A stretch of DNA of 28,217 nt from a virus (IMGVR_UViG_3300046462_000777:1-28217), one strand, 5' to 3'; shown: positions 1 to 28,217, numbered from the stretch's first letter. Notes: generated by a model not told the origin, from the sequence alone. A program made the numbers and translations.

Positions 1-1
1 C

Positions 2-595
2 GGAGGGACGCAAGCCACAAGTTTTAATGCTTATGGATTTTTAACGACGGATTCCGCATCTACTACAGGCCCTCTTTCTTCTCATGCTGCCAGCATATAT
101 CCAGGAGCACAAATTGGTCCTAATTTTTCGATACCAATTCCATTTAGATGGACGTTTTTAGAACGCAGCTATGGGATGATTTTTGTTAAGGGAACACTTG
201 GAGCTACACCGGTTATAAACACCAGTTATTTCCTAGCTCAGTCTCAAACATTAACTAGTTATACTTCTTCTTCCTTACAAACAAGAATATATTCTCCTTA
301 TACTGGTTACATTGACAGAGGTACTATTAGTACTTCTGCTAATTCAAATTCAAGTAATGAGGTGAGTACTATAAGCATATTGTTAAATAATTCAACAGAA
401 ACTGTAGTAGCTTCAACAGTTCTTATTGGAGCCGCAGATCGTTCTATATTCTTTGATACTTTTACTCCAATATTGGTTACAGCAGGAGACTTTTTTGAAA
501 TAAAATTGAATACACCTAACTGGTCTGTAGTACCAACTACTCCATCTGTTTCAGTAAGTGTATTGTTAACAATTGGTCCACTTAATGCGGGTTAA
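2..595 (+). CDS. Tail fibre-like protein, 5' truncated by window edge
   Basis: The frame is open from base 2 to the stop at 593-595 (about 197 residues), so the gene starts upstream of the window and the internal ATG at 176 is unlikely to be the true start. The first residues read GGTQATSF, resembling the GGTG/TSF signature that recurs in phage tail fibres. The C-terminal half (YG-FVKGTLG, then a W-VVPTTPSVSVS strand) matches the C-terminal half of the next gene (YGTAFVNGTLG, then W-VTVPTNVSIS), so both share a receptor-binding-like tip domain. Composition is rich in Ser, Thr and Asn, as in fibres. Role inferred: virion surface, host recognition. Confidence 0.7.
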   Translation, partial: GGTQATSFNAYGFLTTDSASTTGPLSSHAASIYPGAQIGPNFSIPIPFRWTFLERSYGMIFVKGTLGATPVINTSYFLAQSQTLTSYTSSSLQTRIYSPYTGYIDRGTISTSANSNSSNEVSTISILLNNSTETVVASTVLIGAADRSIFFDTFTPILVTAGDFFEIKLNTPNWSVVPTTPSVSVSVLLTIGPLNAG

Positions 596-609
596 AATTT
601 AAATAGATT

Positions 610-1269
610 ATGGCAACTACAAATAATATTAACTTAACTGGTTCAGGAATAGTTTCTTATGATGGAGCAGGAGTTTTCTCTTCAGCTGGGTTGCCTTTGG
701 CTGTTGCTCATGGAGGAACAGGGAACTCTAGTTTTATCATAAGATCTATGGTATTTGGAGGAACGACAAGTACCAATCCATTGCAAACTGTTAATGGTTC
801 TACTACAGATACAATCTTGACAAGCAATGGTGCAAATGCTTTACCTTCACTTGTTACCCATACTAGAACTCAGAATTTAATCGCCTTTGCTCAAACAACT
901 CCTGGAAATCCATTATCAAATAAAAATTATGAACTGTCTGTTGGATTGCCTGTAGATCATAGAATAGCAGGTGCATCTCCAGCTGACTTAAGTGGAAGGT
1001 TTTCTACTGTTACAAGTGCATTTATTAGAGATATATATGGAACCGCTTTTGTTAATGGCACACTTGGTTCAAGTGAAAGTTGCAGTATTTCTCTTGGAGG
1101 AACAAGTTCAGTCTCTTTTAATCTGTCGAGTGCTGTGAATAATTTTAGCATTACAGGATTATCCGGGACTGCAGTCATAAATTTTTCTAGGATTCATTTT
1201 ATAACACCTACCTGGGTAACAGTTCCTACAAATGTTTCTATTAGTTGTACTTTTGTATTTGGTATTTAA
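610..1269 (+). CDS. Tail fibre-like protein (paralogue A)
   Basis: This 219-residue protein begins with the block MATTNNINL...SYDGAGVF, which recurs at the start of the genes at 1849 and 2472 and probably attaches the fibre to the virion. An AHGGTGNSSF motif follows, typical of phage fibre proteins. The last ~90 residues resemble the C-terminal domain of the preceding gene. The gene therefore combines the N-terminal block of the downstream genes with the tip domain of the upstream gene. It starts 14 bases after the previous stop with only a weak ribosome site, suggesting coupled translation. The fibre family is clear by pattern, but the ligand is unknown. Confidence 0.7.
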   Translation: MATTNNINLTGSGIVSYDGAGVFSSAGLPLAVAHGGTGNSSFIIRSMVFGGTTSTNPLQTVNGSTTDTILTSNGANALPSLVTHTRTQNLIAFAQTTPGNPLSNKNYELSVGLPVDHRIAGASPADLSGRFSTVTSAFIRDIYGTAFVNGTLGSSESCSISLGGTSSVSFNLSSAVNNFSITGLSGTAVINFSRIHFITPTWVTVPTNVSISCTFVFGI

Positions 1270-1281
1270 TTGAGGTTGTAA

Positions 1282-1839
1282 ATGCCAGGATTTGATAATC
1301 AAGTGATGTGGTGTGCCAACATGGATTTTACAGATCCTACTGGTACCTCTTTTACTCACACTGGAAATTTCACAACGGCAGGTCAAATTCCAATAGGCAC
1401 TGGTATTGCAGCTCCTGGACAACAAATATCTGTAGGCACACTCACAGCAGGATCTGGAATAACTATTAATAATGGTGCAGGAACTATCACCATTTCTGCA
1501 TCTGGTGGGACAGGTCTTGCTTGGTCAGCAATTTCAGCTAATCAAACTCTCGCAATCAATAATGGATACTTTTGCACTGGTGGTGCAGCATTGGCATTAG
1601 CTCTTCCGGCTGTTTCAGCTGTTGGTGATACTATAGAAGTATACCTTGATGGTTCTACTTCCTTTCAGATAACACAGAGCGCTGGGCAGACTATAAAATT
1701 TGGCTCACAAGTAACAACTGGTGGTGTTGGCGGAAGCATTACAACTACTGGACAGGGTGATGGACTAGTCATGGTTTGTAGAACTGCTAATTTAAGATGG
1801 TTAATAACTGCCTGTATGGGTAACCTAACATTTGTCTAA
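1282..1839 (+). CDS. Tail fibre-like protein (paralogue B)
   Basis: This 185-residue protein has a clear GAGGT ribosome site before ATG 1282. Its N-terminus differs from its neighbours, but from about residue 50 it carries a repeat-like section (AGSGITINNGAGTITI) and then a domain W-AISANQT-AINNGY ... VGDTIEVYL ... GDGLVMVCRTANLRW. The same domain, in the same order, forms the C-terminus of the gene at 1849. The pattern is seen in phage fibre and tail-tip proteins. It probably forms a trimeric beta-rich tip on the virion. This is a family-level call and receptor specificity cannot be read. Confidence 0.7.
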   Translation: MPGFDNQVMWCANMDFTDPTGTSFTHTGNFTTAGQIPIGTGIAAPGQQISVGTLTAGSGITINNGAGTITISASGGTGLAWSAISANQTLAINNGYFCTGGAALALALPAVSAVGDTIEVYLDGSTSFQITQSAGQTIKFGSQVTTGGVGGSITTTGQGDGLVMVCRTANLRWLITACMGNLTFV

Positions 1840-1848
1840 AGGAAAAAT

Positions 1849-2439
1849 ATGGCTACAAACAATGCAATAAATATCGTCAATGCAGGCATATGTAAATATG
1901 ATGGCGCTGGAACTTTCTCAGCTATCACAGTTACAAACCATAATGTACTTTTAGGTGCTGCCTCCAATGGTATAACATCTCTTGCGCTTACTAATGGACA
2001 ATTGGCTATTGGATCCACAGGTGCAGATCCTTCCGCGGCAAATATTACTGCGGGCACAGGAATATCAATAACAAATGGTGCAGGTTCAATTACAATCAAT
2101 GGTGTTGGTTCTGGTCTTACATGGACTAAAATAACTGCAGATCAGACCGGTGCTGTTAATAATGGATATATACTGAACAAAGCTGGAGTGCTTACTCTTA
2201 CGATGCCAAGTACAGCAGCTATTGGTGATGTTATCGCAGTCATAAACATCAATACCGCTGCAAGTGGTAAGATCTTGAGTGCAAACCCTGGTCAACTTCA
2301 ATTAGGATCATCTCTTGCTACAGCAAATACTGGTAGTTTTACAAGTACTGCTTTAGGTGATACGATGTATCTTGTTTGTACTACAGCAAACACCACATGG
2401 TATGCGATAGGTGTGACTGGTAACTGGACTGTAGCTTAA
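1849..2439 (+). CDS. Tail fibre-like protein (paralogue C)
   Basis: This 196-residue protein combines two blocks seen in neighbours. The N-terminal MATNNAINIVNAG-YDGAG block is shared with the genes at 610 and 2472. The C-terminal half (AGTGISITNGAGSITI, W-KITADQTGAVNNGY, IGDVIAVIN, GDTMYLVCTTANTTW) is shared with the gene at 1282. AAAGGA precedes the start at good spacing. The mosaic build suggests duplication and domain exchange inside a fibre cassette. The product probably sits on the virion surface. Whether the paralogues form hetero-oligomers or alternative fibres cannot be told from sequence. Confidence 0.7.
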   Translation: MATNNAINIVNAGICKYDGAGTFSAITVTNHNVLLGAASNGITSLALTNGQLAIGSTGADPSAANITAGTGISITNGAGSITINGVGSGLTWTKITADQTGAVNNGYILNKAGVLTLTMPSTAAIGDVIAVININTAASGKILSANPGQLQLGSSLATANTGSFTSTALGDTMYLVCTTANTTWYAIGVTGNWTVA

Positions 2440-2471
2440 TAGGATTGGCCATTTAAAAGGATCAATGAACC

Positions 2472-2741
2472 ATGGCGACGAATAATGCAATAAATTTAAA
2501 ATCCTCTGGAGTAGTTACTTACGATGCTGCAGGAGCATTTACTGCTAGTACACTAACTAATCATTTTGTTCTAGTTGGAAGCTCATCAAATGCAATCACT
2601 TCAGTTACTCCTACGGCAAATACTGGATGGGTTTTAACTAGCAACGGTACAGGAAGTGATCCAAGTTTTCAGGCTGCGAGTTCTAGTGCTACTTTTTATC
2701 AAAAAGAATATCTTACCTATACATTTTTTGGAGGTTTTTAA
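2472..2741 (+). CDS. Short fibre-family protein with N-terminal block only
   Basis: This 89-residue protein starts with the shared MATNNAINLKSSG-YDAAGAF block and continues with TNHFVLVGSSSNAITSV, closely resembling residues 30-45 of the gene at 1849. It lacks the C-terminal tip domain of its relatives and ends in an aromatic tail (YLTYTFFGGF). It could be an adaptor, a shortened paralogue, or the truncated remains of a longer fibre. Its stop overlaps the next start as TAATG, so translation of the two is probably coupled. AAAGGATC lies upstream of the start. Confidence 0.65.
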   Translation: MATNNAINLKSSGVVTYDAAGAFTASTLTNHFVLVGSSSNAITSVTPTANTGWVLTSNGTGSDPSFQAASSSATFYQKEYLTYTFFGGF

Positions 2742-3166
2742 TGCCTGTTACAGCTACTCCGATATTTCCTCAGACAATAGTAAATACACCTGTAACCATT
2801 GTTAATGCTGATGGAACGAATAAAAAAACAGTATATACTGGTGGTACTAATGGTTCAAAAGTTGAAAATATACTTATAACTAACACCGACACAGCAGCTT
2901 ATACATTACAGTTTTTTTTTACTATATCCGCCACAGATTATCTTATTGGTAGTGTTAATATCCCCATTTCTGCCGGAAATACTAGCTCAGTAAATTCAGT
3001 CAATCCATTATCAACTACAGGAAATCTTGGACCCGCATTGAATTTAGATTCTAATGGAAATCCATATTTATATATCGCAAGTGGTACGACATTAAAAGCT
3101 GCTGTTACAGGTGCTGTAACTGCAGCGAAAACCATGACTATACTTGCTCAAGGTGGAGATTTCTAA
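2741..3166 (+). CDS. Virion structural protein, fibre-associated (unknown)
   Basis: This 141-residue protein is rich in Thr, Ser, Asn and Val with predicted beta strands. It contains NADGTNKKTVYTGGTNGSKVENI followed by an alternation typical of a small beta-sandwich. It starts and ends at TAATG junctions, placing it in the same translational string as the fibre genes. The section VENILITNTDTAAYTLQFF resembles small beta-sandwich virion proteins that decorate capsids or tails, but I do not recognise a named family. A run of nine T (2912-2920) lies in the coding region. Confidence 0.55.
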   Translation: MPVTATPIFPQTIVNTPVTIVNADGTNKKTVYTGGTNGSKVENILITNTDTAAYTLQFFFTISATDYLIGSVNIPISAGNTSSVNSVNPLSTTGNLGPALNLDSNGNPYLYIASGTTLKAAVTGAVTAAKTMTILAQGGDF

Positions 3167-4086
3167 TGCCTTTTGGTGAAATTGCATTTAAACTTCCTAC
3201 AGGATTGGGCAGACAAGGTACTTATAAAGTCACCAATTTTACATCCAGTGGTACCTGGTATAAAAACAGAATGAGTTCCTATGTTTTGGTGTTAGTATTT
3301 TCAAGTGGCGCAAGTGGTGGTTCTGGAAGGCGTGGTCTTACTACTGCTGCAGGCGGTGGTGGTGGTGGCGGGTGTGGATCTCTTATTTATTTTTATGCTC
3401 CTGCCAGTTTTTTTGGACTCACGGAAACAGTTACTGTTGCAGCTGGAACTACCGGCGGTGCTACTCAAACTACTAACACAACTAATGGAAATGCTGGAGC
3501 AGTTTGTAATACAAGCTCTTTTGGATCGCTAACTACATCTGGATTAGCAAGTGCATCTGCTGCTGGAGGTGGTACCACTACTACCGGATCAGCTGGGGGA
3601 GCACAAAGTTCTTTATATTTTACATATACTTCTCTATACCATCAGACTTCTGTTTTGGGACTTCCAGGAGCGGGGGGAAATGTAACTGGTTCAACCGCCA
3701 CTCAAAATAATACTACAGATTTTAATTCTTCCAGTGCTGGTGGTGGATCTGGTGCTGATTCTGGTACAGCTAGACAAGCAGGTGATGGAGCGGCAATATC
3801 AATGGGAACTGGTCTAATTCTTACAACAGCAGCTGCTGGAGGTATAGAAACTGGTACTGTTAATGGTGGTAATGGCGTAGCAGGATTAACTGATATTATT
3901 TATTCTGGTGGTGGTGGCGGTGGCGGTGGTGGTGGAATGAAATCTGTGGGTCCTGGAACCGGAGGAAATGGTGGAGCACCTGGTGGTGGCGGCGGTGGTG
4001 GCGGTGGATCTCTTAACGGCACTAATTCAGGCGCTGGTGGTAATGGCGGAGCTGGTGCGGTAATAGTTTTTGAATTTTTTGTTTAG
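3166..4086 (+). CDS. Glycine-rich tail adhesin-like protein
   Basis: This 306-residue protein starts with a short domain (TYKVTNFTSSGTWYKNRMSSYVLVLVFSSG) and continues as alternating polyglycine tracts: 7 glycines encoded at 3352-3372, 10 at 3907-3936 and 9 at 3982-4008. These are separated by variable Ser/Thr/Asn-rich segments, and the protein ends in GGAGAVIVFEFFV. This plan of glycine-rich motifs framing variable loops is known from phage adhesins such as T-even gp38 and from many fibre-tip proteins. The glycines probably form a polyglycine-II sandwich presenting receptor-binding loops. It lies last in the fibre cassette, where receptor-recognition genes usually sit. The adhesin role is inferred from pattern and position. 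Confidence 0.75.
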   Translation: MPFGEIAFKLPTGLGRQGTYKVTNFTSSGTWYKNRMSSYVLVLVFSSGASGGSGRRGLTTAAGGGGGGGCGSLIYFYAPASFFGLTETVTVAAGTTGGATQTTNTTNGNAGAVCNTSSFGSLTTSGLASASAAGGGTTTTGSAGGAQSSLYFTYTSLYHQTSVLGLPGAGGNVTGSTATQNNTTDFNSSSAGGGSGADSGTARQAGDGAAISMGTGLILTTAAAGGIETGTVNGGNGVAGLTDIIYSGGGGGGGGGGMKSVGPGTGGNGGAPGGGGGGGGGSLNGTNSGAGGNGGAGAVIVFEFFV

Positions 4087-4093
4087 GGATTAT

Positions 4094-4345
4094 ATGTCAA
4101 GACATGCAATTTTAGATCCAATCACAAAAAAAGTTATCAATGTAATTTTATGGGATGGCGCTGAGTGGAATCCCCCAAAAGACACATTGATTATTCATAG
4201 TCCTCATGCAGATATTGGTGATGAGTTTGATGATAAAACAGAATCCTTCTTTAAAAGTAATGGAAAATGGTATCACAAAGATATTGATACGGAAGATTAT
4301 AGACATGGACGAAATCCTGGTAGATTAACAAAGGAAATTATATGA
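4094..4345 (+). CDS. Small fibre-associated protein
   Basis: I choose ATG 4094 because AGGG lies 5 bases upstream. An in-frame TTG at 4070 has no such support and sits inside the previous gene. The 83-residue product contains the segment VINVILWDGAEWNPPKDTLII, then an acidic stretch ending GDEFDD. This VILWDG-W-PP-GT pattern recurs in short proteins encoded next to phage tail fibres and in fibre appendages. The last codons overlap the next gene (ATGA at 4342). Role probable but not proven: fibre assembly or decoration. Confidence 0.55.
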   Translation: MSRHAILDPITKKVINVILWDGAEWNPPKDTLIIHSPHADIGDEFDDKTESFFKSNGKWYHKDIDTEDYRHGRNPGRLTKEII

Positions 4346-4809
4346 AAATCGAACTCGATAGAATATTCAACTGGCATCATTTCCATAAAGTAAAGCATGG
4401 TATAGCGTCTTTGGGATTTGGCGTGGCGGGGGGGGATATCGGCCGAAGAGTCATGAACATTGCCATGGAGGCATTTGCTTGTGAGGCCGGTATATTAAAC
4501 AGATCATGCCAAATGCCCTTTTTGCATTTAGCAAGCTATAGCATAGCCATTGTAGCCTGTGGATATGGATCGTACAAATTTGCTAGATATCTGTTCGAAT
4601 CTCCACAAGACCTTGACAACAAGCCAAAGCGCTTTGTTCCGAGGTTACTTAGGCCAGTCACTCAAATGGCCCCATCGCTTGACGAACAGCCAGTCGTCCA
4701 GCAGATCTCCCCAAGACCTGTTATAGGAGCGCCTTTTGTTGACTTACCTGAGGTAAATGGTTGCCCATCACCTGAGTTCATTGGTGTACCAAAAGGTGCA
4801 AGCCAATAA
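4342..4809 (+). CDS. Hypothetical protein with central hydrophobic segment
   Basis: This 155-residue protein is coupled to the previous gene by ATGA. Residues ~20-45 and ~66-90 are hydrophobic or amphipathic (ASLGFGVAGGDIG; HLASYSIAIVACGYGSYKF), so one or two membrane segments are plausible. The C-terminal half is proline-rich and hydrophilic. The base composition of 4390-4800 is less AT-rich than the fibre genes, and a G8 tract (4428-4435) lies in codons 29-32. Position after the tail module would suit lysis or membrane function, but no family is recognised. Confidence 0.5.
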   Translation: MKIELDRIFNWHHFHKVKHGIASLGFGVAGGDIGRRVMNIAMEAFACEAGILNRSCQMPFLHLASYSIAIVACGYGSYKFARYLFESPQDLDNKPKRFVPRLLRPVTQMAPSLDEQPVVQQISPRPVIGAPFVDLPEVNGCPSPEFIGVPKGASQ

Positions 4810-4835
4810 AACTCACAGAACCTGCCAAGTTCTTT

Positions 4836-4882
4836 ACGAACTCACATGACCGGTACTTACATACTGGGCATAGTGAGTTCGT
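4836..4882. terminator. Inverted repeat between convergent genes
   Basis: Perfect 10-base arms (ACGAACTCAC at 4836-4845, GTGAGTTCGT at 4873-4882) flank a 27-base loop and are followed by TTTAATTTT on the plus strand. They lie between the converging genes 4342-4809 and 4899-5234, where a two-way terminator is expected. The loop is long for an intrinsic terminator, so a protein-binding site is an alternative. Confidence 0.45.
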
Positions 4883-4898
4883 TTAATTTTATGGCACT

Positions 4899-5234
4899 CT
4901 AGAACGGAATATCATCATCGAACACAACATCCTTAACAGACGCTTCCGTTTGGGTAGGAATATTCACTTCAGGAACTTTCTCATACTGCCCAGCATCGAT
5001 GAGCTTGATGACAGCTTCTTCTAAGCGCTTGTGATGGTCTTTCTCAAACCAAGTTAGCCACTGGTATTTTTTCTGCCCATCTTTTTCGAATGGCCTAGCT
5101 GGCATGCTTAGCCAACGTGAACCATTTTTGTCCATGAGAACACAGAGGATATGAAGACCCCATTGCTCGATGAAGATCTCGAATGAGGCTTTGCATGAGC
5201 CTTTGTCTATGACACGATAGTTTTGTATTTTCAT
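4899..5234 (-). CDS. SpoVG-like / SSB-tailed DNA-binding protein (putative)
   Basis: This 111-residue protein has a compact core in which KGSCKASFEIFIEQWGLHI leads into GSRWLSMPARPFEKDGQKKY. The pattern resembles SpoVG-like small nucleic-acid-binding proteins, with a strand, a basic MPARP-type loop, and K/Y-rich hairpins. The C-terminus ends FDDDIPF, matching the acidic -DDDIPF tail through which bacterial SSB recruits RecO, PriA and other partners. This suggests an SSB-like or recombination-accessory role at single-stranded DNA. It is the last gene of a leftward operon and overlaps its upstream neighbour by ATGA. The family call is tentative, but the tail is directly visible. Confidence 0.5.
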   Translation of the reverse strand: MKIQNYRVIDKGSCKASFEIFIEQWGLHILCVLMDKNGSRWLSMPARPFEKDGQKKYQWLTWFEKDHHKRLEEAVIKLIDAGQYEKVPEVNIPTQTEASVKDVVFDDDIPF

Positions 5235-5506
5235 TGTAAGCTTTCCTTTATTTTTTTAATTAATTCATGACATAGAGAGAGTTCATATGTAAGATCCTCT
5301 ATTTTTTCTTTCAATTTAATTATTTCCTTGAATTGTTCCCAGTTATCTTCGATAGCTTCTTCAAATTGTTTTTGAAAATATAATTCTTTAGAGCCTTTAT
5401 ATACTTCTTCAAATTCTTTATCGAGTTTTTTAGAATGTTCTAAAAAGTCTTCTGTTATTGTAAAATAATCTTCTACATTATCACTTATTTTTTCAGTATT
5501 TGCCAT
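5231..5506 (-). CDS. Acidic coiled-coil hypothetical protein
   Basis: I take the start at 5506 (MANTEK...) because GAGGAG lies 8-13 bases upstream. A longer reading from 5569 would run far into the preceding gene. The 91-residue product is charged and helical (heptad-like LKEKIEDLTYELSLCHELIKKI at the C-terminus), so a coiled coil is likely. It overlaps the upstream gene by 14 bases and the downstream one by ATGA. It is not assigned to a family. Position suggests a small early protein co-translated with replication genes. Confidence 0.6.
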   Translation of the reverse strand: MANTEKISDNVEDYFTITEDFLEHSKKLDKEFEEVYKGSKELYFQKQFEEAIEDNWEQFKEIIKLKEKIEDLTYELSLCHELIKKIKESLQ

Positions 5507-6143
5507 TGTTTTTTCTCCTCTTTTCCCAATATTTACACCGGTCTGTGAAAAATCCTGGGATATTTCCAATACGTTCTACGTTTATATGAAAATCTTTTGT
5601 ATCTTTCATGGCTTCATAAAGCACTTGTTCAGAATATCGATTAGTAAAAAACTGCCTATCTTCAAGACTGAAGGCAGGAATTTTCATGAATTCTGGAATT
5701 GGTTTATGGGTCCGTTCTCTTTTTAAACAATCTTCTGTATACATTTCACGGTACGTACCTTTTAAGTAGCTAGATATTCTAGATAGTGTCGGAGCCTGTG
5801 CCGGAGCCTCTCTAGAAATGGTTGCTTTTTTAAAAATATTTCTGTCCTTGGTGTCCAATTTTAAAAGATTGTCTGATATAAAGTAAATTAATGTTTGATA
5901 TGCCTTTTTTATTGTGGCCATCCAACCGAACTCTTTAAATTTTTTAATAGCTTCAATTACTGTATCCCTACAACAACCAACCATGCGTGCAATTGTAGTT
6001 TGACTTGGGCGAGTGACATAACAATGTTTGTTAAACCAACATAGCAATTGCCATATTTCTTTTTGTTGGTAGCTGAGACCATCAAAGATGATGAGAAAAT
6101 TTTCTTGTTCTGGATTTATTGTGAGAGCGATTTTATCTGACAT
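5493..6143 (-). CDS. Winged-helix replication-type DNA-binding protein
   Basis: This 216-residue protein contains an N-terminal winged helix at residues ~25-95. RPSQTTIARMVGCCRDTVIEAI is a helix-turn-helix, followed by the wing-like FGWMATIKKAYQTLIYFI. The fold is used by plasmid RepA and by phage replication-initiation or replisome-organiser proteins. The C-terminal part (SLEDRQFFTNRYSEQVLYEAMKDTKDF) is helical, as in DnaD-type organisers. It is the first gene of the leftward operon, consistent with an origin-binding or early replication function. Transcriptional regulation is the alternative. Confidence 0.6.
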   Translation of the reverse strand: MSDKIALTINPEQENFLIIFDGLSYQQKEIWQLLCWFNKHCYVTRPSQTTIARMVGCCRDTVIEAIKKFKEFGWMATIKKAYQTLIYFISDNLLKLDTKDRNIFKKATISREAPAQAPTLSRISSYLKGTYREMYTEDCLKRERTHKPIPEFMKIPAFSLEDRQFFTNRYSEQVLYEAMKDTKDFHINVERIGNIPGFFTDRCKYWEKRRKNNGKY

Positions 6144-6170
6144 CGAAAACCTCGTTGTCTTGAAAACAGG

Positions 6171-6196
6171 AGGTATGATATTGTCTTGTCATACCT
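6171..6196. promoter_or_regulatory. Perfect 8-base inverted repeat, candidate operator
   Basis: AGGTATGA (6171-6178) and TCATACCT (6189-6196) flank a 10-base spacer, 28 bases upstream of the leftward replication-type gene. TTGTCTTG occurs both in the spacer and at 6155-6162. Repressor or initiator binding is inferred from position and symmetry. Confidence 0.4.
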
Positions 6197-6209
6197 TGTT
6201 TGATCTGAC

Positions 6210-6245
6210 AAAGGTCCCCGTCTCTTCCATAAGTAGGGGGCCTTT
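6210..6245 (+). terminator. GC-rich hairpin in divergent leader
   Basis: AAAGGTCCCC (6210-6219) pairs with GGGGGCCTTT (6236-6245) as ten pairs including one G-U, with a 16-base loop. Pairing is cleaner in plus-strand RNA than minus-strand RNA. It could be a terminator, a leader structure of the leftward operon, or part of an origin. No strong U tract follows. Confidence 0.35.
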
Positions 6246-6319
6246 ATCTTTAATGCTGATCACAGTAATCCTTCAAAGAATTTCAATCCATAAGAAAAAT
6301 CTGTAGTTTAACTAGATTC

Positions 6320-6348
6320 TTGCCAATTTCTCTGTATCTGGCTAAGAT
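6320..6348 (+). promoter_or_regulatory. Sigma70-type promoter for 6368 gene
   Basis: TTGCCA (6320-6325) and TAAGAT (6343-6348) are 17 bases apart, 20 bases before ATG 6368. An AAGGA ribosome site lies at 6358-6362. The isolated rightward gene needs its own promoter here. Confidence 0.5.
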
Positions 6349-6367
6349 TCAATAAAAAAGGAACCCT

Positions 6368-6664
6368 ATGAATATTTGGTGTCTACTTTTCAACTTTGTC
6401 GTCCTTTGTGTATCAATTGCAGCCTATATTAGACTTAAACGACTAGAACAGAGCATATTATACATCTCAAAGCAATTCGGTTCTCAACATACTGTTTCTG
6501 AAAGACTTGCATCTCATATGGAACATATCAAAAGTTTAGAGCATTCACATAAGACTCTGGTAGAGATAGTTAGGAACGCTCAATATGTTGGTCAGAAGAT
6601 ATTAGATGAGAAATTCGTGAAAGTAGAACCAAAAAAGAAAAAAGCCCCGACTAAACGAGCTTAG
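6368..6664 (+). CDS. Small membrane protein with helical tail
   Basis: This 98-residue protein starts with one transmembrane segment (WCLLFNFVVLCVSIAAYI) and continues as a helical charged domain, ending in a lysine-rich tail (KKKKAPTKRA). AAGGA lies 6 bases before the ATG and a good promoter precedes it. It is the only rightward gene between leftward operons, so it is a self-contained unit. The topology (N-terminal anchor, long helical basic tail) is shared by many phage membrane proteins and cannot be tied to one function. Superinfection exclusion or lysis are possibilities only. Confidence 0.6.
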   Translation: MNIWCLLFNFVVLCVSIAAYIRLKRLEQSILYISKQFGSQHTVSERLASHMEHIKSLEHSHKTLVEIVRNAQYVGQKILDEKFVKVEPKKKKAPTKRA

Positions 6665-6710
6665 CCGGAGCCGAACAAGAAGTTCTCTTCTATGAAACGC
6701 GTTTTACATA

Positions 6711-7337
6711 TTATGTGGGCTGTTTCTTTTTGTCTATACTAGCTTTAAGCTTATCTCGGAAGCTATTGAAGCTCACATCACTAGACATACACTTCGAAAC
6801 TACATCACTGACTGTCATATTGCTCTTATGGGCTATATATGCCACATATTCAGAGATCTCTTCCTTGCTGAACTCTAACATACCTTTAGCAAGATCGTCG
6901 ATTGTAGAGCCCTTCTCTTCTTCCTTGGGCTTCTCAGCTCTTACGTGTTTCATGGCTTCTTCACCATCATCATCGTAGCTTGATATGCCTAAAATACCGC
7001 ACAAAGCGTATCTCTCGCTATAAGTAAGAGACCCACCCAGGGCTTGTACGTCGGGTTTTGATGTCCTTACATGCATTAAAGAACTTCTCCACTGACCAGA
7101 ACTATGCATTAATAGAGTTTCTAGAAAATCTTTCCCATCTATGTATAGAGGAGCCTGGGAAATTGCCAATTGATTTTCAGATAAAGGCTGTCGTATTACT
7201 GACCATATAGCATCTAAGCTGGCATACTTGGACTTGAAAAAAGGGTTCTTGGAGTCCTTCTCAACGCCTTCCAGCTTTCCTTGGAAGGCTGACAGAGCTT
7301 TTGCAAGCTCTCCTATTTCTGTAGAATGGTATGTCAT
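6711..7337 (-). CDS. erf: ERF family single-strand annealing recombinase
   Basis: This 208-residue protein carries the ERF signatures NPFFKSKYASLDAIW (residues 31-45) and ALGGSLTYSERYAL (99-112), followed by an acidic DDDGEEA box (122-128). ERF proteins, as in P22, anneal complementary single strands and form ring-like oligomers during phage recombination and circularisation. The C-terminal region is less conserved and charged, as usual. It starts by ATGA overlap with the upstream gene. It probably acts with the PD-(D/E)XK nuclease encoded upstream (8019-8636), which could provide resected ends. Family assignment is strong. Confidence 0.9.
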   Translation of the reverse strand: MTYHSTEIGELAKALSAFQGKLEGVEKDSKNPFFKSKYASLDAIWSVIRQPLSENQLAISQAPLYIDGKDFLETLLMHSSGQWRSSLMHVRTSKPDVQALGGSLTYSERYALCGILGISSYDDDGEEAMKHVRAEKPKEEEKGSTIDDLAKGMLEFSKEEISEYVAYIAHKSNMTVSDVVSKCMSSDVSFNSFRDKLKASIDKKKQPT

Positions 7338-7540
7338 TGTAATTGATCCAATAATGATTTAATAAAATTTATAGTATGTTCTCTACCATACTGATAATCC
7401 ACATAATTTACTAAGTAACTTGAGATACGCTCTGTCAACTTACGACCACCATGTTCTTTGAAGTATTTCTTGCAAATATCATTCATATCATCATAAAATT
7501 TTTGCTCACCAAGAGAAATCAGATCTTTGCGGCATTTCAT
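7334..7540 (-). CDS. Hypothetical 68-residue protein
   Basis: A GAGGTG ribosome site lies upstream of ATG 7540, inside the end of the preceding gene. The protein is helical and basic (MNDICKKYFKEHGGRKLTERI), with no recognised motif. It overlaps the ERF gene by ATGA, so co-translation with the recombinase is likely. An accessory recombination role is only an inference from position. Confidence 0.55.
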   Translation of the reverse strand: MKCRKDLISLGEQKFYDDMNDICKKYFKEHGGRKLTERISSYLVNYVDYQYGREHTINFIKSLLDQLQ

Positions 7541-7681
7541 CTAGCACCTCATCATTTCGTAGATGTGTTCTTCATAATCTTTTTCATTGGCAGCCTGCAC
7601 TTCCAAATCTTCTTCGTCAACTTCTTCTTCATACAGAAATGAAGGTTCAAACCAAGCATCACATGGTCCTAAGTCTTTCAT
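7541..7681 (-). CDS. Acidic 46-residue micro-protein
   Basis: The reading frame runs from ATG 7681 (overlapping the upstream stop as ATGA) to TAG 7541, immediately before the ATG of the next gene. The product begins MKDLGPCDAWFEPSF and becomes strongly acidic (YEEEVDEEDLEVQ). Perfect nesting between two genes, with no gap, supports that it is real. Acidic micro-proteins of this kind occur among phage early genes, sometimes as host-protein inhibitors, but nothing specific supports that here. Confidence 0.6.
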   Translation of the reverse strand: MKDLGPCDAWFEPSFLYEEEVDEEDLEVQAANEKDYEEHIYEMMRC

Positions 7682-7878
7682 TTTGCACCTACCATGTTGA
7701 TCATTCTAAACATATCATTATAGAGCCTTTCCCATGTTCTGGATTCTGCTCTAAGTTCTTCAATCTCACGCTGAAGTAACAAACACTTAGTTGATATTTC
7801 ATCGAGTTGTATATCAAGGACAGATAAAACTTCTTGATCTGAATGATCATGATCTGTCATGGTGTGAAATGTATTCAT
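7678..7878 (-). CDS. Coiled-coil hypothetical protein
   Basis: This 66-residue protein has a strong GGAGG ribosome site before ATG 7878. Residues ~22-60 form one amphipathic helix (LDIQLDEISTKCLLLQREIEELRAES), a likely dimeric coiled coil. It is the first gene of the ERF operon and lies after a structured ~110-base leader. Function unknown. Confidence 0.6.
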   Translation of the reverse strand: MNTFHTMTDHDHSDQEVLSVLDIQLDEISTKCLLLQREIEELRAESRTWERLYNDMFRMINMVGAK

Positions 7879-7910
7879 AAGAACCTCCGTTCTATAATAA
7901 ATTCAGGTCT

Positions 7911-7934
7911 GACCCCTAGCTCCAACTAGGGGTC
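7911..7934 (-). promoter_or_regulatory. Leader hairpin upstream of ERF operon
   Basis: GACCCCTAG (7911-7919) and CTAGGGGTC (7926-7934) are perfect 9-base arms around a 6-base loop. They lie 33 bases before ATG 7878 in the leftward transcript. There is no U tract, so an attenuator, RNase site or leader element fits better than an intrinsic terminator. Confidence 0.45.
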
Positions 7935-7996
7935 GTTTACTCAGCAGCTACAACCTTGGCGCCTTAGCGATTTTGGGAGACTTGCTTTGTATCTTT

Positions 7997-8026
7997 ACTA
8001 TATCACTTTTCTAATATATTAGTCAA
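7997..8026 (-). promoter_or_regulatory. Sigma70-type promoter for ERF operon
   Basis: Reading leftward, TTGACT (8026-8021) and TATAGT (8002-7997) are 18 bases apart. The -35 box begins TTGACTAATA, also present in the palindrome at 8653-8672 near the HTH regulator, so the same protein may bind both. A start near 7990 would give a leader of ~110 bases. Confidence 0.55.
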
Positions 8027-8636
8027 ACGTTAATCCTTCATGATGTAATTCAGAATACCTAACAGCCTCTGCAATGCATCTATCAAGCACATTTTCATCG
8101 AACTGAAAGTCATGTGTTACAGGTCTTTTTCCATTTTTATTCAGTTGTATCCAAGTAAAAGTGTCTGATATCTCTACACCATTTTGTCTGAGAAGATAGC
8201 AATAGAAATGTGCTTGCATGTTCCAGATTTCTTTATCGGCAGAATGGCTGCATTTGAAGTCTATAAGACAAGGAACATCACTATCCTTAAAGCATACTAG
8301 AGCGTCAATCTGACCAGTGATTCTCAAGTCATCATCATACAAACGGTGTTCCATGAGCTGAAATTCGGGTTTATAAGCCTTATCCCACTCACTAAAGCTT
8401 AAGAAATACCCCAGACCTCTTTTTTCCCATCTCATTATTTCGTAACTATAGGGGTTTATGACAGGATACTCATCAAAGAAGGGAATACCATCGGACTTCT
8501 CTTCAGCGATATTCCTGTGAACTTCACTTCCGATCTTGCCTTTGACCTCTAAGACTTTTGGATCAATGTCACTTCTGTCTCTCAAGCCATTCAGAATTTC
8601 TGAAACTCGTATATAACCTGGTCTAATATATTCCAT
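8019..8636 (-). CDS. PD-(D/E)XK nuclease, Cas4/RecB-like
   Basis: I choose ATG 8636 because GGAGG lies just upstream. An in-frame ATG at 8672 would overlap the regulatory palindrome. The 205-residue protein has the ordered motifs of the RecB/Cas4 nuclease group: GSEVH (His40), GQID (Asp111), LIDFKCS (Asp126, Lys128) and QAHFYCYLL (Gln141, Tyr145). These coordinate metal and DNA in exonucleases. No four-cysteine iron-sulfur cluster is visible, so it is closer to a phage RecB-like exonuclease than to classical Cas4. It likely resects ends for the ERF annealing protein in the adjacent operon. Activity is inferred from motifs. Confidence 0.8.
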   Translation of the reverse strand: MEYIRPGYIRVSEILNGLRDRSDIDPKVLEVKGKIGSEVHRNIAEEKSDGIPFFDEYPVINPYSYEIMRWEKRGLGYFLSFSEWDKAYKPEFQLMEHRLYDDDLRITGQIDALVCFKDSDVPCLIDFKCSHSADKEIWNMQAHFYCYLLRQNGVEISDTFTWIQLNKNGKRPVTHDFQFDENVLDRCIAEAVRYSELHHEGLTFD

Positions 8637-8652
8637 ATAACCTCCAATGTTC

Positions 8653-8682
8653 TTGACTAATAGTATAGTCAAATGATATGTT
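8653..8682 (+). promoter_or_regulatory. Promoter overlapping palindromic operator
   Basis: TTGACTA (8653-8659) and TAGTCAA (8666-8672) form a perfect 7-base palindrome with a 6-base spacer. The left arm supplies a -35 TTGACT, with a TATGTT -10 box at 8677-8682. Its position between a divergent nuclease gene and an HTH gene suggests autoregulation by that HTH protein. Confidence 0.5.
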
Positions 8683-8707
8683 GTTGTCCATATATTTAGG
8701 AGCCCAC

Positions 8708-8893
8708 ATGAAGCTACAAGACTATCTGAAAAAGGAAAAAATCAAGCCAATTAAAATGGCTGCTGACCTAGGTGTATCACTTGCAACTGTATACAATTGG
8801 ATATCAGGATTTTCCAAACCTAAAGTAGAGCATCTTCAACTGATTGAAGCATTCACAAACAAGAAGGTATTGCCTAAGGATTTTTATGTCTGA
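8708..8893 (+). CDS. Cro/CI-type HTH regulator
   Basis: This 61-residue protein starts at ATG 8708, preceded by AGGAG at 8699-8703. An in-frame ATG at 8678 lacks such support. IKPIKMAADLGVSLATVYNWI (residues ~12-32) is a helix-turn-helix, followed by GFSKPKVEHLQLIEAF, matching small Cro/CI-like regulators. It is the first rightward gene beyond a palindromic operator and its divergent partner is a recombination nuclease. It likely represses one or both promoters and could be the switch between early and later expression. Size fits Cro better than a full CI with a cleavage domain. Confidence 0.75.
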   Translation: MKLQDYLKKEKIKPIKMAADLGVSLATVYNWISGFSKPKVEHLQLIEAFTNKKVLPKDFYV

Positions 8894-9293
8894 GTATATA
8901 AAGGTAGATACAGCGGCTGATCTTGCTGGATTGACTGTACAAACTATTTATAAAGCCATTCGTAAAGGTGTGTTGAAATACAAAACTATCGCCAGAGTTC
9001 GCTATACGACAAAGCCTTGGCTGAATGATTACCTATCATCTAGATTCGATCGCCAACGAGTCTGTTTCCAAGGAAAGCGTTGTTTTGACTATCTTGCCGG
9101 AGAATGGTCTGTGAAAATGGCAGCGACATATCTACAGACGACAATTCAATCCATACATTATATGATCAGAAATGGACATATAAAGTCTTATCGCAAAGGA
9201 TCTTATCATGTAATTCCTAGAGAATCTGTGGATCAAATGATGGCGACTCGTGGATATATTCGTTACGAACGGAAGACAAAAAAATCAGCCTGA
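8886..9293 (+). CDS. Tandem excisionase/MerR-type HTH protein
   Basis: The start is ATG 8886, overlapping the preceding stop, with AAGGA at 8876-8880. The 135-residue protein has two successive HTH units of excisionase-like type. Residues ~5-35 read VDTAADLAGLTVQTIYKAIRK, and ~73-100 read WSVKMAATYLQTTIQSIHYMI; each is followed by a basic wing (RVRYTTKPW; SYRKGSYHVI). Excisionases and small MerR-type regulators usually carry one such unit. Two in one chain suggest binding of two half-sites, perhaps the direct repeats just downstream. Regulator role is inferred; an excisionase role is weak since no integrase is seen. Confidence 0.65.
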   Translation: MSEYIKVDTAADLAGLTVQTIYKAIRKGVLKYKTIARVRYTTKPWLNDYLSSRFDRQRVCFQGKRCFDYLAGEWSVKMAATYLQTTIQSIHYMIRNGHIKSYRKGSYHVIPRESVDQMMATRGYIRYERKTKKSA

Positions 9294-9308
9294 TATGTAC
9301 GCAAAAAG

Positions 9309-9360
9309 GCATTTTGAGTACACGTCTTGAAAAACATGTTTACGGAAAGTGCATTTTGAG
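9309..9360. repeat. Direct repeat GCATTTTGAG x2
   Basis: Identical 10-mers at 9309-9318 and 9351-9360 are 42 bases apart start to start, close to four helical turns. They occupy the 99-base gap before the resolvase gene and could bind a protein on one DNA face. Confidence 0.45.
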
Positions 9361-9392
9361 GATATGAATAATCAAAAACTTTAGCAGGTACA

Positions 9393-9785
9393 ATGCTAAT
9401 ATTTGAAATCCATATGATACCGAGACCTCAGAAGCAAACTCTATTTGGAAAGAAGAAAGCATACGACCCATCGAAACAACAGAAGCAGGCTATACAATGG
9501 CAGATAAGACCTTATGCACCCAAAGAGCCATTAAACACCCCTCTTAGCGTCGACATAACGTTTTATCTGCCTATACCTAAAGGGACAGCGAAACTCTTAA
9601 AACAGCAAATGATTAATCAAACGGTATATCCAACGAAACGACCAGACATTGATAACTTAGCCTACATAGTCACCAATGCCATGAAAGATATTGTATATGT
9701 TGATGATTCGCAAGTAGTGGATCTAATACTTAGAAAGAGATATTCCGACACACCTAAAACAGTGATCAAGGTATTAGAGCTATGA
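9393..9785 (+). CDS. rusA: RusA-type Holliday junction resolvase
   Basis: This 130-residue protein shows the RusA signature: KRPDIDNLAYIVTNAMKDIVYVDDSQV, summarised as PDIDNL at residues 84-89, then KD at 98-99 and the DD pair at 104-105. The acidic residues bind metal in a dimer that cuts four-way junctions. In phages RusA resolves recombination or packaging intermediates, matching the ERF and nuclease genes nearby and the terminase downstream. Length is typical. An AGG-containing weak ribosome site precedes the ATG. It overlaps the next small gene by ATGA. Confidence 0.9.
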   Translation: MLIFEIHMIPRPQKQTLFGKKKAYDPSKQQKQAIQWQIRPYAPKEPLNTPLSVDITFYLPIPKGTAKLLKQQMINQTVYPTKRPDIDNLAYIVTNAMKDIVYVDDSQVVDLILRKRYSDTPKTVIKVLEL

Positions 9786-9943
9786 AAGTGATACATGAGT
9801 CGGACAAAGAGGAAGAATACATAGAGATACACCTTTCTGAGAAAGAGATCAGGGATCTATTATTACTTTACCATTTAGAATACACCTCCAAATCGGATGA
9901 AGAGTTTCGCAAGCCTCTTAACATTTTTATAAGGAAGAGATGA
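9782..9943 (+). CDS. Hypothetical 53-residue protein
   Basis: The frame begins with ATGA overlap to the resolvase stop and ends one base before the next start. The product is acidic at the N-terminus (MKVIHESDKEEEYIEIHL) and helical later (EKEIRDLLLLYHLEY). Tight overlap supports expression. No family recognised. Confidence 0.55.
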   Translation: MKVIHESDKEEEYIEIHLSEKEIRDLLLLYHLEYTSKSDEEFRKPLNIFIRKR

Positions 9944-9944
9944 T

Positions 9945-10091
9945 ATGCCACTATCCAAAGGTAAAAGCAAAGCAGTAATCGGAAAGAACATCAAAGAAAT
10001 GGAAGAAACGGGACATTCAAAAGCCCAAAGTATCGCAGCTGCGCTCAATCAAGCGAGGAAAAGCGGTGCAAAGATACCGAAGAAAAAATAA
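9945..10091 (+). CDS. Small basic protein, DUF6496-like
   Basis: This 48-residue protein begins MPLSKGKSKAVIGKNIKEM and continues GHSKAQSIAAALNQARKSG. This is the pattern of a widespread short phage protein family (MPLxKGKSxxxIxxNIxEL...AxAIAL) with no assigned function. It is lysine-rich and probably binds nucleic acid or a virion protein. GGAAGAG lies upstream and the stop overlaps the next start as TAATG. Confidence 0.65.
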   Translation: MPLSKGKSKAVIGKNIKEMEETGHSKAQSIAAALNQARKSGAKIPKKK

Positions 10092-10429
10092 TGCACGAAT
10101 ATATGCTCATAACAGCTTGGCCACTATTTAGCTCAAAATCATTTCATAAGACATACCAAGATGTTGAAGCGAAATTGACAGATGTGTTTAGCCAAACTGA
10201 TGACTATTATGAGAAAATGGGACGGGAATTTAACTACAATCCCAATTGGTATACAGGAGAATACCCTGGTATATTCTTATACAAAATATGGCCACAAAAA
10301 CCTCACCTCATGAGGCTTATTGGCAAACCTAAAGCATGCATAAAACCCGAGATTAATGATGGATTGGATACTTGCAACAGATTCGAAGCCGGAGACGGGC
10401 AAGATAGTGAAGATATTGTGTCTACTTGA
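10091..10429 (+). CDS. Hypothetical protein, 112 residues
   Basis: The start overlaps the previous stop (TAATG). The N-terminal 85 residues look like genuine protein with aromatic-rich segments (FNYNPNWYTGEYPGIFLYKIW). The last ~25 residues overlap the next gene in another frame and are low-complexity acidic, so this end may be under constraint from that gene. No family recognised. Confidence 0.5.
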   Translation: MHEYMLITAWPLFSSKSFHKTYQDVEAKLTDVFSQTDDYYEKMGREFNYNPNWYTGEYPGIFLYKIWPQKPHLMRLIGKPKACIKPEINDGLDTCNRFEAGDGQDSEDIVST

Positions 10430-10538
10430 GACCACAGGGACGTTTGACCCAAAAGATGGAATGGATTGGCATCAACTGCCTGATGCTGATGTAAAAGCTG
10501 AAGTAACACATTGGAAGGAAGCCACAGATGATAAATGA
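10359..10538 (+). CDS. DUF551-like small protein
   Basis: MDWILATDSKPETGKIVKILC and the later VTHWKE match the plan of DUF551 phage proteins (W-x-P-E-x-G-x-x-V ... VTHW). An ATG at 10356 is an equal alternative start. The start lies inside the previous gene (about 74-base overlap in another frame). GAG at 10350 is a weak ribosome site. Function of the family is unknown. Confidence 0.55.
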   Translation: MDWILATDSKPETGKIVKILCLLETTGTFDPKDGMDWHQLPDADVKAEVTHWKEATDDK

Positions 10539-10734
10539 TTTTATTGAATGGAAAAAGGTTCAGGGACCTTTCGTTAGTGACGATGAGTTTTTTAAAGAGC
10601 GATATGATACAGTAGATGAAATACCTCAACCATTTAAGGATATATTCCTTAGCATGTATGTGTTAAATCATAAACTTAACGCTACTATGCAGGTTGTGGA
10701 CAGTATCTTAGATCACATGGAAGATGAAGAATAA
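10528..10734 (+). CDS. Hypothetical 68-residue protein
   Basis: It starts within the end of the preceding gene, with AAGGAAG about 11 bases upstream. The protein is acidic with a mid section SDDEFFKERYDTVDEIPQPFKD and a helical C-terminus (NHKLNATMQVVDSILDHMEDEE). Its arrangement fits a small regulatory or structural accessory protein, but no family is recognised. Confidence 0.55.
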   Translation: MINDFIEWKKVQGPFVSDDEFFKERYDTVDEIPQPFKDIFLSMYVLNHKLNATMQVVDSILDHMEDEE

Positions 10735-10743
10735 AGGAAATAT

Positions 10744-10935
10744 ATGGCACTACTTCAGAACTTATTGGCATTTGCCTCTCAGCATTCGGACTTGGTAAAG
10801 CAGATCGAAGGACTTGCTCTTAATGAGCTTATTGCCCTCATCAAGCAGCTTTCACCAAACCATCCTTTATTTGCGCATGTAGCATTGGCTATAGTGGCGT
10901 TAGTCGAGAAAATGCAAGGCGTTAACCAAGGATAA
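10744..10935 (+). CDS. Hydrophobic 63-residue protein
   Basis: AAAGGAAA lies before ATG 10744. The sequence is mostly alternating hydrophobic helices (LLQNLLAFASQHSDLVKQIE and HVALAIVALVEKMQG), with few charges. It could be a small membrane-associated or oligomeric helical protein. Holin-like topology cannot be claimed because no clear long transmembrane segment is present. Confidence 0.5.
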   Translation: MALLQNLLAFASQHSDLVKQIEGLALNELIALIKQLSPNHPLFAHVALAIVALVEKMQGVNQG

Positions 10936-10938
10936 GTT

Positions 10939-11019
10939 ATGTTGGTACATATATTTGAAGTGTTCTCGGGAGTTGTGCTCTCGGATATGTTTTTGTCATG
11001 GGTAAAGAGGAAAAAGTAA
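10939..11019 (+). CDS. Very small single-span membrane protein (26 aa)
   Basis: MLVHIFEVFSGVVLSDMFLSW ends in a basic tail (VKRKK). The frame runs from ATG 10939 to TAA 11019, directly adjacent to the terminase small-subunit start. Perfect packing between two genes supports it, but the size limits confidence. Confidence 0.4.
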   Translation: MLVHIFEVFSGVVLSDMFLSWVKRKK

Positions 11020-11427
11020 ATGGCTGCACCCAAGGGTAATCAGTACGCTAAAGGATTGACTACTAATGGTAGACCAGAAAAATATACTCAAGAATGGCTT
11101 ATTGAAGAAGCTAAAGCTTTACGTCAATGGATTGACAATGATAATAACTTTTTTTTAAAGGGATTCTCTTATCAAAGAGGTTATGACCCTACAAGAATCC
11201 ATGAATTTGTAAAGAAATCAGAAGATTTTTCGAGTGCCTACGACTATGCAAAGCACAAACAGACTGAGAGATTTCTTACAAACGGTCTGAAAAGAACATG
11301 GGATCCGGGATTCACAAAATATGCTATGGCTAGAGTTTGTGGTGATGAATGGAAGAACTCCTGGGATAGGGAAGAAGATAAATCTGAGGGTCCAACAACA
11401 GTGATCATCAACAAGATTGGTAAATGA
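11020..11427 (+). CDS. terS: Terminase small subunit-like DNA packaging protein
   Basis: This 135-residue protein begins MAAPKGNQYAKG...GRPEKYT, an N-terminal signature common in phage small terminase and packaging proteins. A helical DNA-binding region follows (EWLIEEAKALRQWI, then YDPTRIHEFVKKSEDFSSAYDYAKHKQTERF). Small terminases recognise the packaging site and stimulate the large-subunit ATPase. It is preceded by AAGAGGAAAAAG and overlaps the large subunit start (ATGA at 11424), the usual pairing. Assignment rests on N-terminus and adjacency. Confidence 0.8.
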   Translation: MAAPKGNQYAKGLTTNGRPEKYTQEWLIEEAKALRQWIDNDNNFFLKGFSYQRGYDPTRIHEFVKKSEDFSSAYDYAKHKQTERFLTNGLKRTWDPGFTKYAMARVCGDEWKNSWDREEDKSEGPTTVIINKIGK

Positions 11428-12749
11428 CAGTCATAACACTCCCGCATAACTTCGAAGCTAGAGACTACCAAATACCATTCTTTCGATACATGCATGATAA
11501 TGGGAAGCGTGCTGTGCTTGTGTGGCATAGGAGAGCTGGCAAAGACACATGTGCTTGGAACTTCCTCATTTCTGAAGCCTATGAGAAGAAAGGCATCTAT
11601 TACTATATCTTCCCGACATTCGCCCAAGGACGTAAGGTTCTCTGGGATGGCATGACAAATGACGGATTCAAGTTTCTAGACTTCATTCCAAAGCCACTGC
11701 TACTTGGACAGCCTAACAATCAAGAGATGAAAATAAGGCTTAAGAATGGCTCGCTCATTCAGATTGTTGGATCAGATCGTTATGACGCGATCATGGGTAC
11801 CAACCCCACGGGATGCATATTCAGTGAGTATAGTTTGCAAAACCCCAACGCTTGGCAATACATCAGACCTATTCTCGATGTCAACAATGGCTGGGCAATA
11901 TTTGTATTCACACCAAGAGGTCAAAACCATGCTAAAGAGCTATTTGATATGGCTCAGCACAATCCTTCCTGGTTTTGCGAGAGAATTACCGTTGACGATA
12001 CAGGTATACTTTCGAAGGAAAAGATTACAGAGCTTCAGGAAAAAGAGAATGTTTCGAGAGACATGATAGAACAGGAGTACTACTGTTCCTTCACATTGGG
12101 CATTCAGGGATCCTACTACGCCAAATACCTTCAAGAATGCAGTGATTCAGGTCGTATAGGTAGAGTTCCACATGACCCTCAGACTCGTGTATACACAGCG
12201 GTCGATATTGGCGTTGGTGATAGCACCTGTATCATATGGTTCCAATGCGCTGGCAAGGAAATACGTTGTATAGATTATTACGAGAATTCTGGTGAAGGAC
12301 TCCCTCATTACGCCAAGATCATCAAAGAAAAGCCCTATGTTTATGGGTCACACTTTGCACCTCATGACATGAATTCACGAGAGTTCTCTCATGGCCTCTC
12401 ACGTCGCGAAGTAGCAGCTAACTTAGGTCTCAACTTCACTATACTCCCTACGTTGAAGATGACCAAGGAAGAGGCGATAGAATGCGTCAGAGGCCGCTTT
12501 CATAGATGCTGGTTTGATGCTGAGAAATGCAAAAGACTTATCCTATGCTTAGAAAATTATCGTAAAGAATGGAATGATAAGTTACATGTATACAGCGAAA
12601 GGCCAAGACATGACTGGGCTAGCCATGGAGCAGATGCGTTTTCATATTTATGCCATGCTGTAAAGCTTAATATAGATACCGAGTCTAGGGGCCCGAGTGA
12701 TGATGATGTTGACCGTATGATGGATAGATATAACCCTAGGTTTTCATGA
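11424..12749 (+). CDS. terL: Terminase large subunit (ATPase and nuclease)
   Basis: The 441-residue protein carries a Walker A-type motif WHRRAGKDT (34-42), a Walker B/catalytic region CIFSEYSLQNP (131-141) and coupling motif TPRG (163-166). The nuclease half has Asp261 in VDIGVGD, Asp315 in PHDMNSREF and Asp404 in HGADAFSYL, the RNase H-like metal ligands. It translocates DNA into the prohead and cuts concatemers, docking on the portal encoded downstream. The acidic pair is Ser-Glu rather than Asp-Glu, which recurs in this terminase branch. Length matches the family. Packaging mode (headful versus cohesive end) cannot be read here. Confidence 0.93.
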   Translation: MTVITLPHNFEARDYQIPFFRYMHDNGKRAVLVWHRRAGKDTCAWNFLISEAYEKKGIYYYIFPTFAQGRKVLWDGMTNDGFKFLDFIPKPLLLGQPNNQEMKIRLKNGSLIQIVGSDRYDAIMGTNPTGCIFSEYSLQNPNAWQYIRPILDVNNGWAIFVFTPRGQNHAKELFDMAQHNPSWFCERITVDDTGILSKEKITELQEKENVSRDMIEQEYYCSFTLGIQGSYYAKYLQECSDSGRIGRVPHDPQTRVYTAVDIGVGDSTCIIWFQCAGKEIRCIDYYENSGEGLPHYAKIIKEKPYVYGSHFAPHDMNSREFSHGLSRREVAANLGLNFTILPTLKMTKEEAIECVRGRFHRCWFDAEKCKRLILCLENYRKEWNDKLHVYSERPRHDWASHGADAFSYLCHAVKLNIDTESRGPSDDDVDRMMDRYNPRFS

Positions 12750-13042
12750 ATGAAGGTGAATATAAAATAGTCATTGATAAAGATAAGCTTGAAGGTCTTA
12801 AATATTGCCAGAATATAGTAGATGTCATACATATTCTTAGCAGAGATATGCCAGAAGAGCTCAAGCCTTATTGCCATATTACTCTAGCTCGTATAGAGGA
12901 ACTTGCTGAGTCTCTTGAGATTGGCTGGAGAAAATGGCTAGTGAATGATTTTAATCGTAGTTTGGGTGACAGTCCACTTCTCAAACCTATGCGCTGCATA
13001 GAGACCAATAGAAAGTATTTCCCAGACTGTGATGATTTATGA
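12746..13042 (+). CDS. Hypothetical 98-residue protein
   Basis: It overlaps terL by ATGA. The protein is helical with a mid section EELKPYCHITLARIEELAESLEI, followed by WRKWLVNDFNRSLGD. No known motif is seen. Tight linkage to terminase suggests a packaging-time function, but this is inference. Confidence 0.55.
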   Translation: MNEGEYKIVIDKDKLEGLKYCQNIVDVIHILSRDMPEELKPYCHITLARIEELAESLEIGWRKWLVNDFNRSLGDSPLLKPMRCIETNRKYFPDCDDL

Positions 13043-13049
13043 GGTAACC

Positions 13050-13133
13050 ATGATAAGTCGTGAGTCCTATATCTATACTTTAATTCTAGGTGTCATTTTC
13101 TTTTTGATATGGCACACTTTATCTAAACAATAG
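13050..13133 (+). CDS. Single-span membrane micro-protein (27 aa)
   Basis: MISRESYIYTLILGVIFFLIW is a strong hydrophobic segment preceded by GAGGT five bases upstream of ATG 13050. The frame ends at TAG 13131-13133, whose GGAG also serves as ribosome site for the next gene. Topology suggests a tiny inner-membrane protein; function unknown. Confidence 0.5.
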   Translation: MISRESYIYTLILGVIFFLIWHTLSKQ

Positions 13134-13141
13134 GAGTGTAT

Positions 13142-13363
13142 ATGTCTATAGACCCTACAAGATCGATGCATCAGCTGCCAGAGTATAAAGTACAAGAGCC
13201 TGCAAAGCCTAAAGAACAAACTGTAGAAACTCCTCCTCCATCACAGCCCAATCCAATCTTTGTTCCACCACATCCACTTAGAAGACAGAATGCTATTGGG
13301 GACATCCATGCTCAAAGAGCCTATATTCAGAACATATGGCCAGACGTTCACTTTGGAGATTAA
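13142..13363 (+). CDS. Proline-rich small protein 1
   Basis: Start ATG 13142 has GGAG at 13133-13136. A GTG at 13136 would be too close to that site. The 73-residue product is proline/glutamine-rich (VQEPAKPKEQTVETPPPSQP, FVPPHPLRRQ) and unstructured in appearance. It is the first of five tiny proline-rich genes up to 14758. Such sequences suit extended linkers or partner-binding peptides; none is assigned. Confidence 0.55.
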   Translation: MSIDPTRSMHQLPEYKVQEPAKPKEQTVETPPPSQPNPIFVPPHPLRRQNAIGDIHAQRAYIQNIWPDVHFGD

Positions 13364-13489
13364 ATGGCATACACAAACTTAACACCTGTTCCACCAAGAC
13401 CTCCTAAGCAGTGGCCACAACCACAGACAGTAATAAGTAATAATCCAAATCCGGTTATAAATATCCCTTTAGGACCGATCCAAAGATGA
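13364..13489 (+). CDS. Proline-rich micro-protein 2 (41 aa)
   Basis: The frame runs from ATG 13364, immediately after the preceding stop, to TGA 13489, overlapping the next start as ATGA. It reads MAYTNLTPVPPRPPKQWPQP and continues NNPNPVINIPLGPIQ. Abutting ends support translation. Composition matches its proline-rich neighbours. Confidence 0.5.
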   Translation: MAYTNLTPVPPRPPKQWPQPQTVISNNPNPVINIPLGPIQR

Positions 13490-13725
13490 ATGTGAATATA
13501 AAAAAAGAAAATTGTACCTATTTTTTTTATGATGATGAAGATACATGGGCAAGACCATATCTTTCTGAGGATGGGTTAGATATGCTTATTTGTGCTCGAA
13601 CTCCTACAACTGGTTCTTATTACCGATTCCTAGTAGCAGAAATTCCAAAAGATGAACACGAATGTATATATGAGGCAGCGGCAGTTTTGGCGATGGCATA
13701 TCTTATGGACCGTGAAAATGAATGA
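13486..13725 (+). CDS. Hypothetical 79-residue protein
   Basis: It is coupled to the previous gene by ATGA. The N-terminus is charged and aromatic (KKENCTYFFYDDEDTWARPY), followed by a compact section (LDMLICARTPTTGSYYRFLVA) and a helical tail. This looks like a small folded protein of the alpha/beta type. No family recognised. Confidence 0.55.
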   Translation: MNVNIKKENCTYFFYDDEDTWARPYLSEDGLDMLICARTPTTGSYYRFLVAEIPKDEHECIYEAAAVLAMAYLMDRENE

Positions 13726-13909
13726 TGAGCTCACGATATGGATGGAAGACATCTCTGATGCTCTGTATGAGCAGCATAAAGAAATAGACAAACTAACTAA
13801 TAGAGTAAGAATTTTAGAAATACAAATTGAGGACTTAGATGAAAAAATTAGTAGCTATACTATTGACAATCACAGTGATAATGACGCCCCTAGCAGCAGA
13901 TACACATAA
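13718..13909 (+). CDS. Coiled-coil protein overlapping next gene
   Basis: The start is taken at ATG 13718, within the end of the preceding gene. An upstream in-frame ATG at 13652 lies deep inside that gene and is unlikely. The 63-residue product is a single coiled-coil helix (EQHKEIDKLTNRVRILEIQI). Its last ~70 bases overlap the start of the next gene in another frame. Confidence 0.5.
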   Translation: MNDELTIWMEDISDALYEQHKEIDKLTNRVRILEIQIEDLDEKISSYTIDNHSDNDAPSSRYT

Positions 13910-14078
13910 GAAAGTAAAAGATATGCAAGAACAAATTCAGGTTCTTGAGCATGAAATGTATATGATGGCATTGTATATTCAACATTTGGATGAGCAAATA
14001 GACCAATTAGAAAATCAAATTGATGACATGCAATGGAGTCATGATTATGGCAAAGACTGTTACTGTGCCCAAAAGTAA
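13839..14078 (+). CDS. Exported coiled-coil protein
   Basis: GAGGA lies 7 bases before ATG 13839. The N-terminus MKKLVAILLTITVIMTPLAAD is a classic Sec signal peptide, with a likely cleavage after the LAA region. The mature part is a heptad coiled coil (EQIQVLEHEMYMMALYIQHL, then DEQIDQLENQIDDM). It is thus probably periplasmic and elongated, as spanin-type lysis proteins are, but no lipobox exists. The overlap with the preceding coiled-coil gene recalls the nested arrangements seen in spanin pairs; this is suggestive only. Confidence 0.6.
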   Translation: MKKLVAILLTITVIMTPLAADTHKKVKDMQEQIQVLEHEMYMMALYIQHLDEQIDQLENQIDDMQWSHDYGKDCYCAQK

Positions 14079-14175
14079 TGCATGTCCTGGACTTTGGTTT
14101 GAGAACATACAGCTGTCTCCAAGATGGCTGTATGGCTGCCCAGGCCCTAGATATCCCCGTGGAGGAGCTAAATAA
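14047..14175 (+). CDS. Proline-rich micro-protein 3 (42 aa)
   Basis: ATG 14047 opens a frame ending at TAA 14175, overlapping the following start as TAATG. It reads MAKTVTVPKSNACPGLWFEN and ends CPGPRYPRGGAK, and so carries Pro, Trp and Tyr like its neighbours. A competing frame starting at ATG 14078 encodes a less structured product and is rejected. Its own ribosome site is weak. Confidence 0.45.
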   Translation: MAKTVTVPKSNACPGLWFENIQLSPRWLYGCPGPRYPRGGAK

Positions 14176-14273
14176 TGGCAAACACTGTTCAGATACCTAA
14201 ACTTCCTAAAGAAAAGCTTAGATGGAATCAGACCCCATGGCGTCCACCATTAGCTAGCCCACTACCGAGGTAA
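14175..14273 (+). CDS. Proline-rich micro-protein 4 (32 aa)
   Basis: GGAGGAG (14161-14167) gives a very strong ribosome site 7 bases before ATG 14175. The product (MANTVQIPKLPKEKLRWNQT then PWRPPLASPLPR) is proline-, tryptophan- and arginine-rich. The strong site makes translation credible despite the small size. Confidence 0.55.
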   Translation: MANTVQIPKLPKEKLRWNQTPWRPPLASPLPR

Positions 14274-14274
14274 T

Positions 14275-14376
14275 ATGAGTCAAGAATACTTTCAGCTATG
14301 GATTACAGCAGGCATTTTCTTTTTTGCTTTAATTGGTGGTATATATCTGATATGGTGTCATAAGGACAACCCATAG
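14275..14376 (+). CDS. Single-span membrane micro-protein (33 aa)
   Basis: GAGGT lies upstream of ATG 14275. The hydrophobic core WITAGIFFFALIGGIYLIW forms one transmembrane helix with a short C-terminal tail. It is one of several tiny membrane proteins in this stretch; function unknown. Confidence 0.5.
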   Translation: MSQEYFQLWITAGIFFFALIGGIYLIWCHKDNP

Positions 14377-14385
14377 GAGGGTTAT

Positions 14386-14745
14386 ATGTCTGCCTCAATC
14401 CCACCTCTTGCCAGAGATGTTCAGGTACATGGTGTAAGAGATGTTGAACTTAATGACTCATGTAACTGCTGCTTCGGAAGGCGCGCTAAGAAAGTGAAGC
14501 CTAAAGATGTCGAATCCAATGAAGAATTCATCCGCCAAATACAATATCCATCAAGAGTAAGAGATATAGACGATGTCCTTAGACTTAAGATTGAAGTAGA
14601 TGTTCCTCATGTATCACCACATTCGTCCCATAGATCATCTAAAGAAAAGAGAGGTTCTCATGACCATAGTCACGCCAATGATTCCAAGAAGCAATCCGAG
14701 GCCCCAAAACCCATACGGAGCTCCAATTCAGATACCAAAACCTAA
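14386..14745 (+). CDS. Hypothetical 119-residue protein with Cys pair and His/Ser tail
   Basis: AGGAGGG (14376-14382) is a perfect ribosome site for ATG 14386. The N-terminal half has a cysteine-rich patch (DSCNCCFGRRAKK). The C-terminal part is hydrophilic and His/Ser/Lys-rich (SPHSSHRSSKEKRGSHDHSH), probably disordered. No known family. Another small gene overlaps its last 86 bases. Confidence 0.55.
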   Translation: MSASIPPLARDVQVHGVRDVELNDSCNCCFGRRAKKVKPKDVESNEEFIRQIQYPSRVRDIDDVLRLKIEVDVPHVSPHSSHRSSKEKRGSHDHSHANDSKKQSEAPKPIRSSNSDTKT

Positions 14746-14758
14746 TCCAGGTAAATAG
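14660..14758 (+). CDS. Proline-rich micro-protein 5 (32 aa)
   Basis: GAGAGG (14651 region) precedes ATG 14660. The product MTIVTPMIPRSNPRPQNPYG continues with proline-rich APIQIPKPNPGK, like micro-proteins 1-4. It overlaps the tail of the preceding gene in another frame and ends immediately before ATG 14759. The shared composition and good ribosome site support it. Confidence 0.5.
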   Translation: MTIVTPMIPRSNPRPQNPYGAPIQIPKPNPGK

Positions 14759-15037
14759 ATGCATGTAGAGGAGCTAGCAAACTTGTTGTATTGGGGGATA
14801 ATTGGGTATTCGTCGATATGTGCTATTATTTTTGTATTGTCTCTTTTTTCAGATTTATTGGAATTTAGGGAAGAAAAAAGGAGAACTCAAGAATATATGT
14901 CGAGAGCAGAATCCATTAAAAAGTTTGAATATGAAAACCAAAATAGCCCAAATGGTAGTATCATTAATCAATATATAGTCGTAGATATGAAAAAAGTAGA
15001 GATTGACGAATTTATAAAATCTTTACCAGGAAAGTAG
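14759..15037 (+). CDS. Membrane-anchored small protein
   Basis: This 92-residue protein has one transmembrane segment near the start (LYWGIIGYSSICAIIFVLSL). A basic/acidic helical stretch (EFREEKRRTQEYMSRAESI) and a folded-looking tail follow. Stop and next start abut at 15037/15038. A lysis or envelope role is possible but unsupported. Confidence 0.55.
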   Translation: MHVEELANLLYWGIIGYSSICAIIFVLSLFSDLLEFREEKRRTQEYMSRAESIKKFEYENQNSPNGSIINQYIVVDMKKVEIDEFIKSLPGK

Positions 15038-15262
15038 ATGAAAAGAGATAGACTAGAAGATCTTGGTAGGCTATATGAGAAGCTTAATAATATTCTAAAC
15101 AACGAATTGTTTGAGCATTGTGAGTCTAAGCATGGATTAACTCCTTGGCTTAATCAATTTGCTCCTCTTGAGGATTCCTATGAAGTGATCCACAATAGAT
15201 TACGATTCGTTAAAGATAAACTTTATGAATGTACACAGATTGCTGCGGGTGAAGATGAGTAA
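15038..15262 (+). CDS. Hypothetical 74-residue helical protein
   Basis: AGGAAAG lies 5 bases before ATG 15038. The protein is helical (EDLGRLYEKLNNILNNELFE) with a central W/P section. It overlaps the lipoprotein start at 15255. No family recognised. Confidence 0.5.
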   Translation: MKRDRLEDLGRLYEKLNNILNNELFEHCESKHGLTPWLNQFAPLEDSYEVIHNRLRFVKDKLYECTQIAAGEDE

Positions 15263-15455
15263 ATACCTATTTCTATTGCTTCTGACGTCGTGTTCATGCC
15301 CCTGCCACAGAGGAACCCCAGTTCCTAACTTACGTTTCGAAGGCCCTATCAATGAGAACTATTTATCCCCTCAGGTTGAAGAGCCCCCTTGTGCGTACAA
15401 CAAGCATTATCAACAACCAGATAAAGTAAAGAGGTCATACCTTGAAGCACCTTAA
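15255..15455 (+). CDS. Small lipoprotein (lipobox LTSC)
   Basis: The start ATG 15255 overlaps the preceding stop; an in-frame ATG at 15225 lies too deep in that gene. MSKYLFLLLLTSCSCPCHRG has a short basic start, a hydrophobic core and LTSC lipobox, so Cys13 is the likely lipidated residue. The mature part is proline-rich (PVPNLRFEGPINENYL). Short lipoproteins of this shape include outer-membrane spanin subunits and superinfection-exclusion proteins. No partner can be proven; the gene at 15442 also has a lipobox. Confidence 0.65.
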   Translation: MSKYLFLLLLTSCSCPCHRGTPVPNLRFEGPINENYLSPQVEEPPCAYNKHYQQPDKVKRSYLEAP

Positions 15456-15633
15456 AGATTCACTTATTCTTGTAGCAGTATTTTTCTCCATAGGATTCAC
15501 ATTCTTTTGTCTCCCGTCGTGTACGATGAGCTTAAATATGATGAATTCACAGGGAAAAGCGGAAGATGTAGTAGACACAGATCAGAAAACTGATGCGGAT
15601 GTGAGCCCAACTTTGTCAATTCCGGTGAAGTGA
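15442..15633 (+). CDS. Small lipoprotein with TTG start
   Basis: The frame starts at TTG 15442. AGAGG lies 7 bases upstream and the first residues are MKHLKDSLILVAVFFSIGF, with a lipobox LPSC at residues 23-26. The mature segment (CTMSLNMMNSQGKAEDVVDT continuing into DADVSPTLSIPVK) follows a pattern I recognise from other small phage lipoproteins of unknown role. It overlaps the previous gene by 14 bases. Host cell-surface location is likely. Confidence 0.6.
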   Translation: MKHLKDSLILVAVFFSIGFTFFCLPSCTMSLNMMNSQGKAEDVVDTDQKTDADVSPTLSIPVK

Positions 15634-15812
15634 TGAAAGACTCATATATTTTATGGATACTTATCCTTTTGACATGTGCAATCGCATTCGTTGGGTTGTA
15701 CATATTTTGTATAGAAGAGATAGTAGAAAACATTCCGAATAACAAACACCTTGAAGAAATGCAGGTAGACGATGGACAAAGAAATAAAGAAAGTAAAGAA
15801 GTCAATAGATAA
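15633..15812 (+). CDS. Single-span membrane protein
   Basis: ATG 15633 overlaps the preceding TGA. A GTG three bases earlier is less likely. The 59-residue protein has one strong hydrophobic segment (YILWILILLTCAIAFVGLYIF) and a charged tail rich in Glu, Asn and Lys. This topology suits a small inner-membrane protein. Function unknown. Confidence 0.55.
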   Translation: MKDSYILWILILLTCAIAFVGLYIFCIEEIVENIPNNKHLEEMQVDDGQRNKESKEVNR

Positions 15813-15897
15813 AAGCATGGATGCACTTCTTAAGAAGGACATTAAACATGACAAAGCTGTAGACAAAATTAAAGAGCAGGCCAAAAAGAAAAAGTAA
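15772..15897 (+). CDS. Lysine-rich micro-protein (41 aa)
   Basis: The frame runs from ATG 15772, within the end of the preceding gene, to TAA 15897, overlapping the next start as TAATG. It is almost all charged helix (MDKEIKKVKKSIDKSMDALL, KHDKAVDKIKEQAKKKK). Similar short lysine-rich proteins are common near phage portal genes. Function unknown. Confidence 0.5.
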   Translation: MDKEIKKVKKSIDKSMDALLKKDIKHDKAVDKIKEQAKKKK

Positions 15898-16025
15898 TGT
15901 TTCATGTGTATCGGTATGTCTGTCCGAACTGCCTAAGAACATTTCTGGATAAGGCTAAGCATGACGATTGGTTTTGTTATAAATGTGGGCAGGATCTAAT
16001 CCGCATCCCTAAAGAACAAGATTGA
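15897..16025 (+). CDS. Zinc-ribbon micro-protein (42 aa)
   Basis: The product MFHVYRYVCPNCLRTF carries CPNC and a later CYKCG, spaced 14 residues apart, which is a zinc ribbon. TAATG couples it to the gene before. Zinc ribbons of this size often bind nucleic acid or proteins. It is the last gene before the portal promoter. Confidence 0.6.
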   Translation: MFHVYRYVCPNCLRTFLDKAKHDDWFCYKCGQDLIRIPKEQD

Positions 16026-16030
16026 ATGTC

Positions 16031-16059
16031 TTTACCTTAAACTCTATTTTTTTTACAAT
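16031..16059 (+). promoter_or_regulatory. Promoter upstream of portal gene
   Basis: TTTACC (16031-16036) and TACAAT (16054-16059) are 17 bases apart in the 60-base gap before the portal gene. The predicted start lies inside the hairpin arm at 16064-16069. Confidence 0.45.
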
Positions 16060-16063
16060 GCCG

Positions 16064-16086
16064 TGAGACTTACCAAAGGTGTCTCA
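16064..16086 (+). promoter_or_regulatory. Start-site hairpin before portal
   Basis: TGAGAC (16064-16069) pairs with GTCTCA (16081-16086), the last base being the first of the portal ATG. The AAAGG ribosome site lies in the 11-base loop. The hairpin would form in transcripts coming from upstream and could restrain portal translation. Confidence 0.35.
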
Positions 16087-18188
16087 TGGCAAATCCTATG
16101 TCAGACTATTCATCAGATGCAAAAGATTTTCTTAACGAATATAAAAAGAAAACACAACTCTCCGAGCATCAAGACATAATAAAAGACTTTGGTGAGCAGT
16201 ATGAACGCGCTTATCAGATGCTCAATACATTCTATGCAGAAGCCTATAAAGACCAATCTTTCTATCTCTCAAATCAATGGTCACTTGAAGAGCTTGCATA
16301 CCTAAACAATCAAAGACGTTCTGGCTTCACCTATAACATGATCCGAAGAATGATTAACCTTGTAGAAGGCATTCAAAGGTCAAATAGATTATCCACCATT
16401 TACAGTCCTATTGAAAATGCTGCAGATAGCACAGCAGAACTTCTCACTGATGTAGGACAGTATGTCATGCAATACGGTGGTGGCTATGAAAAGCTTTCGC
16501 AAGCTTTCAAAGATGCATGTGTGACCGGTATATCCTTCATATCTCCTTACATAGATTACCGTGATGACCCGGTAAACGGTGACATTAAATTTCATCTTGA
16601 CCACTGGAACTCAGTCATTTGGGATCCATTCATGTATGAGAGAGATATGTCTGACTGTGGGTTTATAGCTCGCCGTAAGTTTATATCTCGCACAGAAGCT
16701 ATATCACTACTGCCAGAGAAAGAAGATGCTATAAATGCCCTCCCCTATGGTTCTAGGGATGATAAATTTACCTATATGCCGTTTGCACGTCAATGGGGAA
16801 TGCAGAAGCTGCTTAACTACACTGAATACTGGAGAGCTAAGTGGGAAACGAGAGATGTGCTCGTTGACATGAGATCTGGAGAGACCTCAGAGTGGAAGGG
16901 AGATAGGAAACGTTTGGCTGTCCTTCAAAGGATGGATCCAAATATTAAAGTTATTAAGAAGCCAGTGAGAACTGTTGAACTTGGAATTATCATTGAGGGA
17001 GAGCTTCTATATTATGGGAAGGATCCATATGGCTTGGACGATTATCCTTTTGTGCCTATTTGGGTATGTTATGAACCATCTTATGACCTGTACACGTGGA
17101 AACTGCAAAGTCTTGTACGCTTCGTCCGCGATCCGCAAACGGAACTCAATAAGCGTCGATCAAAAATGGTAGATATCATCGATGCTCAGTTGAACTCTGG
17201 ATGGATAGCAAAGACTGGTGCTGTAACAAACAACTCCTCCCTATTCAAGTCTGGTAATGGTCAGGTATTGTTCCTCAAGCCAGAGGCTAACATGGACACA
17301 GATATAAGACGTATAGAAGCTCCAGGGATCCCTGATTCACAGTTTGCTCTTATGGATGCATTTGAAAAGGATATCCCTAACATTCTAGGTATCAACCCAG
17401 AAATGCTTGGCATGCCTGAAAATGAGAAGGTTGAGACAGCCGCTATCTTAGCCAAGATGCGTCAAGCTTCGGGCCTTATTGGGCTCAGAAACGTGTTTGA
17501 CAGCCTAGCCGAGAGCCAGAAGATACTTGGTAAGAAAGTAATGCAGCTCATACAGAAGAACTATTCCGCAGAAAAAGTAAAGGCTATCACCAAGAAAGAG
17601 CCTACCGAAGAATTCTACTCAGGCAATTGGTCCAAGTACAATGTAATTGTTGAGGAAGGTGTTCTCACAGATACTCAGAGACAGTCACAATACATGCAAC
17701 TTCTAGCTCTTAAGGGTCTTAACATGCCTATTCCTGACGGGCTTATCATTAAGAACTCAAACCTTCATGGAAAAGCAGAGCTTAATGAGATCCTTGATGC
17801 CCAAGCCAAACAACAACAAGAAGCTGCCCAGAAACAAGAACAGCTACAGATGCAGCAAATGCAAGTAATGACAGATGGTATTGAATCTAAAGCCCAATCT
17901 GATCAAGCACTTGCAATGGAAAGATTAAATAAAATTAATCTTGACGCTGCCCTAAATGCTGAGAGGACTCAAAAGGCGGAAGAAGATCGCACAGCTTCAG
18001 TGTTAAATTTAGTAAAAGCTGTGAAAGAGCTAGAGGGGCTAGACTTAGGCCTATTAACACAGAAGATAGCACTCCTAAAATCACTCGAAGCAGTACAATC
18101 GGGAGAAGCAGAATCAAAAGTAGACCAGCCAATAAATATGTCATCTATAAATCCTCAGGTAAATCAGGCAGTTGGGGGTAATGGTTGA
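16086..18188 (+). CDS. Portal protein, P22-like
   Basis: This 700-residue protein matches the P22-type portal plan. An N-terminal helical section (SFYLSNQWSLEELAYLNNQR) is followed by GFTYNMIRRMINLVEGIQRS. The wing region has DPFMYERDMSDCGF. The stem section FVRDPQTELNKRRSKMVDII leads into a GINPEMLGMPE segment. A long glutamine-rich coiled coil follows near residues 575-650. Twelve copies would form the head vertex through which terminase pumps DNA and to which adaptor proteins bind. The size is close to P22 gp1 (725). The coiled-coil C-terminal barrel is typical of podovirus portals. Confidence 0.92.
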   Translation: MANPMSDYSSDAKDFLNEYKKKTQLSEHQDIIKDFGEQYERAYQMLNTFYAEAYKDQSFYLSNQWSLEELAYLNNQRRSGFTYNMIRRMINLVEGIQRSNRLSTIYSPIENAADSTAELLTDVGQYVMQYGGGYEKLSQAFKDACVTGISFISPYIDYRDDPVNGDIKFHLDHWNSVIWDPFMYERDMSDCGFIARRKFISRTEAISLLPEKEDAINALPYGSRDDKFTYMPFARQWGMQKLLNYTEYWRAKWETRDVLVDMRSGETSEWKGDRKRLAVLQRMDPNIKVIKKPVRTVELGIIIEGELLYYGKDPYGLDDYPFVPIWVCYEPSYDLYTWKLQSLVRFVRDPQTELNKRRSKMVDIIDAQLNSGWIAKTGAVTNNSSLFKSGNGQVLFLKPEANMDTDIRRIEAPGIPDSQFALMDAFEKDIPNILGINPEMLGMPENEKVETAAILAKMRQASGLIGLRNVFDSLAESQKILGKKVMQLIQKNYSAEKVKAITKKEPTEEFYSGNWSKYNVIVEEGVLTDTQRQSQYMQLLALKGLNMPIPDGLIIKNSNLHGKAELNEILDAQAKQQQEAAQKQEQLQMQQMQVMTDGIESKAQSDQALAMERLNKINLDAALNAERTQKAEEDRTASVLNLVKAVKELEGLDLGLLTQKIALLKSLEAVQSGEAESKVDQPINMSSINPQVNQAVGGNG

Positions 18189-18189
18189 T

Positions 18190-18286
18190 TGGCACATCTA
18201 GGAATCGAACCTAGTTTGGGTTTAGGGCAGTACCCATCTTAACCCAACATATTGTCTTTGCTGGCACGCCATTTGCCATATGTGCC
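18190..18286 (-). tRNA. Non-canonical tRNA-like element
   Basis: Reading leftward, the element has a 7-base-pair acceptor stem (GGCACAT at 18286-18280, ATGTGCC at 18197-18191) and a D arm GGCA-AATGGCG-TGCC. Its T arm (18214-18198) is a perfect 5-base stem around TTCGATT, directly adjacent to the acceptor as in tRNAs. The intervening 48 bases do not form a normal anticodon arm. Instead a 7-base stem (18247-18241 with 18222-18216) encloses GGGTACTGCCC. I cannot place a 7-base anticodon loop with T33, so the isotype is unknown. It lacks an encoded CCA. It may be a degenerate class II tRNA or a tRNA mimic. Confidence 0.55.
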
Positions 18287-18293
18287 TTAAGTT

Positions 18294-18434
18294 TTATGCA
18301 GCAAGATCCTTAGGATTATAAACCTTATCCCAGCATCCAGGACCTTTGCTAGGATGTGTCTTGTCTTTATTCTTGCAGAGATAAGCACCTGTTACAATGC
18401 ATAAAGTGATAAGTGTAAGTAGTATAAGTTTCAT
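18294..18434 (-). CDS. Small exported or membrane protein (46 aa)
   Basis: The frame runs from ATG 18434 (overlapping the upstream stop as ATGA) to TAA 18294, 8 bases before the tRNA-like element. MKLILLTLITLCIVTGAYLC is a signal peptide or anchor; GCWDKVYNPKDLAA closes the protein. Overlap and hydrophobic start support it. No family recognised. Confidence 0.5.
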   Translation of the reverse strand: MKLILLTLITLCIVTGAYLCKNKDKTHPSKGPGCWDKVYNPKDLAA

Positions 18435-18688
18435 TCCTCATCCAACAAAAGTATGTTTTCTTCACCAAGTGCTTGCTTCATTTTTGAAATAAAATAATCT
18501 TTAGCCTGATCGAATTCTAAGTATAAAGTTTCAAATGTCACTAATTCTTTTTCTATATTATCCCAACCTATTATATGATAACATTTTCGTCCCTCACTAT
18601 CGAAAAGTTCGTTTCCAAGTCGTAATGAACCAATATCATCTAAACTATAGAAAACTAAATTTTCAGTGACAATCCATTTCTTACTCAT
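18431..18688 (-). CDS. Hypothetical 85-residue protein
   Basis: GGAGGAAAA lies before ATG 18688. The product reads as a small soluble alpha/beta protein (SKKWIVTENLVFYSLDDIGS, YHIIGWDNIEKELVTFETLY), ending in an acidic tail. Both neighbours overlap it by ATGA. It belongs to the leftward accessory island; function unknown. Confidence 0.55.
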   Translation of the reverse strand: MSKKWIVTENLVFYSLDDIGSLRLGNELFDSEGRKCYHIIGWDNIEKELVTFETLYLEFDQAKDYFISKMKQALGEENILLLDEE

Positions 18689-18852
18689 TTTTCCTCCTGC
18701 TGGATAAGCAATATTTCATACATAGCGTCTAGTCGCTCATTGAGACTTTTTATGTCGCAATTCATACTATTTGTCACGATTGAGAGTATCGTGACATTTA
18801 ATGTTGTCACACTAACGATGATTCCAAGAACGGTGTATAGCGAAAGTTTCAT
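18685..18852 (-). CDS. Small membrane protein with helical tail (55 aa)
   Basis: The frame runs from ATG 18852 to TGA 18685, overlapping the next start as ATGA. Its first ~28 residues are hydrophobic (LYTVLGIIVSVTTLNVTILS), followed by a coiled-coil-like tail (DIKSLNERLDAMYEILLIQQ) whose GGAGG-coding end is the ribosome site of the next gene. It contains a perfect 9-base inverted repeat (18772-18796). Confidence 0.5.
   Translation of the reverse strand: MKLSLYTVLGIIVSVTTLNVTILSIVTNSMNCDIKSLNERLDAMYEILLIQQEEK
18772..18796. repeat. Perfect 9-base inverted repeat in coding sequence
   Basis: TGTCACGAT (18772-18780) and ATCGTGACA (18788-18796) flank a 7-base loop within a small leftward gene. 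An RNA hairpin or protein site is plausible. Confidence 0.5.
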
Positions 18853-18970
18853 ATTGTCTTATCTGTCTTAAGGTTTTGTTAAAGCTCTTAGGTGGCCATG
18901 TACATAGCTTAATACTTGGCTTGTGTCCAATGAAATTGTTTGAGTTCTGCCAGCGTTTTATTTCCCACAT
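18812..18970 (-). CDS. Possible 52-residue protein (weak)
   Basis: A minus-strand frame from ATG 18970 to TAG 18812 would encode a basic, tryptophan-containing protein (MWEIKRWQNSNNFIGHKPSI). It overlaps the next gene by 41 bases and has only GAG upstream, so it may be spurious. It is listed because it would otherwise leave a 180-base gap. Confidence 0.25.
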   Translation of the reverse strand: MWEIKRWQNSNNFIGHKPSIKLCTWPPKSFNKTLRQIRQYETFAIHRSWNHR

Positions 18971-18980
18971 ATATTCTCAA

Positions 18981-19020
18981 CTACCGATTATCTACCAGTT
19001 TCTACCGATTTGGTAGATAA
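18981..19020. repeat. CTACC triple repeat with 10-base inverted repeat
   Basis: CTACCGATTAT, CTACCAGTTT and CTACCGATTT start at 18981, 18992 and 19002, near one helical turn apart. TTATCTACCA (18988-18997) and TGGTAGATAA (19011-19020) form a perfect inverted repeat with a 13-base spacer. The element lies 14 bases beyond the 3' end of tRNA-Asn. Alternative hairpins can form. Confidence 0.5.
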
Positions 19021-19033
19021 ATGTTTATATATT

Positions 19034-19106
19034 AGGCACAGGAAGGGATCAAACCTTCGACCTACGCCTTAACAGGGCGCCGCTACTATCGCTGAGCTAC
19101 TGTGCC
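19034..19106 (-). tRNA. tRNA-Asn (anticodon GTT)
   Basis: All arms fold in leftward RNA. The acceptor is GGCACAG/CTGTGCC and the D arm has a 3-base stem. The anticodon stem GCGCC/GGCGT encloses CTGTTAA with anticodon GTT, the variable loop is AGGTC, and the T arm GAAGG/CCTTC encloses TTTGATC. The discriminator reads T, not the usual G of Asn, and CCA is not encoded. The D loop has GA where GG is usual and the T loop has T at position 56, so an A-U pair may replace the normal G19-C56 contact. Confidence 0.85.
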
Positions 19107-20027
19107 TTATGTTTTATAACTCTTATTTCTTAAAATTTTCCATAAATGTTGCTGATTTATCTGAAACATTTCTCGTAACTGTTGTTGATTATAATTACCA
19201 GATAAATATAACTCTCTGAGAGCAAGTGCCTCTTTGTCGGTAAGTTTTGCATTCCAAGATTTTCCACCTGTTTTAAGATCTCTATTTATTTGACATCCAC
19301 AAGATTTTATACCCCATAAATCATTTATTCCACGTACAATTTTATTCCCACATTTGCACGTTAACTCATAAAGTGTTCTTTTTCCTTTTTCTATTTTATG
19401 AATACCTATAATTTTTAAGGAACCATGTACATACCCTATCCAATGCTCAGCATTTTTTCTTACATTATCAGCCTTTAAACATCCACAACTTTGAGTGTCT
19501 CTTTGTACGGTGCATTTATTTCCACAGTCACAAATTGCATTGTACTTACTTTTTCCTAGATATTCTGTGTAAATCAATTTTCCAAATCGTTTTCCAATTC
19601 TATTTTGAGGACTAAGACTAGTCAAGCATTTGACACATTTGCCAATCCGAGTAAGATTTCTTCTTGTCCCTTCATATCCGCAATCACATTTTATTTTGTA
19701 ATAAGGGACTCCATTTTCGCCCCGAATGACATCAATGACGGTGTAAGTATTGAACCTCTGACCTATTTTATAAGTTAATCTCATATTTCCACGTAAAGCA
19801 GTACAAGATCGACATCCAGTAACTTTACATTTATGGTTCATGCGCATATATGTTTCTGTCTTACATTCTAAGCATTGGCATAGGTAGACACGTTTTTCAT
19901 TTTGATCAGTGAAAATTTCCTTTACAAGGTAATTTCCAATAGACTCACCTTTTTTCAAATGCAATTTAGATTGATTCTCTACAGGTAAAACCTTAAGAAT
20001 TAGACCACTCGTCACTAATTTTGTCAT
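19107..20027 (-). CDS. Four-fold cysteine-pair (zinc) protein with C-terminal HTH
   Basis: This 306-residue protein has four repeats of about 45 residues, each with a glycine-aromatic opening and two cysteine pairs. These are C50/C52/C55 with C72/C75; C114/C116 with C131/C134; C166/C168 with C181/C183; and C224/C226 with C243/C245 (CDCGN ... SCGC). They are probably zinc-binding. Residues ~257-306 (LTDKEALALRELYL ... QQQLREMFQINQQHLWKIL) form an HTH like those at the end of homing endonucleases. No HNH or GIY-YIG motif is visible. Likely a DNA-binding protein from a homing or mobile lineage. It overlaps the ParB-like gene by 35 bases and abuts tRNA-Asn. Confidence 0.65.
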   Translation of the reverse strand: MTKLVTSGLILKVLPVENQSKLHLKKGESIGNYLVKEIFTDQNEKRVYLCQCLECKTETYMRMNHKCKVTGCRSCTALRGNMRLTYKIGQRFNTYTVIDVIRGENGVPYYKIKCDCGYEGTRRNLTRIGKCVKCLTSLSPQNRIGKRFGKLIYTEYLGKSKYNAICDCGNKCTVQRDTQSCGCLKADNVRKNAEHWIGYVHGSLKIIGIHKIEKGKRTLYELTCKCGNKIVRGINDLWGIKSCGCQINRDLKTGGKSWNAKLTDKEALALRELYLSGNYNQQQLREMFQINQQHLWKILRNKSYKT

Positions 20028-20736
20028 AATTTTTATAATTGTAAATATTTATTAATAATTTATACCAATCTTGTGCCGTACGCTGAGGCTTTAGCTCAAA
20101 CCATTTCAGGTCTAATTTTTTAAAAAATATATCTTCAGAAAAATTTGTCGTATGATACACCCAACGCAGTGCTTTGGTAAAATTGAAGTTGGTAAACATG
20201 CTTACTGGGCGTAATTTTTTATCATTGGCATAATCTTGGAATCTTAGAAAGAAATCAACTAAAGCTTTTGGATCAATATCGGAGGGAAATTGAAATTTAC
20301 CAGTCTTAAGAAATTCAAGCAATATAGGACTAATAGCACCGATCATGAGAGATAAAATCGCTTTTGGTTTAAGAGAAGTAAGTTTTATAAGTTCTTTAAG
20401 CTTAATGTAATCAGACTTTTTTTCTTTGATGGCAAAGTAATCGATAAAATTTTCTACTTCCCAAGATTTTTGATTAACATTTCCTTCAATCAAATGTATA
20501 TCTGAGACATTTTCGGATTTTATATAGAAAATATCTAAACCGAGTTCCTTGGCCACTTCCAATCTATGTTGACCGTCAATTACTGACATTTGTTTATTTA
20601 CAATTATAGGATGTATAGCAAGTTGATTTTCACGCTGTATAGATGCCCGTAATTTTCTTAAATGCTTGGTATCTAAGTGTCGATTTCCTTCCATTTTTTG
20701 GAATATTTCATAATTTTTTGTATGCTGTATTTCCAT
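19993..20736 (-). CDS. ParB-like protein
   Basis: This 247-residue protein has an N-terminal ParB/Srx-type domain. NRHLDTKHLRKLRASI is followed by HPIIVNKQMSVIDGQHRLEV (Asp54, Gly55, Gln56, His57, Arg58), the ParB nucleotide-binding or nuclease-like core. The rest (residues ~100-247) is helical and lysine-rich, unlike standard ParB DNA-binding and dimerisation regions. No ParA or parS-like array is nearby, so plasmid-type partition is not supported. Stand-alone ParB-fold proteins in phages can be nucleases or CTP-linked switches. It is the first gene of the leftward island. Confidence 0.7.
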   Translation of the reverse strand: MEIQHTKNYEIFQKMEGNRHLDTKHLRKLRASIQRENQLAIHPIIVNKQMSVIDGQHRLEVAKELGLDIFYIKSENVSDIHLIEGNVNQKSWEVENFIDYFAIKEKKSDYIKLKELIKLTSLKPKAILSLMIGAISPILLEFLKTGKFQFPSDIDPKALVDFFLRFQDYANDKKLRPVSMFTNFNFTKALRWVYHTTNFSEDIFFKKLDLKWFELKPQRTAQDWYKLLINIYNYKNYDKISDEWSNS

Positions 20737-20767
20737 ATATATAGGTAAACCTTAGTTAATTTCTTCT

Positions 20768-20797
20768 ATCATACACCATTCCAACATTCTAGTCCAA
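20768..20797 (-). promoter_or_regulatory. Candidate promoter for ParB-like gene
   Basis: Leftward, TTGGAC (20797-20792) and TATGAT (20773-20768) are 18 bases apart, 32 bases before ATG 20736. TGTTGGA occurs twice here (13 bases apart), so this may also be a regulator site. Confidence 0.4.
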
Positions 20798-20837
20798 CAC
20801 ATTCTTCTAACCTCTAGTTTTTTCTTACTTGCATAAT

Positions 20838-20867
20838 TTGTCTGTAAACCGTAAATTTACTTCTAAT
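20838..20867 (+). promoter_or_regulatory. Candidate promoter for head genes
   Basis: TTGTCT (20838-20843) and TCTAAT (20862-20867) are 18 bases apart, upstream of ATG 20896. A new promoter is expected because the leftward island interrupts the structural operon. Confidence 0.45.
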
Positions 20868-20895
20868 GACATAATCACTCTACCCAGAGGCACCT

Positions 20896-21165
20896 ATGAG
20901 CTTCAATTTCCTTGATCAAGGATACTTACCTGAAGACAGCTATTCACGTCAACTAGACCGACGTGTTGCAGATCAAGAATATCCCTATGGATATACTTCA
21001 AACGAGCCGCCTGCAGGACATCCCAATGATAGAATAGATGCTCATGCATATAAGGATCAATCTCTTGCACCACAAAGAAACTTACCTATAGAGAATACTT
21101 CCAAAGGGCAGAAAGACTTTCCTTCACGTGAAAGTAAAATGCGTATGAAGATGAAAGGTAGTTAA
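20896..21165 (+). CDS. Hypothetical 89-residue head-region protein
   Basis: It is the first rightward gene after the island. The product is hydrophilic and charged (MSFNFLDQGYLPEDSYSRQL, RVADQEYPYGYTSNEPPAG) and ends basic (MRMKMKGS), so it may be disordered. GAGGCACCT precedes the ATG. It overlaps the next gene by TAATG. Its position before scaffold and capsid suggests an assembly accessory role. Confidence 0.55.
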   Translation: MSFNFLDQGYLPEDSYSRQLDRRVADQEYPYGYTSNEPPAGHPNDRIDAHAYKDQSLAPQRNLPIENTSKGQKDFPSRESKMRMKMKGS

Positions 21166-21299
21166 TGGCAAAGCTTAACGATCAAAAGCCTAAACCAAAA
21201 TTAGGTAACTCTCCTTTGCTTCATGGCAAAGTAAATACCGACAACGCAGGTGGGGCAAATCCCCCTAGCAAGAACCCCTCAAAATCAAAGAGGAAATAA
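21165..21299 (+). CDS. Basic 44-residue micro-protein
   Basis: The frame runs from ATG 21165 (overlapping the previous stop) to TAA 21299. The product MAKLNDQKPKPKLGNSPLLH continues Gly/Asn/Pro-rich and ends SKSKRK. It has no ribosome site of its own and relies on coupling. Function unknown. Confidence 0.5.
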   Translation: MAKLNDQKPKPKLGNSPLLHGKVNTDNAGGANPPSKNPSKSKRK

Positions 21300-21300
21300 T

Positions 21301-21594
21301 ATGAAACATTCAAAACTGCATGGCGCAGGTATGATGGGTGGTCAATCTAGAGATTCCGGTAAGCCACGTGGTGGTGTTTATCGCGATGCTGTAGATGAAC
21401 CTGCACATCAAAAGATCCATCATGGAGAAGTATCTCCAATGAAAGACTGGCATATGATGGCATCATGCCATGATTTCAAAGGCGAATCATCAGATCAGGC
21501 TTATGGTCAAGCTGGTGAAAAAGGATGTAAGGAAGATGGCCGTAAGATTATGGCTCAAGCTTTCCACGCTTATTCTGATGACACAGGATTTTAA
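21301..21594 (+). CDS. His/Met-rich 97-residue protein
   Basis: The start is ATG 21301, with AGAGGAAA upstream; a reading from 21250 would cover the previous gene. The protein is rich in His, Met and Gly (MKHSKLHGAGMMGGQSRDSG, HHGEVSPMKDWHMMASCHDF). No family recognised. It may bind metal or be a structural accessory. Confidence 0.55.
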   Translation: MKHSKLHGAGMMGGQSRDSGKPRGGVYRDAVDEPAHQKIHHGEVSPMKDWHMMASCHDFKGESSDQAYGQAGEKGCKEDGRKIMAQAFHAYSDDTGF

Positions 21595-21596
21595 TC

Positions 21597-21989
21597 ATGC
21601 AAGAACTTGGTGAAACTCGAGAAGCTTTATCACTGCAATGTTGGGAACTTGTTTCCACTTTTGCAAATAAGATGAAGCATGAGAAGAAACCATTCTATAT
21701 TGTCTATGCCGCAAAATCAGATCCGGCTCTACAAGGAGCTTTGGTCAACGACACGGTAGCCATTGGTGGCCTAAGACAGACAGTAAAAGCATATTATAGT
21801 AGACCACCAGCATTACTGGGCATTTTGGTCTGGTACGTGGATAATAACTTGGGAATCTTTGATTTTCTGCCAGAGCTTTCAAGTCCACCAGACGTACCAA
21901 TAAATCAATCCATGCTTTCTGATAAGAGTGAAGATCAGCTCACTGGAATTATGGAAAAAGGCAAGAAAATGAAAGTATTGGTTTCGTGA
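21597..21989 (+). CDS. Hypothetical 130-residue protein upstream of scaffold
   Basis: This soluble alpha/beta protein (LQCWELVSTFANKMKHEKKP, FYIVYAAKSDPALQGALVND) has a PELSSPPDVPIN section and helical end. It starts 3 bases after the previous stop. It looks like a conserved head-assembly accessory, but I cannot name it. Confidence 0.55.
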   Translation: MQELGETREALSLQCWELVSTFANKMKHEKKPFYIVYAAKSDPALQGALVNDTVAIGGLRQTVKAYYSRPPALLGILVWYVDNNLGIFDFLPELSSPPDVPINQSMLSDKSEDQLTGIMEKGKKMKVLVS

Positions 21990-21990
21990 T

Positions 21991-22084
21991 TTAACACTTT
22001 TTGTGTATATATCACTTAACATAAAGAACATAGTTACAAGTGAATGGGCGTTACACTTAACACAAGTCAATTGTGTAATTAACA
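21991..22084. promoter_or_regulatory. Four TTAACA boxes before scaffold gene
   Basis: TTAACA occurs at 21991, 22016, 22057 and 22079 in the 120-base gap. ACACAA (22060-22065) and TTGTGT (22071-22076) form a 6-base inverted repeat. No clear -35/-10 pair is seen, so a regulator site or phage-type promoter region is the best guess. Confidence 0.35.
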
Positions 22085-22109
22085 AGGCGTCGCCAGCCTT
22101 AAGGAAACT

Positions 22110-22880
22110 ATGACGATATACGATCAAGATTACATGGCTGAATTTGATCAGCAACAAAAACATACGGGCGTAGTTGACTCAGCCGCCGTGAGTCCGGAAG
22201 TGGTAGAACAAGAGCAAGTTTCTTCCCAAGAACCCATTGTTAGCGCAAGCAATGATTCTGAAAAGGAATATAACTTCAAAGCTCTTCGTGATTCTATCGC
22301 ACAAGAGAAAGCAGAAAGGGAAGCTGAAAAGCTTCGCTATAGCCAAGAACTTGAGTTTATGCGTAGTCAAATTGCTATGCAACAGCAGCCGGCTCAGAAG
22401 CGTAGTCCACTTGAGGACGAAAGGGATGATGACTTACTTACTGTTGGTAAGTACAAGCAAACCCAAGCAGAATATGAGCAGGCTCTTCGACAGCAAGAAG
22501 AAAACTATAGACTCAAACTTAATGAGCTAGAAACGAAGGTTCAGAATCCCGACTATGATGAGGTTATGGATAAGTATGCCATTCCTCTTTTAAAAACGAA
22601 CCGTGACTTCGCGATAGCTTTTCAGAATTCGGAGAACAAGGCTTCATTTGCCTATAATCTAGGCAGAATGCACCGAGACTCCCAAAGAATTGAGCCTGCT
22701 CAGCCAAGAGAGCCAGAAGTCAGCCAAAAGGCACAGCGTATAGTCGAAAACTCTAGCAAACCTGGTACATTGTCAAGTGCACGTGGCGGCCAGCCCAGCC
22801 TGAGCAAAGCAGAGTATTACGCATCGATGTCTGAGTCTGAATTCAATGCTCTTGTGGAGAAAAACTTGACCGAGGTCTAA
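22110..22880 (+). CDS. Scaffolding protein (putative)
   Basis: This 256-residue protein has a central coiled coil (FKALRDSIAQEKAEREAEKL, EQALRQQEENYRLKLNELET). Its C-terminal portion ends SLSKAEYYASMSESEFNALV. It is acidic and Gln-rich, the composition of scaffolds that fill the prohead and depart or are cleaved before packaging. It lies directly before the capsid gene, the canonical place. AAGGAAA precedes the ATG. No protease domain is visible. Function follows from composition, position and size. Confidence 0.75.
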   Translation: MTIYDQDYMAEFDQQQKHTGVVDSAAVSPEVVEQEQVSSQEPIVSASNDSEKEYNFKALRDSIAQEKAEREAEKLRYSQELEFMRSQIAMQQQPAQKRSPLEDERDDDLLTVGKYKQTQAEYEQALRQQEENYRLKLNELETKVQNPDYDEVMDKYAIPLLKTNRDFAIAFQNSENKASFAYNLGRMHRDSQRIEPAQPREPEVSQKAQRIVENSSKPGTLSSARGGQPSLSKAEYYASMSESEFNALVEKNLTEV

Positions 22881-22896
22881 CTATGAGTAGACCTTT

Positions 22897-23838
22897 ATGG
22901 CAATTACAACATTAACCCAACTTCCTCCAGAAGTTAGGACCTATTTCGATAGAATGTTGTTGACCTTAGCTCGTCCATATTTCATCTATGACCTATTCGC
23001 ACAAAAGCGACAGATCCCACTTAATAGTGGTGATCAAATGGTCTTTAGACGTTATGGTACCCTAAGCGCAGCAACAATTCCACTTACAGATGGCCAAACA
23101 CCTTCAGGTGATCAACTATCAGTAACAGACTTTAAAGCAGCAATTAGCTGGTATGGTTCTTTTGTAACCATTACAGACCAAGTTCAATTCGTGGTACAAG
23201 ACCGCGTGTTGAATGAATCAACAAAAGTATTGTCACTACAGCTCGGCTTGACTATCGATACCCTCATACGTGATATGATGGTATCTACTGCTTCTACCAT
23301 TGCATGTAGCAAAGGTCTGAACGGTAATACACCAACTGAAGTCACCGATGGTGATATTCAGACAGCAATAATTGCTCTCCGTCAAGGAAATGCTCGTCTG
23401 ATGACGAACCCACTTCCAGGTGAAAACAAGTTTGGTACAGCTCCAGTTCGTGCTTCATACTGGGGTTTCATGTCAGTTGACCTACAGGATGATCTTGAAA
23501 ACGTATCAAGCTTTATCTCGGCAGCTAACTATCCTAATCCAGGCAATGCACTTGAAGCAGAATGGGGTTCAACCCGTAACTGCAGATGGTTGCTTAATAC
23601 CAATGGATTTAGCAATGGTGCATCACCAAACGTATACTCTAACTTCTTGCTTGGTCAAGAAGCTTATGGTGTTGTTCGTCTTGGTGCAAAGGAAGCAGAA
23701 TTTATCGTGAAGCCACTTGGCGCTTCTGGTACAGCTGATCCTCTTAACCAACGTGGAACTGTTGGCTACAAGTATCCTTTCGCTACAAGGATCTTGAATG
23801 ACAACTGGATTACACGTTTAACAGCTACACACTCATAA
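22897..23838 (+). CDS. Major capsid protein, N4-gp56 type
   Basis: This 313-residue protein starts MAITTLTQLPPEVRTYFDRM, with the N-terminal pattern of the N4-gp56 capsid family. It continues with HK97-fold features: an N-terminal arm, an extended E-loop region (NSGDQMVFRRYGTLSAATIP) and a beta-rich P-domain. It assembles into the icosahedral head around the scaffold encoded just upstream. The ribosome site before ATG 22897 is weak for such an abundant protein; translation may be coupled from the scaffold gene. Confidence 0.9.
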   Translation: MAITTLTQLPPEVRTYFDRMLLTLARPYFIYDLFAQKRQIPLNSGDQMVFRRYGTLSAATIPLTDGQTPSGDQLSVTDFKAAISWYGSFVTITDQVQFVVQDRVLNESTKVLSLQLGLTIDTLIRDMMVSTASTIACSKGLNGNTPTEVTDGDIQTAIIALRQGNARLMTNPLPGENKFGTAPVRASYWGFMSVDLQDDLENVSSFISAANYPNPGNALEAEWGSTRNCRWLLNTNGFSNGASPNVYSNFLLGQEAYGVVRLGAKEAEFIVKPLGASGTADPLNQRGTVGYKYPFATRILNDNWITRLTATHS

Positions 23839-23847
23839 GGGGGCCAT

Positions 23848-24579
23848 ATGTCTATTGTTAAAACTGGTTCTTTTAGTGTTGTTGCTGGTGGTGCAGCTCA
23901 GAACTTGAATCTTGGATTTGTTCCAAGCAAGTTTTATATGAGAAATGACACCATTTTAGTATCAGGTACTGTTACTGGCGTTGTAGAAGTCTGGTATGAT
24001 GAATACACAGCATCACTCGCAACTCCTTATGTTGTCATTGATACCTGCACAACTGGTGTTCCTGCTATTAGCCGTTTGGCATCAGGATCACTTGCTGCTA
24101 CTACTGGTATTATCCCATTCCAGTCAGCAGACAGTGCATTATTTTTACCGAACCAAGTGCCCTATACAACATATAGCAGCACTAACTTGGTTATTACTAA
24201 CATCAGTGCCGCTGCTAATGCTAGTGTAACAGCTACACATAGCTTTACATCAGCTGATATTGGTGTAACTGTAGTTTCTTTCCATGGCATAGTGGGCATG
24301 GTACAGATGAATGGTCTTAGCGGTGTAATCCAATCAGTTACATCTACAACATCATTCACTGTGAACATCAATAGCACAAACTTTACTGCTTACTCAAGTG
24401 GTGGTATTGCTAACGTTATTACGGGTGCTCCAGCAAATTCGCTGTATGGAAACGTAAGTCTCCCAACAGCTGAAGCAAACCTTGGTATTGTCGGACTTAG
24501 AATGGGTACTAGCGTCATGGTTAACACCAGCGATGTTTGGTACTATGAAGCTATCCTGAACTATCCAGGCATATGCTAA
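23848..24579 (+). CDS. Virion protein with internal FCCH-like domain
   Basis: This 243-residue protein begins as a beta-rich virion protein (SIVKTGSFSVVAGGAAQNLN). Residues ~115-190 carry an E1-FCCH-like beta domain: VITNISAAANASVTATHSF, then GMVQMNG (150-156), FTVNINSTNFTAYSSGGIAN. The same domain forms most of the next gene at 24658. These domains appear in phage structural proteins and are unrelated to ubiquitin activation there. It sits right after the capsid, so a decoration or minor head protein is likely. GGGGG before ATG 23848 is a strong ribosome site. Confidence 0.7.
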   Translation: MSIVKTGSFSVVAGGAAQNLNLGFVPSKFYMRNDTILVSGTVTGVVEVWYDEYTASLATPYVVIDTCTTGVPAISRLASGSLAATTGIIPFQSADSALFLPNQVPYTTYSSTNLVITNISAAANASVTATHSFTSADIGVTVVSFHGIVGMVQMNGLSGVIQSVTSTTSFTVNINSTNFTAYSSGGIANVITGAPANSLYGNVSLPTAEANLGIVGLRMGTSVMVNTSDVWYYEAILNYPGIC

Positions 24580-24614
24580 ACAAGCTTCTATGCCTTAAAA
24601 AAGCGTAGAAAGGA

Positions 24615-24649
24615 CCCTGAGAGCCTAATAACTCTCAGGGCTTTATTTT
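24615..24649 (+). terminator. Rho-independent terminator after capsid genes
   Basis: CCCTGAGAG (24615-24623) and CTCTCAGGG (24632-24640) pair perfectly around an 8-base loop and are followed by CTTTATTTT. This is the clearest intrinsic terminator in the window. It would separate abundant capsid transcripts from the tail genes. Confidence 0.85.
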
Positions 24650-24657
24650 GAGGTAAA

Positions 24658-25011
24658 ATGACAAGCTTTCCAGCAGGAAATGGTGGAGTAACTTTCCCCA
24701 GCCCAAATGAATGGCCAATAACACGTGGAACCGTAACCGGTATTTCCAATGGTTTACAGGCTACCATCACTGTGGTTTCTCATGGTTTTACCAATGCTCT
24801 TGATCAAAATATCACTCAAATTGACTTTAGCCAAGTCAAAGGAATGTCACAGATAAATGGTCAATTTGGCTATATTACAAATGTGGTTGACGCTAACAAT
24901 TTTCAGGTAGGCATCAATACATCAAATTACTCTACATATACTTCAGGAGGGTTTGCAAACATTAATGCTGGCAACGCTCCTTATGATCCTTTTACAAACC
25001 TATATTCGTGA
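24658..25011 (+). CDS. FCCH-domain protein
   Basis: This 117-residue protein is mostly one FCCH-like beta domain at residues 24-101: GTVTGISNGLQATITVVSHG, GMSQING (62-68), VGINTSNYSTYTSGGFANIN. It is paralogous to the domain in the gene at 23848. GAGGT precedes the ATG, 8 bases after the terminator. Such domains in phages occur in decoration and tail proteins. A head decoration or tail adapter role is inferred. Confidence 0.65.
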   Translation: MTSFPAGNGGVTFPSPNEWPITRGTVTGISNGLQATITVVSHGFTNALDQNITQIDFSQVKGMSQINGQFGYITNVVDANNFQVGINTSNYSTYTSGGFANINAGNAPYDPFTNLYS

Positions 25012-25019
25012 GGATAAAA

Positions 25020-25415
25020 ATGGCAAAAAGACTAAATGAAATGGATGGAGAAACTATCCAGAAGAACTTTCTCGAAGAAAACCCAGAGATCCCAACAGAA
25101 ACAAAAGTTGTTATTGCTAAAGATGTACCTCGTATGGAAAAGATTAGGTTCCTTAATAATAGGGATCCGGGCTGTATGCTGCATTTTCACTATGCCTCTA
25201 AATCGCATCCACTCAAGCACTATGACCTGATGCATGGCTTTGAATATGATCTGCCAGTTGAAGTTATTCGACATCTTGAAGGACAAGTTAAATCCGATCC
25301 TTACGCATGTCACAAAAGAACATACGGACGTAGAATGCGAGATGATGGCGTTAGTGAGACATTTGCAAATGGATATGTACCTTATTTTCAATGCCAGTCG
25401 GTTCGTGCCGCTTAA
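25020..25415 (+). CDS. Hypothetical 131-residue structural-region protein
   Basis: The start is ATG 25020, with GAGGAT upstream; the GTG at 25008 is less likely. The protein has an N-terminal acidic helix, then an aromatic/basic core (MEKIRFLNNRDPGCMLHFHY, HPLKHYDLMHGFEYDLPVEV). This looks like a conserved protein of the head-to-tail region, between FCCH genes and the adaptor, but no family name can be given. Confidence 0.6.
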   Translation: MAKRLNEMDGETIQKNFLEENPEIPTETKVVIAKDVPRMEKIRFLNNRDPGCMLHFHYASKSHPLKHYDLMHGFEYDLPVEVIRHLEGQVKSDPYACHKRTYGRRMRDDGVSETFANGYVPYFQCQSVRAA

Positions 25416-25427
25416 TTTAGGTGATTT

Positions 25428-26312
25428 ATGGTTGCTTGGGATTTATCGCAAATCATTGCGAAGATAAGAAACATAACAGGATCTCCTTCAGCTGATCAGC
25501 TCACGGATTCTCAGATTACTGATTATGTAAATACTTATTACACTTTTACAATGCCCTTTGAGATAAAAGAGCAGATAAATCTCCAACCATTAAACTTCTA
25601 TGCCTACCCAAATGTAGATGTTTATTCTTTCCCAGGTGGTTTTCTGACTGATCAACCCATGGCATATGCCGATGGGTTTCCTTTGATCTTCTACCAGGAT
25701 AGAGACATATTCTTCCAGGATTGGCCTATTCAATATGCTCAAGATGCTGTGGCTACTGGTGATGGTGTTACAGCTTTATTTGCAGGTACTACCCAAGCAT
25801 TTCCTATTATTCAGGGAACCTACCTCATCACTGATGGAACTCAGGTCGCCTTTGATAAGAGTGACGGTATACTTTACCAGACGATTCTTGGTGTGGATAC
25901 TGCGGTTGGAACCATTACATATACTACAGGTGCATTCTCAGTTACGTTCAACACGATCCCTGTGTCAGCTGCGACTATCTATGACAAATACCAGGCATAT
26001 CAGCCGGCTAGACCTCAGGGTGTATTATTTTATAATAATGAATTTACTTTCCGCCCAATACCTGACCAAGTTTATCAGATCTCTATGCAGGGTTATATAA
26101 ATCAGGATCAGTTTGTGTCTGGATCTGACGTTCCACTGCAGACTGAATGGGGTCAACTTATAGCATACGGAGCTTCGCTTGAGATCTTTGCTGATAGAGG
26201 TGATTTACAGGCTTATGGGGAAACGTTTCAAATATTATTGAGATACCAAAATGTGGCTTTAGGTAGAACTGTGCAGCAGTTTGAGGCCGTCCAAAGTGTA
26301 CCGAGGTTTTAA
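25428..26312 (+). CDS. Head-tail adaptor-like virion protein
   Basis: The 294-residue protein starts WDLSQIIAKIRNITGSPSAD, a helical N-terminus like podovirus adaptor proteins that cap the portal. Residues ~107-190 are a beta-sandwich insert (ATGDG at 109-113, ITYTTGAFSVTF at ~163-174) also found in the last gene of the window. The C-terminal helical part (TEWGQLIAYGASLEIFADRG) resumes the adaptor pattern. It probably links the portal to the tail. The adaptor name is by position and N-terminal pattern; the insert is well supported by the internal match. Confidence 0.65.
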   Translation: MVAWDLSQIIAKIRNITGSPSADQLTDSQITDYVNTYYTFTMPFEIKEQINLQPLNFYAYPNVDVYSFPGGFLTDQPMAYADGFPLIFYQDRDIFFQDWPIQYAQDAVATGDGVTALFAGTTQAFPIIQGTYLITDGTQVAFDKSDGILYQTILGVDTAVGTITYTTGAFSVTFNTIPVSAATIYDKYQAYQPARPQGVLFYNNEFTFRPIPDQVYQISMQGYINQDQFVSGSDVPLQTEWGQLIAYGASLEIFADRGDLQAYGETFQILLRYQNVALGRTVQQFEAVQSVPRF

Positions 26313-26314
26313 TT

Positions 26315-26689
26315 ATGACTTTTAATGCAAATATTCCGTTAGCAACAGATCTTATCTCCAATAGTCAGGCTGATCTCTACGCGAACAATCAGTTTTTAGG
26401 AAGCACGACTGGCAATGCGACCAATGGGTATTATAAACTACCAAATGGTCTTATAATGCAGTGGGGAGTATCCACTGGGAATACTTCGGGTACTAAAACA
26501 GTCTCGTTTCCAACATCTTTTGCTTCGGCATGTTATAATGTACAATTTTCACTAGCCTTTGACTCTTCTGGTACTACGGTGCCAATAGTTTTGGATAGAA
26601 CTTTTGCTTTCACTACTACTCAGTTCAAATATCGAGTTAATGCTAGTGGAACTGACTGGAATCTCTACTGGGTTGCAATAGGTGTATAA
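26315..26689 (+). CDS. Fibre-tip domain protein (gp53-like C-terminal domain)
   Basis: The 124-residue protein has an N-terminal attachment piece (IPLATDLISNSQADLYANNQ). It then carries a beta domain that matches the gp53-type tail-fibre C-terminal fold: YYKLPNGLIMQWGVSTGNTS, TVSFPTSFASACYNVQFSLA and WNLYWVAIGV at the end. This domain is normally the tip of trimeric fibres. Here it is alone and placed between adaptor and the large tail protein. It overlaps the next gene by TAATG. Confidence 0.7.
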   Translation: MTFNANIPLATDLISNSQADLYANNQFLGSTTGNATNGYYKLPNGLIMQWGVSTGNTSGTKTVSFPTSFASACYNVQFSLAFDSSGTTVPIVLDRTFAFTTTQFKYRVNASGTDWNLYWVAIGV

Positions 26690-28217
26690 TGCCAAGCAGT
26701 TATCAGCCATTTCTTATAGGCCAAGGACAATCTAAAACAGGTCTTTTCCAATATTTGGAGAGCTGGGTAAAACCAGAAGATGCCTTCGATATTTTAGAGG
26801 ATGCCTATGTCTATAGAGGATCCATTTATAAAAGAAATGGATCTGTGGTGTATCCTGGCGGTGGTTTCTTGCGTTATAGAAATAATACTACCATAGCCAC
26901 AGGAGATGGAACAGGCGCTTATTCTGGAACTCTAGCTATACACCCTGTTTACTCAGGAACAGTGACAGTTGCTGTTAAGACTTCAGGTGGTCAGGAAACT
27001 TTCACTGATAACGGAGCCGGTGTACTTACAGGATCTCTCGGGGATGCAGGAACTATAAATTATACAACAGGCGCCTGGACTCTTACTTTTGGTGGAGGAA
27101 GGACTGTAGCAAATCCTCAACCAATAGTCATGGGATATACATATGCTCCTGTAAACTTATCTACTCCTGTAAATAATCCCATAATGGGGATTAAAAATTT
27201 CATAAACCAATCCACAAACACTAGAACATTAGTTGTTTGTGATACCAAAAGAGCATCAGCTTATAACGGTACAAACCTGATTTTTGATCCAATTTCTACG
27301 GTATCGGGAATTCTCTATGTAGGTAATGGCACGTCTACAACGATGACTATAACCACTGGATTCACAAATTTAGCTCCCTATTCAGTAACCATAACAGACG
27401 GAACAAGCACCATTACTGATAATGGTGTAGGTGGATTTCCAACATCTGGTAACTTATTGAACACATCAACTGTAGTATATACTACAGGTGTAATTACACT
27501 TAACATAACCGCAGGAAATACCAGGAATTATACTGTTACAGCTAGTCTAGCTGGTGATTACTTCACAGGTGATTACACAAATTTCTTCAATGCTACAAAC
27601 TGGAAGCCCACAGACACAGCTACTGGATATCTCTATCTCACGAATAATGTAGACCGTGTAACAACCTATGACGGAACAGACCTTACAAGATTCTCATATT
27701 CAACAGTTTATGCAGATTATATCACGTTTGTAAATGATGTACAAACAACTTTAGATGTGAAAGTGTATAAGAACAGTTTGTTGTTTATCAGACCAACCCT
27801 TAATGCTGGGGTAAAAGAGCCTCAGACAATTCGAACAAGTGCACCGTTCAATCCCACAAATTTTGTGACTGATGTAACAGGCAATGGAGCTTCTGTACCA
27901 GCCGCTACGGGAGATTGGATATTTGCTGCACAGTTCTTAAGAGATCAGCTAGTAGTTTTCTTTCAAGAATCCACCTGGTTATTTAGGTTCACACAATCTA
28001 CATTTGAGCCATTCCGATGGGATCAGGTTAATAGTTCCAGAAATACAAATGCGCCTTACGGCACTATAGGCTATGACTTACAAGCTACTTCCATGGGGTC
28101 AAAAGGCTTGATTTATTGCGATGGAAATAATGTTGACAGATACGATATATCGATTATAGATCAGTTTTTGGATATTGAGCCAAGGGCATTTGGTCAGTGT
28201 TTTGGACAGAAATTTGA
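26689..28217 (+). CDS. Large virion structural protein, 3' truncated by window edge
   Basis: The frame is open from ATG 26689 (overlapping the previous stop) to the window end, giving at least 509 residues. The first ~60 residues (MPSSYQPFLIGQGQSKTGLF, DILEDAYVYRGSIYKRNGSV) resemble the start of podovirus tail hub or stabilisation proteins. Two beta-sandwich modules follow, one with ATGDG at residues 70-74 and NYTTGA at 124-129, and a second near ~207-290 (TVVYTTGVITLNI). After ~300 there is a propeller-like region (FAAQFLRDQLVVFFQESTWL). It probably belongs to the tail tube or hub. The exact family awaits the missing C-terminus. Confidence 0.7.
   Translation, partial: MPSSYQPFLIGQGQSKTGLFQYLESWVKPEDAFDILEDAYVYRGSIYKRNGSVVYPGGGFLRYRNNTTIATGDGTGAYSGTLAIHPVYSGTVTVAVKTSGGQETFTDNGAGVLTGSLGDAGTINYTTGAWTLTFGGGRTVANPQPIVMGYTYAPVNLSTPVNNPIMGIKNFINQSTNTRTLVVCDTKRASAYNGTNLIFDPISTVSGILYVGNGTSTTMTITTGFTNLAPYSVTITDGTSTITDNGVGGFPTSGNLLNTSTVVYTTGVITLNITAGNTRNYTVTASLAGDYFTGDYTNFFNATNWKPTDTATGYLYLTNNVDRVTTYDGTDLTRFSYSTVYADYITFVNDVQTTLDVKVYKNSLLFIRPTLNAGVKEPQTIRTSAPFNPTNFVTDVTGNGASVPAATGDWIFAAQFLRDQLVVFFQESTWLFRFTQSTFEPFRWDQVNSSRNTNAPYGTIGYDLQATSMGSKGLIYCDGNNVDRYDISIIDQFLDIEPRAFGQCFGQKF

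Follow-up and report, generated by a model that had tools for sequence, protein, structure and literature searches.

Organization of the Island between Portal and Head Genes

The window, i.e., the whole stretch of DNA analysed, is a 28,217-bp virus fragment from IMG/VR. Its P22-like portal gene (PF16510, 2.9e-91) ends with the stop codon at 18188, and its major capsid gene starts at 22897 (phrog_1357, 4.4e-41). An AT-rich block on the minus strand (18191-20736) lies between the portal and the head genes, and rightward genes resume separately with a plus-strand gene of 89 aa that starts at 20896. An earlier note on this DNA had recognized the minus-strand block as a divider between portal and head genes, which is correct; its description of the span as reaching from portal to scaffold is not, since the right neighbor of the island is the 89-aa gene and the candidate scaffold gene lies further on. 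In the direction of transcription, the island carries a ParB-like gene, a zinc-repeat/HTH gene, tRNA-Asn, three small ORFs (55, 85, and 46 aa), and a tRNA-like element. All the components named by the earlier note are present, among them "three or four" small genes, for which three minus-strand ORFs were found. The features are as follows:

18189-20895, no strand assigned: hypervariable accessory locus, as judged by comparison of relatives, from the portal stop to the 89-aa gene
18191-18286, minus strand: predicted tRNA-like non-coding RNA of 96 nt (arms; homologue L005:8208-8304(-))
18294-18434, minus strand: 46-aa ORF with a hydrophobic N-terminus (ORF call)
18431-18688, minus strand: 85-aa ORF (ORF call)
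18685-18852, minus strand: 55-aa ORF with a membrane helix and a coiled-coil-like tail (weak phrog_13754 match, E=0.0015)
19033-19107, minus strand: tRNA-Asn(GTT) (ARAGORN; Rfam RF00005, 56.8 bits)
19107-20027, minus strand: second cassette gene, encoding a 306-aa protein with four Cys repeats and an HTH at its C-terminus (phrog_374, 2.4e-22)
19993-20736, minus strand: first cassette gene, encoding a 247-aa protein of predicted ParB/sulfiredoxin (Srx) fold with a DGQHR motif (phrog_12305, 3.3e-28; fold)
20768-20796, minus strand: promoter-like site of the island, half operator AATGTTGGAA plus TATGAT (alignment with the regions upstream of ParB homologues)
20838-20895, plus strand: region in which the rightward head-gene block starts (AT-rich promoter motif conserved in relatives)
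22110-22880: candidate scaffold gene

The GC content is 0.335 in the island and 0.415 in its flanks (portal, 0.416; head genes, 0.415), and the GC3 of the island is 0.22-0.25, an atypical base composition of the kind that marks moron or accessory islands. The 46-aa and 85-aa ORFs have no family match, and the 46-aa ORF has no homologue in the relatives.

The Portal Junction in Related Phages

Searches with the portal and the capsid revealed about 80 relatives among the matches listed, mostly genomes of 39-40 kb or fragments. All of these are metagenomic contigs, with portal identities to the window of up to 79%; no cultured relative was found beyond about 31% capsid identity, and genome contigs searched for a link to a host contained no relative of the window. 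Among the matches listed, 44 non-redundant loci constitute a family that shares the 89-aa gene, and a site was counted as empty when the junction measured at most 170 bp. In the relatives, the portal and the 89-aa gene are separated by as little as 21 bp and, at the other extreme, by upwards of 4 kb. The site is empty in 13 of the 44 family loci, while the filled sites hold mainly minus-strand ORFs (20 loci), plus-strand ORFs (nine), or no ORFs (two). In a distant sister group, plus-strand genes occupy the site in 18 of 19 loci.

In the portal tree, the window belongs to a clade with 10 members (100/100), nearly all of which have a filled site; in L078, the sister of L005, the site is without minus-strand ORFs. 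The contents turn over among close relatives: L218 and L221 differ in content despite portals that are 77% identical in DNA. Cargo at the site in relatives includes a DNA methyltransferase (L018), an RNA ligase (L005), and a DUF551-like protein, and tRNAs occur there as well: L007 has one for Trp, L005 one for Asn, and L033 seven, while the one in L003, where the contig stops short of the following gene, is probably for Met. The empty sites and the turnover of contents thus identify an accessory island and rule out that all relatives keep the same one. By this comparison, the junction is a hypervariable accessory locus, which is shown to hold different, mostly antisense cargo in the branch of the window and to be empty elsewhere in the family. 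The moron-like cargo in opposite orientation that the earlier note had envisaged is therefore upheld by the empty junctions, by the turnover in close relatives, and by an island that is richer in AT than its flanks.

The ParB-like Protein and Its Zinc-Repeat Partner

The 247-aa protein matches the ParB-like family phrog_12305 over nearly its full length. Its structure model (pLDDT 81) resembles ParB-nucleotide structures and sulfiredoxins (Foldseek against ParB-CDP structures, E 4.6e-4, probability 1.00), and on this model the protein has the ParB/Srx fold. The fold is shared with canonical ParB of ParABS systems, whereas other hallmarks of the latter are not: the sequence contains DGQHR instead of the canonical GERR Box II, the N-terminus is without the ParA-binding motif LG(R/K)GL, and no parA is adjacent, the flanking genes being those of the zinc protein and the 89-aa protein. 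ParBs are present throughout the family; that of the window is 22-28% identical to the ParBs of L005, L035, L053, and L077, the portals of which are much closer. Phages commonly carry orphan ParB-like genes, most of which have no explanation, and the nuclease activity of proteins with the ParB/Srx fold is debated.

The 306-aa protein, correctly described beforehand as a four-repeat zinc-type protein with an HTH, matches phrog_374, annotated as "HNH endonuclease", over three stretches, and its zinc repeats and HTH also find matches in annotated HNH endonucleases. An HNH-like pattern is absent in 11 of 11 zinc partners, and no Pfam nuclease domain was detected in the two that were scanned; DNA cutting by these proteins is therefore hypothetical. 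The zinc protein has no match among solved structures, and its structure model (pLDDT 33) was too low in confidence for use. The number of Cys residues varies from 14 to 25 among the zinc partners, and in pairs whose ParBs are at least 50% identical, the mean identity is 62% for ParB and 31% for the zinc partner. Diverging twice as fast, the zinc partner resembles what would be expected of an exchangeable specificity subunit beside a conserved effector.

Recurrence and Mobility of the Cassette

Five aligned ParB proteins were used as the query, and the best 80 viral loci were taken. Thirteen of these loci group with the window ParB (12 without the duplicate contig L122), and every member of the clade has a zinc-repeat gene next to ParB in the same orientation, except two that are cut by contig ends. 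The two genes overlap by 35 bp in the window and by 8-35 nt in nearly all loci. In the ParB tree, the cassette ParBs form one clade (98/91, 13 rows), and none of 500 shuffles was as clustered; the sisters of this clade are the ParBs from L005 and from the contigs of L003 and L078.

The window ParB is 55-58% identical to the ParBs of L118-L124, while the corresponding portals are just 29-36% identical, which indicates that ParB moves horizontally. The cassette is located in the gap between portal and MCP in the window, L118, and likely L119, upstream of the portal in L121 and L135, upstream of TerL in L123 or beside it in L128 and L124, and after MCP in L120; in every placed case but L124, it runs opposite to the structural genes. 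Trees, identities, and positions together show the ParB and zinc-repeat/HTH genes as one evidently mobile two-gene cassette, which has moved between distant phages and genome positions. The conjecture that the island is possibly mobile is thus borne out for the ParB-zinc pair, which occurs at several positions and beside very different portals, and not for the remainder of the island.

ParBs with other neighbors were also encountered. L141, L142, and L144, which are relatives of L118, carry a different ParB without a zinc partner at a similar place. More distant ParBs are followed by a serine recombinase with a 4-bp overlap in L164, L179, and L189 (PF00239, 1e-24 to 1e-28), and L154 has a serine recombinase further along; an HTH_38 protein (L133) and a sigma-region-4 protein (L168) are other adjacent partners. 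No annotated ParB-zinc pair was found beside the ParBs of cultured Enterococcus and Flavobacterium phages or beside the zinc gene of Sphingomonas phage MMDA13.

Putative Operator and Promoters

The palindrome AATSTTNNAASATT, followed by TTTA(T), is located 44-51 nt before the ParB start and is exact in six of the six closest homologues. It is significant in each of them (p<=0.002) and almost unique in those loci, and its variants preserve the symmetry (AATCTT..AAGATT and AATGTT..AACATT). Comparison shows this palindrome to be a putative operator of the cassette, common to the close homologues. The window keeps half of the operator, AATGTTGGAA within 20775-20788, adjoining TATGAT. This spot is the promoter proposed in the earlier note (20797-20768); its position coincides with the operator/-10 region that is conserved upstream of the homologous ParB genes, but the minus-strand promoter at 20796-20768 scores 9/12, and many chance sites score as well. 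A scan for a minus-strand terminator of the island found none.

On the plus strand, an alignment by eye revealed a conserved AT-rich promoter motif preceding the 89-aa gene in the relatives; the copy in the window is a partial match, and a scan of the window with a PWM of the head promoter gave no site above shuffles.

The tRNA-like RNA and tRNA-Asn

The tRNA-like element terminates 2 nt from the portal stop and consists of a perfect 7-bp acceptor, a 3-bp D arm, a 5-bp T arm with a TTCGATT loop, and a long variable hairpin. A perfect 7-bp acceptor and a 5-bp T arm at the same spacing occurred in none of 300 Markov-shuffled windows. The homologue at the same place in L005 is identical at 80 of 97 positions; the two portals are 62% identical in DNA, and any 97-column window of their alignment has at most 78 identical positions. 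Compensatory changes between the two RNAs affect two base pairs, one in the D stem (columns 11-23) and one in the central hairpin (columns 43-70). The anticodon region is atypical, as it contains the conserved AAGACAATA and no U33 in a normal 7-nt loop. No match was returned by ARAGORN at default settings, nor by Rfam even at E<=5, and forced tRNA fits disagree (His, Thr, and Pro with an intron). The reading by ARAGORN -i, which makes the element a tRNA-Pro interrupted by an intron of 20 nt, was rejected, since the fits disagree and bacteria are not known to have an enzyme for such introns. Judged by its arms and its homologue, the element at 18191-18286 is a real non-canonical RNA. Further members were sought with three DNA patterns in viral contigs, with a single pattern in genome contigs, and with a covariance model run on about 50 whole records and more than 150 further loci; none emerged besides the window and L005, the other matches being ordinary tRNAs or chance.

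The zinc-repeat gene has its stop codon directly beside the 5' end of tRNA-Asn, and the 5' leaders of tRNA-Asn and of the tRNA-like element are identical in 16 of 17 bases. A search for direct-repeat or transposon ends of the island found just one repeat, this common leader of 17 nt, and such ends were rejected. A tRNA gene starts at most 26 nt from the end of the ParB operon, or overlaps it, in the window, L126, L131, L133, and L147; with five such loci, a tRNA at this place may be the rule and not an accident.

Proposed Mechanism and Alternatives

Comparison shows a separate leftward gene block, a variable site, a mobile pair, and a conserved RNA. The explanation that we prefer overall, with a confidence that is evenly balanced, is a leftward transcription unit at an accessory site, in which a mobile ParB-zinc cassette with a homing-like or exclusion function would be accompanied by a tRNA and a tRNA mimic. 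The ParB-like and zinc proteins would act as a complex, its DNA site being selected by the zinc array and the HTH while the ParB/Srx protein, with its DGQHR motif, serves as an NTP-dependent effector; the complex may also repress its own operator. Acting on the DNA of a co-infecting, cassette-free phage, it would favor inheritance of the cassette, either by homing-like spread or by exclusion, a step that, taken alone, is rather less likely than not. The genes downstream of the cassette would ride as passengers on the island transcript, tRNA-Asn aiding translation or decoding, and the tRNA-like RNA, a tRNA body without a decoding loop, most likely engaging tRNA-binding enzymes and not the ribosome. 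It is doubtful that the cassette represents a hitherto undescribed, HNH-free, two-component selfish phage element for homing or exclusion, with exchangeable zinc specificity and serine-recombinase-paired kin, joined here by a tRNA mimic of a new, non-decoding class. Counting against the preferred explanation, the palindrome is degenerate in the window, where the best match to the pattern lies elsewhere with 3 mismatches (p=0.37); neither the ParB-like nor the zinc protein has a recognized nuclease motif; no filled and empty pair with exact boundaries for the cassette was found among the loci; and the fold of the anticodon arm of the tRNA-like RNA is tentative because it has just two known members.

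Alternatively, ParB and its HTH partner could control transcription of the phage or, if it is episomal, its partitioning, having spread by ordinary recombination at sites that vary. The ParB fold, the palindromic operator, the occurrence of ParBs throughout the family, and the plasmid-like placement of related ParBs beside resolvases are all consistent with such a regulatory or maintenance role; nevertheless, it is somewhat unlikely given a Box II that differs from the GERR type, the missing ParA motif and adjacent parA, the varying positions of the cassette, and a divergence of the zinc partner that is odd for a regulator of conserved phage genes. Turnover of contents, the DUF551-like and methylase cargo of relatives, and the small ORFs without a family would suit a collection of unrelated small genes, with ParB, the zinc protein, and the RNAs functionally unlinked, kept by drift or a weak host-specific benefit at a junction tolerant of recombination. 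That the ParB-zinc pair stays together, with overlapping genes, across distant phages, and that the tRNA-like RNA is conserved above any portal window of its length, make this ordinary moron island quite unlikely.

An island for anti-phage defense or counter-defense is unlikely as well. According to this explanation, tRNA-Asn and a tRNA-like decoy would counter host tRNA nucleases, and the ParB-zinc pair would exert a restriction-like exclusion similar to GmrSD. In its favor, the L005 island unites tRNA-Asn, the tRNA-like RNA, an RNA ligase (phrog_548, 6.8e-18), and ParB, the ParB has a weak GmrSD_N similarity (E=0.028 in the window; 6e-4 in L118), and a proposed role of phage tRNAs is to escape the anticodon nucleases of the host (PMC10264068). 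GmrSD is a two-component type IV restriction system, described with a DGQQR ParB/Srx domain (PMC4619093); the cassette is like it in having two components and a ParB/Srx domain with DGQ[QH]R beside a DNA-acting partner, but is borne by phages rather than hosts. However, the GmrSD matches stay under the curated cut-off (far under it for the DUF262 match of the window ParB, with 15 bits against 33.2), and the partner is not an HNH protein. PADLOC defense families gave no match of substance to the island, a weak methylase-N match (E=0.0086) being the sole one, so the suggestion that the island is possibly defensive has no positive support. The interpretation given in the earlier note is thus sustained in part: for cargo, and for mobility of one pair, but not for defense.

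Relation to Known Phage Elements

The island resembles the moron or cargo islands of tailed phages as an extra transcription unit within an operon, which is missing in relatives and has a deviant GC content and a putative promoter region of its own. It differs from them in being antisense, in lying between portal and head genes, in its fast turnover at a fixed junction, and in carrying a mobile pair that recurs elsewhere. Free-standing homing endonucleases (phrog_374, HNH) share with the 306-aa protein the Cys repeats, the C-terminal HTH, mobility, and a location amid essential phage genes, whereas the 306-aa protein is without HNH or another recognized nuclease and is partnered by a ParB/Srx protein. 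The element at the portal end has the acceptor, D, and T arms of phage tRNAs and of the stable tRNA-like RNAs of tRNA clusters, with a tRNA gene nearby, but it differs in having a long variable hairpin, no 7-nt anticodon loop with U33, and no Rfam match.

A survey of ParB-fold proteins describes a frequent association with mobile elements, NTP versatility, and phage fusions (PMC12704722). The window ParB is like the phage ParB/sulfiredoxin-fold proteins of the DGQHR type covered there in its N-terminal fold, in the position of the NTP-binding motif, and in its association with phages and mobile elements; no pairing of ParB with a zinc-repeat/HTH protein was found in that survey, in whose main text "zinc" occurs once and "recombinase" not at all. 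The recurrence of the ParB-zinc pair at varying positions in many phages of distant relationship suggests a small element that is selfish or excludes rivals; no description of it as such was found in the literature covered, which is incomplete. A strict, horizontally moving pairing of ParB with a fast-diverging DNA-binding partner, together with sister pairings with serine recombinases, points to a concrete and testable role, that of a module for mobility or exclusion with target specificity. The conserved putative tRNA mimic, which has no decoding loop, offers a second testable RNA, which possibly counters host defenses that target tRNAs.

Accessory Genes and Insertions in Related Loci

Among the loci (L) recovered on metagenomic viral contigs by portal, capsid or ParB searches, the portal-head interval of L002, L005, L079, L218, L226, and L228 repeatedly encodes, on the minus strand, small proteins that follow the pattern 'MTEWISVK..LP...THWMPLP'. 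These proteins are DUF551-like (phrog_924/7704) and occupy, in the relatives, the same portal-head site as the island of the window. Upstream of portal, a selenocysteine tRNA (TCA) was called by ARAGORN at L227:1850-1926 and L228:1445-1521, on overlapping, near-identical contigs.

Major capsid genes are split in many relatives (L066-L086) by insertions of 208-978 bp, as in the following examples:

L079:8001-9420, interrupted capsid gene
L083:5118-7096, interrupted capsid gene

The insertion points recur across relatives, at about aa 57-61, 87-98, 227, 256, and 290. The insertions resemble group I introns that carry ORFs, either LAGLIDADG-type or on the minus strand; none of those in L066-L086 was found by Rfam at gathering thresholds.

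A serine recombinase gene (PF00239) lies 3' of genes related to the island's ParB-like gene in L154, L164, L179, and L189, near 6700-7600, the two genes overlapping by 4 bp in three of these four loci.

tRNA-Like Elements

A further tRNA-like element of 99 nt, with perfect acceptor and T arms, is located at L012:2541-2639 (+), where it adjoins a tRNA whose anticodon loop comprises 8 nt. In the window, the tRNA-like element and tRNA-Asn share 16/17 identity over their 5' leaders and initial bases (18281-18297 and 19101-19117, respectively).
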